From Acidobacteriota bacterium (lineage in GTDB: Bacteria > Acidobacteriota > Terriglobia > Terriglobales > Acidobacteriaceae), in assembly GCA_003225005.1 (NCBI GenBank), contig QIAN01000253.1, positions 1 to 40,295 on the forward strand: a stretch of DNA of 40,295 nt, written 5' to 3'. A program made the translations under genes and the position numbers. The notes beneath the pieces were generated by a model, which saw only the letters and a program-made list of their open reading frames with translations, ran no database searches and had not been told where the DNA came from. Within the stretch, counting starts at the first letter, position 1, and every line of letters starts with the position of its first letter. Shown one piece after another: positions 1 through 40,295 of the stretch.

Positions 1-545
1 CAAGAGAGACCAGACCGGATGGCGGGACAAAAAGGTATAAGGTGCTGATAGAGAAGCCTTTAAAGCTCTGGAACTATTCCTGGCGCCCGGCACAATTCCG
101 TGAGGGTGACACTCATTCTCATCATACCTGGGATTGTGCGCGAGTTAAGATTCGACTTTCGGTCAGTAATCGTGGACCAGAGATTCTTCTCAAAATCGCT
201 ATGTCTGGGGTATTGGGGCTGTGTCGGAAGAGACCAGAGGTAAGTCAGCAAAGGTAAAACACGGCGCCTTTGAACCAGGAACTCTCCTAACTGACAGCTT
301 GTCGGCATATTTGGTCAAAGTCGCTCAGGTGACAAGCGCTAAATTGGCAGCGGTCGCGCCAGGCTTCGCGCAACTGAGCGAGTTTGCGGGCGCGATAACC
401 GACCAACCCTGGAGGTAAAATGGCTTTTGGGGCTGGCGCCGGGGGTGTAAAACGATACCAGGCTGGCCAGCTGAATTCGGGATAAGGAGCACTCATGGCC
501 CCCCCAGCCTAAAATTGTCCAAGCACTCCTGGTCAAAACAAACCT
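1..545. other. Left-end region without confident genes
   Basis: No reading frame here has convincing codon structure or a recognisable family. The best candidate is a GTG-started 65-codon frame at 221-418, whose stop is followed directly by a good Shine-Dalgarno site (GGAGG at 411-415) and a 21-codon ORF at 420-485. A second Shine-Dalgarno (AAGGAG, about 484-489) precedes a five-codon ORF at 494-511. If the molecule is circular or circularly permuted, this region joins the non-coding right end and makes a gene-poor stretch of about 1 kb beside the terminase genes, where packaging or origin sites would be expected. That placement is inference. Confidence 0.5.
420..485 (+). CDS. Possible 21-residue leader peptide
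   Basis: A short ATG ORF sits four bases after a perfect GGAGG ribosome-binding site, right after the stop of a doubtful upstream frame (221-418). The peptide is Gly/Ala-rich with a Lys-Arg pair. Its stop is followed by another Shine-Dalgarno and a five-codon ORF (494-511) containing a seven-C run. Two well-formed ribosome sites on tiny ORFs suggest either translated leader peptides or chance. I recognise no family. Confidence 0.25.
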   Translation: MAFGAGAGGVKRYQAGQLNSG

Positions 546-559
546 GAACGAAAAAGCTC

Positions 560-588
560 TTGACATGTTTTCACAGTGATGCTACTTT
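560..588 (+). promoter_or_regulatory. Strong sigma70-type promoter with embedded palindromic operator (early promoter 1)
   Basis: A consensus -35 TTGACA (560-565) is followed after exactly 17 bp by a -10 TACTTT (583-588). The spacer holds the 9-bp sequence TCACAGTGA (571-579), which is the reverse complement of the TCACTGTGA in the promoter region before the ERF gene at 3684-3713. A repressor or activator bound here would cover the core promoter. Transcription would begin around 594-596, next to the ATG of a 15-codon ORF and just before the Gp88 gene. Confidence 0.7.
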
Positions 589-595
589 GGAAGCG

Positions 596-643
596 ATGAA
601 TAAACCTGAATTAATCGATGAGCTCGAACACAAGATCAAATAA
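596..643 (+). CDS. Possible 15-residue leader ORF, near-leaderless
   Basis: This ATG ORF begins almost at the predicted transcription start of the 560-588 promoter and ends two bases before the Gp88 start codon. The peptide is charged (several Glu and Lys). It may be a leaderless coupling ORF that brings ribosomes to the next gene, which has no clear Shine-Dalgarno of its own. It is too short for homology, and chance is quite possible. Confidence 0.3.
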   Translation: MNKPELIDELEHKIK

Positions 644-645
644 CT

Positions 646-1389
646 ATGACAACGGTTGCTGCAAAACTACCGCAATCACAAATGAATAACATTTTGCTCA
701 AATTCGGCCGCGGCAACGCGAAACTGGCCAAAGAGATCTATACTTTCAGCCTGCCCGCGGGCTGGACCTGTCCGGGCGCGCACGCGTGTCTGGCGCGCGC
801 CGATCGCTTTAGCGGCAAACTCACCGATGGTGCCGAGCAATCTTTCAGATGCTTTGCCGCCAGCGAGGAAGCCGCTTACCCTACCGTGCGACTGGCGCGC
901 TGGCATAACTTCGATTTGCTTACAGGACTCGACCGGCACTCGGCCAAAGAATTGTTGCTGGCCTCTTTACCTGCCCAAGCCAGCATTGTGCGGATTCATG
1001 TATCGGGAGATTTCTTCAGCGCAGCCTATTTTCTGGCCTGGTGCGATGTCGCCCGAGAGCGGTCCACGATAAAATTTTACGCCTACACTAAATCGATTCA
1101 TTTCTGGAAGCGCCAGGTTGACCAGATTCCGGCCAATCTGGTTTTGACGGCATCCGAAGGCGGCAAGTTTGACCCTGCGATCAATGGGTTTAAACGCGCC
1201 AAGGTGGTCTATAGTCAAGCAGAGGCGGCCGCTTTGGATCTGGAAATCGATCACGACGATCGCCACGCCTATGAGCAGGCCGATAACTTTGCGCTGTTGC
1301 TCCATGGTGGCCAAGCCAAAGGCAGTGTTGCGGCCAAAGCCCTTTCTGCTTTGCGTGCCGCCGGCCACCAAGGCTATTCCCGCAAGTAA
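646..1389 (+). CDS. Gp88-family phage protein
   Basis: The protein has 247 residues and matches the Gp88 family (named from mycobacteriophage gene product 88) by its N-terminal pattern. A 'LPAGWTCPGA' turn with Cys42 and Cys48 is followed by a charged segment and 'FRCFAASEEA' with Cys69, then 'RWHNFDLL'. The middle holds a 'IRIHVSGDFFSAAYF' stretch. The biochemical role of the family is unknown; the conserved cysteines suggest metal binding. The gene is first behind the strong 560-588 promoter and so is probably among the earliest and most expressed genes. The ATG at 646 is chosen because the conserved domain starts shortly after and the preceding tiny ORF ends at 643. The family call is recognition from memory; function is not inferred. 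Confidence 0.85.
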   Translation: MTTVAAKLPQSQMNNILLKFGRGNAKLAKEIYTFSLPAGWTCPGAHACLARADRFSGKLTDGAEQSFRCFAASEEAAYPTVRLARWHNFDLLTGLDRHSAKELLLASLPAQASIVRIHVSGDFFSAAYFLAWCDVARERSTIKFYAYTKSIHFWKRQVDQIPANLVLTASEGGKFDPAINGFKRAKVVYSQAEAAALDLEIDHDDRHAYEQADNFALLLHGGQAKGSVAAKALSALRAAGHQGYSRK

Positions 1390-1419
1390 TCTCCAGAGGG
1401 ACCAAAAGGAGAATTAAAA

Positions 1420-1632
1420 ATGTCCGGAACCTATTGTCGACTGGGCGGAGCGCTTTGGGCATCGAATCTGGAAGTTTTGCGCGCGGTCCACAAAAAACTT
1501 AAGCCGTTCACGCGCGCGCGGAGAGCGGCTCGGAAAAAGATTTATCGGCTTATTTTAAAAGAGCAGCAGGCCGCTAGAAAACTTTGCCAAGATTTCAGCC
1601 TATTAAAGGAAGTCACCGACAACGCGCTATGA
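1420..1632 (+). CDS. Small basic hypothetical protein
   Basis: This 70-residue protein starts with ATG eight bases after a good Shine-Dalgarno (AAGGAG, 1406-1411). It is rich in Arg and Lys with a long predicted helix in its second half (residues about 25-60, 'RRAARKKIYRLILKEQQAARK'-like pattern), so nucleic-acid binding is possible. Its TGA overlaps the next start codon (ATGA at 1629-1632), showing translational coupling. I do not recognise the family. Confidence 0.65.
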   Translation: MSGTYCRLGGALWASNLEVLRAVHKKLKPFTRARRAARKKIYRLILKEQQAARKLCQDFSLLKEVTDNAL

Positions 1633-1805
1633 GTAAAACACAGCTGGCTGCAGGCGATATCGTGGCTGATCCGGTTTTAGGACTCGGCCTGGTGATGCGC
1701 CCGGAGAGCGAAAACGCACTGCTGGTCGCTTTTCCAGGGCTGGATGAGCTGGTTATTTGCCAGGTTCCGGAATTGTCCTGGATCGCTACCCTGAAAGACT
1801 TCTAA
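1629..1805 (+). CDS. Small hypothetical protein (58 aa)
   Basis: The ATG at 1629 overlaps the previous stop (ATGA). A longer TTG-started version from 1584 is open, but coupling favours the ATG. The product is short, acidic and hydrophobic, with 'GDIVADPVLGLGLVM' near the start, reminiscent of small beta-barrel (SH3/CarD-like) folds. That resemblance is weak and no family is assigned. It is followed by TAA codons in all three frames at 1803-1817. Confidence 0.6.
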   Translation: MSKTQLAAGDIVADPVLGLGLVMRPESENALLVAFPGLDELVICQVPELSWIATLKDF

Positions 1806-1844
1806 CTAACTAATTAACCTGATCATAACTAAAAAACTATTTAA

Positions 1845-2171
1845 ATGAACAAACCATTCCTCAAAATCATCGACGGTAAACGTTATAATACCGCCACGGC
1901 GACCGAAGTCGCCCAGTGGTGCAATAATTATCCCACGAGCGACTTTAAATTCTGCTGGGAAATTCTCTATCGCACCTCAAAAGGTACCTGGTTCCTTGTC
2001 GGCCAGGGGGGCGCTCAGAGCAAGTACAGCCGAAGCTATGGAAACCACGGCAGCTGCGGTGGTCGCGATCTCATTGTGCTGAGCGAAACTGAGGCAAAAG
2101 CATGGCTGGAGGCGCATGAGCAGAACGAGGCGCTGGAGAGCTACTTTGCCGATCAGCTGGAGGACGCCTGA
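1845..2171 (+). CDS. Conserved phage protein, aromatic-rich, 108 aa
   Basis: The product begins with 'KIIDGKRYNTATATEVA' and continues with an aromatic/Trp-rich core and a Gly/Ser stretch ('GGAQSKYSRSYGNHG'). This pattern recurs in small uncharacterised proteins of phages and plasmids, where the 'G-K-R-Y-x-T-x-T-A' opening is typical. The C-terminus is acidic. No function is known. There is no Shine-Dalgarno; the start lies in an A/T-rich leader after the three-frame stop cluster. The next gene follows two bases after its TGA. Confidence 0.75.
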   Translation: MNKPFLKIIDGKRYNTATATEVAQWCNNYPTSDFKFCWEILYRTSKGTWFLVGQGGAQSKYSRSYGNHGSCGGRDLIVLSETEAKAWLEAHEQNEALESYFADQLEDA

Positions 2172-2173
2172 AA

Positions 2174-2374
2174 ATGAACACTTACTTTGTGGAAATCCAG
2201 AGGCCGAACGGCGAGTACTTCGCCTTCCTGGTGCCAAGCTCCGGCTGGCTGGACGTGGAAAAAGAGGCGGCCGCGGCCTGTGCTAAACGGGGTGCGCGCC
2301 TGGTCCAGATATTTGATTTTGACCTCTGGGCCATCTGTCATCTGCACCCGCAGGAAGATCCTTTTAACCATTGA
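2174..2374 (+). CDS. Small hypothetical protein (66 aa)
   Basis: The ATG comes two bases after the previous stop, indicating a coupled operon. The protein has a beta-rich start with aromatic residues and an Ala/Lys helix in the middle. No signal or membrane segment is visible, and I recognise no family. Tight packing between coding genes and a normal amino-acid composition support it as real. Confidence 0.6.
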   Translation: MNTYFVEIQRPNGEYFAFLVPSSGWLDVEKEAAAACAKRGARLVQIFDFDLWAICHLHPQEDPFNH

Positions 2375-2380
2375 AACATT

Positions 2381-2554
2381 ATGGCGCTGAAAAAAACTTA
2401 CTACATTAAGTCGGCCGGTAAATGGCTGAAAGTCTGCAAAGCTCAAGAAGTCCGCGGAGGGTTCCTCGATTATGTTTTAGCCAACGGCGCCCGTGGCTTA
2501 ATGCCAGCCAGGTATTGGCTGGCGATCACTAAAAACCAAAACCCCTTTAACTAA
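2381..2554 (+). CDS. Small basic hypothetical protein (57 aa)
   Basis: The ORF starts with ATG six bases after the stop of the 66-aa gene and ends in a cluster of TAA codons covering all three frames (2548-2558). The product is basic and aromatic (three Tyr, two Trp), with a repeated-looking 'KKTYYIKSAGKWLKV' opening. No family is recognised. It fills the only gap in an otherwise continuous operon, which supports it. Confidence 0.55.
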   Translation: MALKKTYYIKSAGKWLKVCKAQEVRGGFLDYVLANGARGLMPARYWLAITKNQNPFN

Positions 2555-2569
2555 TTAACGCTCACCTTT

Positions 2570-2800
2570 ATGGAACAGTTCAACAACCTGATTAATCAAC
2601 TAAATGGTCGCGTGGCTGAATGTCAGCAGCATCAGGAAAACGCCTTTGTCCGCGGTTATCTGCAAGCCATTGAGCATGCGCTTGAATTAGCAAAGATTCA
2701 TCAGCGTTCCCTCGCCTTTGAATTAAGAATGCAAGCGCTGGTCCAGCCACAGCCCGAGTGCTTAGCCGCAGAGGTGGCCAGTGTGCGCGTCCAGTCATGA
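2570..2800 (+). CDS. Small helical hypothetical protein (76 aa)
   Basis: It is predicted almost wholly alpha-helical, with Gln/Glu/His-rich heptad-like spacing, so it may be a coiled coil. It lacks a Shine-Dalgarno and follows the second three-frame stop cluster. Its TGA overlaps the next start (ATGA at 2797-2800). No homologue is recognised. Confidence 0.6.
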   Translation: MEQFNNLINQLNGRVAECQQHQENAFVRGYLQAIEHALELAKIHQRSLAFELRMQALVQPQPECLAAEVASVRVQS

Positions 2801-3003
2801 AATTAAACCTGGACATCGACAAGGCCAATCTGGACCTGAATGCTTCGGTGAGTGTACTCAAAGATATTGTCAGCAAGATTGCCGCCAACCCGGCCGAGAA
2901 TGTCCGGCAGGAAGATCTCAAGGTGGCTATTGTCATGATGACCACCGCGCTCATGGCCCTGCATCAACTGGCCAATCAAAATCTCCAGGTAGGCAAGAAC
3001 TAA
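2797..3003 (+). CDS. Small helical hypothetical protein (68 aa)
   Basis: It is translationally coupled to the previous gene by ATGA. The protein is mainly helical, with a Met/Ala-rich hydrophobic stretch near residues 46-60 ('VAIVMMTTALMALHQLA'), which is more likely a buried or amphipathic helix than a membrane span because Gln and Asn follow at once. It ends with TAA immediately before the next ATG at 3004. The function is unknown. Confidence 0.6.
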   Translation: MKLNLDIDKANLDLNASVSVLKDIVSKIAANPAENVRQEDLKVAIVMMTTALMALHQLANQNLQVGKN

Positions 3004-3210
3004 ATGAGGAAGCTGCTATTGATCGCCGAGCTCCTCTTGAGCGCAGCTGGTTGCGCAGAGCCTGATGTGCCGATGCGTGCTTATAGCCTGACTCCCAGTG
3101 CCGATGAGCTGGCCGCACCCTCGCTGACAGAGCGTCTTGATGAGCTAAGCGACCAGCTCGAGGAGCTGGCCCGCAAACAACGATTAGAAGAATTGTGGGA
3201 TGAAGACTAA
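3004..3210 (+). CDS. Small lipoprotein
   Basis: The N-terminus is a short type-II signal peptide: Met-Arg-Lys, a hydrophobic stretch and a lipobox ending 'SAAGC' with Cys17 as the acylation site. The mature part is about 50 residues, acidic and helical, with repeated 'LxELxxxLEEL' spacing that fits a coiled coil. Small phage lipoproteins act as outer-membrane spanins or superinfection-exclusion proteins. This one lies in the early operon, away from the endolysin, so exclusion is as likely as lysis. The start codon is adjacent to the previous stop, so it is co-translated. Confidence 0.65.
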   Translation: MRKLLLIAELLLSAAGCAEPDVPMRAYSLTPSADELAAPSLTERLDELSDQLEELARKQRLEELWDED

Positions 3211-3236
3211 CACCAACCCAAATCAGTCAACCCGCT

Positions 3237-3413
3237 ATGAGTTACGACCATTGGAAAACTACTGAACCCGAACCCTCTGCGGAGGAGTTGATCTCCAAGT
3301 TTTACTGTCCGGATTGCTGGACGATCTGCTGGACGACCAGCCCGCCTCAACCAGAAGTGGTCTATTGCGAAAAGTGCGCTCGCGTTTTTTGCGTAACCGA
3401 ACCCTCTTGCTAG
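3237..3413 (+). CDS. Zinc-ribbon microprotein (58 aa)
   Basis: This ATG ORF encodes two close Cys pairs: 'CPDC' near residues 24-27 (with a further Cys31) and 'CEKC' near 44-47 (plus Cys52), the arrangement of a small zinc ribbon. The N-terminus is acidic and helical. It lies between the lipoprotein gene and a second zinc-ribbon gene in the same direction. Such proteins often contact nucleic acids or polymerases, but no specific family is recognised. Confidence 0.6.
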   Translation: MSYDHWKTTEPEPSAEELISKFYCPDCWTICWTTSPPQPEVVYCEKCARVFCVTEPSC

Positions 3414-3425
3414 CAAAGCTCGCTC

Positions 3426-3638
3426 ATGAACTTGACTTATTTTGCTGCCAATTCGGAACTTTTTATGGGTCCAACCGGCTGGATTTGCCCAAAATGCGGA
3501 AAAGTCTGGGCTCCGCACATAGCGGAATGTTCAGCGTGTAACAGCGCGGTTACCAGTATTGGCTCTTCTTCTTCGCCGTCACCCTTTGAGCAAACCCTGG
3601 AACATCTGGCCAATCATCCACCCTTCGGTCAGAAATAA
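3426..3638 (+). CDS. Zinc-ribbon protein (70 aa)
   Basis: A canonical zinc ribbon is visible: 'CPKCGKVW' then 'CSAC' about 14 residues later (Cys21, 24, 35, 38), followed by a Ser/Pro-rich linker and a short helical tail. It is adjacent to another zinc-ribbon gene but dissimilar outside the Cys pairs. It is the last gene before the second promoter (3684-3713) and so probably ends the first early operon. Its role is unknown; a transcription- or replication-associated adaptor is a reasonable guess. Confidence 0.65.
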   Translation: MNLTYFAANSELFMGPTGWICPKCGKVWAPHIAECSACNSAVTSIGSSSSPSPFEQTLEHLANHPPFGQK

Positions 3639-3683
3639 ATTAGCAAAAGGGCCCCTTTATTCTTGAAAAAAGTCCACAAAGAA

Positions 3684-3713
3684 TTGATATCACTGTGATA
3701 TTTGAAGTGTAAA
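3684..3713 (+). promoter_or_regulatory. Early promoter 2 with operator palindrome
   Basis: A -35-like TTGATA (3684-3689) and -10-like TGTAAA (3708-3713) are 18 bp apart. Overlapping the start of the spacer is the perfect palindrome TATCACTGTGATA (3688-3700). Its core TCACTGTGA is the reverse complement of the core in the 560-588 promoter. The ERF gene starts eight bases downstream of the -10. The palindrome is the stronger evidence; the -10 is only a 4/6 match. Confidence 0.6.
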
Positions 3714-3721
3714 AAATAAAT

Positions 3722-4456
3722 ATGAACGCATGCATTGAATTCAGCCCCCAGCGTGGTGAACTCCTGAAGGCCCTTTTTGCCGTTCAGGGAGAAATCGAGC
3801 CGGTTAAAAAAACCAGTTCGAACGATTTTCACAAAAGCAAATACGCCGATCTCTCGACTGTGTTCGACGCGGCATTGCCAGCCTTGCGCAAACATGAAAT
3901 ACTCCTGATTCAAGGTGCAAACATTGAACAGGCTGCAGTCTCGATTGAGACGTTACTCCTGCATTTACCGAGTGGTGAATGGGTACGAAACCTTCTTAGC
4001 CTTGTGCCAGCGCAACTCGCCCCACAGCCAGTTGGCGGAGCGATTACGTACGGGCGTCGTTACAGCATTCAATCTTTACTTGCCATCGCTCCAGAGGACG
4101 ACGACGGCAACGTTGCTTCAGGAATTGTATCCACAACCAAAAAAGACCTAAACAAGCTCCCTCCAGCCTGGAAACCCTTCGAGAAAGTTAAAGCTGCAGT
4201 CAAAGCAGCGGCTGTGGAGTCTGAACCGACCGAACCTCCTGAAAATGGTATGTTAGAGGGAGTCCTGGAGAACGTCACCCAGACTACCGACGATTCGGGC
4301 ACGGTCTGGACCAGCGGTTATCTTGAGGGCAAACGCTTGTATACGCGCAACGCTGAACTGGGTAAGGAGATGTTGCGGCATAATGATTGCGATTGCGAGA
4401 TCAGCGCTAAACACGGCAAAAAGCCCAACTATTTTGAACTTCTTTCAATCAGATGA
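3722..4456 (+). CDS. erf: ERF-family single-strand annealing protein
   Basis: ERF-type recombinases (P22 Erf family) anneal complementary single strands at double-strand breaks and at phage ends and form rings on DNA. The family core spans residues 10-135: 'DFHKSKYADL' near 35-44, 'GGAITYGRRYSIQSLL' near 105-120 and an acidic 'APEDDDGN' at 123-130, the expected order and spacing. The C-terminal 100 residues are a Pro/Glu-rich linker and a variable domain, normal for the family. It heads the recombination block, directly behind promoter 2, and is followed by a coupled gene (ATGA at 4453) and, further on, two nucleases with which it would work. The ATG at 3722 is the only sensible start. Confidence 0.92.
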   Translation: MNACIEFSPQRGELLKALFAVQGEIEPVKKTSSNDFHKSKYADLSTVFDAALPALRKHEILLIQGANIEQAAVSIETLLLHLPSGEWVRNLLSLVPAQLAPQPVGGAITYGRRYSIQSLLAIAPEDDDGNVASGIVSTTKKDLNKLPPAWKPFEKVKAAVKAAAVESEPTEPPENGMLEGVLENVTQTTDDSGTVWTSGYLEGKRLYTRNAELGKEMLRHNDCDCEISAKHGKKPNYFELLSIR

Positions 4457-4701
4457 TTCCAGAAGGCCCGCGATTTGAGTATGAGCCGGCACCCTTATCC
4501 GGCCAACCCACCATCAGCACGCCAGCGCACGCTTGGGCTCTGCTGCCTTTTGTCAGCAATGCAGGCAGCAGCCCAAACCAGCTGCTGTTTGCCAAAAATA
4601 CCTTAGACACAATTTTCCCGATCGGCAGCCACCAGTTGGCTTGCCTCAAAACCCTCAACCAAGAGCAAATTGCACAATTGGCTCGACTGATCACGCGATG
4701 A
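4453..4701 (+). CDS. Small hypothetical protein (82 aa)
   Basis: It is translationally coupled to the ERF gene (ATGA) and to the next gene (ATGA at 4698). The composition is Pro/Ala/Leu-rich with no charged clusters, metal motif or membrane segment. It sits inside the recombination operon, which suggests but does not prove a DNA-metabolism role. I recognise no family. Confidence 0.6.
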   Translation: MIPEGPRFEYEPAPLSGQPTISTPAHAWALLPFVSNAGSSPNQLLFAKNTLDTIFPIGSHQLACLKTLNQEQIAQLARLITR

Positions 4702-5054
4702 AAAAGCACAAGCAATTGCAACTTTACCAAGGCGACATCGGCTTGCTCGAAGTGACTAAGTTGCCCCAGGGCGCTCGCTTGGTCGAGACTGGCCGGACCG
4801 TGCTGGCTTACGGTGAATCGAGCGGTCACCATCATGTGCTGCACGGGTCCGGGGTGAGCAGATACGAACTCGCCAAAGGGGCCGAGCTGGTCAGCTACGT
4901 CGAGATTGCCCAGGCACTTAATGATTCGGGCGCCTTGGCACTGCTTGAACATCCCGAACACACTACGGTCCAACCCCCTGGGGGTCGCATCTACAAGGTG
5001 TTGCGCCAGTATGAGTACCGACCGAGCGCTCTTCCGCGAAGAGTTGCTGACTAG
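4698..5054 (+). CDS. Conserved His-rich protein paired with the DUF6745-like gene
   Basis: This 118-residue beta-rich protein contains a His cluster 'SSGHHHVLHG' (His44-46, His49) followed by Val/Glu strands. It resembles small cupin-like or SH3-like proteins that I recall lying directly upstream of DUF6745 genes in bacteria and phages. The same order holds here, with the partner starting 17 bases downstream. The histidines could bind a metal. The start is the coupled ATG at 4698; an alternative upstream frame start at 4533 would overlap the previous gene completely and is rejected. Confidence 0.7.
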   Translation: MKKHKQLQLYQGDIGLLEVTKLPQGARLVETGRTVLAYGESSGHHHVLHGSGVSRYELAKGAELVSYVEIAQALNDSGALALLEHPEHTTVQPPGGRIYKVLRQYEYRPSALPRRVAD

Positions 5055-5071
5055 GGGCGCGCACTGGCTCC

Positions 5072-6043
5072 ATGACATTGTCTAAAGAACAGGAAGCAGT
5101 TTTTGCGACCTACATTGAGCGCTGGATCAAAATCGCGCTCAATACAGACGAAATTGACGTTAAAGAGTCCATTGCCGCTATTAAAGCCGATTATGCGATA
5201 TGCGGTTATCCTGAACCGAAAAGGTTCTCGGTATTTAAGAGTCCGAAATCGGCGGCATTTGCTGCGGCAATTTTCAAGGAAGCCTATGCACAGCAATCCC
5301 TCAAGTGGGACCGCTACCTGGGTGGGCAGGCTGAGATTATCACTCAAGAAGAGCTTGATCCTTACCTTGAAGCCAACTTAACGCCCCAACTGCGTAAATC
5401 AGCCGCGGGCTGCGTCAACGAGATGGCCTTTGGCTGTCACGAATCGAGCTGGTTAGTGATGTACGATTTTCTCTTAAACGAACTGGGCACCCAGGAATGC
5501 GCTAAACTGGTGCCGCTGATCGATCTGGCGAAAGTTTGCGGCTGGTGGGCGCCCTACAGTGAAGCCTGTATTATCCAGGATCGACCCTCCCAGATCCATC
5601 AGGACGCTCGGCTCAGGTTGCATAACGATGCGGGTCCGGCAATTGCCTATCGGGATGGCTGGAAGATCTATTGTATACACGGTGTCCGGGTTCAGGACTG
5701 GATGATTGAACATCCCGAGCGCATGACGCCAGCCCTGATTGATGCTGAACGCAATGTCGAGGTGCGTCGGGTCATGATCGAGAAGTTCGGTAAAGAACGT
5801 TATATCCGGGAAGGCGGCGCGGTGCTGATGCATGAAGACGATTTCGGTAAACTTTGGAATAAAGTGCAACCTGGAGACGAAGACCTTAGAGTGGTGGAGG
5901 TCATCAATGGGACTCCGGAGAATGATGGCAGTTTTAGAACTTATTTTTTACGCGTTGCACCGACAATTACAACCGCCCGAGCTGCTGTAGCCTCCACTTA
6001 CAAACTCAGTGCAAAGCAATATCATCCAGATTTACGCACCTGA
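5072..6043 (+). CDS. DUF6745-like protein
   Basis: The 323-residue protein carries the hallmark C-terminal half of this family: 'HNDAGPAIAYRDGW' leading into 'HGVRVQDWMIEHPE' and then 'ERNVEVRRVMIEKFG', at roughly residues 185-250. The N-terminal half is helical with several Trp residues. The family is found in bacteria, often as repeats in large proteins, and has no proven function. An association with leucine-rich-repeat-like scaffolds and 'HGV' turns is known. It is paired with the His-rich gene upstream and precedes two nuclease genes. The family call is from memory of the motif; no function is inferred. Confidence 0.75.
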   Translation: MTLSKEQEAVFATYIERWIKIALNTDEIDVKESIAAIKADYAICGYPEPKRFSVFKSPKSAAFAAAIFKEAYAQQSLKWDRYLGGQAEIITQEELDPYLEANLTPQLRKSAAGCVNEMAFGCHESSWLVMYDFLLNELGTQECAKLVPLIDLAKVCGWWAPYSEACIIQDRPSQIHQDARLRLHNDAGPAIAYRDGWKIYCIHGVRVQDWMIEHPERMTPALIDAERNVEVRRVMIEKFGKERYIREGGAVLMHEDDFGKLWNKVQPGDEDLRVVEVINGTPENDGSFRTYFLRVAPTITTARAAVASTYKLSAKQYHPDLRT

Positions 6044-6046
6044 CCT

Positions 6047-6697
6047 ATGGAGATTGCAGCTGATCCAAAATTGGCGCTTCCGGAACATTTTCCTTCCCTT
6101 TCGGTATGTCTGGAACAATGCATTCACTTCGAACGCCAACCCGTTAGTGGTCCGGCCGCGCAGAGAGGAACTCGCATTCATCATTACATCTTCGGGGTTT
6201 TAACCGGGATTTTCCCCTTTGCCGAGGTGCCCCGGTCATATCGCAAAGCGGTAATTCGTGCGGCAAATTGCGCCCAGGAGATTGGCGGCGAACTATTGTT
6301 AGCTGAAGAAGAAATTCCTGCGCAGCTTGGCGAAACCATTATTAGCTGCATGCCGGATTTTGTGCTGGAATCAGCTGAGGGGATTACCGCCATTAATTGG
6401 AAAACCGGCCACGAACGCGATTATCGAATCGCCCAACGCTTCTATACCGTGGCGCTTTGCCAACGCTACCAGGTTGCGGAGATCGCCATCGTGGAATGTT
6501 ATGTGGACCTGAACTATGCGAAATCTTATCGACTCAAATTTGATCGCAGCCTGGAATGTGCCCAACAGCTATTACACAGATTTGAGTCGCGTAACGCCGA
6601 ACTAGCTCAAAACTGTGAATATTGCCGGTGGTGCGCGCTAGGGCCCACGGGTAATCGTTCATGCGCGGTTGGCTGCGCTGAGTTGGCCATGACCTGA
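6047..6697 (+). CDS. RecB/Cas4-like PD-(D/E)XK nuclease-fold protein
   Basis: The order of motifs fits the RecB/AddB/Cas4 nuclease group: 'GTRIHHYI' (residues 41-48), 'PDFV' with Asp104, 'INWKTG' with Lys119, then 'QRFYTVAL' (130-137). Cys21 and Cys25 near the N-terminus with Cys190, 193, 196, 206 and 210 near the C-terminus resemble the four-cysteine iron-sulfur staple of AddB and Cas4. The residue normally acidic in the (D/E)-x-K motif is Asn117 here (codon AAT), so activity is uncertain. It would be expected to resect ends for the ERF protein encoded upstream. It starts four bases after the DUF6745-like gene and is followed closely by a second nuclease. Confidence 0.8.
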   Translation: MEIAADPKLALPEHFPSLSVCLEQCIHFERQPVSGPAAQRGTRIHHYIFGVLTGIFPFAEVPRSYRKAVIRAANCAQEIGGELLLAEEEIPAQLGETIISCMPDFVLESAEGITAINWKTGHERDYRIAQRFYTVALCQRYQVAEIAIVECYVDLNYAKSYRLKFDRSLECAQQLLHRFESRNAELAQNCEYCRWCALGPTGNRSCAVGCAELAMT

Positions 6698-6698
6698 C

Positions 6699-7019
6699 GT
6701 GATTAACTCCAAAAGGAAAGGTAAACTGGGCGAACTCGAGTGGTGCGAGAAAGTTCGGGCTTACGGCTTTGATTGCGTGCGCGGGGTTCAATACCGCGGA
6801 ATGCCGGGATCGCCGGACACAGTGAGTGAGCAGTTAAGTGCGTACCATTTTGAGGTTAAACGCCGGCAGACCAGTGGGTTTTACCTCTGGATGGCCCAGG
6901 CCGAGCGTGAAGGAGCCGGCAAAATCCCGGTAGTAGCCCATCGCAAAGATCACGGCCAATGGCATGTGTTCCTGAAAGCCGACGATTTTCTGGAACTCAT
7001 CAAAGCGAGCCAAACTTAA
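6699..7019 (+). CDS. Holliday-junction-resolvase-like PD-(D/E)XK nuclease
   Basis: This 106-residue protein starts with GTG two bases after the previous stop. Motifs of the small phage/archaeal resolvase-like nucleases are all present: 'GKLGELEW' with Glu12/Glu14, 'PGSPD' with Asp40, 'FEVKR' with Glu52 and Lys54, and 'WMAQAERE' with Gln67, followed by 'KIPVVAHRKDHGQW', typical of the group. The intact acidic-x-Lys pair suggests an active enzyme. It probably trims or resolves branched recombination or replication intermediates together with ERF and the RecB-like protein. The lack of an upstream ATG in frame makes the GTG start likely. Confidence 0.85.
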   Translation: MINSKRKGKLGELEWCEKVRAYGFDCVRGVQYRGMPGSPDTVSEQLSAYHFEVKRRQTSGFYLWMAQAEREGAGKIPVVAHRKDHGQWHVFLKADDFLELIKASQT

Positions 7020-7024
7020 AGCGC

Positions 7025-7336
7025 ATGACTCAATCTGACCAGGATGGTCCTAAGCTGCACCGGGGTAAACAGTTTGTCGGATTCTGGGTGAGTCCGCTCG
7101 AACACGCCCTGATCAGGGAAGCTTCCTGGCGTCTGGGCAAAAGCCGGAACACTTTCTTGATCGATGCGATTACCGATGAGATGCAATCCCATGGACTAGG
7201 AGAAATGGCTGAGCAGATGCAGGAAGCTAAAATCGAGCGCTTACGCGCTAAATCTACCCATAAGATGGGCTTTGCCGGTCGCAAAAAGCGCGCAAAAAGC
7301 CTCGAGGCTAATTCAGATGGATCAATCACCTTATGA
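7025..7336 (+). CDS. Putative small DNA-binding protein (RHH-like)
   Basis: The ATG at 7025 gives 103 residues. 'QFVGFWVSPLEHALIREASWRLGKSRNTFLIDAITDEM' (described here in parts: a short strand then two helices with a 'GKSRNTF' turn, residues about 16-54) matches a ribbon-helix-helix layout. The tail is Lys/Arg-rich ('GRKKRAKS'). It could be the factor acting at the TCACWGTGA palindromes, but nothing in the sequence proves this. The gene overlaps the next one by ATGA (7333). Confidence 0.6.
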   Translation: MTQSDQDGPKLHRGKQFVGFWVSPLEHALIREASWRLGKSRNTFLIDAITDEMQSHGLGEMAEQMQEAKIERLRAKSTHKMGFAGRKKRAKSLEANSDGSITL

Positions 7337-7494
7337 GTAAATGGAAAAAATGTTCCGTGCCGAGCTGCCAGCGGCCATCCCAGCTGCGTGGGTTGTGCAA
7401 AGCCCATTACGATCGCTTGCTGACTACCGGCCAGACCAGGCCCGAAATACCGATCAGGCAGACGGCGAGGACTCGCAAACCAGATAAATTTTAG
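7333..7494 (+). CDS. Small zinc-finger-like protein (53 aa)
   Basis: The ORF is coupled to the previous gene by ATGA. The pattern Cys7-x4-Cys12, then 'RGLCKAHYDRLLTTG' with Cys22 and His25, is a common small phage zinc-binding signature (Cys-Cys-Cys-His with a basic helix). The C-terminus is Arg/Thr-rich. DNA or RNA binding is likely from the fold type; the target is unknown. It is the last gene of the recombination block, followed by hairpins at 7503-7595. Confidence 0.65.
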   Translation: MSKWKKCSVPSCQRPSQLRGLCKAHYDRLLTTGQTRPEIPIRQTARTRKPDKF

Positions 7495-7502
7495 CGCTTT
7501 TT

Positions 7503-7595
7503 CCCCCTTCTCTAATCCGCTTGGGAACACCCCCCCCCCGCCCGAGTTAGCGGATTAAGAGAGGGCGACAAAAAACCAACTCGGGAAAGGGGGGG
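7503..7595 (+). promoter_or_regulatory. Two overlapping, mutually exclusive hairpins
   Basis: Stem A pairs TAATCCGCT (7513-7521) with AGCGGATTA (7549-7557), extended by TCTC/GAGA. Stem B pairs CCCGAGTT (7541-7548) with AACTCGGG (7578-7585), then a C run (7531-7539) with a G run (7589-7595). The two stems interleave: the 3' arm of A lies inside the loop of B. They cannot easily form together without a pseudoknot, the layout of an attenuator or switch. No clean U tract follows, so termination is not certain. It lies between the zinc-finger gene and the Pro-rich gene. Confidence 0.5.
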
Positions 7596-7610
7596 CAAAT
7601 CAAAATAAAA

Positions 7611-8066
7611 ATGGCAAGCATACCTATTCAGATTGTTGGCGTAATGACCTCGAGCGAACTGGGCATTGGGGGGGGTCCCATGCCTGGCGGTCCGGAAATC
7701 AGTCACCCGATCGCGCCCGGCGGACCGCCTCCGCAAGTCTGGCCGGGACCGGGTTATCCAACGCACCCGATCGCTCCTGGAGGCACGCCTCCGTATCCAG
7801 CTCATCCGATCGCCCCTGGAGGACCGCCCTTGAGTCCAACGCACCCGATCGTTATCCCCGTGCCGCCCGGTAGCGGGATAAAACCCGAACATCCTATCTA
7901 TTTTCCACCAGGGTATCTGCATCCGGATCATCCCATTGTCATTGTACCGCCACCGCCTGCCGAAGGCGCCAAGCCGCCACCACCCGAAGGCGGCTGGGGT
8001 TATCATCCTGATTACGGCTGGGGTTATTTCCCGCCTGGAGGCGGCAAACCCCAACCGGGAAGCTAG
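7611..8066 (+). CDS. Pro/Gly/His repeat protein (HPIAPGG repeats)
   Basis: The first 20 residues form a hydrophobic beta segment. From about residue 30 on, the sequence is built from repeats of 'HPIAPGGPP' with variable linkers (His-Pro-Ile at least seven times), then a 'PPPPPEGG'-like zone and a Tyr/Trp/Gly-rich end ('GWGYHPDYGWGYFPPGG'). I have seen similar repeats in uncharacterised proteins of tailed phages; their function is unknown and they are probably extended or disordered. There is no signal peptide. The ATG is preceded by an A-rich leader with the G run of the hairpin region 15 bases upstream. The gene opens the lysis-side operon. Confidence 0.75.
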   Translation: MASIPIQIVGVMTSSELGIGGGPMPGGPEISHPIAPGGPPPQVWPGPGYPTHPIAPGGTPPYPAHPIAPGGPPLSPTHPIVIPVPPGSGIKPEHPIYFPPGYLHPDHPIVIVPPPPAEGAKPPPPEGGWGYHPDYGWGYFPPGGGKPQPGS

Positions 8067-8129
8067 GGAGGAGAGCAAAAAAGATAGCTCTGCAGCGAAC
8101 ACGGCTTGAGCTAACCTGATGTTAAGCTC

Positions 8130-8393
8130 GTGGCTGAATCTTCTGATTTGATCGTTAAAGTGGGTGCCTCCATTGCGGGAGGCATCCTCATTGCCATGCA
8201 GGGAATGAATTTACAAACCGCCAATACTGTCCGCTCTGAAGCTGAACGGGTGGAAACTGAGACTAGTGAAGAACTCCATTCAATCCGGGAACTGCTGGAA
8301 CGATTCAAAGACAGTCAACAACGTCAAAAAGATATGTTTGAAACTCTGAAAAACATCGAGGCGGGCCACCCAGCGCCATCGCCAACAAAGTAA
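8130..8393 (+). CDS. One-helix membrane protein, holin candidate
   Basis: A GTG start gives 87 residues. One hydrophobic Gly/Ala/Ile/Met segment (residues about 9-27, 'KVGASIAGGILIAMQGM') is followed by a long charged coiled coil and a Pro-rich end. Type III-like holins and other small phage membrane proteins share this layout. The position two genes before an endolysin supports a lysis role, though the beta-helix and HhH genes lie between. Its TAA overlaps the ATG of the next gene (8393), so the two are co-translated. A function other than holin is possible. Confidence 0.55.
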   Translation: MAESSDLIVKVGASIAGGILIAMQGMNLQTANTVRSEAERVETETSEELHSIRELLERFKDSQQRQKDMFETLKNIEAGHPAPSPTK

Positions 8394-9745
8394 TGAAAAT
8401 ACTGCTCCTGTTGTTCCTTGTGCTGCCCCGCCTGGCCCAGGCGGCTGCTAGCGGGGGCCAGGCTGACATTCAGGCAGCCATCAATGCCAGTAGCAATGGA
8501 GGCACCGTGCTGGTGCCCGCAGGCCGCTGGACCTGGACCGATACCCTCACCATTAAGGCACCGGTCACGCTGCAGGGCGAATCAGGGACAACTATTGTGA
8601 ATGGTCGCAATCAGGGACCGCTGATCGTGGTAACACCGAGCACCAGTGGTGTCATTACGATCAAGGGACTATCGATCGAGCAGGGCAACACGACTCCAGA
8701 CTGGAGCGTCAAACATCTGATCGTTTACCATAAGGACGGTGCCCAAAGCGTCGTAGTCAGCTCTTGCCATTTCGCTCTTGCTAGTCACGGAGCACGCATG
8801 GTGGAGTGGGAAACCAACGGCGGACTGATCAGCCATTGCGATTTTACGAGCACTCAGCGCCAAGACACCAGCGGGATCGCCTTTAAAGCCGTGGGGATTC
8901 CCGCGACCTGGACCGCACCCTCGACCATCGGAGCGGCGGGCGATCCTGACGGCAATAAGAACACGTACCTCGAAGACTGCACCTTCAAGGATGTGTTTCT
9001 GCAGGCGCTCGATTTCGATGACAATTCCCGGACGGTCGTCCGTCACTGCACCTTTGACAATTCAGGCACTACCAGTCACGGCGCGGACACTTCGCCCTAT
9101 GGTGTGCGTCAGATCGAGTTTTACGATAACCAGTTCATTTTCACCCTCGGGGGCAACTGCACGCCCAATCCCTATCCCCTGAATCTGAACTACTGGTTTT
9201 ACGTGCGTGGCGGGGTCGGGGTGATCTGCGATAACCTTATGCCGGCAATCAGCTCATGCGCGTGGGGCAACAAGCCGAGTGTCAGCCTGACGGTGTATAA
9301 TATTACGCGCAAGGGTGGCCAGGTGCCCTGTCAGACCAATTATCCGGCATTTCATCAAATTGGTCAGGGGCCGGAAGGAACGACCGACCCGCTCTACATC
9401 TGGGGCAATACCGGTAGCGGGGCGACCCATATCGGGCTGGTGCAGTACAGCCCCGATGAGTGCAATAACAACCAGCAGATCGGCAACTATCTCAAGGAAG
9501 GTCGCGACTATGTGCTGGACAGCAGGCCCAATTATCAGAAGTACACTTACCCGCATCCCTTAGCGGCAGCTGGCCAGCCGCCCAAGCCAACGCCAACGCC
9601 AGGCCCGAGCGCCAGCCCCACACCAACGCCTGCGCCAACCCCAGCGCCCACGGCAACACCGCCGGCACCTAATAAAACCTATCGAATTTGGTTTGATTCT
9701 CTTGGGAATTGGCTTGAGCAGCACCCAGCCACTCCCGATCCATGA
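8393..9745 (+). CDS. Secreted right-handed beta-helix protein, paralogue of the tail spike at 13820-15175
   Basis: The N-terminus is a Sec signal peptide (Met-Lys-Ile-Leu, nine hydrophobic residues, then 'RLAQAAA' with cleavage near residue 17-19). Residues 20-390 form a beta-helix of the pectate-lyase/tail-spike type, opening with 'IQAAINASSNGGTVLVPAG'. The last 55 residues are a Pro/Thr/Ala linker and a short 'YRIWFDSLGNWLEQ' tail. It aligns over most of its length with the minus-strand protein at 13820-15175 (shared 'EDCT', 'HGAD', 'EYYDN/EFYDN', 'PLYIW/PIYIW', 'QGRD/EGRD', 'FTYPHP/YTYPHP'). One copy is secreted and one is virion-type. A secreted polysaccharide-degrading enzyme is plausible; catalytic residues are not identifiable. 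Confidence 0.8.
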   Translation: MKILLLLFLVLPRLAQAAASGGQADIQAAINASSNGGTVLVPAGRWTWTDTLTIKAPVTLQGESGTTIVNGRNQGPLIVVTPSTSGVITIKGLSIEQGNTTPDWSVKHLIVYHKDGAQSVVVSSCHFALASHGARMVEWETNGGLISHCDFTSTQRQDTSGIAFKAVGIPATWTAPSTIGAAGDPDGNKNTYLEDCTFKDVFLQALDFDDNSRTVVRHCTFDNSGTTSHGADTSPYGVRQIEFYDNQFIFTLGGNCTPNPYPLNLNYWFYVRGGVGVICDNLMPAISSCAWGNKPSVSLTVYNITRKGGQVPCQTNYPAFHQIGQGPEGTTDPLYIWGNTGSGATHIGLVQYSPDECNNNQQIGNYLKEGRDYVLDSRPNYQKYTYPHPLAAAGQPPKPTPTPGPSASPTPTPAPTPAPTATPPAPNKTYRIWFDSLGNWLEQHPATPDP

Positions 9746-9778
9746 AAGAAAGTGAACCTGCGTTGATGCGTTTTGTTC

Positions 9779-10445
9779 GAGCGAGCCAAAAAACATGAGC
9801 AACCCGAGGCCCATGAGCTTTGCCAAAGTTTGTGACCGAAATTCCTAAGCGTATGAGCGAGCCATGAAAAGGGAGTAATCCATCAATTCAAGAGCGAGCC
9901 AGTTGCGTCAAGAGCAACCCAATTCCCATGAGCTCTGCTACATTGCATGAGCAACCCAAGCAGAGAGGGAGCGAGCCCTAAATGGTAAAGTAACCTATAT
10001 AGACAAGAGCAAGCCCTATCGTGCGAATTAATAAACCCCATCTCCGGAGCGAGCCAAAGGTTGTGAGGTTGCTCGGACAAAACCCATAGGTCGTGAGCAA
10101 GCCATTAGAGAAGATAAACTCGGGGACACGAGCAAGAGCGAGCCAATTGCGTAGAGAAACCCATTATGAGGGAGCGAGCCCTATCGTGCGAACTTACTAG
10201 AGCCCATCTCCGAGGGAGCGAGCCAATAAAGCATGAGCAACCCATAGTCCATGAGCGAGCCTAACAAGAGCGAGCAACCCACTCAATAAGAGCGAGCCTG
10301 AAGAAGCGAGCAACTCACACGCACAGAGCGAGCCAAAAGACACGAGCAACCCAAATGAAATGAGCAAGCCTGAAGAAGCGAGCGATCCACTTAGCAAAAG
10401 CGAGTCCGGCTGGGAAAGAAACCCATACGAACAGAACGAGCCTAT
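9779..10445 (+). repeat. Degenerate tandem array, 18/37-nt period
   Basis: Two 9-mers alternate: GAGCGAGCC (exact at about 9779, 9855, 9892, 9969, 10047, 10136, 10172, 10216, 10253, 10290, 10326) and GAGCAACCC (about 9797, 9912, 9949, 10235, 10272, 10344), with GAGCAAGCC variants (10007, 10095, 10362). Each conserved 9-mer is followed by about 9-10 variable bases, so units recur every 18-20 nt and pairs every 36-40 nt (up to 48). A longer direct repeat containing CCCTATCGTGCGAA occurs at 10007-10055 and 10172-10224. The first two thirds have no open frame. The last units run in 36-nt register into the gene at 10360 and encode SEPxxxSNPxxx. One inverted unit lies near 10067-10075. Confidence 0.85.
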
Positions 10446-11262
10446 TGCAGCTGCTGCGCCTCCAATCAAGATCGGTGCTGAAATCCGGAATGAACTGATC
10501 GACCAGATCATCAAAACCTACGAGCTCAGGAGCGAAGATATCGCCGAGACAGTCGAGCTCTTTTACGATTGCCAGAAACTCAGAATCATGCATGCCAATA
10601 AAAAGGGCAGCGAGCCCTCCAGCCCTATGGTGCAGTGGTTGGGTAAGTGGCTGGAGACTGGCGAAAAGGTGATACACGGTAAGCTCAAAGAATGGATCGA
10701 ATCTGAGCAAAGCCCGTCCGAAAGCCGCTGGGCTTATGCGCAAGCTGGCATCGGCCCGGTACTGGCCTCCGGGCTGGCTGCTCACATTGATGTAACCAAG
10801 GCTGATAGTATCAGCAGCCTGTGGCGCTTCGCCGGGCAGGACCCGACCGCAGATCGTAAAGTCAAAGGTACTAAGTCACCCTACAATGGCAGGTTGAAAA
10901 CTCTCTGCTGGAAAATTGGCGAGAGTTTCGTCAAAGTGTCCGGCCGGGAATCTGCCTTCTACGGCCACTGGTACGCCAAGTTTAAGAGCGACGAAGTTTC
11001 GCGCAACGAGAACGGGCTTTATAGCGCACAAGCGCAGCGCGAACTGGCTAATAAGAAGATCAAGGACGCGCCCACCAAAGCCAAGCTCCAAAGCGGTAAG
11101 CTCACTGACGGTCACCTGCACGCCCGGGCCAAACGCCGGGCCGTAAAATTGTTTTTAGCCCATTACTGGACTGAAGGGCGCAAAGCACGCAACTTGCCGG
11201 TGCGCGCTCCGTACTCCATTGCGATTCTTAAGCACGACGCCATGATCGAGCCGCCAGTATGA
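10360..11262 (+). CDS. HhH protein related to the C-terminal domain of IS110-type transposases
   Basis: Residues 1-30 are continued repeats (SKPEEASDP..., SxSGWERNP...) encoded by the array upstream. Residues 40-120 are helical. 'AQAGIGPVLASGLAAHI' (about 127-143) is a helix-hairpin-helix like that in the IS116/IS110/IS902 C-terminal domain, followed by 'LWRFAGQDPT', 'NGRLKTLCWKIG' and the 'HARAKRRAVKLFLAHYW' helix. The N-terminal DEDD/RuvC catalytic domain of IS110 is absent, so this is not a complete transposase. Similar stand-alone proteins occur in phages, with unknown function; DNA or RNA binding is likely. The frame is open upstream to about 10252 but with no earlier start codon, so the ATG at 10360, itself part of a repeat, is used. 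Confidence 0.75.
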   Translation: MSKPEEASDPLSKSESGWERNPYEQNEPIAAAAPPIKIGAEIRNELIDQIIKTYELRSEDIAETVELFYDCQKLRIMHANKKGSEPSSPMVQWLGKWLETGEKVIHGKLKEWIESEQSPSESRWAYAQAGIGPVLASGLAAHIDVTKADSISSLWRFAGQDPTADRKVKGTKSPYNGRLKTLCWKIGESFVKVSGRESAFYGHWYAKFKSDEVSRNENGLYSAQAQRELANKKIKDAPTKAKLQSGKLTDGHLHARAKRRAVKLFLAHYWTEGRKARNLPVRAPYSIAILKHDAMIEPPV

Positions 11263-11274
11263 GCGCGTAGTAAT

Positions 11275-11718
11275 ATGGTCATAGACCAAAGAAGCGAACG
11301 CAACATTAAAACGCTCAACCCCAAGGTGCAGCCGCTGGCGCGGGCCCTGATCGAGACGGCTACTGCCCAAGGCATTAATGTCAAGGTAATCGCCAGCCTG
11401 CGCACTTACGACGAACAGAATGCCCTTTATGCACAAGGCCGCACCAAGCCAGGTCGGATTGTCACTAAAGCTAAAGGCGGTCAGTCGAATCATAATTTCG
11501 GGACCGCCTTTGATGTAGGGATCTTCAGCGCAGACTCCCAAAAGTATTTCGGGGAATCGCCCGATTACGCGAAGGTTGGCGTAATTGGCGAATCGCTCGG
11601 GCTGGAATGGGGCGGCCGCTGGAAATTTGTGGATGAACCGCATTTTCAATTTAACCAGGGTCGGAGTCTGGCCCAACTGCGGACTGCTTACGAACAGACC
11701 GGAGATGCCTTGGCCTAA
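11275..11718 (+). CDS. Endolysin: M15-family L-alanyl-D-glutamate peptidase
   Basis: The enzyme cuts the Ala-Glu bond in the peptidoglycan stem peptide. All zinc-site motifs of the VanY/M15 fold are present: 'SLRTYDEQ' near residues 41-48, 'SNHNFGTAFDVG' with His73 and Asp80, and 'EPHFQF' with Glu121 and His123. The length of 147 matches the single-domain endolysins of T5-like and Listeria phages, with no cell-wall-binding domain. There is no signal peptide, so export relies on a holin (candidate at 8130). It is the last plus-strand gene, and its stop overlaps the 3' end of a small minus-strand ORF, where the two transcription units converge. Confidence 0.92.
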   Translation: MVIDQRSERNIKTLNPKVQPLARALIETATAQGINVKVIASLRTYDEQNALYAQGRTKPGRIVTKAKGGQSNHNFGTAFDVGIFSADSQKYFGESPDYAKVGVIGESLGLEWGGRWKFVDEPHFQFNQGRSLAQLRTAYEQTGDALA

Positions 11719-11891
11719 AAGCGCACCGCGAAGACGCGCAGCGCTATTTTTGGGACGGTGCCAGCGCTGGCACTGGTAGAACTGGTTCCATAAGAGCCGA
11801 AATGTGTCCAGCTAACGGGCAGACTCGCGTTATTGATCCAGGTGATCGGATTATTAGCTTGATCAACCCAGATAACCAGCGGACCAGCCAT
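11715..11891 (-). CDS. Small late hypothetical protein (58 aa)
   Basis: The minus-strand ATG at 11891 lies five bases after the stop of the 638-aa tail protein, in the same operon direction. The product is beta-like, with Trp residues and Gly/Ser/Thr-rich turns, comparable in composition to the neighbouring tail proteins. Its stop overlaps the endolysin stop on the other strand. No Shine-Dalgarno is visible. It may be a small tail protein or a chance frame. Confidence 0.45.
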   Translation of the reverse strand: MAGPLVIWVDQANNPITWINNASLPVSWTHFGSYGTSSTSASAGTVPKIALRVFAVRF

Positions 11892-11896
11892 AAAGC

Positions 11897-13813
11897 TTAT
11901 TCGATATCGTAAAACTCCTCTACTAAGACGGCCATCGCACTGAAATAGTCTGGATGCGGGCCGGAACGGACTGATTGCAGGACGCCGGCATACTCTTTAC
12001 CAGCGATTAAGTCGGCAACGATCTTGCCGAAATTGTAGTCAACTACCACATAAGTTCCCGTGACCGAGACAATCACGCTGGGTGGCGGGGATACCGGGAT
12101 AGTTAATCTGACAATGGAAGTACCGGTAATCAGGCCTCTGGTCTGGAAACTGATAATCTGCAAATTAATCGGATTGAGCCCGGTATTAATAGAGCCAAAA
12201 GTGAAGGCAGCCCCGTTCAGGGGAACTTCTACCAGCCCCGGAATCTGGGCATTAGCCAGCCCCGAGACGATCGCTAACCCAGGAGCTTGCGGATACCGGT
12301 AAAATCTTGGGCTGGTTACGCTGGAGATAGCTGAAGATCCGCTTAAAGATGGAACTAAGCGCAGCGCGTTTTTAGCTTGATTATTGCCGTAAGTCAGGCT
12401 CAAGGAGGCGATCGCCTGCTGGAAACTGATAAATCGGGGAATCAACGCGGTCGCTATGGCGGTCGCTGGACCACTAGCGTTTGGCCTGAAGATCCCGGTC
12501 GATTGTCTGACACTGAGAGTGTTGGCCAGATCGGTGTGAATGGTGCCGGCAGCGTTCGGCCGCACAATCGCTCCGATAAAGTGGGGAAAATTCAGGCCGC
12601 TGGTCAGGATGGCGCCGATCGCATGCGGCAGGATCAAGCCAGGCAAGCGGACCTGCACCACCCCAGAAGCTCGGGTGAGGCTCGAGAGCGGCGCTCGTTG
12701 GGCGAGCCGGAATGCGGCCGGCCCCAATACCATGATCTGGTCAGGTAATTTGAGGTTACCCTTAATGGTGCCCGAACTGGTGACCAGTCCGAGGGGTCTG
12801 GGCCTGATGATGCCGACGTTCTCCGGGAAGGCCACTCCGGAGCTGGTGATATGGCCGATCGATTTAGGGCCGAGAGCTTCTCTGGGCTGTGTTTGTCCGT
12901 CTTGGGCCAGGATGCCTGCGGCACTGGTGGGCGCTCGTTGCGCGCTTCTGGCCAGGAAAGTCGCGCCTTTAGTAACCGCAACCAAACCAATCGCTCTGGG
13001 GAAAATCTTGCCGATAAAGACCGTCCCGGAAGTACGGATGGTGCCGGCGGCCGCCGGCCTTTGCGGGTTAAGCTGAACGATGTTTGAGCCGCTGGTCAGC
13101 AACGGACCGCTCGGCGCCGAGCGGATCGGCTGGCGGACCCGCAGGGTAGTGTTGGCACCCGTAATGGTGCCGATAGCTTTAGGGGCAATGGGCAGATTGG
13201 CCGCTCCTTTAAGCGCCGCGATGGCGGCGGTCCAATAGCCGCCAGTTAAGGTAGCGCTACAAGCGTAAGTGCCGGTTACCGAAACAATCCGGTAAGCAAA
13301 CAGACTGCCGGTACTGCTATCATTGGTCCAGCTGGCATCGCCACTGACATAAGTCTCGGCAACGTTAACGCCGCCCACTAATAAATCGTTATTATTAGTG
13401 GTAGTGATATTTCCGGAACTAGCTGCATTGCTCTGAGTCGGTCCGGAGCCGGTGCCGCCGTCGGTCTGGCCGGTTAAGCCGGCTGCTTCGATTACCCCGA
13501 AAGCGGCATCAGTGGCGACGTGCAGGTTAATCGTCACGGTCGGATTGGTGCCGCCAGTGATACTCGGAGCCCACCAGATTTCGCAGCCGCCATACTGACC
13601 AGCGACGCCCAGTTGACTGACCAGGCTGGTAAAGGTGCCGCTGCCTGGACTTACACTGATGCTGGTGACGTAACCACTGGGATCATAAGCGCCTCCCTGG
13701 ACGATCACAAATAGCGCGTTCCCGGTCGTGGTGGTAGCAACGCTTAAGGTCTTGGTCGCAGTCGCCGTATTGCTATCATAGGCGCTCTTTTCCTGGATGA
13801 CGGTGATCGCCAT
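11897..13813 (-). CDS. Repetitive tail/virion protein with N-terminal beta-sandwich
   Basis: Residues 1-210 form a beta-sandwich-like domain ('VIQEKSAYDSNTATATKTLS' opening in parts, 'GNALFVIVQGG', 'CEIWWAPSITGG', 'DLLVGGVNVAE'), similar to carbohydrate- or cell-binding modules seen in surface proteins. Residues about 212-530 are degenerate 28-32-residue repeats with the core '(P)xAIGxIxTSG' (at least eight copies, e.g. 'PKAIGTITGA', 'PRAIGLVAVTKG', 'PKSIGHITSSG', 'PHAIGAILTSG'). A C-terminal beta domain follows. It has low charge and is rich in Thr/Ser/Gly/Ala, as in tail fibres. It is next to the beta-helix spike and near the end of the late operon; a host-recognition fibre is the best guess. 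Confidence 0.65.
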   Translation of the reverse strand: MAITVIQEKSAYDSNTATATKTLSVATTTTGNALFVIVQGGAYDPSGYVTSISVSPGSGTFTSLVSQLGVAGQYGGCEIWWAPSITGGTNPTVTINLHVATDAAFGVIEAAGLTGQTDGGTGSGPTQSNAASSGNITTTNNNDLLVGGVNVAETYVSGDASWTNDSSTGSLFAYRIVSVTGTYACSATLTGGYWTAAIAALKGAANLPIAPKAIGTITGANTTLRVRQPIRSAPSGPLLTSGSNIVQLNPQRPAAAGTIRTSGTVFIGKIFPRAIGLVAVTKGATFLARSAQRAPTSAAGILAQDGQTQPREALGPKSIGHITSSGVAFPENVGIIRPRPLGLVTSSGTIKGNLKLPDQIMVLGPAAFRLAQRAPLSSLTRASGVVQVRLPGLILPHAIGAILTSGLNFPHFIGAIVRPNAAGTIHTDLANTLSVRQSTGIFRPNASGPATAIATALIPRFISFQQAIASLSLTYGNNQAKNALRLVPSLSGSSAISSVTSPRFYRYPQAPGLAIVSGLANAQIPGLVEVPLNGAAFTFGSINTGLNPINLQIISFQTRGLITGTSIVRLTIPVSPPPSVIVSVTGTYVVVDYNFGKIVADLIAGKEYAGVLQSVRSGPHPDYFSAMAVLVEEFYDIE

Positions 13814-13819
13814 AAGAAT

Positions 13820-15175
13820 CTAAAACCGGGTTACGCGCGCTCTCAAGGCCAGTTTATTACGGGTCAAAGCCGAAGCTGCCCAGGTGCCGCTGACGACCAC
13901 TTCTAAGGGTGGGGTGGACTGGGTGCGGAACGGATGCGGATAAGTGAAACTGGTATAACCCGGTTTTGGGCCCAGGATAAAATCGCGTCCCTGCTGGATA
14001 AAGCCTGCACTGGAGAGTCCATGACCACAACTGTCGGTACCCCAGTCGTTCAGTGATAAAATGTTAGCAGCCGCACCCACGGTATTGGCCCAGATATAAA
14101 TAGGTTCAAGGGATTGGGTAATCGGAAATGTGCCCAGAGAAGTAACACAATTTGTGATGGTTACTCCGTCTGAGCCCCAGCCCGCCTGATAAGGACTGGG
14201 ATAGCTCAAAGGGCACCCGAATTGATTGGTGCCGCGCTGCACTGCCCAATCGCCGGCGGTCCAGGTCGCTTTGCTGCCCCACCATTGGGAAACATTGTCC
14301 GGGATGGCGTTGCGGGTAATAATCATGGTGCCGCCACGCATGTTGTACCACCAGGAGAGGTTTTGCGGATAATTGTTGGGGTCTAAAGTCGCGCCGCCAT
14401 TGATACCCAACGTATGGGTGAAGGTGTTATCGTAATACTCGATGTGGCGCCCGCCCTTTTTACTGCTGTCAGCCCCATGGGCGGTCGAGCCGGTATCGAA
14501 AAGCTGGCATTTGCGCACCACCAGCCGGGCCCCATCATCCAGATCCAGAGTTTGGCTCAGGCAATTGTAGATGGTGCAGTCTTCAATATAGAGATTGATA
14601 TTGCCGCCGGTATCCAGGGTGCCGGTGGTCGGCGAACTTTCCCACAGCCGGACATTATCTTGCAGGACCCGAATCCAGTTTACCGTAGTATTATCTGTGC
14701 CAATAGGATTAGCCCAAACCGTACAGTTATAGAAGAGCCCCCCTGAAGATTGCCAATCGATGCACCGGTTCGCGCCGGTAAAGGTAAGTTCAAAATAACA
14801 GTCATGCACGATAATCGGATGCGGCGAATTGCCGCCCGTCAGCATCCATTCGGTAGCGGTACCGCTGATATACACAAAGGCCAGCCGCGAGAGCACCACA
14901 TGCGCGCTGGCATTAGAGGTAATAGATAAAATGCGCACATTGGAGGCAAAATTGATGATCGCGCCCGGCACCAGCGCAGTGTGCACCCCACCCGCTTCGG
15001 AGGTGCCGCCGCCGCTCCACATGGTTTGGCCTTGCAAGGTGATGGCTTTGGTAATTGTCAGGGTGGTTGACCAGGTCCAGGTGCCGGTCGGCACAATGAT
15101 GACATCTCCGTCAGCCGCCTGGGCATCGTGAATGCTTTGAATATTGGTAACGCTACCGTCAGAGGTAAAGGTCAT
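13820..15175 (-). CDS. Beta-helix tail spike, paralogue of the secreted protein at 8393-9745
   Basis: This 451-residue protein has the same beta-helix as 8393-9745 but no signal peptide; it begins 'MTFTSDGSVTNIQSIHDAQ'. Conserved blocks appear in the same order ('NLYIEDCTIYN', 'LDDGARLVVRKC', 'HGADSS', 'HIEYYDNTF', 'EPIYIWANT', 'QQGRDFILG', 'FTYPHP'). The pectate-lyase-like helix probably binds or degrades surface glycans during adsorption. The extreme C-terminus ('TRNKLALRARVTRF') replaces the Pro-rich tail of the paralogue. An intrinsic terminator ends one base before its start codon, so it has no Shine-Dalgarno and may be made at low level by read-through or from an internal start. Confidence 0.75.
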   Translation of the reverse strand: MTFTSDGSVTNIQSIHDAQAADGDVIIVPTGTWTWSTTLTITKAITLQGQTMWSGGGTSEAGGVHTALVPGAIINFASNVRILSITSNASAHVVLSRLAFVYISGTATEWMLTGGNSPHPIIVHDCYFELTFTGANRCIDWQSSGGLFYNCTVWANPIGTDNTTVNWIRVLQDNVRLWESSPTTGTLDTGGNINLYIEDCTIYNCLSQTLDLDDGARLVVRKCQLFDTGSTAHGADSSKKGGRHIEYYDNTFTHTLGINGGATLDPNNYPQNLSWWYNMRGGTMIITRNAIPDNVSQWWGSKATWTAGDWAVQRGTNQFGCPLSYPSPYQAGWGSDGVTITNCVTSLGTFPITQSLEPIYIWANTVGAAANILSLNDWGTDSCGHGLSSAGFIQQGRDFILGPKPGYTSFTYPHPFRTQSTPPLEVVVSGTWAASALTRNKLALRARVTRF

Positions 15176-15207
15176 AAAAAAGCCGGAGCCTTTAGCGGGC
15201 CCCGGCT
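15176..15207 (-). terminator. Intrinsic terminator directly before the tail-spike start
   Basis: On the minus strand AGCCGGGGCC (15207-15198) pairs over 10 bp, with one G-U, with GGCTCCGGCT (15190-15181) around a 7-nt loop, followed by six T (15181-15176) and then the ATG of the spike gene at 15175. Stem, loop and T tract are textbook rho-independent. It would attenuate late transcription before the two large tail genes. Confidence 0.85.
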
Positions 15208-15232
15208 CCCCCGAGCTGAACCAAAAAGTGCT

Positions 15233-15700
15233 CTAGTAAACGGTGAACACAATATCGGTAGTGGCGTTAAACTGGACGTTAACGCCCAGGGCTACCCCGA
15301 TGTTGGAGGTCGAAGTGTCGCTGAACAGAATAATGTTGCCGGCAGTGATGGCATCACAGAATCCAACACAGTTCAGGGTTTGCGCGTTACCGCTGACTGC
15401 AGGAAACTGGACTTGCGCATTGTTGTTAAAAGCTACCCCGGTTGCCGAGACGTAAGCTCCGATGGTCCAGCCCGCCCCGGCCGCGCCCATCGCCTGGCGC
15501 GCATAGGAAGTATCGCTGGCACTGGTCCACTCGCTGGAAGGGGCTTTGGAGGCGGCGGTTCCCTGATTGGTATAAAGGGCGACCCAGTTCGCTCCGGTAC
15601 TGGTGGCTGGCGAACCGGTAGAAAAACCGCCGGTTTTCGCCACGAAAGTTATTGCGGCCAGATTATCCGCAGAAGCCGTTAAGCCTGATCCTGCTGCCAT
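15233..15700 (-). CDS. Tail-fibre-like virion protein (155 aa)
   Basis: The sequence has the pattern of a small phage tail/decoration family. It has 'WVALYTNQGTAA' near 46-57, 'SYARQAMG' near 67-74, 'NNNAQVQFPAV' near 91-101, a 'VGFCDAITAGNIILFSD' stretch, and an all-beta end. The 'ARQ' and 'x-F-P-A' positions are typical of that fold in many siphoviruses and podoviruses. It is the last gene before the terminator, so probably the most 3' of the strongly expressed part of the late operon. A role in the tail or on the capsid is inferred. Confidence 0.65.
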   Translation of the reverse strand: MAAGSGLTASADNLAAITFVAKTGGFSTGSPATSTGANWVALYTNQGTAASKAPSSEWTSASDTSYARQAMGAAGAGWTIGAYVSATGVAFNNNAQVQFPAVSGNAQTLNCVGFCDAITAGNIILFSDTSTSNIGVALGVNVQFNATTDIVFTVY

Positions 15701-15705
15701 ATGTT

Positions 15706-15882
15706 TTAGTACTTAGGTGAAAGTCGTCTCTGGCGTTCGTTTTCTTTCCAGCGACCGCAATAAAACGATCGAATCTTTTTACCCTTAAGGATCAGATGCC
15801 CTCGAACGTCAAGTTCGGCTGGCGCTTTACCACTGGCCCGCGGAGGCGGCACCGGTTCGTTGGTTACCTCAACTGTTGGCAT
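15706..15882 (-). CDS. Small basic hypothetical protein (58 aa)
   Basis: The frame is open up to 15993, but the ATG at 15882 is preferred because the upstream gene in another frame occupies 15869-16030, giving a 14-base overlap. The product starts with 'MPTVEVTNEPVPPP' and ends with a Lys/Arg-rich segment ('KGKKIRSFYCGRWKENERQRR'). A nucleic-acid- or capsid-associated minor protein is possible. No family is recognised. Confidence 0.55.
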   Translation of the reverse strand: MPTVEVTNEPVPPPRASGKAPAELDVRGHLILKGKKIRSFYCGRWKENERQRRLSPKY

Positions 15883-16030
15883 CTTCTTCTTTGGGTTGGG
15901 GTTCCTCGGGGATGTCAGGGGATTGGGGTTCCTCTGGTGCAGGGGGTTGAGGTGATACTTCCTGGCCATCCTCAACCCTAACCAGTCTGACACTTACTTT
16001 GCCGCCGGTCCCGGCGTTACCTTCGGGCAT
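15869..16030 (-). CDS. Small Pro/Glu-rich hypothetical protein (53 aa)
   Basis: The minus-strand ATG at 16030 is preceded by a weak Shine-Dalgarno (GAAGTGAG). The first 20 residues are Gly-rich and beta-like ('GKVSVRLVRVEDGQEV'), and the rest is built from Pro-Glu-Glu-Pro-Gln repeats. The Pro-rich repeats keep both this frame and the overlapping frame open, so the codon start had to be judged from composition; this frame has the more natural protein. Function is unknown. Confidence 0.5.
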   Translation of the reverse strand: MPEGNAGTGGKVSVRLVRVEDGQEVSPQPPAPEEPQSPDIPEEPQPKEEDANS

Positions 16031-16066
16031 AACTCACTTCTTTTTTGACATGTAACCACTTGGGGG

Positions 16067-16786
16067 TCAACATATTTCCCAGGCGTGGCGCATGGGTAAA
16101 TCTGGGTAATATGTTGAGGCGCGGGCATTTGGATAGAAAAATAGCCGTGCCTCTATTTCAGGCATACTTTCGACCAGATGGAAAAAGGACGATTCCATAC
16201 AATGAATCTGGCGAGCGCTTTTGAGCATCGGCACATGCTCAAAAATGTCCGGCGTTAACGCAGGCCTGTATCCAGAGATGGGAATAATCTGACCCCGGCT
16301 TGGATCGTCATGCACAAAGATTCCCCACCAATCGGCAGGCTTGATTTTGGAGGTGAGTTCCGGGATCGGGCATGAATCCCAACGTTCGATAAAAGGCACC
16401 CCAAACTGCCGGTACCAATCCAGGGGTTTACCCACGAGTTTTTGGGTAATAGCGCTTTTGTCATTCAGATCGACCAGGGCCGACCAATCGGGGCGCCCTG
16501 GATCCAGAGCACTCACTGCCTGCACCTGCCTGACCAGGGAAAATATCGTTTTCACCGATTGGGCACAATAATTGTTTGAAAAGATCCTGATGCCGCCAAG
16601 CCGACGCGCTAAAACGGTTGCGGCACCGCTTTGGAGAATGACATCCCCGAGATGTCCGGAAGCGAATAAGGGGATCACGTCAAGTTCTCGGGTGCGAGTC
16701 AGATACACTGCCGCACCGCTTTGCAGGATCACATCTCCGAGGCCGCCGCCTTGAGTCAGTCTAACGCTTACTCTGGAGGAGACCAT
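16067..16786 (-). CDS. Glycosyltransferase-like protein (GT-B/GT9 type) with duplicated N-terminal motif
   Basis: 'GGGLGDVILQSGAA' at residues 13-26 matches the glycine-rich N-terminal loop of ADP-heptose-type (GT9) glycosyltransferases. The same motif recurs 30 residues later as 'GHLGDVILQSGAA'. The rest is a Rossmann-like domain ('GGIRIFSNNYCAQSVKTIF', 'WYRQFGVPFIERWD', 'PISGYRP') and a C-terminal aromatic region. At 239 residues it holds about one GT-B half-domain plus a tail, so catalysis is not assured. Encoded among tail genes, it could modify the phage particle or host glycans. It overlaps the upstream gene by 26 bases. Confidence 0.55.
   Translation of the reverse strand: MVSSRVSVRLTQGGGLGDVILQSGAAVYLTRTRELDVIPLFASGHLGDVILQSGAATVLARRLGGIRIFSNNYCAQSVKTIFSLVRQVQAVSALDPGRPDWSALVDLNDKSAITQKLVGKPLDWYRQFGVPFIERWDSCPIPELTSKIKPADWWGIFVHDDPSRGQIIPISGYRPALTPDIFEHVPMLKSARQIHCMESSFFHLVESMPEIEARLFFYPNARASTYYPDLPMRHAWEIC
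16619..16742 (-). repeat. 90-bp-spaced internal duplication in the glycosyltransferase-like gene
   Basis: Plus-strand segments 16619-16652 and 16709-16742 match at about 28 of 34 positions. Within the 11 shared codons of the LGDVILQSGAA motif, all differences are at third positions, so the peptide is identical while the DNA has drifted. This indicates an old duplication or recombination between homologous genes with purifying selection on both copies. Confidence 0.8.
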
Positions 16787-16991
16787 TTTCTATCAGAGCC
16801 GCGTTGCGCGCCATAACCAGCGCCTCTTTAGATGGCAGATGAGCTGCGTAAATGTAATCAAAGACCAGTTTGGCGTCACTGACTCCCAGCCACCCAACCG
16901 TTTGCCGGTGCGTAATGGCGTCCCAGGCGATGATTTTAAGATCGCCATCGCCGCCGGGATAAAAGATGCACAAAGGCGCGTCGTCCGTCAT
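16761..16991 (-). CDS. Small hypothetical protein (76 aa)
   Basis: The ORF starts with ATG at 16991, overlapping the previous gene's stop by four bases (16988), and ends 26 bases inside the glycosyltransferase-like gene. It has a beta-rich start ('APLCIFYPGGDGDLKIIAWDA') and a helical second half. No motif is recognised. Its position immediately before the glycosyltransferase-like gene suggests joint function or simple packing. Confidence 0.6.
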   Translation of the reverse strand: MTDDAPLCIFYPGGDGDLKIIAWDAITHRQTVGWLGVSDAKLVFDYIYAAHLPSKEALVMARNAALIENGLLQSKR

Positions 16992-17359
16992 CCCAACCCC
17001 AGGATATGCGCCCGGAATGTCCCGGTAGAAGTACCGAAACTGGCCACGTTAACCTGAATACCATAGAGCGGCCCGGTCCAGGCCAACATTTGTTTAGTAG
17101 CGTTAGTGACACTGATCGCGTTCCAGGCCGGTACCGTGGGTGCGAAATATGCCCCCTTATTGATATTGAAGGTCTGGACCGCCACTATCAGCGCGGCAGT
17201 GCCGATATCTTCGCCATCCAGCTCGATCGTCCAGAATGTTGCCCGCGAAATATGCACTTGCTGATAAACCGAACCGACCGCGGTGGTCGGTAAGGTGCAG
17301 ATTGTCCCGGGCGCAGTCAGTGAGCCGCTGGCTTGGGCTAAAATTGAGTAAATCGCCAT
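16988..17359 (-). CDS. Hypothetical virion protein (123 aa)
   Basis: It is an all-beta, low-charge sequence rich in Thr, Ala, Val and Gly with several aromatic residues, like other small structural proteins of the tail module. It opens with 'MAIYSILAQASGSLT'. The next gene overlaps by four bases (ATGA type). No family is recognised. Confidence 0.6.
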   Translation of the reverse strand: MAIYSILAQASGSLTAPGTICTLPTTAVGSVYQQVHISRATFWTIELDGEDIGTAALIVAVQTFNINKGAYFAPTVPAWNAISVTNATKQMLAWTGPLYGIQVNVASFGTSTGTFRAHILGLG

Positions 17360-17362
17360 AAA

Positions 17363-17623
17363 TCATTCATGCTCAAGTGCTGGGGTCACTTGAAATTTGA
17401 TCCCCTCCAACACTCTCAAAATCCTCGGGAAATTGTCCGGGTCCGAGCTCAGCATGGCCAGATCGTTCTTCAAGCCTGGCTGGGAGGCAATCTCTGGAGC
17501 TAAGGTTCTCTGTACCCACATCCAGGTTGCCCGCTCTGTCCAATCTTTCGGGTTGGCAGCTCCCGTTTGGATGATGTTCATCGCTGCGGCCAACCTCAAT
17601 CGCCGGATTGTTCCATGTTTCAT
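17363..17623 (-). CDS. Small hypothetical protein (86 aa)
   Basis: The product has a balanced, helical composition with Trp-rich centre ('DWTERATWMWVQRT') and a Leu/Asp-rich end. It ends three bases before the next gene. Upstream in its own frame are TAG and TAA codons, and it starts at ATG 17623. The preceding gene's frame (17373-17789) stays open through all of this gene in another frame. This frame has the more protein-like composition over the shared stretch. Confidence 0.6.
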   Translation of the reverse strand: MKHGTIRRLRLAAAMNIIQTGAANPKDWTERATWMWVQRTLAPEIASQPGLKNDLAMLSSDPDNFPRILRVLEGIKFQVTPALEHE

Positions 17624-17789
17624 TGACTGATTTTACTCGCTGAGAAAGTTGACAACAATCTACTTCAAAGGTGCGGATCCCGACTTTGAGCGCTTCGTTC
17701 AAAAGCTCCTCGCTCAGTCCGAGCTGTTTCATCCGGAGGGTGGCCCAGCGCGGCCAGCAAACGCTTTTAAACGGTCTGCCCTTTTTCAT
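17373..17789 (-). CDS. Hypothetical protein, C-terminal half doubtful
   Basis: The first 55 residues look genuine: a basic start, then 'WPRWATLRMKQLGLSEELLNEALKVGIRTFEV', helical and well composed. Beyond about 17630 the frame overlaps the 86-aa gene completely and has a shadow-like composition rich in Pro, Glu, Arg and Asp. Either the protein truly overlaps, or a one-base shift near CAGCGAGTAA (17642-17633) lets it stop at the TAA there. The start ATG lies two bases after the stop of the 51-aa gene at 17792-17947. Confidence 0.45.
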   Translation of the reverse strand: MKKGRPFKSVCWPRWATLRMKQLGLSEELLNEALKVGIRTFEVDCCQLSQRVKSVNETWNNPAIEVGRSDEHHPNGSCQPERLDRAGNLDVGTENLSSRDCLPARLEERSGHAELGPGQFPEDFESVGGDQISSDPST

Positions 17790-17791
17790 TT

Positions 17792-17947
17792 TTAGCGGCG
17801 TGCACTTCGGCGTGCTCGAGCGCCGCGGTATTTTCGCTGATTAGCGTAGGCTGCCGCGACCGCTTGGGTGCGCGGATGGCCAGCGTGAATCATTTCGGAA
17901 ATGTTCTTAGAGCGTGCAGTATCGCTACCTGATTTCTGTAATGGCAT
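17792..17947 (-). CDS. Small basic phage protein (51 aa)
   Basis: The peptide 'MPLQKSGSDTARSKNISEMI' followed by 'AGHPRTQAVAAAYANQRKYR' matches a pattern found in tiny proteins of many tailed phages (typically K-S-x-x-x-x-x-K-N-I-x-x-E-x-x-A-G-x-P-x-x-Q-A-V-A-I-A). Their function is unknown; they are encoded near structural genes and are very basic. The C-terminus is Arg-rich. Start ATG at 17947 sits beside a (CG)n stretch. Confidence 0.7.
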   Translation of the reverse strand: MPLQKSGSDTARSKNISEMIHAGHPRTQAVAAAYANQRKYRGARARRSARR

Positions 17948-17966
17948 AGCGCGCGCGCGCCCCGAG

Positions 17967-18080
17967 CTAATATTTTGTGCCTCCCCCTTTGCTTCTGGAG
18001 GGTTTAAACCTGACGCTGCTAACTCCTTTGCCGCCTTTTTTTGACTTAACGCTTTTAACTGAGCTTTTCTTGGTTTTCAT
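17967..18080 (-). CDS. Lys/Ser/Gly-rich microprotein (37 aa)
   Basis: The ATG at 18080 opens a very basic peptide (11 Lys plus 2 Arg) with repeated 'Lys-Ser-Val-Lys-Ser' and 'Gly-Gly' elements. Tiny basic proteins of this type occur beside internal virion protein genes in podovirus-like phages. It lies between a membrane-protein gene and the 51-aa basic protein gene on the same strand. Codon phase and spacing (11 bases to the upstream gene's stop) support it; no function is known. Confidence 0.5.
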   Translation of the reverse strand: MKTKKSSVKSVKSKKGGKGVSSVRFKPSRSKGGGTKY

Positions 18081-18091
18081 GAAAGTGGAAA

Positions 18092-18286
18092 TTATCTGAT
18101 AGGCAAATTAGCTAAGGGCAGCAGCAAATAAATCAGGATTAAAGCGAACACCAGTACCACGATGAACCGGGCAATCGCCGCGAATGGTTCTGGTAATGGC
18201 AAATAGGACAGGGCCCACCACAGCAGCATAAAGACCAGCCCGAGAATAATGACAATAATCAGAATGTGCAGCAATGCCCCAATCAC
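18092..18286 (-). CDS. Small two-helix membrane protein (64 aa)
   Basis: Two hydrophobic segments (about residues 4-28 and 38-60) are joined by a short 'YLPLPEPFAAIAR' loop. The Ile/Leu/Val content is very high and a short polar C-terminus follows. Small proteins with a central 'LPLPxPF' loop recur in phages of alphaproteobacteria and soil bacteria and may act as holins, but proof is lacking. It follows another two-helix membrane protein gene. Confidence 0.65.
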   Translation of the reverse strand: MIGALLHILIIVIILGLVFMLLWWALSYLPLPEPFAAIARFIVVLVFALILIYLLLPLANLPIR

Positions 18287-18293
18287 AACAGCC

Positions 18294-18578
18294 TTACCTT
18301 TCGCGCGCGCCGAAACGCATCACCACAAAAATACAGACCGTAAAGACGGCCATCGAAACGATATGCAAGGTATCGGAGCTAATCATGGTCCAGATTCCCA
18401 ACGAAAAGATCATCAAAAGGGCGATCAGTAACAGAATTCTCCTGGACAATATCCGGGCAAGGCTGGAGCAGAACAGGAGCAAACTGCGCGGTAAGCCGAC
18501 GCCGTTGAGCAGCGTTTGGGACCTTTCTAAATCCTGATCCGTACTTAGATCCGCAATCGGTGATGGTTCTTCGGGCAT
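18294..18578 (-). CDS. Small membrane protein (94 aa)
   Basis: An acidic N-terminal 30 residues and a short amphipathic stretch are followed by two membrane segments (about 47-66 and 69-90) and a basic end. This resembles a class II holin layout or an injection-associated membrane protein. It starts at ATG 18578 right after TAA-TAG in its own frame. The upstream gene's frame (18379-18801) overlaps it by about 200 bases, and this frame is the more protein-like in the overlap. Confidence 0.65.
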   Translation of the reverse strand: MPEEPSPIADLSTDQDLERSQTLLNGVGLPRSLLLFCSSLARILSRRILLLIALLMIFSLGIWTMISSDTLHIVSMAVFTVCIFVVMRFGARER

Positions 18579-18801
18579 CTGCTATTACTCGCTGGATTTT
18601 CAGGAAATCTTTACCGCCACTCTCGATGACGTGCGTTTCCAGGAAGGCGACTTTTGGAGCGATCTGGGTGGAAAGCTTTTCGATGCCGCGATAACGGAGC
18701 TTAACGTAATGGACCAGATTATAGACAATGATCGCTTTATCCACAAGCGTATCGGCCTGGGCCCATTCGGATTCGAATTTATGCAGGCAGGGATCTGTCA
18801 T
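18379..18801 (-). CDS. Hypothetical protein, true end uncertain
   Basis: The start is firm: ATGA overlap with the stop of the 1784-aa gene (18798-18801). Residues 1-75 are helical and well composed ('FESEWAQADTLVDKAIIVYN', 'KLRYRGIEKLS'). After about 18590 the frame overlaps the membrane-protein gene and looks like shadow translation. The sequence CAGCGAGTAA (18594-18585), also found in the other such overlap at 17642-17633, contains a TAA in the +1 frame. A frameshift, a sequence error or a true overlap are all possible. Confidence 0.5.
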   Translation of the reverse strand: MTDPCLHKFESEWAQADTLVDKAIIVYNLVHYVKLRYRGIEKLSTQIAPKVAFLETHVIESGGKDFLKIQRVIADARRTITDCGSKYGSGFRKVPNAAQRRRLTAQFAPVLLQPCPDIVQENSVTDRPFDDLFVGNLDHD

Positions 18802-21800
18802 TGACCGGAAGAAAAGAGGGTTTTAGCATCTTTTGATGCGTAGCGCCACCAGATTGCTTGATCGGATTTTGACATTTGGGTTAAGTACCTCACTTGGGAC
18901 CTGGCCGGCAGCTTATGGAATACAGATTGCGCTGCGCTCTGAGTTTGGGAGTGTATCCTGGGAAGTTTTGCGCTCGGGTCTGCTTTATGCAATTGGATTG
19001 CCGTCGAGCGCGCGAGTGGATCATCACCTCTCGATAGCGCTTGAGCATATTGGCGCTTGAGACTGCGCACCTCGACTTCTGCTCTGGGAGTTTTGCCTCC
19101 ATGATAGCGTCTGAATTCGTCCATGATCCTGTTTTCGAGCTCTGAACGTTCAGTCCAGCTCGGAGCTGGCCCGCCCAAGCCCAGTACTCCTAAGACTTTG
19201 ACGCCCAGACTAATGTCGGTGCGGCCGGTAGCTTCCAGGGGCATCGGTTCAATCACTCCCCCGAACGCAAAGCCCAGCACGTCACGTATCCGGCCCGCTA
19301 AATCTTCCAGGTTCTCGATTGGCCCAGTCGCGTAAATCTCGTTTCCGGCGTAATCCATGTTCTTCGCAAGATCAATGGCAGCAGCCACCGGAGGGGATAA
19401 TTTGTTAGCAACAAAGGTCTGGAGAGGTCCATGACGCCATAATTGCGCATAAGCGTCAGTCCATCCAGGTGTCTTGATACGCTCAGGGCTTCCATCAGGT
19501 TTCTGGCCGATCCGCGGATAAAAGAGGTCCATCGCACTTTTGACCCCGCCAGTAAAGGCTGCGGTAATCAGCGCGTTTTGTAATGCAGAAATGAAATTGT
19601 ATTGGGCAGCGAAAATCACCCGGTTAGTCAGCCGGCGCGATCGCGGTTCAGGCATTCCGGACTCTTGACGCAACGCTTTAGTGACCTGGTCCAGACGCGA
19701 CATGTTGGTGGTCAGATCGTGGATCGCGCCGGCGTTCATGCGATAGAAACCAAGATCCCAGCCGGCCGCCAGGTAAGTGGAAATTACGGCTTGTTTAAGC
19801 GTTTTATCCCAGAAGATATTGTCCCAATTCGCTTCCGAATAACGCGTATCGATGGCATCACCAATTTTTAAAAGATGCTGATTAAGGACGTTCTCGTTCT
19901 TGGGATCGCTCAGGGCCGGATTGGAGTCGAGCAAGGCTTTGATTTCACGTAAGGCTCCGGCCACCTTGAGGTGCGGGATCATCTCGCCAAAGATCCATTT
20001 CTTTATGCCAGCCCAGTTGCCTACGATATTATAGGCATCGTTAAGCAGCTTGTTAGCGCTGTGCGCACTTTTCCAGGGCAGGAATTGGGCTTCACGTTCT
20101 TGACTGATCCGCACCCCGATCCCAGCTTGGTGCAAATATGTTACTTGCGTTCGTTCTGAGTCATTTAGATCATGCCAGCCTACATCGCGATCGCCCCGCA
20201 GATATTCGTAGACTTTATCTTGCCCTCTGGTCGTTTCAGCTATCCCTTTGAGTCCGCCAGTCAAGGTATTCAGGAACTCGCCGAACAGATCCCCGCTGCT
20301 GCCTCCCCTGGTATTCCATCTGCCCAGCGCGACGGTCCAGCGGCCGGCCAGGTCAGCTTTAATGACGTTAACGGCATGAAAAGCCGGACTCCAGAGTTTC
20401 AAGCCAAGAGTCTTTTGTTTTAGCTGGTTAGCTAATCGGAAAGGGGTACCCAGAATGCGCAGGCCCGCACCGCCAGCTTCGAACCGGGAAGGGTAAAAGG
20501 CGTTCTGATAGGTAGCGAATGCCGAAGGCTCCATCCAATAAGGTTCTCCGCCTCCTCCATAGACGCGCGGCCAATGGGCTTTGGCCCAATCACTGGCGCT
20601 ATCACTATCCAGGATATAACCGGCATCGGCTCCGCGGGCGATCACTTCACCTTTACGCGCCATGCGAGAGGATTCGTCTCCACGGGCCTGCATGATTCTT
20701 TCTGGATTATAGGTACGCAGCTCAACCGGCTTGCCCTTGGTGGTTTTGAGATTGGTTAGGGTATCCAATAAATCGTTCCAGCTCTGGGGATCGACCCGTT
20801 CAGGGTCAATCCCTGCAGCTCTGAATTGGGCAATCACATCTTCCAGATCAGCGCTATTTTTGACTAAGGATTGCAACAGTCCGCGGGTAAGATCAAAGGA
20901 GTTGCCGGCCGCCATATCGAATTCGCGCCAGTGCTGGTTAATCTGGTGATAGATTCGGTTCATCGCGTCGACCTGCGGGTTACCCGTATCGGTACCTTTT
21001 TGGGTAAAATAACGCAGTTGATCATTACTGAACTGGTCCCAGAAGGTTTCCCGTTTGGCGATATCGCGTGAGTCAAAGCGCAACTTATCTTCCAACTTCA
21101 TCTGGCTGATCCAGTCACGGACCTGGCGCTGCTGGCTTAAGCGCCGGATCTCATTCTGGGTAACAATCGAGGCGCGCAGATGCTCTGCTGGGGTCACTTC
21201 GCCCGCAATCGGGTCCGCGTGCCGCGCAAATTCAGCGCTTGGCGCCAGGTGTTGTGGACTCCAGAGTTTGAGCCAGCTAGTCCCAAGCTCGCCCAGACTG
21301 AACCGGGCACCTCTGATCCGTTGACTCAAGAGATAGTTTTTCAGATTATCCCGAGTCTCAGATTCGTCTCTGGAAAAGATCGATTTCAACATTGAGCCGA
21401 TATCGCCAAGACCGAAATTGTAGGATTCCAGATCCTCTTGGGGACTACCTTGGGCTCTGCCGCCGGAACCCTTAATGAAATCAAGGGCATCGGCTTCAGA
21501 ACTGAATCTGGCGATCTGCTGACCATCTCTTAAAACATAAAAACTTTCGTTTGGCGCATCATATTTGATATCCCAGGTTTCTCCTTTTGGCCCGCTAAAG
21601 GAAGAAACCGATTCAGGCTTAGCCTTGGGCAACTCCGGGGGTGGCGGCGCTTCTTCAGTGGGCGCTCTAAACTCAGGCTTTAAGGTGCCCTCGACCCGAA
21701 TAAACTTTCCGGTTAGCGGGTCTTTGATGGTTTTCCAGGCCAAGCGCTTCTCTTTAGGCCTTTGGGGAACCTTTTCGATTTCGGGTGGCGGCGGCTCAAC

Positions 21801-24152
21801 TGGCGGCGGCTCTGGAGGAGCTTCCGGCTCAGGCTTGGGCAACTCCGGGGGAGCTTCTGCCGGTTCCTCCGGGGCCACCTTCTTGCCCTGGGCTTCTTTA
21901 GCCGCTTTGGCCCGTTCAGCCGCTATCCAGGCTCTAGATGCCGCACTCTCTTTAATAAAAGTTTTCGGATATTTGCGGGCTTCTTCCTCTTCTGCCGCTC
22001 TTTTGCGTTCAGCTGCTATCCAGGACTTAGATGCAGAAATCTCCGCCTGATAGCCCTTGGTAATCTTTGGCTTGGGTGCTTCCTTTTTCTTGAACGGGTT
22101 GGGGATCGCGTCGCCGGCCTGTTTCTGAACAGTTTCCTTAACCGTATCGGCAACCTTTTGCTGTTCAGCCGAACTCATCAAAACTCCGGCCCGATCGATA
22201 TGTTCCCTGGCCTTAATGACGTCACCAGCAAGTTTCGCCTCCTTAGCTGCATCAAACTCTTCCTGAACCGCTTTAGTGTGCGGCTCATTCTTAAACATTG
22301 CCGCAAGCGCAAAATCCAGGGTCATCTGCGCGATATGATCATCAAGGGAGTTTGGCACTTTAGCTTCCAGCCAGTTCTTAGCGTCCTGGGTTCCGGTTCC
22401 GGCCGCCGCCATCATGAAGCCGGTAGCGATTTTGCCTGCCGGGGAATGAAAGATCATTCCTTGCAGCGCGCGCGTAAAGCCGGCAGTGCCGACATCGGCT
22501 AGCGAAAATTCGCCACGCTGTTTTTCTTCTCCGGCAGTGGCGGCTAATTCAAACGCTGTTCCCCACAGGATCGAGGCAACTGGCGCCTCGGCAAATGGCC
22601 CCCAGGAAACCACTGCGGCCGGAGCTTGCCCGATGGCCTGGCCGACACCGCGACCGATGGCTGCGCCCAGGCCGGCTTCAGGTGGTTTTTGCCCTTCTGC
22701 CTTAGCCGCAGCCCCGATCCAATCCCAGAAACGTTTATACACCGCCCGATCAGCTTCGTAGAGATCTTTAAAAGGGCCTGGCCCGAGATAATTGACAGTC
22801 CCTTCCCAGCCTTTTTTCATAAAGCCCTGAATCTGGTTAGGAACATCGGGTAACCCAACCATTTTAGCGATCCCGTTAATAATATCTCCGCCAGTGTTGA
22901 GCGCGCCTTCGAGATGTTCTTTACCGGCAATGGCGCCTCCGGGAATTGCGCCGGGAACATTTCTTAAGAAAGCCGACATCTGGTTTACCCAGGGGTTAGG
23001 CGCAAAATTGTTCCGGAAATTCTGAATTCCCAGCCCCAGGAAATCTCCCAGGGCGCCGCCGGCAGGATACCATTTAGCTTTTTGTGCGGGCGACATGACC
23101 TTGTCCCAGAGCCTTTGAGTAAGCTGCTGGTCGTTCATGTCCGCGTATTGCGGGAACCTGGCTCGGAAGCGTTCGATCGGGCTACGGTCCTTGTCCAGAT
23201 ACTTCTGGACCGGAGCGGTCCCTCCGGGCAGGCGCGCTAAGCGCTGAAAATCTTGCGAAGGAACCTTGGGATAAAACTTCTTACCAATACTGGCTAAGAG
23301 CTCATCATCACTTAAGCTGGTTTTATCCTCGGGATGTTTGTTGCGATAAAGCGCTAGCAGAGAACTCTGATCGGCAGCTTTATTTTCGGCGGCAGCCCAA
23401 TTGGCGACTGCTCCTGGATTAAGTTCGTAACTGAGCTGGGCATTGTCAGTTAAACCCATGGCGTGCGCAGCGCCTGCGGTCAGATCGAGCACATGGCCGG
23501 GATGCCCGGCCAGACTGCCCTGAATATCGACTATCGGAAATACGTGCTGGCTGCCGTCCGGAGCGGTGACTGTAACAGATGTTCCCTTGATGCGTTCACG
23601 GATCGCCTGAGCTTCGGGCGTGTTGAGCGCATCGTAAGTTCCAGTCGCGTGATTAAAAACCGTAAACTTTCCAAAGGTGCGCTCGAGGATATCTACCGGG
23701 ACAGCCACTCCAGCTAAGGAGCGGTCATCGAGATTATAGCCAAAAGCTGAAACCGGGTTAGGATCATCTTTATCTTTTGACCCATCAGGATTATAATGGA
23801 ACCAGGTTGCTAAACCTGAAATTTTTCCTACTCCATAGCGAGCTTGGAGCTCGGCGCCGGGAATCGAAAGAGGGCCTTGCCCTGGCCCAGCTCCAGGAGC
23901 AGCTGGCTTGGGTAAAGCAGGCGGACGCTGCTCTGCTTCAGGGGCAGGCTGTGCGGAAACCGGCTCCCCGCGCAGCGATTTGGAATAGGTAGCCGCTAGC
24001 TGAGAATCTTTGAGCGGGACTAAGGTAGCGGTCGTGCCGGGACCTTTAACCGCCTGGTCACCGGTAGGATCAATACTCTTAACAAAAGCCTGGTAATCCT
24101 CAAAGCTTTTGTAGCCCAGCTCACCCCAATCAACGCTCTCTGGCGTAGCCAC
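18798..24152 (-). CDS. Giant internal virion protein (1784 aa) with RlpA-like barrel
   Basis: Residues about 105-245 form a double-psi beta-barrel of the RlpA/expansin type: 'GLATWFHYNPDG', 'GVAVPVDIL', 'VTVTAPDG', then 'PIVDI' with Asp209 and 'VLDLTAGAAHAMG' with Asp223, which are the expected acidic positions for glycan cleavage. Residues about 380-620 contain Gly/Ala-rich amphipathic stretches. Residues 690-860 are Lys/Glu/Pro-rich with a duplicated 'SWIAAER/AWIAAER' unit. The remaining 900 residues are helical and Gln/Leu-rich. Podovirus ejection proteins share this size, composition and gene position. It probably enters the host with the DNA, locally opening peptidoglycan. The order relative to the 361-aa and 603-aa genes fits an ejectosome cluster. 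Confidence 0.75.
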   Translation of the reverse strand: MATPESVDWGELGYKSFEDYQAFVKSIDPTGDQAVKGPGTTATLVPLKDSQLAATYSKSLRGEPVSAQPAPEAEQRPPALPKPAAPGAGPGQGPLSIPGAELQARYGVGKISGLATWFHYNPDGSKDKDDPNPVSAFGYNLDDRSLAGVAVPVDILERTFGKFTVFNHATGTYDALNTPEAQAIRERIKGTSVTVTAPDGSQHVFPIVDIQGSLAGHPGHVLDLTAGAAHAMGLTDNAQLSYELNPGAVANWAAAENKAADQSSLLALYRNKHPEDKTSLSDDELLASIGKKFYPKVPSQDFQRLARLPGGTAPVQKYLDKDRSPIERFRARFPQYADMNDQQLTQRLWDKVMSPAQKAKWYPAGGALGDFLGLGIQNFRNNFAPNPWVNQMSAFLRNVPGAIPGGAIAGKEHLEGALNTGGDIINGIAKMVGLPDVPNQIQGFMKKGWEGTVNYLGPGPFKDLYEADRAVYKRFWDWIGAAAKAEGQKPPEAGLGAAIGRGVGQAIGQAPAAVVSWGPFAEAPVASILWGTAFELAATAGEEKQRGEFSLADVGTAGFTRALQGMIFHSPAGKIATGFMMAAAGTGTQDAKNWLEAKVPNSLDDHIAQMTLDFALAAMFKNEPHTKAVQEEFDAAKEAKLAGDVIKAREHIDRAGVLMSSAEQQKVADTVKETVQKQAGDAIPNPFKKKEAPKPKITKGYQAEISASKSWIAAERKRAAEEEEARKYPKTFIKESAASRAWIAAERAKAAKEAQGKKVAPEEPAEAPPELPKPEPEAPPEPPPVEPPPPEIEKVPQRPKEKRLAWKTIKDPLTGKFIRVEGTLKPEFRAPTEEAPPPPELPKAKPESVSSFSGPKGETWDIKYDAPNESFYVLRDGQQIARFSSEADALDFIKGSGGRAQGSPQEDLESYNFGLGDIGSMLKSIFSRDESETRDNLKNYLLSQRIRGARFSLGELGTSWLKLWSPQHLAPSAEFARHADPIAGEVTPAEHLRASIVTQNEIRRLSQQRQVRDWISQMKLEDKLRFDSRDIAKRETFWDQFSNDQLRYFTQKGTDTGNPQVDAMNRIYHQINQHWREFDMAAGNSFDLTRGLLQSLVKNSADLEDVIAQFRAAGIDPERVDPQSWNDLLDTLTNLKTTKGKPVELRTYNPERIMQARGDESSRMARKGEVIARGADAGYILDSDSASDWAKAHWPRVYGGGGEPYWMEPSAFATYQNAFYPSRFEAGGAGLRILGTPFRLANQLKQKTLGLKLWSPAFHAVNVIKADLAGRWTVALGRWNTRGGSSGDLFGEFLNTLTGGLKGIAETTRGQDKVYEYLRGDRDVGWHDLNDSERTQVTYLHQAGIGVRISQEREAQFLPWKSAHSANKLLNDAYNIVGNWAGIKKWIFGEMIPHLKVAGALREIKALLDSNPALSDPKNENVLNQHLLKIGDAIDTRYSEANWDNIFWDKTLKQAVISTYLAAGWDLGFYRMNAGAIHDLTTNMSRLDQVTKALRQESGMPEPRSRRLTNRVIFAAQYNFISALQNALITAAFTGGVKSAMDLFYPRIGQKPDGSPERIKTPGWTDAYAQLWRHGPLQTFVANKLSPPVAAAIDLAKNMDYAGNEIYATGPIENLEDLAGRIRDVLGFAFGGVIEPMPLEATGRTDISLGVKVLGVLGLGGPAPSWTERSELENRIMDEFRRYHGGKTPRAEVEVRSLKRQYAQALSRGDDPLARSTAIQLHKADPSAKLPRIHSQTQSAAQSVFHKLPARSQVRYLTQMSKSDQAIWWRYASKDAKTLFSSGQ

Positions 24153-24167
24153 GGGCTTGTTAAAGAG

Positions 24168-25253
24168 TTAGTCGCTCGGCTCCATCGCCGAGTTGATCTC
24201 TTGCTCGAAGCGCGCGCGTTCTTGGTCGGTAGCCGGCTTATCTGATTTTAACCCCAGCGGGTCAGTGGTTTTCTCTTCTGCCTGCCCCTGGGGCTTGTAC
24301 TGCGCTTGAGGCGTAGCTCCGGGCGCAGCTGGCTGGCCTTGGTCAACTTTAGTCTTGTTTTCCTGTAAGAACCGTTCGTAAGGATACTTTTTATCGGCAG
24401 CTTTCAGGTTTTGGTGAAATTTTTCGGGGTCCGGCACAGTCAGATCAATGCCAAACTTATTATTAACAATGGTCGCATACTTCATGTTGTCGGGGTTTTT
24501 TAACCAGGACTTTTGCTGGTCCAGGTTCCAGGCGTCCGCCGCCCGGCGCCGTTTAGTTTCCGCAGTTTCGTGGTTCTCGAGATGCTTGATGATGGCCGGC
24601 AAATCCTTACGTTTAGCGGCATCAGCTTTCAAGACGTCCTGATAAGTTTCTGCAATCAGCTTGACCGATTTGAGCATATCCTCGACATCCAGCTTCCGAT
24701 CACTCAGAATCGCTTTATACTGCTGGATCTGCGCGGTGTTATAAGCCTTAATCGCTTTTAAGGTTTCGTTGTATTCCTGGTATTGCCTTTTGCGGTAGTC
24801 GCCCCAGGTAAAACCAAATTTGGGACTGGTGCCGGCGATGGCTGCTCCGATATAATCGCGTAAATGCTTAGAACCGATCGCCAGAAATGGCATGGTGGTA
24901 GCAAGTAATTGGGTTGCGCGCATGGGATCACTTTTAGGTCCGATTAACTCTGGGGGCTGCGGAGCAGGAGCTTTGAGTTGTGCCATCACCCGATCGCGAT
25001 AGGGAATAATTACCGACTTAAATTCTTCGGCATGGCGCTGGGCTTCATCATAGCTTTTTTCAAGTTGTTCCTGGTAATAAGCTGGCCCGGGTTTGCCACC
25101 AGGCTCTTTGTAAAGTTGGGCACGCGGAGCATAACTTTCCGGTAAATCCGGTGTCGCCTCTTTGGGTTCAGGTTGATCCGATGAGGTTTCATCGGTCCCT
25201 GCTGAATCGCTGCTGCGACTTCTTAATGGATCGTCATCATCGGCCATAGGCAA
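24168..25253 (-). CDS. Internal virion/ejection protein candidate (361 aa)
   Basis: The sequence is hydrophilic with no membrane segment. Disordered acidic and Pro-rich ends flank a long helical core (residues about 60-270, rich in Lys, Gln, Glu and Tyr with coiled-coil spacing). It lies between two very large internal virion protein genes, whose starts and stops are close or overlap (17 bases at 25237-25253). This is typical of ejection-protein gene sets, but no specific family is recognised. Confidence 0.6.
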   Translation of the reverse strand: MPMADDDDPLRSRSSDSAGTDETSSDQPEPKEATPDLPESYAPRAQLYKEPGGKPGPAYYQEQLEKSYDEAQRHAEEFKSVIIPYRDRVMAQLKAPAPQPPELIGPKSDPMRATQLLATTMPFLAIGSKHLRDYIGAAIAGTSPKFGFTWGDYRKRQYQEYNETLKAIKAYNTAQIQQYKAILSDRKLDVEDMLKSVKLIAETYQDVLKADAAKRKDLPAIIKHLENHETAETKRRRAADAWNLDQQKSWLKNPDNMKYATIVNNKFGIDLTVPDPEKFHQNLKAADKKYPYERFLQENKTKVDQGQPAAPGATPQAQYKPQGQAEEKTTDPLGLKSDKPATDQERARFEQEINSAMEPSD

Positions 25254-27048
25254 GAATGAGGTTCATTACCAAACGCACCAGAGATTTGCACCGTGGTTTA
25301 CCCTCGAGCCACTGCGCAAAGGCAGCTCCGTGCTTCAGGTAGGCCTGAGCGAACCAGCGCGGCGCTTTGCGGGAGAGCCAGAATCGGAATAAGCGCCAGC
25401 GCGGATTTTGGGGCCCAAACACGGCGCGCGCGACCCAGCAAGCTTTCACCGCGGAACTGGCAATGGAGGATACTCCCTCGATCACAGATCCGATAATTGC
25501 GGCGTTGGCCGCAGTATTAGCGTTTTCGATCTGGGCATTAACCTGGGCTTGGGTTTCGCTCGCTTGCAAAATGACATTGTAGGCGTTCAGGCTGGTGCCA
25601 TAAGCTTGCAAAGTCTGATTAAAAAATGCGCCCTCTAAACCATAACCCTGTAAGCCTTGCTGCCAGAATTGGGCTTGCATGGCACTACCTTGCGCCGCAA
25701 TGGTCGAGAACAGATTTGTTAGTGCTTGTTGTTCTCCAAATCCAATCGTTTGCTCGCCTTGCGCCAACTGAGCCCAGCCTTGGGCCGCCTGTTGCAGATT
25801 AACCCCAATGCCTTGTTCCTGGATACCCACACCTTGTTCCTGGATCCCGATACCCTGTTCAGCCTGGGCTGCCGCAATGTTGCCCTGAATCAAGCCGCCG
25901 GCAGTCGCAGCTCCCTGCAAACCGATCTCTGCGGAAAGTTCCGGTCCTAAAGTCGAGGCACTTAAACCTTCAGAAGCAAGTTGCTGAGCAATCTGGGCCT
26001 GGCCAGCTTTTACTTGCGCCTCAACCAGCCGCTGTTGGCTGGGAAAAAGTCCGGTACCGGTAGTAGCCTCGCCAAGCATCTCGGTCCCGCGCCCGAGGAT
26101 ATCGGTGCCCGCTCCGATCATCTGGGTTCCTTGGGCGAAAGCGGTGCCTGCCTGTCCGTAAACGTCCTGGCCTCGGCCATAATATTGAGCTTCACGCTGC
26201 GCGGCGGTACCCATCATCCCTGCCAGCGTCTGCGCTCCGCGCGCTTCGCCCTGGATCGCGGAAATGGCGGTATTGATCCAGGGCCCATAAAGAGGGTTTT
26301 CTGCTGGTGCAGTAATCCCGGTTCCTCCGGTAGCCTGGGCCTGGGTAAAGAGCGCCTTTAACTGGTCAGGACTCATCCCGATAGCTTGGGCAACCAGGGC
26401 CTGCTCATAAGGGGTTGCGGTCATGAACCGAGCGATCTGGGCTGGCGAAATATTTGCGCCATTGGGAAAAGTGTATCCGGATTGCCCGCCAATCTGGGTA
26501 GTGGGCGCGAACTGATTAGCTTGCGGACTATTAGCCCAGTCCGCACCTGTCTGTGCACCGGGCAAGGCTGGGGCCTGCCCCTGGTCCATCCCGGCACGCT
26601 GCATGAGCTCGAACATCGAAATACTGCCGCCATCCGGAGTGGGCACCGAAGCATAAGGGCCACCGGCAATGTTCCTGGCGCCACGTAAAGAGTTGGCATT
26701 GGGCGGATCAACACCATAAATTTTATTGTAAGCCTGGATCACCTGTGCGCCCGAAAGCGTGCCTGCAGGTGCTTGCGCGCCGACCCCGCCGCTGACTGGC
26801 TGAGCCAGGCCTTGCTGCGTACTGACCAGCCCGGTACCGGCAGCGATATCATAGGTGGTCGCCCCGCCGCCACTGATCTGCTGGCCTTGCCCGCCGGTAG
26901 CCAGCGCGATACCGTAATTACCCAGTGAAAGGCCTTGACTTAAAAACTGTTGTTCCTGGGCGGCTAAGCCGGTGGTGGCTTGCCCGATCTGCCCGATCTG
27001 GGGAGGAACATCAATGGAGGTAGAACCGCCGCCGCCGCCCGCACCCAT
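25237..27048 (-). CDS. Internal virion/ejection protein candidate (603 aa)
   Basis: It starts with a Gly-rich segment, is then Gln/Ala/Gly-rich throughout, and contains long helical stretches in which 'GIGIQEQG' is repeated three times (residues about 400-425). The C-terminus (about residues 535-603) is a conserved domain: Cys-Trp-Val-Ala-Arg-x-Val-x-Gly, then 'WRLFRFWLSRKAP', 'WFAQAYLKHG' and 'KSLVRLVMN'. I recall this ending on unrelated phage virion proteins, sometimes after S74-type chaperone domains. The composition resembles T7 gp14/gp15-type ejection proteins. It overlaps the next gene by 17 bases. Confidence 0.65.
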   Translation of the reverse strand: MGAGGGGGSTSIDVPPQIGQIGQATTGLAAQEQQFLSQGLSLGNYGIALATGGQGQQISGGGATTYDIAAGTGLVSTQQGLAQPVSGGVGAQAPAGTLSGAQVIQAYNKIYGVDPPNANSLRGARNIAGGPYASVPTPDGGSISMFELMQRAGMDQGQAPALPGAQTGADWANSPQANQFAPTTQIGGQSGYTFPNGANISPAQIARFMTATPYEQALVAQAIGMSPDQLKALFTQAQATGGTGITAPAENPLYGPWINTAISAIQGEARGAQTLAGMMGTAAQREAQYYGRGQDVYGQAGTAFAQGTQMIGAGTDILGRGTEMLGEATTGTGLFPSQQRLVEAQVKAGQAQIAQQLASEGLSASTLGPELSAEIGLQGAATAGGLIQGNIAAAQAEQGIGIQEQGVGIQEQGIGVNLQQAAQGWAQLAQGEQTIGFGEQQALTNLFSTIAAQGSAMQAQFWQQGLQGYGLEGAFFNQTLQAYGTSLNAYNVILQASETQAQVNAQIENANTAANAAIIGSVIEGVSSIASSAVKACWVARAVFGPQNPRWRLFRFWLSRKAPRWFAQAYLKHGAAFAQWLEGKPRCKSLVRLVMNLILAYGR

Positions 27049-27499
27049 TTATGCGCACCTCGAGTGGTTGTTAGAGTTAATGGCGACAAGGAGCAGGTTA
27101 CTGCACCGTTTCGGCTCAGAGACAGATATCAAGTGCTGGCTGATCTGGGCGATCCGTAACGACATGGTATCGATCTGGGGCCAGGATGACATGTCAGCCG
27201 AACCTACCGGGGCAATGATTCAGCGTCGAGTCAATTTTAACCGGCTGGCGACTTACGGCGCGCGGGCGGTGGCTGACGAACTTTTCTGGTTTGATCCAGA
27301 AGGGGAACTTGTCTGGATAGATTTTCTTTATGCGCCCGGCCAGGGCGCGGCTGAGGTGCTGCCGCGGCTGAAAGCCAAATTTGTCGGCTGGCAACGGCGG
27401 GTGACCGGTGCCTGCCACCTCTTAGCGATAGAACACGGTCAAATCCGGAGTAGCGCTAGTACCGATAAAGCCGCTCTGGCCACTGAAGAGGTTGGTTGA
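27014..27499 (+). CDS. Plus-strand hypothetical gene inside the minus-strand late operon
   Basis: The ATG at 27014 has a strong Shine-Dalgarno (GGGAGGA, 27001-27007). The 161-residue product has a natural composition: a helical, Trp-rich start ('EWLLELMATRSRLLHRFG', 'CWLIWAIRND'), then 'ELFWFDPEGELVWIDFLYAPG', a beta pattern, and 'LKAKFVGWQRRV'. The opposite strand has no good gene between 27049 and 27421, so this gene fills a 370-base gap. It overlaps the start of the 603-aa gene by 35 bases and the 3' end of the 179-aa gene by 78 bases. It would produce antisense RNA to both. I recognise no family. Confidence 0.6.
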   Translation: MEVEPPPPPAPIYAHLEWLLELMATRSRLLHRFGSETDIKCWLIWAIRNDMVSIWGQDDMSAEPTGAMIQRRVNFNRLATYGARAVADELFWFDPEGELVWIDFLYAPGQGAAEVLPRLKAKFVGWQRRVTGACHLLAIEHGQIRSSASTDKAALATEEVG

Positions 27500-27961
27500 T
27501 GGGTTCATGACCACTGCGGAACTGACCAGATCAGTGAGCCCGCCAGTAGCGGTATTGATAGCAGTGATCGTGTAAGGCTGGCCTGCGGGATCAGTAGCCG
27601 CCATTTTCAGGCTCAGGCTATTAGCGCTGACTACTGCAATGACCGAAACAACTGCTCCTTGGGCCAGATTGGTCAAAGAGAGCGTACGGGTCTGGGTAAT
27701 GGCACTGCTTAATCTGAGGTAAAGGAAAGCAGCTCCCTCGACCGGCACAGTCTGGTTGATAGTGATCGTGCCCAGATCAACGATTCGGGGCGCCAGAGCA
27801 TTTGCTTTAAGCAGTAGCGCTCCATTCAGAATCTCGCTCAAGCCGGCGGCGGTAAAGGCGGCACTCAGAAAATCACAGATCTGCAGCTGGAACGCGCGCG
27901 CCTGTCTGGGATCGGAAATATCCAGAGAATTCAGCGCTAAAGGAATGTAAGTAAGGGGCAC
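27422..27961 (-). CDS. Virion protein, tail type (179 aa)
   Basis: The sequence is beta-rich and low in charge, Ala/Thr/Ser/Leu-rich, with a helical 'RAFQLQICDFLSAAFTAAG' stretch near residue 25. It is located between the collar-fibre gene and the internal virion protein cluster. It ends in an overlap with the plus-strand gene at 27014-27499. No family is recognised; a tail or fibre-associated role follows from position. Confidence 0.55.
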   Translation of the reverse strand: MPLTYIPLALNSLDISDPRQARAFQLQICDFLSAAFTAAGLSEILNGALLLKANALAPRIVDLGTITINQTVPVEGAAFLYLRLSSAITQTRTLSLTNLAQGAVVSVIAVVSANSLSLKMAATDPAGQPYTITAINTATGGLTDLVSSAVVMNPSTNLFSGQSGFIGTSATPDLTVFYR

Positions 27962-27964
27962 TGT

Positions 27965-28912
27965 TTAAAAGACCTTGATAATAAAATTAAAGCTCAAGTA
28001 TTGAGGCACGATTGAGAAAGCCGCGCCCGAACCGGTATTGTTGCTGTTAGCATAGATGCCAGTACCCGCAGCGTTAGCCGAAGCGGTGACTCCGGCCGCA
28101 GTTGCGCTGGTCAAAGCCGGGGTAGCGCCTCCGGCAAACAGAGTGGTGCCACCCAGGGTCGCCCCCACCGATGCCGGAAACTGGTAAGTGTGCTGATGGG
28201 CGGACTCAGTAACATTGATCACGTGCGTATGCCCGGGATCGCCAATATTAATGACGTGATTATGCGCCGGCATATTGCCAATCCCGAGCGTGACGCTACT
28301 GGCACCGCCGCTGGCGCCAGGCGCGCCCTGAGTCGGAAAATACCCCACCAGATTAGGAAGATTAAAAGTGGTCGACCCGTCGCCCGGTCCATAGGCCGAG
28401 CCAGTAATGGCGAAAAGCGAGGCGAAAGTGGTCCTGGAGATAGCAGCTCCGTTACAGACCATCCAGGGAACCGGGATCACGGTGCCAGCATAAAGCTGGA
28501 CAGCGCCCACGGGCACCGCGGAGGTGCCCTCAATAAAAAAGCTGGTGCCATTATAAATAATGAGCGCAGGCACCCCTTTAACAATCTCATTGCCGCTTAA
28601 GGCTAACCCGGAACTTGTGGTTATGGATTTTGCGCCCAGGGAATTTACATTAATGGTACTGGCCGCAGTATTGGTGCTGGCTGGATTAAAGGCAATGGTC
28701 ATGCCGGCCACATAAGCGCTCGGGGGCGAAGGCAGGGTGAGGGCATAATTATTCAGGGTCCCGATATCGGTCGCGTAATTTACCCAACCCAGCGCAGAAT
28801 CATTAAACCCGCTATTGAATACCGCCCCAAAACTGGTATCCAGATCACTCATGGGCGCGCTCGAGACAATTGCCCCGTAGGTTACCGGATTAGCTAAAGG
28901 TCTTGCTGCCAT
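27965..28912 (-). CDS. Tail fibre with collar domain
   Basis: The C-terminal half has the phage tail collar domain: 'VPVGAVQLYAG', 'WMVCNGAAISRTTFASLFAITGSAYGPGDGSTTFNLPNL' (described in parts, residues about 150-195), then 'PAHNHVI...HTH' with several His residues that bind metal in related fibres, and a 'FNFIIKV' end. The N-terminal 140 residues are beta-rich and Ser/Thr/Asn-rich and probably attach the fibre. Collar-domain fibres bind host receptors. It sits between the beta-propeller-like tail gene and the 179-aa gene, in one operon with three-base gaps. Confidence 0.85.
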   Translation of the reverse strand: MAARPLANPVTYGAIVSSAPMSDLDTSFGAVFNSGFNDSALGWVNYATDIGTLNNYALTLPSPPSAYVAGMTIAFNPASTNTAASTINVNSLGAKSITTSSGLALSGNEIVKGVPALIIYNGTSFFIEGTSAVPVGAVQLYAGTVIPVPWMVCNGAAISRTTFASLFAITGSAYGPGDGSTTFNLPNLVGYFPTQGAPGASGGASSVTLGIGNMPAHNHVINIGDPGHTHVINVTESAHQHTYQFPASVGATLGGTTLFAGGATPALTSATAAGVTASANAAGTGIYANSNNTGSGAAFSIVPQYLSFNFIIKVF

Positions 28913-28915
28913 TTT

Positions 28916-30469
28916 TCAAGTTCCCCAACCGGCCTCGACCGACTTATATCCGACTGAAACTGATTGCAAATAAATGCCTGCTCCGACCGTAATGGAATTA
29001 AAAGCGAACGAACGCAATCTGCCGGGCCCATCAAACTGGAACACGTCCTGGTTCTGATCAGCAGTCGATGACCACTTGATCACGCTGGCGGCATTGTTTT
29101 GCCAAGTGATCAGGTTACTCAGATCGTTTTTCCAGACTATATTAGTGCCTCCAGTTTGCAATAATGGGGAGGGCGGACTCAAGATATTCCCGCTATTGTC
29201 CAGATAATTGATGGTCAGGGTGACCTCGCCAGTGGTAATCATGAACAGAGCCAGAAATTGAATATCATCGTAGCCGATCGGGGAACCGAACAACCAGTAT
29301 TTGGTGTTATAAACGCTCTGCACCGGCACGGCATTATTGGTGAACATGCTAAAGACATTCTGCCCGTCGGTACCATAAAGGGTCGGGATTCCGCCGACAT
29401 TAAAGGAAGAGATGAATTTCACCGTCCCGAACACCGCGCTGAACCATTGACCGGAATTGGTCATGCAGAAGGTGCGATAAGTGGCTGGAGAATCCCCATT
29501 AAAAAGCACGTTCCAACACAGACAAGGAACCTCATTAATCTGACAATAGCCGCTTGAAAAACTGGAAGCGGCATCCAGATTCTGGAAAAAACCGTCGAGG
29601 GCCTGACTGACTTTCAGGGGAATAGTTCCGTTAATCATCCAGATCCCGTATTTGGAAGCAAAATAGAGGTTCTGGCCAAAAGGCAGAATGGAAAAGCTCG
29701 AGACCGTGCCAATCTGGGCTTCCATGGTGTAGCGGCTGAACTGCAAAACCGCCGGGGAACCGGACACAAAAAGGTTGCCGATCACCTGAATAAAGGAAGC
29801 CCCGAAAATATATAACAGCCCGTTAAAGGGTATTAAAGCATTGATCCCGGTCAGGCAATCGTATTCGGTAATCGCCAAAGACCCGGCCACCCCGCCCAGC
29901 GAACTGTAAGAGTTGGTATCAGTCCAGGTGATGGTGTTGCCCTGGGCCATCCACAAATGACTTTGATAGACCGCAATAAAGCTGGCCTGCTGAGAATTAA
30001 AAACAGTCGCAAAAGTTGTTCCATTCCAGGAATAAATCTTGGATACATTCGGATCGCTGAACAGGATGGTGGTACCCTGCCAGTTGGTGATCTGCGAACT
30101 TGCCGAGAGAGAAGTCCCCCCAGAGACATCCGTAATGGTGCCCCCAAGACTGATCTGGTAAATGTGCCCACTGGTGGCTAAAACAAAAAAATAAACACCG
30201 CCACTCAAGCTCTGCATTGAAACCCATACTGCGCTACCTGCAGGTAAAGTTGCGATGTTCGAACTCAGCCCCGGCAATTGCCGTAGCGAGGAGCCTTGCG
30301 GCAACCAGTTTTGCAGGTCGTCAGCTGCCGTATCATCTATTGAATATCTTGAGAACTGGTCATAACGAACCAGCCCCTGCCAGTTACCCCAGGAAGTCCC
30401 CGAGATCGGCGGGATCACCAGCTCTTTTAATTGCGATTCGGATTCAGAGCCAAAAGTTGCTGCTGGCAT
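28916..30469 (-). CDS. Tail stabilisation protein, beta-propeller type (517 aa)
   Basis: Repeated beta-blade-like elements with aromatic residues ('VYFFVLATSGHIYQIS', 'TTILFSDPNVSKIYSW', 'LYFASKYGIWMING', 'TLYGTDGQNVFSMF') suggest a beta-propeller like P22 gp10 or T7 gp12. The first 40 residues form an acidic, hydrophobic attachment segment and the last 90 are a beta tail. It lies between the adaptor gene and the collar fibre gene, the usual order for podovirus head-tail nozzle proteins. The call rests on fold pattern and position, not on a specific family signature. Confidence 0.6.
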   Translation of the reverse strand: MPAATFGSESESQLKELVIPPISGTSWGNWQGLVRYDQFSRYSIDDTAADDLQNWLPQGSSLRQLPGLSSNIATLPAGSAVWVSMQSLSGGVYFFVLATSGHIYQISLGGTITDVSGGTSLSASSQITNWQGTTILFSDPNVSKIYSWNGTTFATVFNSQQASFIAVYQSHLWMAQGNTITWTDTNSYSSLGGVAGSLAITEYDCLTGINALIPFNGLLYIFGASFIQVIGNLFVSGSPAVLQFSRYTMEAQIGTVSSFSILPFGQNLYFASKYGIWMINGTIPLKVSQALDGFFQNLDAASSFSSGYCQINEVPCLCWNVLFNGDSPATYRTFCMTNSGQWFSAVFGTVKFISSFNVGGIPTLYGTDGQNVFSMFTNNAVPVQSVYNTKYWLFGSPIGYDDIQFLALFMITTGEVTLTINYLDNSGNILSPPSPLLQTGGTNIVWKNDLSNLITWQNNAASVIKWSSTADQNQDVFQFDGPGRLRSFAFNSITVGAGIYLQSVSVGYKSVEAGWGT

Positions 30470-30485
30470 TGGTCAACACGAATCC

Positions 30486-31139
30486 TTAAAAATCATCGCC
30501 CCCCTGCCACATCGGGAGCGCGCCGCCGATTTCGGAGAGTTGCTCTAAAAACTTGGATTCGAACACATCGGCATCCTGATAAGCTTCCTCGTAATATTTG
30601 CTCCATTTAGCGGCTTTGAGCGGCACCAGATCAGCCCAGGGATCGGGCAAAACGGTTTCCTGATCAGTGGAGTTAACTAGCGGGTTAGGCGTATAGAGGG
30701 AGTCAATCTCGAACTGGAACGCGTTCGAGGACGGGATCGGCATCGCATAAAATGCCTGATATCCCAGCACGCTCCAGATAGTCGGCCAGCCCTGGAAGGT
30801 GGTAAGTTGCCGGTAAAGGTTATTGTAGCGGGAAAATTCGCAACGCCGCAAGGGGTAGCGCAGTGTCGGATTAGGTAAAAAGCTGACATTAAGAATCTGA
30901 TTAATCGATTGGGCCGGGTTCCCGTTAGCCACGACCTGGGCTAAAATATCTGAGAAAGGGTAACTTTCCTGACCTTGCACACACCCAATCAGGGCAAGGG
31001 TGCGGGAAGCGCCGGTCAAGATCGAGATATCGTTACGGCCCTTATTGATCCAGGTATTTAACTGGGTGTTATCCCAGAAAGTGGCGTTAGCATCACGCAA
31101 CAATCGGCGTGTCCGGTAAACGTAATCTGAGAGTAACAT
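30486..31139 (-). CDS. Head-tail adaptor (P22 gp4/T7 gp11-like)
   Basis: The N-terminal 60 residues ('RTRRLLRDANATFWDNTQLNTWINKGRNDI' region) show the two-helix pattern shared by phage adaptor proteins of the DUF6682 type. A beta domain follows, with aromatic residues, and a helical C-terminus rich in Glu. It would bind the portal and receive the tail nozzle. It lies between the capsid cluster and the beta-propeller gene, as expected. Family recall is moderate. Confidence 0.7.
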   Translation of the reverse strand: MLLSDYVYRTRRLLRDANATFWDNTQLNTWINKGRNDISILTGASRTLALIGCVQGQESYPFSDILAQVVANGNPAQSINQILNVSFLPNPTLRYPLRRCEFSRYNNLYRQLTTFQGWPTIWSVLGYQAFYAMPIPSSNAFQFEIDSLYTPNPLVNSTDQETVLPDPWADLVPLKAAKWSKYYEEAYQDADVFESKFLEQLSEIGGALPMWQGGDDF

Positions 31140-31157
31140 TGCATCCAGCGCTTAAGG

Positions 31158-31565
31158 CTAGGACACTGGCAGCGCGTCAAATTCCCTGGCGTTACGTACC
31201 GTATTGCGGCCGATCACCCGGAAATCGAAATTCTCAAACCAGCCCTTTTTAGTGGCCGCATCGTGCCAGGGTTCGCGCCGTTTCTTGACCATCGGGACGT
31301 CCCAATCGTCTTCAGCCCAACCGTAAGAGATCAGCCGATTTTCATACCAGGGAGTACCAAACTTGTCGACTCCGCCGGTGCGGTTACGGGCTGGCGGATT
31401 GAGCCGGGCGTCGAAAGCGAAATGAAACCAGGCAACTTCGGGCGGTACAGTCAAAGGTTTAGCGGCCTTGTAATCGTAGGGTACCCCGTCATAAGTCAGG
31501 GTGATATGGAAATCGTTCTTATTAAGAACCACCACCCGCAGATCATCTGGAAAACCGTGCGCCAT
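31158..31565 (-). CDS. Hypothetical late protein (135 aa)
   Basis: The protein is rich in aromatic and basic residues ('EVAWFHFAFDARLNPPARNRTGGVDKFG' in parts), with an Asp/Asn-rich C-terminus. It has a distinctly Trp/Arg/Asp composition unlike the beta-fibre genes around it. It lies between the capsid and adaptor genes, where head-completion proteins are often found. No family is recognised. Confidence 0.6.
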   Translation of the reverse strand: MAHGFPDDLRVVVLNKNDFHITLTYDGVPYDYKAAKPLTVPPEVAWFHFAFDARLNPPARNRTGGVDKFGTPWYENRLISYGWAEDDWDVPMVKKRREPWHDAATKKGWFENFDFRVIGRNTVRNAREFDALPVS

Positions 31566-31577
31566 CGCTAGGGGAGC

Positions 31578-32255
31578 CTAATTGGTCTGGAAAAAGGTGG
31601 CGGTATCGGTACCCGACCCGGCATTGTTGATTCTGAAATTGAGGCCATCAGAAATGTAAGGAAAGGACGCGGTCGCGCCTGCGGCCACCGAGGTAATCGT
31701 ATTCCAGGTACCATTGGGAGCCTGATACTGATAAGTGCTGGCGGTGGTGGCGCTGGCTACCAGCACACAGATCCCTTGCCCGGGCGGGATGTAATAATGG
31801 GTCAAGGTAAGGATCGACTGGAGGTTAGGGATAGAGAGGAACGAATCAGCCACGATGCCCGTAATCGGTTCAACGGCGCCGCCGGTAGTCAGGAATCCAT
31901 AAACCGATTGCACTGGTAAGCCTGGCCCGGTACTAAAGGCTTGCCCAGCGCCGCTAATGGTAGCGGCAGCGCTCAAGGTAACGCTGGTAGCGCTGGCGAT
32001 CGTCGCGATAGTGGTTCCGAGCGGGACCCCGCCACCAAACCAGAGCTGACCGACCACCATATTATCGACCCCGCTAAACTGGGTGACAGTCCCACCGGCA
32101 CCGATCGGGGCGCTGGGGGTGATCACGGTGACAGTGCTCGAGGATGCGTAAGTGCAGGTCCCGCTGATGGTTGGTCCGATCCAGGCGGTCGGAGTGGCGA
32201 TCGGGCTCGGGGGCGGAAACTCAGTAACACCAATTCCCAGAAGTCTTTGCGGCAT
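31578..32255 (-). CDS. Hypothetical virion protein, capsid-adjacent (225 aa)
   Basis: An all-beta, uncharged protein rich in Thr, Ser, Ala and Gly, with internal repeats of 'ATSVTLSAAATISG'-like strands. It sits directly downstream of the major capsid gene with a two-base gap, the usual place of a capsid decoration or head-fibre protein. Beta-only composition fits that role. Not proven. Confidence 0.55.
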   Translation of the reverse strand: MPQRLLGIGVTEFPPPSPIATPTAWIGPTISGTCTYASSSTVTVITPSAPIGAGGTVTQFSGVDNMVVGQLWFGGGVPLGTTIATIASATSVTLSAAATISGAGQAFSTGPGLPVQSVYGFLTTGGAVEPITGIVADSFLSIPNLQSILTLTHYYIPPGQGICVLVASATTASTYQYQAPNGTWNTITSVAAGATASFPYISDGLNFRINNAGSGTDTATFFQTN

Positions 32256-32257
32256 AA

Positions 32258-33283
32258 CTAGATGGCGGTTGTAGTGATGTTATAAAGTTTCATGCAGGAG
32301 AGCGGCTTGGTATTAACCAGGGCCAGCACAATGTAAGCAACTCCGGTGTAGGAAAGCTGATAAACCGGGGTCATGGGCACAAAGTCCATAAATTCCCACT
32401 GGGCCTGTTGATGCACCTTCATGGTCAGGTAATTGGTGTTGATCAGGTAGGCGATGTTGGTGGCCTGGGCGCCGGTAGTGTTGGGCACGTAGGGATCCAT
32501 GTAGACCGGCACCCCGGCAACTTCGATTGCCCGGAAACTGGACAGATATTTATCGGTTTTATCCTGATTGGGCCAGTAACGTTCCGAGCCAGCACTGCCG
32601 GTAGCCAGAATGTCGGAGTAGAGGTTTACCCAGGCGGCCGGATGCATCATAATAAAATCCGGGGCTTCACCCTGGCGAGCAACCACGCCCATAATGTATT
32701 GGCTTAAGTTTGCCCGGGTCAGGGTACCGCCAACATTAATGCGGGGACTTTGCCACCAGGCGTTGGCGGCGCGGGTGATTCCTCCGTAAGTGGCCGCAGC
32801 GGTCCCATCATCAACCGCGACGGGCAAACCCAGAATCTGGAGCGGGTTAGCGGTATTGTTAAAGAGGGAAAAAGCGATCATATCGCGCATGGAATTGCCG
32901 GCATCGGTCATGCGCAGATTTAAGATCGATTGAATCGCCTGTTCGTCCTGAATCAGGAGTTCGGAAATCATTACCGGGATCGGACACACTGCCCAGCAGA
33001 AAGTCCAGGTGGCCGGCTGAATGCCCTGCACGACCGAAGGAGCACTGAAATTGCCCTGGAAACTGGTCCATTGGGGCTGCACCAATTGGGCGTATTGCAC
33101 ATTGGCAACTACCGAATCTATGCCGCCAGCTTCGAGTTGAGCGTTACTTAACAGTGCGCAAATGGTGGGCGAAGAGTTCCAGATCTGGACGACAACTTTC
33201 GCTAATTCCGCACGTCTGGTGAGTGTTGATAACTGGGTATCAATACCACCACTTTGTGGTCTGTATCCGAAGCCGCTAGGCAT
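32258..33283 (-). CDS. Major capsid protein
   Basis: At 341 residues it has the length and pattern of HK97-fold capsid proteins of the phage group with Gln/Asn/Trp-rich faces: 'VQIWNSSPTICALLSNAQLE', 'QGIQPATWTFCWAVCP', 'IPVMISELLIQDEQAIQSILNLRMTDAG' (in parts), 'PDFIMMHPAAWVNLYSDI', 'GVPVYMDPYVPN' and a 'WEFMDFVPMTPVYQL' end. The HK97-type spine helix and A-domain order fit. It follows the scaffold gene and precedes a decoration-like protein. No protease gene is seen; maturation may rely on scaffold release. Confidence 0.85.
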   Translation of the reverse strand: MPSGFGYRPQSGGIDTQLSTLTRRAELAKVVVQIWNSSPTICALLSNAQLEAGGIDSVVANVQYAQLVQPQWTSFQGNFSAPSVVQGIQPATWTFCWAVCPIPVMISELLIQDEQAIQSILNLRMTDAGNSMRDMIAFSLFNNTANPLQILGLPVAVDDGTAAATYGGITRAANAWWQSPRINVGGTLTRANLSQYIMGVVARQGEAPDFIMMHPAAWVNLYSDILATGSAGSERYWPNQDKTDKYLSSFRAIEVAGVPVYMDPYVPNTTGAQATNIAYLINTNYLTMKVHQQAQWEFMDFVPMTPVYQLSYTGVAYIVLALVNTKPLSCMKLYNITTTAI

Positions 33284-33318
33284 GTTCTATTGGGGAGTTT
33301 GGTTAGAGGAGGAAAAGC

Positions 33319-33873
33319 TTATTGATTAACGCGCAGGGGACCGATTTCCTTTAAAATCTTCTGCCGGCGCTCTGCCAGATAATTGTCGGTATCTTTAAAG
33401 AGCGGGCTATCGGGGTTTTTGAGCTCTTTGCGCCAATCTTCTTCGGGCCGCTCGGCGCGCGGCCGCGGCACAAAGCCCGATGGGGACATGCCCCCGCCAG
33501 CCCGATAGGAATAAAGTTGCGCGGCCGAAGTGTAAGAAACGCCCTCTTCGGCAGCGATTTTCTCGACTGCTTCAATCTCAGAATCTGATAGCCCAAAGGG
33601 CGGTGCGCGCAGCCGGTCGCGTTCCTCATCAATTTTACGCCGGACCCGTTCGGCCATCATTTCCTCTTTAAGGGCAGAAAGTTCTTTTTTAGTCGCGTCA
33701 ATCTCTGGCTCAAATTTTTTCTCAACCTGCCGGAGAGTTTCGAGTTCCGGGACCCGGGCTTTAGGATATTTGCGTTGATAAAGTTTGAGGAATTCAGGGC
33801 CGATTTCCGGATCAGCCATGAAATCGTTGTAGACTCGCATTAAGCCTTCGGCATCTACTCTGGAATCAGCCAT
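33319..33873 (-). CDS. Scaffolding protein
   Basis: The 184-residue, highly charged, helical protein has a coiled-coil centre (residues about 35-90 rich in Glu, Lys and Arg) and a C-terminus rich in Arg/Lys with 'RRQKILKEIG', which is typical of scaffolds that bind the capsid through a basic helix-turn-helix end. It lies directly upstream of the major capsid gene in transcription order, the standard place. Low sequence conservation in scaffolds keeps the assignment at position and composition. Confidence 0.75.
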   Translation of the reverse strand: MADSRVDAEGLMRVYNDFMADPEIGPEFLKLYQRKYPKARVPELETLRQVEKKFEPEIDATKKELSALKEEMMAERVRRKIDEERDRLRAPPFGLSDSEIEAVEKIAAEEGVSYTSAAQLYSYRAGGGMSPSGFVPRPRAERPEEDWRKELKNPDSPLFKDTDNYLAERRQKILKEIGPLRVNQ

Positions 33874-33903
33874 ATTGTTCTACATGGAACACGCCCCACC
33901 CGC

Positions 33904-33927
33904 AAACCCCCCTCGGGGGAGGGGGTT
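33904..33927 (-). terminator. Strong G/C hairpin after the small gene, terminator-like without T tract
   Basis: AACCCCC (33905-33911) pairs with GGGGGTT (33921-33927) around a 9-nt loop, directly over the stop codon of the gene at 33926-34096. No T run follows on the minus strand, so it may slow the polymerase or protect a 3' end rather than terminate. It sits between a small gene and the scaffold gene. Confidence 0.35.
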
Positions 33928-34096
33928 AAGGAGTTTTGCCGATGCGGATAGTTACCTGGCTGAAGCGGCCTGGTTTAAGCCGGGCGATATCGACTGGTGC
34001 GAAATCGGGAATTACCGGCGGGTTAATCGTGTCCAGATGAAGTTGGGAAGTATCGGTGATCTTGCGGATCAGGTTACCTGAAGGTGGTTTTCTCAT
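33926..34096 (-). CDS. Small basic hypothetical protein (56 aa)
   Basis: The minus-strand ATG at 34096 opens a protein with a basic N-terminus, a 'NLIRKITDTSQLHLDTIN' segment and an Arg/Lys C-terminus ('LKPGRFSQVTIRIGKTP'). It fills a 170-base gap between the 78-aa gene (ending 34102) and the scaffold gene, with normal spacing. The plus-strand frame over the same place (33875-34081) is less protein-like. No family is recognised. Confidence 0.6.
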   Translation of the reverse strand: MRKPPSGNLIRKITDTSQLHLDTINPPVIPDFAPVDIARLKPGRFSQVTIRIGKTP

Positions 34097-34101
34097 AATC
34101 T

Positions 34102-34338
34102 TTAGGGTTTAGTCGGGAGTTTTCTTTGGCCGGAGTAATTAGAAGTATAATTAAATTCGCGGTAAGCGTTGGGTTGCCCTACGCCGGGGGTTTTCATGGC
34201 AGTGCCTTGGGGCAGCTGCCCGGTCAGGGTACCTGAATCATATTCGCAAGGGCCCGAATAGCCGGTACCGTTAAAGCCGCCACTGCGGAATTCCTTTTGC
34301 AGGATCGCTTCAATATCTTTGTTGGGATCGATGGCCAT
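34102..34338 (-). CDS. Small hypothetical protein (78 aa)
   Basis: The product is Gly/Tyr/Asn-rich with an acidic helical start ('NKDIEAILQKEF') followed by a disordered stretch. Such proteins in the portal-scaffold interval of podoviruses are often minor capsid-associated proteins. It ends five bases before the next gene. No family is recognised. Confidence 0.55.
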   Translation of the reverse strand: MAIDPNKDIEAILQKEFRSGGFNGTGYSGPCEYDSGTLTGQLPQGTAMKTPGVGQPNAYREFNYTSNYSGQRKLPTKP

Positions 34339-34356
34339 ATATAAAAAGTAGCTAGT

Positions 34357-34824
34357 TCAGCGCATCATGCCGGGTGCCGCGCCAGGTTGCGGGATCGGGC
34401 CAGGGGGCGGAGTCGGCGCAGTGCCACCGGCGGCGGCGGGCGGCTGGGCACCGGGTCGAGCCGTCATTTGTTTGCGAACACTACTCATGAGCGCTGCTGA
34501 TTTATCTTCCTGATCCTGGCCGAAATGTTTGTTTAACAGACCAATGGCTTTAAAAAGGATCTGACCTTCTTCGGTCTTGTTGCGCATGGCGCTCCAGGCT
34601 TCTTCCAGAATGGCGAGTGCGGCGCGCGCGAGTTGCCGGCCCCGGACCTGATTGCCCAGTTCATTGGCCGGGGTCCCGAGCGGGCCACCTTGTGGAGGCA
34701 TCGCAGCTTTGGGACTGCCCGGTGGCTGGGATGCTCCACCGCTAGCCGGGCCGGGTTGACCGGCTCCTGGAGGCGTACTGGTATCCGGCTCTTGGAGTGT
34801 TTGTGTGTCTGGGGAGTCGGGCAC
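34357..34824 (-). CDS. Pro/Gly-rich hypothetical protein (155 aa)
   Basis: A GTG start gives a protein with disordered Pro/Gly/Gln-rich ends (residues 1-55 and 125-155) around a helical core ('ARAALAILEEAWSAMRNKTEEGQILFKAIGLLNKHFG' in parts, about 65-105). It follows the portal gene in transcription order and may be a head-assembly accessory. The core is consistent with a small helical bundle. No family is recognised. Confidence 0.6.
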   Translation of the reverse strand: MPDSPDTQTLQEPDTSTPPGAGQPGPASGGASQPPGSPKAAMPPQGGPLGTPANELGNQVRGRQLARAALAILEEAWSAMRNKTEEGQILFKAIGLLNKHFGQDQEDKSAALMSSVRKQMTARPGAQPPAAAGGTAPTPPPGPIPQPGAAPGMMR

Positions 34825-34931
34825 CGCTCTGTACTCACCTCCCAGCGCTAGCGTCGCTTATGTTTGCGACCGCGTCTGAACCCGAATGGAAGTTCCATAG
34901 GTTGGGAGCACTCCTTTCTGTTTAAAGATTC

Positions 34932-34952
34932 CAGTTGACATGTCATCAACTG
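34932..34952 (-). promoter_or_regulatory. Palindrome between portal and the 155-aa gene
   Basis: CAGTTGA (34932-34938) and TCAACTG (34946-34952) form a 7-bp inverted repeat around a 7-nt loop; inside it lies the perfect palindrome TGACATGTCA (34936-34945). The 180-base interval 34825-35001 has no gene longer than 16 codons (34858-34908, with an AGGAG site). It may be a protein-binding site or an RNA processing hairpin in the late operon. Confidence 0.45.
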
Positions 34953-35001
34953 ACTGGAGCGATAATAGGTTCAAAGGGTGCTGGGGTGCAACATTTTCTT
35001 T

Positions 35002-36681
35002 TTAAGCGGCTTTCTTTGGGCCGGCCTCTTTGCCTTCGCGTTTGTCCTGCTGCTGGCGCTTGTGCACCGCTTCGGCCACCATATTAGCCATCCAGCGGTC
35101 TTTGAGCCGATACTTGAATAGTGAGCGGTAAGGTAAGGAGGGCAACAGATCCAGAATGGAACGTTCATCAATTACCCCCAGCCGGGCCAGGGCCATCACC
35201 GTCTGGGAATGGTCCTCGATAAAAAGCGGACTGCTGGAATGCCCGTCGACCCGGACCCGGGCGCCTTCGGGAAAGAGCGAGAGCGTAAAAACATCACCAT
35301 TAGCGGCTTGCAGTTTAGTGGTCTCATACTTGCGTTTCAGCAGGAAAATCAAGGTGGCGCATTGTTCCAGTTGCCGTTCGATGGTCAGCGCGCGCGCCCG
35401 AGTCTCACTGCCCCCTAGGCGCAAATAACTTGCCGCCATCCCCTCGGTTCTTACTCCGGGTTCTGGTTTACCAAACATTGCCGGACGCATCCCGGCCGTC
35501 TCGATAAAGTAGTTCTCGACCGCTTCGAGCATCATGAAGGCACTGTCAGGGATCTGGGGTTGAAACTGTTTAACATCGCTGCCCGGTTGCCCCAGGGCCA
35601 TGACCCCGCGGCCTTTGCGGAACTGCGCGACCTTTTCTTCGGTCAACCCGCCCACCGGGCCGATCACCGCAGTCGGGGGTTCCAGAATGAGGCCAAAGAG
35701 CTTGTCCAGCTTGGCCAGCCGGTCGGCATTCCATTCCTGCAAGGGGGCCAGATCATCTACGCCCGATGCGCCCCAGAAATAGCCAGGCATCTCGTCGGCG
35801 GAGATCTTGACGTAAGGATAAAGACCCGAAACACTAAGCTCACTCAAAGGCCGGTCATAAATCAGGTGCTGACTTGAAAAGGTAAAGACATTAAAATCTC
35901 CGAGGGTGTCGTCCCAGGCGGTCAGCTCATAGAGGCGATAGAGCACATCGGGGTTATCAGGCTGATAATTTGAGCGCCCGCCAGGGGTTTCGGGCGCAAT
36001 CCCGGTAATCGCGCTCACATCGCTCGATAAGGGACTCAAGCTTGAAGGAAAGACATTAGAATTAACTCCCGCATCGCTCGGAGCGGTCTCAAGTCCGGCC
36101 AGGATTTCTGCTCGCTGCGGGTGGCGAACAAGTAATCGCTCCAGCTCAGGTCGTGATTTGTAGGAAGCATGACAAACTGCTTCCTGGCGATCGAGTTCAG
36201 TAATGTCTTCACGCCAGACTCCGAAATTCTCAGGTTCAATCAGGTAAGATTGTACTATATAAGAAGAGTCAGTGAGCGCGTCAGCTTTGGCATAAAAGAT
36301 CATCGCGCCTTTGACCGTCGACCATTCGACGCCTAAACGGGCTTTTTCATCTGCACAGGTCTCGTGCCAGGCATCGTTGATATGGTCACTGACGGTTTCG
36401 AGCCATTCAAAGCATTGGGCATTAAATTCGTCAGCCAATAATTCTACCCAGAACTGAATAGAATCCTGACTGTACAGAAATGAGGCCAGCCGGCGCAGGA
36501 TCGGTTTAACCTTGTTGAGCCGGGTATCTTCACCCGAAGCAGTACCGAAAAGATAGATATTTTTGCGGATCCGGTTCTCGATGGCGCGTTGCGGAGCCGA
36601 GTTCATGCAATGGCGCATGATCTTGTGGGCAGCTTCAAAGCGCTCCTGGCGGAATTTAGCGTCCCGTGGAGGAAACTTCAT
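35002..36681 (-). CDS. Portal protein
   Basis: A 559-residue protein with the pattern of podovirus/siphovirus portals. It has an N-terminal helical region ('AHKIMRHCMNSAPQRAIENRIRKNIYLFG' in parts), a mixed core, the 'PGYFWGASGVDDLAPLQEWNADRLAKLDKLFGLILEPP' segment near residues 290-330 typical of the stem/crown transition in P22/T7-like portals, a 'GMRPAMFGKPEPGVRTEGMAASYL' stretch and a helical charged C-terminus ending 'GKEAGPKKAA'. It follows TerL and two small genes and precedes scaffold/capsid, the standard order. It would form the dodecameric DNA entry ring. Confidence 0.85.
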   Translation of the reverse strand: MKFPPRDAKFRQERFEAAHKIMRHCMNSAPQRAIENRIRKNIYLFGTASGEDTRLNKVKPILRRLASFLYSQDSIQFWVELLADEFNAQCFEWLETVSDHINDAWHETCADEKARLGVEWSTVKGAMIFYAKADALTDSSYIVQSYLIEPENFGVWREDITELDRQEAVCHASYKSRPELERLLVRHPQRAEILAGLETAPSDAGVNSNVFPSSLSPLSSDVSAITGIAPETPGGRSNYQPDNPDVLYRLYELTAWDDTLGDFNVFTFSSQHLIYDRPLSELSVSGLYPYVKISADEMPGYFWGASGVDDLAPLQEWNADRLAKLDKLFGLILEPPTAVIGPVGGLTEEKVAQFRKGRGVMALGQPGSDVKQFQPQIPDSAFMMLEAVENYFIETAGMRPAMFGKPEPGVRTEGMAASYLRLGGSETRARALTIERQLEQCATLIFLLKRKYETTKLQAANGDVFTLSLFPEGARVRVDGHSSSPLFIEDHSQTVMALARLGVIDERSILDLLPSLPYRSLFKYRLKDRWMANMVAEAVHKRQQQDKREGKEAGPKKAA

Positions 36682-37151
36682 CCGATCCGGTTCCCGTCTT
36701 TATCGATGCGGGCCACAATCTGAGTGTGCGCCCGGATATAATCCCGGCCGGGACCGCTCGCCTCGGGCACCGAATAGGAGTTTCCGGGCGAGGCCGGTGC
36801 ATCAAAGTGTGTGCCAAAGGTTTCATTGACGTTTTTTACCGCGCCCCGGCCCCATTGCGGACTGATCGGGATCTGGCCACTTCCGGAACATTTGTCCCAT
36901 TCGCCCGCCAGATAGGGCTTGGAGGGTTCCCGGTCACTGAAATCTCTAGGCTTGGGTAAATCAGCAAGTCCGCGGTCACGCAGTTCAGCACCAAGAATAT
37001 GATCGATTCGTCTAACCAGGCCCCGGGTAATATAGCCTGGCGCAGTCCGGTAAGCGCGCTTAGCTGGTCGCGCACATTTAGGGCAAAGTTCGATGTAGGA
37101 ATCAAATTCCAGCGCACAGAGCTCACAGCGATATTCCTTCTTCAGAGCCAT
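36678..37151 (-). CDS. FmdB-like zinc-ribbon protein (157 aa)
   Basis: The ATG at 37151 is preceded by the G tract GGGGAGCAAAAG, a plausible ribosome site; a longer open frame to 37286 is rejected. The N-terminus 'YRCELCALEFDSYIELCPKC' holds two CxxC pairs (about residues 8-27), the FmdB-type zinc ribbon that is common as a small phage regulatory or DNA-packaging accessory. The rest is a basic, Pro/Gly-rich region. It ends overlapping the portal gene start by four bases. Function is unknown. Confidence 0.65.
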   Translation of the reverse strand: MALKKEYRCELCALEFDSYIELCPKCARPAKRAYRTAPGYITRGLVRRIDHILGAELRDRGLADLPKPRDFSDREPSKPYLAGEWDKCSGSGQIPISPQWGRGAVKNVNETFGTHFDAPASPGNSYSVPEASGPGRDYIRAHTQIVARIDKDGNRIG

Positions 37152-37159
37152 CTTTTGCT

Positions 37160-37171
37160 CCCCCCCCCCCC
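37160..37171 (-). repeat. 12-base G homopolymer tract before the FmdB-like gene
   Basis: Twelve consecutive C on the plus strand (G on the sense strand) lie between the stop of the 74-aa gene and the start of the FmdB-like gene, inside its ribosome-binding region. Homopolymers this long are prone to slippage, which would change the distance between Shine-Dalgarno and start. Confidence 0.8.
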
Positions 37172-37395
37172 TAGGCAATCTCCTCAATCTTGCGCCGGGC
37201 GAATTCGACGGCTTTATCGATCCGGCTGAAATGTTCTCCAAAACCCCGGTCGCGGCTCTCGTGCTGGAGCCGGATCGCGGCCACAAATTCTCCGTCGACT
37301 TCGTCCATATAAACCGTAATCACCGCGTTCTTATGAATCAGGCTGATCATATAAACTTTAGACCCCTCACTTGGTGCTGGCGCTGGTTCCTTCAC
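37171..37395 (-). CDS. Small hypothetical protein (74 aa)
   Basis: A GTG start at 37395 lies eight bases after the TerL stop. The protein has a short Pro-rich start, a beta segment ('KNAVITVYMDEVDGEFVAAIRL') and a helical end ('FARRKIEEIA'), in an alpha/beta layout. An internal ATG at 37350 is possible. It sits between TerL and the FmdB-like gene. No family is recognised. Confidence 0.6.
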   Translation of the reverse strand: MKEPAPAPSEGSKVYMISLIHKNAVITVYMDEVDGEFVAAIRLQHESRDRGFGEHFSRIDKAVEFARRKIEEIA

Positions 37396-37403
37396 TGGCC
37401 GCT

Positions 37404-39209
37404 TTATCGTTTGCTCAAGGTTAAAACCTGTCTCTGGAAAATGTCGCTCAAGTATTCTTCCGGCCTGGGCGAGCGGCCTTCGACCGCCGCCCGTTCGGTC
37501 TGGAACGAATCGTAGGAAAAAGGGGTGCCCGCCAGGAAAAACGGATGAATGTTGTCGGTGAAAGCCACACTGGCAAGTGCCGCCGCAAAGAGCCGGTCGG
37601 TCCCGGCACTTTTACTGACCGGCTCCAGATTGCCCTCCGGAGTGCGCACCAAACTCGCACATTCATTGACTAAAGTGGGCGAGCGGATAATGGCGATTTC
37701 GCGTTCCACATGGCTTTTAAAATTCATCAGCATATGTTCCCGGTAGCGGCCGGTAGTCTGATAATGCTTGGCGCTGAAACCCGCACTGAAAGAGTCCGGT
37801 CGCCGGAAATAATAATGGCTGACCGGGAAATGCGCGCTCAGTTTGTCCGGATACCCGATCCCCAGATCGTTCTGGACCCGTTCAATTTCCTGCATGACTT
37901 CCGCGCCGCCGCCCTGCATCTCGATATTGATCAAGGTCGGCGCAGTCCCGCTATAGGCCCGAGCTAGCAACAAAAGCACCCAGGCCTGTTCGAAAGGCGC
38001 CAGTCCCCTGGCCGCAAACTCGGCTACCTGTTCCAACTTGTCGGTGTAACCGCGCCAGACACTGGCCACCGCCAGATCACTGCTCTGATCAACCCCGTGA
38101 CTGGGATCGTGCCCGATCACGTAAAGAACCCCATCGCCACTGACCGGTTCGCGGTAAATCTCCAGATCGTAATAATGACCCTCTGCAGAAATCTCAATCC
38201 GGGTCGACAGAATTGAATCAGTCGCAAAACCAAAATAAAACCTCTTAGGCTCATAACCTTCTTCGGCTACGGCCATCTGCCGGTTCAGGGCCGGACCCCG
38301 GATATAAGGGTTACCGCTGAACTGAAACGCCTCTTCGGGTAAGGGCGGATACTCCTGTAACATCATTTCAGTGTCCTGACCGTATTCCTCCGCCAAGGTA
38401 AAGCGCCACCAGGCCCATTGTTCCGCGCTGATTTGCCACCCGTACCGGCGCCGGACCGCACTAGCCCAATGGGTTTCTTCGCTCGAGAGCCGCTCGTCCC
38501 AATAGGTCTTGAATGCTTCGGTGTCCCGCTCGCAAACGTAGGAGTCCACTAACCACCAGCCCACAAATATCTGCCGCTGACTGGTCGCTTTGCCCGCCAC
38601 CCGCCACAGGTCCCGGAACAGGTTGTTACCGTTAGCGGTCGATTCCAGAATAAATAACCGGTGCGGATTCTGTTTGGCCAATGCCGCCATCATCGATTTG
38701 TAGCCCCGGTCATCACTCCAATACGCCACCTCGCTCCCGTGCAACAAGCTTAAACCCAGCCCGCGACCCAACGCTCCCTTTACCCGCTGGTTCGCATTGG
38801 AGTACAGCAGCCGGCTCCGATTGCCAAACTCGATCCGGCTCTCGTTGTCCCCCAATACCGGCTGGCGCCACTCCTGATCGGCTGGCAAATCACTCACATA
38901 ACGGCTGACCACACTGCGGAAAAAACTCTTGCGCTCATCCTGGTCAGCCACAATCAGCCCGTTAGTCCCATCGTGCCGGAAACACCAGTACAAATCAAAG
39001 GCTAACGCAATGGTCGTCACTAACGCCTGTCGGCACTTCAATATTACAAAATGATGGATCCCCTCACCCAAGCCTGCAATGATCTGATCAATAACAAAAA
39101 TCTGCGATCGCCTCGGGACCAAGGGCGTAATCCCAAGTTCTTTTGCCTCAATCTGTAGCTTTGGACAAAACGATAAGAAGATATCCCGGTCAACGGCTGC
39201 ATCTTTCAA
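37404..39209 (-). CDS. terL: Large terminase subunit
   Basis: At 601 residues the protein has both TerL halves. ATPase: 'VILKCRQALVTT' (55-66) is the P-loop-like region, 'LLHGSEVAYW' with Glu160 the Walker-B/catalytic site, and 'ILESTANG' (187-194) the coupling motif. Nuclease (RNase H-like): 'VIGHDPSHGVDQSSD' with Asp368, 'INIEMQGGG' with Glu430 and an acidic position further on. The P-loop lacks the usual glycine. The start is a TTG at 39209; no upstream ATG, GTG or TTG is available. The enzyme packages the genome and cuts it. It follows a small-terminase candidate and precedes the portal, with one gene between. Confidence 0.92.
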   Translation of the reverse strand: MKDAAVDRDIFLSFCPKLQIEAKELGITPLVPRRSQIFVIDQIIAGLGEGIHHFVILKCRQALVTTIALAFDLYWCFRHDGTNGLIVADQDERKSFFRSVVSRYVSDLPADQEWRQPVLGDNESRIEFGNRSRLLYSNANQRVKGALGRGLGLSLLHGSEVAYWSDDRGYKSMMAALAKQNPHRLFILESTANGNNLFRDLWRVAGKATSQRQIFVGWWLVDSYVCERDTEAFKTYWDERLSSEETHWASAVRRRYGWQISAEQWAWWRFTLAEEYGQDTEMMLQEYPPLPEEAFQFSGNPYIRGPALNRQMAVAEEGYEPKRFYFGFATDSILSTRIEISAEGHYYDLEIYREPVSGDGVLYVIGHDPSHGVDQSSDLAVASVWRGYTDKLEQVAEFAARGLAPFEQAWVLLLLARAYSGTAPTLINIEMQGGGAEVMQEIERVQNDLGIGYPDKLSAHFPVSHYYFRRPDSFSAGFSAKHYQTTGRYREHMLMNFKSHVEREIAIIRSPTLVNECASLVRTPEGNLEPVSKSAGTDRLFAAALASVAFTDNIHPFFLAGTPFSYDSFQTERAAVEGRSPRPEEYLSDIFQRQVLTLSKR

Positions 39210-39234
39210 GTTAAAAACCCGGTTTTTGACCGCT

Positions 39235-39807
39235 TCACAACGCCACGTGTTTCTTAAACGCCTGGCCTACATAATCCGCCTGCACTTGAGCCTCCTTTTC
39301 CGCCTTTTCACTAGCCCGCTTTAAGCCCCCTTTATCCGGACTCACGATCACTAACATCGGCTCAAAAGCTTCCCCCTCATCCACATACCACTTCGCCCGA
39401 TACGCGTTCTCCACCTTTTCCGGATAATATTTCCCGCGCCGCTCCCCCTTGATCTGGGTCCAGCTAAGCGCCCACCGCTGCCGGTTCTTTACCTCCAAAG
39501 TCTCCGGATCTATCCCCGCTGTCTCCAACCGCTCCCGCCACCGCTTGCCCAGATACCACCGCCGACGCCGCCCCTGGTAATCCCCGTCCGCATGCGTCCT
39601 GACCCCCAAGATACTCGCCGCCCGCCGCACCACCGCCAACGTCACCGGCGCACGCCCCTCTTCCGCGTCCCTACCCAGATAGGCCACCAGCATCCGCATC
39701 ACCTCCAAGACGTCCTCATCGTATGTCCACCACTTTACCCAGCTGCCGTCAGGCGCCCGCTGCGCATCTACCAGCGTCTCTTCCTTTCCTGTCCGCTCAT
39801 TCCACAT
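39235..39807 (-). CDS. Small terminase subunit candidate
   Basis: This 190-residue protein is the first gene of the late operon and lies directly before TerL. It is basic, helical, with a Trp-rich middle ('RRRRWYLGKRWRERLE', 'NRQRWALSWTQIKGERRGKYY') and a charged coiled end, a composition common to TerS proteins, which bind the packaging site. No recognised family signature is visible, so the call rests on position. The ATG at 39807 follows a weak ribosome site (GAGAG). An extended -10 promoter lies about 20 bases upstream. Confidence 0.55.
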   Translation of the reverse strand: MWNERTGKEETLVDAQRAPDGSWVKWWTYDEDVLEVMRMLVAYLGRDAEEGRAPVTLAVVRRAASILGVRTHADGDYQGRRRRWYLGKRWRERLETAGIDPETLEVKNRQRWALSWTQIKGERRGKYYPEKVENAYRAKWYVDEGEAFEPMLVIVSPDKGGLKRASEKAEKEAQVQADYVGQAFKKHVAL

Positions 39808-39823
39808 TGCTCTCTAGCCCCCA

Positions 39824-39854
39824 TTTATATCACTCCCCTCACCCCTTTACCCAA
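39824..39854 (-). promoter_or_regulatory. Late promoter, extended -10 type
   Basis: On the minus strand the sequence TGATATAAAT gives an extended -10: TGn followed by TATAAA (39829-39824). A TTGGGT element (39854-39849) could act as a weak -35, 19 bp upstream. It points into the small-terminase gene and the whole late operon. The upstream region is A/T-rich. A phage-encoded activator may be needed because the -35 is poor. Confidence 0.55.
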
Positions 39855-39859
39855 ATAAA

Positions 39860-40295
39860 AATGCGGAAAAACCCTATTCTTAAGCTCCACCCCAACCTCT
39901 TCTGCCTCCAAAAAAAACTTTTTACCCCAGCCACGTTTGGCCAAAAATCTTTTTACAGCGCGGCACGTTTGGGTCGCTTCGCGTTGTGGGGGGCGCCACC
40001 CCCGGCCGTTGGTGCGTTTCAGTGCAGCTGGCTGCCCGCTTTTGGCTCCCTCTGTCTATATATAAAGAGCGCTCCGGCCGTGGCCGCCGAGAACGCCCTA
40101 GCTCCGCATACTCTAAAGGGCGCTGGCGCTCTAAAGGGCGTTTTCAGACCTGCTTTCCACCCCTGAAGCGCGTGTGTAAGTGGTTGGTGCAGAACCACTT
40201 AAGTCGGCACATCTACTTTGGACAAATGCACGCGTATGCGAAGTGGGGCAGAGAAGTGAGAGTACAGAAGTACTCTAATAGTAGACTTCGACAAG
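39860..40295. other. Structured non-coding right end
   Basis: No convincing gene lies here; the open plus-strand frame to 40166 has no protein-like composition. Two perfect hairpins are visible: AAGTGGTT/AACCACTT (40178-40185 and 40193-40200, 7-nt loop) and AGAGTAC/GTACTCT (40259-40265 and 40270-40276, loop AGAA). CTCTAAAGGGCG is repeated at 40111-40122 and 40129-40140, and the AGGGCGTT of the second copy can pair with AACGCCCT at 40092-40099. The neighbouring terminase genes make this a candidate packaging or regulatory region. Confidence 0.5.

Follow-up and report, generated by a model that had tools for sequence, protein, structure and literature searches.

Tandem Interspaced Guide RNA (TIGR) arrays, in the account of Faure et al. 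2025 (PMC12045711, in the parts drawn upon here), consist of two alternating repeats of 8-12 nt separated by spacers that are normally 9 nt and exceptionally as long as 12 nt, and they are located upstream and/or downstream of a tas gene. The Tas protein binds the array RNA, which is processed into tigRNAs of 36 nt by cuts in the middle of the edge repeats; in a tigRNA, spacer A pairs with one DNA strand and spacer B with the other. Both repeats carry a box C/box D pair, and a further covarying pair is present in the edge repeat of TasR systems. The arrays described there start with a 5′-truncated edge repeat and finish with a 3′-truncated one, followed by a terminator. The same paper leaves open, in its Discussion, the natural targets and the role of the nuclease-less TasA; a review on TIGR-Tas is also available (PMC12385481, consulted in part). 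No report of a natural TIGR target was found among the matches listed for the open-licence literature, which comprised this primary paper, that review, and passing mentions; subscription journals lay mostly outside this search, and absence is not proven.

The window, i.e., the whole stretch of 40,295 bases that was analysed, encodes among other proteins a major head protein, a terminase, an Erf-like protein, and a beta-helix protein (Pfam/PHROGs) and is therefore a contig of a tailed phage; it was binned with a genome of 7.9 Mb. The protein cluster containing its tasA product comprises 10 contigs, the longest of 40,433 bases, so the virus recurs. Among 101 genomes (its own and 100 relatives), a strong TasA match was present in its own only, with one other at E 8.3e-4; tasA is the phage's gene rather than that of the host lineage. 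Directly downstream of tasA lies a gene for an M15/VanY-type peptidase (11275-11718), probably an endolysin, and the region is flanked by two weakly recognised right-handed beta-helix proteins on opposite strands (8393-9745 and 13820-15175), possibly tail-associated. A 39-bp tandem repeat of 2.5 copies (7756-7851) is located in the ORF 7611-8066.

The locus adds a new TIGR-TasA member to those known, with a somewhat unusual array. Its reading as a TIGR-TasA system whose array holds the guides, which we regard as almost certain, is based in this analysis on array anatomy, protein family, fold match, covariation, and the conserved pairing of gene and array. As in the dual-repeat TIGR-TasA loci of PMC12045711 (e.g., that of Flavonifractor plautii, as presented there), a solo Nop-type protein adjoins a two-repeat array with spacers of about 9 nt in a phage context. 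The features are collected in Table 1.

Table 1. Features of the TIGR-TasA locus, in coordinates of the window.
Feature	Position	Strand	Basis
Dual-repeat TIGR array	9779-10442	+	motif positions, segmentation, shuffles; same-kind arrays in relatives
First edge repeat, GAGCGAGCC	9779..9787	+	segmentation
Irregular stretch, units 7-11; loops of 14, 21, 14, 9, and 16 nt	10007..10215	+	borders by eye
Last edge repeat, GAACGAGCC, within tasA	10434..10442	+	segmentation
Overlap: final array units double as code for the TasA N-terminal tail (low confidence, S-x-P hexapeptide-like)	10360..10442	+	ORFs, motif positions, segmentation, pLDDT
tasA, TIGR-associated protein of 300 aa; Nop/IS110-like RNA-binding region at ~62-299, nuclease domain not detected	10360..11262	+	NF052498, solved structures, model and fold search, Pfam

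Two 9-mers recur in the array, GAGCGAGCC with 11 exact copies and GAGCAACCC with 6, all 17 on the + strand, and neither has an exact copy on either strand of the remaining window. Neighbouring exact copies 18-20 nt apart are of opposite type in 8/8 pairs and those 36-37 nt apart are of like type in 4/4, so that the alternation is independent of any model. A chain model resolves 9779-10442 into 18 copies of the edge repeat (GAGCGAGCC type) and, between them, 17 of the loop repeat (GAGCAACCC type), which makes 17 dual-spacer units with the edge type at both ends; the final unit borders were drawn by eye where the array is irregular. The model, in which alternation is built in, scored 221.7, whereas 300 dinucleotide-preserving shuffles scored 17.6 on average and 37.9 at most, and none of them contained more than 2 exact copies of the 9-mers. 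An earlier note, made on the letters of the window, had described an array of alternating 9-mers and had proposed shuffling as a check; by the exact copies, the model-free alternation, the 18 + 17 elements, and the shuffles, the array is real. Tandem Repeats Finder detects the regular 3′ part alone (10253-10404), so that the tandem-repeat search likewise proposed there agrees with the array in this segment and fails for the rest. Since coverage is confined to that segment, a simple tandem repeat was rejected, and so was a CRISPR array, there being no long (25-36 nt) identical repeats with similar-sized spacers; both exclusions had already been made in the earlier note. Rfam gave 0 matches at the gathering threshold among 4227 families.

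The array fits the published pattern of alternating 8-12-nt repeats and spacers of about 9 nt (PMC12045711, as far as drawn upon), save for loops of 14-21 nt in units 7, 8, 9, and 11 as drawn. The distance from edge to edge is exactly 36 nt in 6/17 units and 36-41 nt in 15/17, and the two longest units, of 44 and 48 nt, owe their length to long loop repeats (16 and 21 nt). Loop repeats measure 12, 14, 21, 14, and 16 nt in units 2, 7, 8, 9, and 11, and the loop of unit 9 lacks the CC end. Units of 36-48 nt and loops of 9-21 nt within one array distinguish the locus from the TIGR-TasA systems of PMC12045711, in whose description repeats are conserved within a locus. Some units of this irregular array may have decayed. 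Spacer A is common to units 14 and 16, and spacer A together with most of spacer B is common to units 7 and 11; the latter two have like spacers and unlike loops (14 versus 16 nt), as if a unit had been copied and only the spacers and box ends retained. At both the 5′ and the 3′ end of the array stands an edge repeat which is seemingly complete over 9 nt. No terminator-like site was found on the + strand at the 3′ end, where the array enters tasA.

The adjoining protein belongs to the Tas family. It scores 149.6 bits with the NCBIfam model NF052498 “TIGR_Tas_endo” (TIGR-Tas system RNA-guided endonuclease; cut-off 100), and three homologues score 145.8-147.8. In a phmmer search of solved proteins the matches were TasR (9mty, E 5.4e-21), TasH (21kl, E 4.1e-15), and, third, a glycoside hydrolase at a chance-like E 0.0092. 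An AlphaFold2 model built on 33 sequences has a mean pLDDT of 82.2, and all 11 Foldseek matches at E ≤0.001 are TasR or TasH chains, with TM-scores by query length of 0.47-0.56. The TasH structures of 2026 (21kl, 9vzx, and others) are named here by their PDB titles. Pfam at E 0.01 gave no hit for the ORF, and no RuvC, HNH, DEDD, or Transposase_20 domain was detected. Because its sequence and fold match TasR and TasH while Pfam shows no nuclease domain, the protein is, judged by sequence and predicted structure, TasA in the terms of PMC12045711, and the “endonuclease” of the NF052498 name is unfitting here. The homology with TasR (9mty) and TasH (21kl, 9vzx, and others) lies in the Nop region; unlike them, the window protein has no detected N-terminal RuvC or HNH and carries instead a low-confidence tail of about 40 residues. 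In the model the first ~39 residues are of low confidence (pLDDT <50 at residues 10-20, 26-30, and 32-38), and helices follow. The “HhH protein” of the earlier note is better called a TIGR-associated (Nop-domain) protein.

The same protein raises the question of an IS110-like element or a remnant of one. PHROG 4285, labelled “transposase,” matches TasA at E 4.3e-36, and the next structural neighbours after TasR and TasH are the IS621 and ISCro4 recombinases, so that a related fold is shared in the RNA-binding part. Against this stand the absence of any Pfam hit at E 0.01, and thus of a detected DEDD or Transposase_20 domain, the better agreement with TasR and TasH in both sequence and fold, and the array itself, since an IS110 bridge RNA is a single unit in the comparison made in PMC12045711 (seen in part) and 17 units are present here. 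An IS110 origin is in our judgement extremely improbable, and the “transposase” label is understandable given the IS110 kinship of the family. As PHROG 4285 applies this label to the Tas family, PHROG-based phage annotations may hide TIGR systems.

Relatives of the locus bear out both the gene-array pair and the structure of the repeats. A search of viral contigs found 89 stretches, from which 80 loci with an encoded relative were retained, several of them near-copies of one another; one (L009) is the window's own virus, with 100% identity over 10.9 kb. At least four edge-like repeats in array context are present in 68/80 loci, the window's own virus counted, and fewer than four in 12/80. The array therefore accompanies the gene in most viral loci; the earlier note had named related phages with the gene and no array as a refutation, and the outcome is in its favour. 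Two alternating GA......C motifs were found in 41/80 loci, pairing not being a criterion, and in 39/41 of these both motifs retain a Watson-Crick pair between positions 3 and 8. In 34/41 one motif has the pairs 3-8 and 4-7 and the other 3-8 only, which is the split expected of edge and loop repeats; in 5 both motifs have both, and in 2 one motif has neither. Eight distinct edge types have pairs 3-8 and 4-7 in all rows (G-U counted), with two-sided changes in 8 cells, a figure matched by 0/500 shuffles, and 9 loop types have 3-8 in 9/9 and 4-7 in 1/9. These rows are clades, not independent events, and were hand-picked: four of the 12 commonest types were dropped, namely GAGAGAACC, which is a loop elsewhere, and three that do not keep 3-8 (GAATGAACC, GAATGAGCC, and GAACGAACC), so that full pairing on the picked rows is flattered and the 41-locus count is the fairer figure. 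The edge repeats of the relatives covary as TasR edge repeats do; the box C/D pair in both repeats and the extra edge pair, the latter published for TasR arrays (PMC12045711, in the part consulted), are thus both found in them.

In 28 non-redundant arrays with 385 units, read by a parser that took half-unit steps of 16-20 nt only and to which long loops are invisible, spacers of 9 nt number 369 for A and 378 for B. An A is the first base of 341/369 and 338/378 of these, respectively. With this leading A counted in, GAGCGAGCCA is the better form of the repeat (CCA box C), and the variable bases after it number 8. Edge distances of 34-40 nt lying outside genes in the viral loci, the window's virus included, are exactly 36 in 447/600 cases, as compared with 6/14 unit lengths of the same range in the window. 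The window array is looser than most of its relatives' arrays; loose arrays also occur in some of these, e.g., in L055, L063, and L067.

Short, regularly spaced sites adjoining a nucleic-acid-binding protein could also be double-stranded DNA bound by that neighbour, as an iteron-type origin or as a centromere-like or packaging site, and a ParB-like gene lies beside some published TasA loci (PMC12045711, among those presented there). Two unlike motifs that alternate and covary at 3-8 and 4-7 argue against such a role, as do spacers that are mostly 9 nt in relatives and the strand of the exact copies, which is always that of the gene in the window and almost always so in the listed relatives, where L027, L034, and L055 have one opposite-strand copy each. 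No ParB-like gene was found among the 22 window ORFs scanned (Pfam and/or PHROGs). We consider a DNA-binding array very improbable. Two suggestions of the earlier note, an iteron-type origin and a passive binding scaffold, find no support, and a third, an RNA partner of the adjacent protein, was right in kind, array type and protein family both being TIGR-Tas; that the variable 9-mers are guides had been missed.

The array lies upstream of tasA on the same strand and overlaps its 5′ end by 83 nt, and between 10360 and the conserved core there is no other ATG, GTG, or TTG in the tasA frame. An array 3′ end that is also tasA coding sequence is a further difference from the TIGR-TasA loci as presented in PMC12045711. 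The earlier note had called the array noncoding over most of its length, and this is correct for all except 10360-10442, which is inside the downstream ORF. Translated in the tasA frame, the final 83 nt give S-x-P hexapeptides, and the spacing of the elements is exactly 18 from 10272 to 10434; the array could accordingly be the remains of a repetitive coding region, with SEPxxxSNPxxx hexapeptides at the N-terminus of the protein and frameshifted, noncoding sequence upstream. Yet many 9-mers remain intact in stretches where none of the three frames is open, and the intervening bases differ. The relatives contradict such a decay too, since their arrays are mostly outside the gene: of the 62 array-bearing loci among 74 distinct ones, 40 have the array downstream only, 12 upstream only, 7 on both sides, and, counted from the most upstream start codon, 3 upstream with repeats that extend into the open frame at the N-terminus (L009, which is the window's virus, L016, and L069). 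Decayed coding sequence is therefore given a very low probability. Repeat-like tails in another reading frame occur in homologues such as P0057 (N-terminal) and P0110 (C-terminal), among others. The coding role of the array sequence looks incidental.

For the mode of action, we infer transcription, processing, dimer formation, and DNA binding from the published TIGR system. The array would be transcribed from the + strand as a precursor, and cuts within the edge repeats would yield tigRNAs of about 36 nt, each presumably consisting of spacer A, loop, and spacer B flanked by two half edge repeats. One tigRNA would be held by a TasA dimer via both short repeats, with spacer A pairing with one DNA strand and spacer B with the other over a predicted site of 8+8 to 9+9 bp (16-18 bp). 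As it has no nuclease domain, TasA most likely binds and bends DNA without cutting it and would thereby block expression or replication of the target. The purpose of the system could be the silencing of rival mobile elements, a tentative proposal that rests on one candidate target in a relative. More generally, it is possible, if somewhat short of probable, that temperate phages use their TIGR-TasA arrays as weapons against other elements integrated in the same host, where a tigRNA would lead TasA to the early genes of a rival prophage or satellite and so silence it. CRISPR-Cas arrays likewise have repeats separated by unique guides; they differ in that the locus has two alternating repeats of about 9 nt, split spacers of about 9 nt, another effector family, and no adaptation gene in the 22 ORFs of the window that were scanned. 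IS110/IS621 bridge-RNA recombinases differ in the DEDD domain, which is not detected in the window system, and in using one bridge RNA instead of an array. Loops of 9-21 nt that are seemingly tolerated and an array end that doubles as code bear on how constrained a tigRNA is, and the interest of the locus comes mainly from the target question that it opens.

From the cut rule with 8-nt 3′ overhangs, as given in the part of PMC12045711 drawn upon, the target was derived here as spacer A followed by the reverse complement of spacer B, with a gap of 0-2. For the window units, the best true-orientation site in the window outside the array has 3 mismatches, and one wrong-orientation control reached 2. 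A search with 397 units (381 from 28 relatives' arrays and 16 out of 17 from the window) against 727 kb of related loci plus the window, with parsed arrays masked and one half required to be exact, gave 0 exact and 14 one-mismatch sites, as compared with 1 and 27, 0 and 25, and 0 and 18 in wrong-orientation controls and means of 0.6 and 21.7 with partners shuffled. In the metagenome-assembled genome (MAG) of the window, units 7 (equal to 11 apart from borders) and 10 had 0 hits over the whole genome. Forty stretches of it, chosen around the stronger of its 88 integrase matches and totalling 435 kb, contained 0 true-orientation sites with at most one mismatch for all 17 units (26 border variants) and one site each for 2/3 controls. 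In viral contigs, units 10, 8, 15, and 1 hit 27, 24, 85, and 38 stretches; 3 of these 174, all of which were examined, had a second unit at one mismatch, and one-mismatch hits numbered 8 in the true orientation versus 6 in one control. These second-unit hits are chance, and no recurrent target was found there.

Other hosts were searched as well. Seven units of a Halomonas NO4 prophage, read by eye, had 0 sites at 0-1 mismatch in 14 stretches (227 kb), and 24 parsed units of a Gemmatimonadetes MAG had none in 4 stretches (17.5 kb), a weak search with edge and loop labels swapped in part of the first stretch. Three units of a Solibacteraceae MAG, read by eye, had one one-mismatch site in 25 stretches (382 kb) and 0 in three controls; this site (L403:13188) lies ~3 kb from an integrase match, is GC-rich, and is near chance by our own estimate. 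A scan of genomes for the system gave 5 loci, of which one (L092), identical to the viral-contig locus L014, is on a scaffold of 6.69 Mb from the soil isolate Acidobacteriaceae bacterium KBS 96. There, tasA is followed by a 5-unit array in a prophage at ~0.13-0.14 Mb. Exact predicted targets (gap 0-2) in the KBS 96 genome number one for unit 1 and none for units 2-5, and the reversed-pattern control had none for all five; 0.034 exact hits are expected by composition for the five units, or ~0.07-0.08 together with the other exact host searches (hand estimate). Nothing comparable was found in Halomonas NO4 or in the MAGs, of which mostly integrase regions were examined.

The unit 1 site matches at 16/16 positions without gap (6,329,962-6,329,977 of KB906767.1; L096:1501-1516) and is far from the tasA prophage. 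It corresponds to codons ~9-14 of an 86-aa HTH_17 gene of another integrated, phage-like element, the gene being the second in a leftward gene set whose layout suggests that it is early. This set diverges from an HTH_3 repressor gene and a Phage_integrase gene, and the integrase gene ends beside a tRNA-Glu. In the 100 kb around the site, the best site of unit 4 matches at 14/16 positions with gap 0 (6,329,052, ~0.9 kb off), both mismatches being at the outer end of spacer A, and the best site of unit 5 at 13/16 (6,329,237), a level common by chance. The two sites share one open frame, the next in the leftward direction (L098:18961-19734), for which Pfam gave no hit. The same 100 kb contain, in true orientation, 1 exact, 2 two-mismatch, and 10 three-mismatch sites, as compared with 0/0/4, 0/1/13, and 0/0/8 in wrong-orientation controls and 0/0/35 with 20 mismatched partner pairs. 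With gap 0, the lowest numbers of mismatches in the element for units 1-5 are 0, 5, 4, 2, and 3, so that units 2 and 3 do not match it. In statistics framed post hoc, after the unit 1 hit had been seen, and taking the element as given, letter-shuffled spacers of the other four units reached ≤2 mismatches in 1.7% of 3,000 trials, with a second unit at ≤3 in addition in 0.27%, and letter-shuffled spacers gave a mismatch sum as low as that observed in 0.57% (3,000 trials).

Eighteen further integrase regions of KBS 96 (360 kb) contained two 2-mismatch sites, neither with gap 0, and the controls 2, 3, and 2. In viral contigs, units 4 and 1 (gap 0) hit 14 and 33 stretches; in comparison with an 8-kb part of the element, these showed nothing similar at the DNA level and two weak matches at the protein level. 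These stretches are not recognisably related to the element, and the candidate is thus unreplicated there. As a candidate natural target of a TIGR system, the KBS 96 sites are suggestive and unreplicated, to be taken, with somewhat less than even confidence, as a lead and not as a result. The natural-target question would become directly testable in an isolate that has both a TIGR-TasA prophage and, in a second integrated element, a candidate target.

Farther leftward, the KBS 96 element encodes a small terminase, a major capsid protein, and a prohead protease. A 26-27 bp copy of the 3′ end of the tRNA-Glu recurs at 6,321,951 and 6,319,361, by which the element is bounded at about 10.2 or 12.8 kb. 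In its size and head genes it may resemble capsid-forming phage satellites, and it could just as well be a shrunken prophage. Three copies of the tRNA-Glu 3′ end in this region (L098 9345-9388 and 11937-11980, L099 2103-2131) suggest tandem compact phage-like islands at one tRNA.
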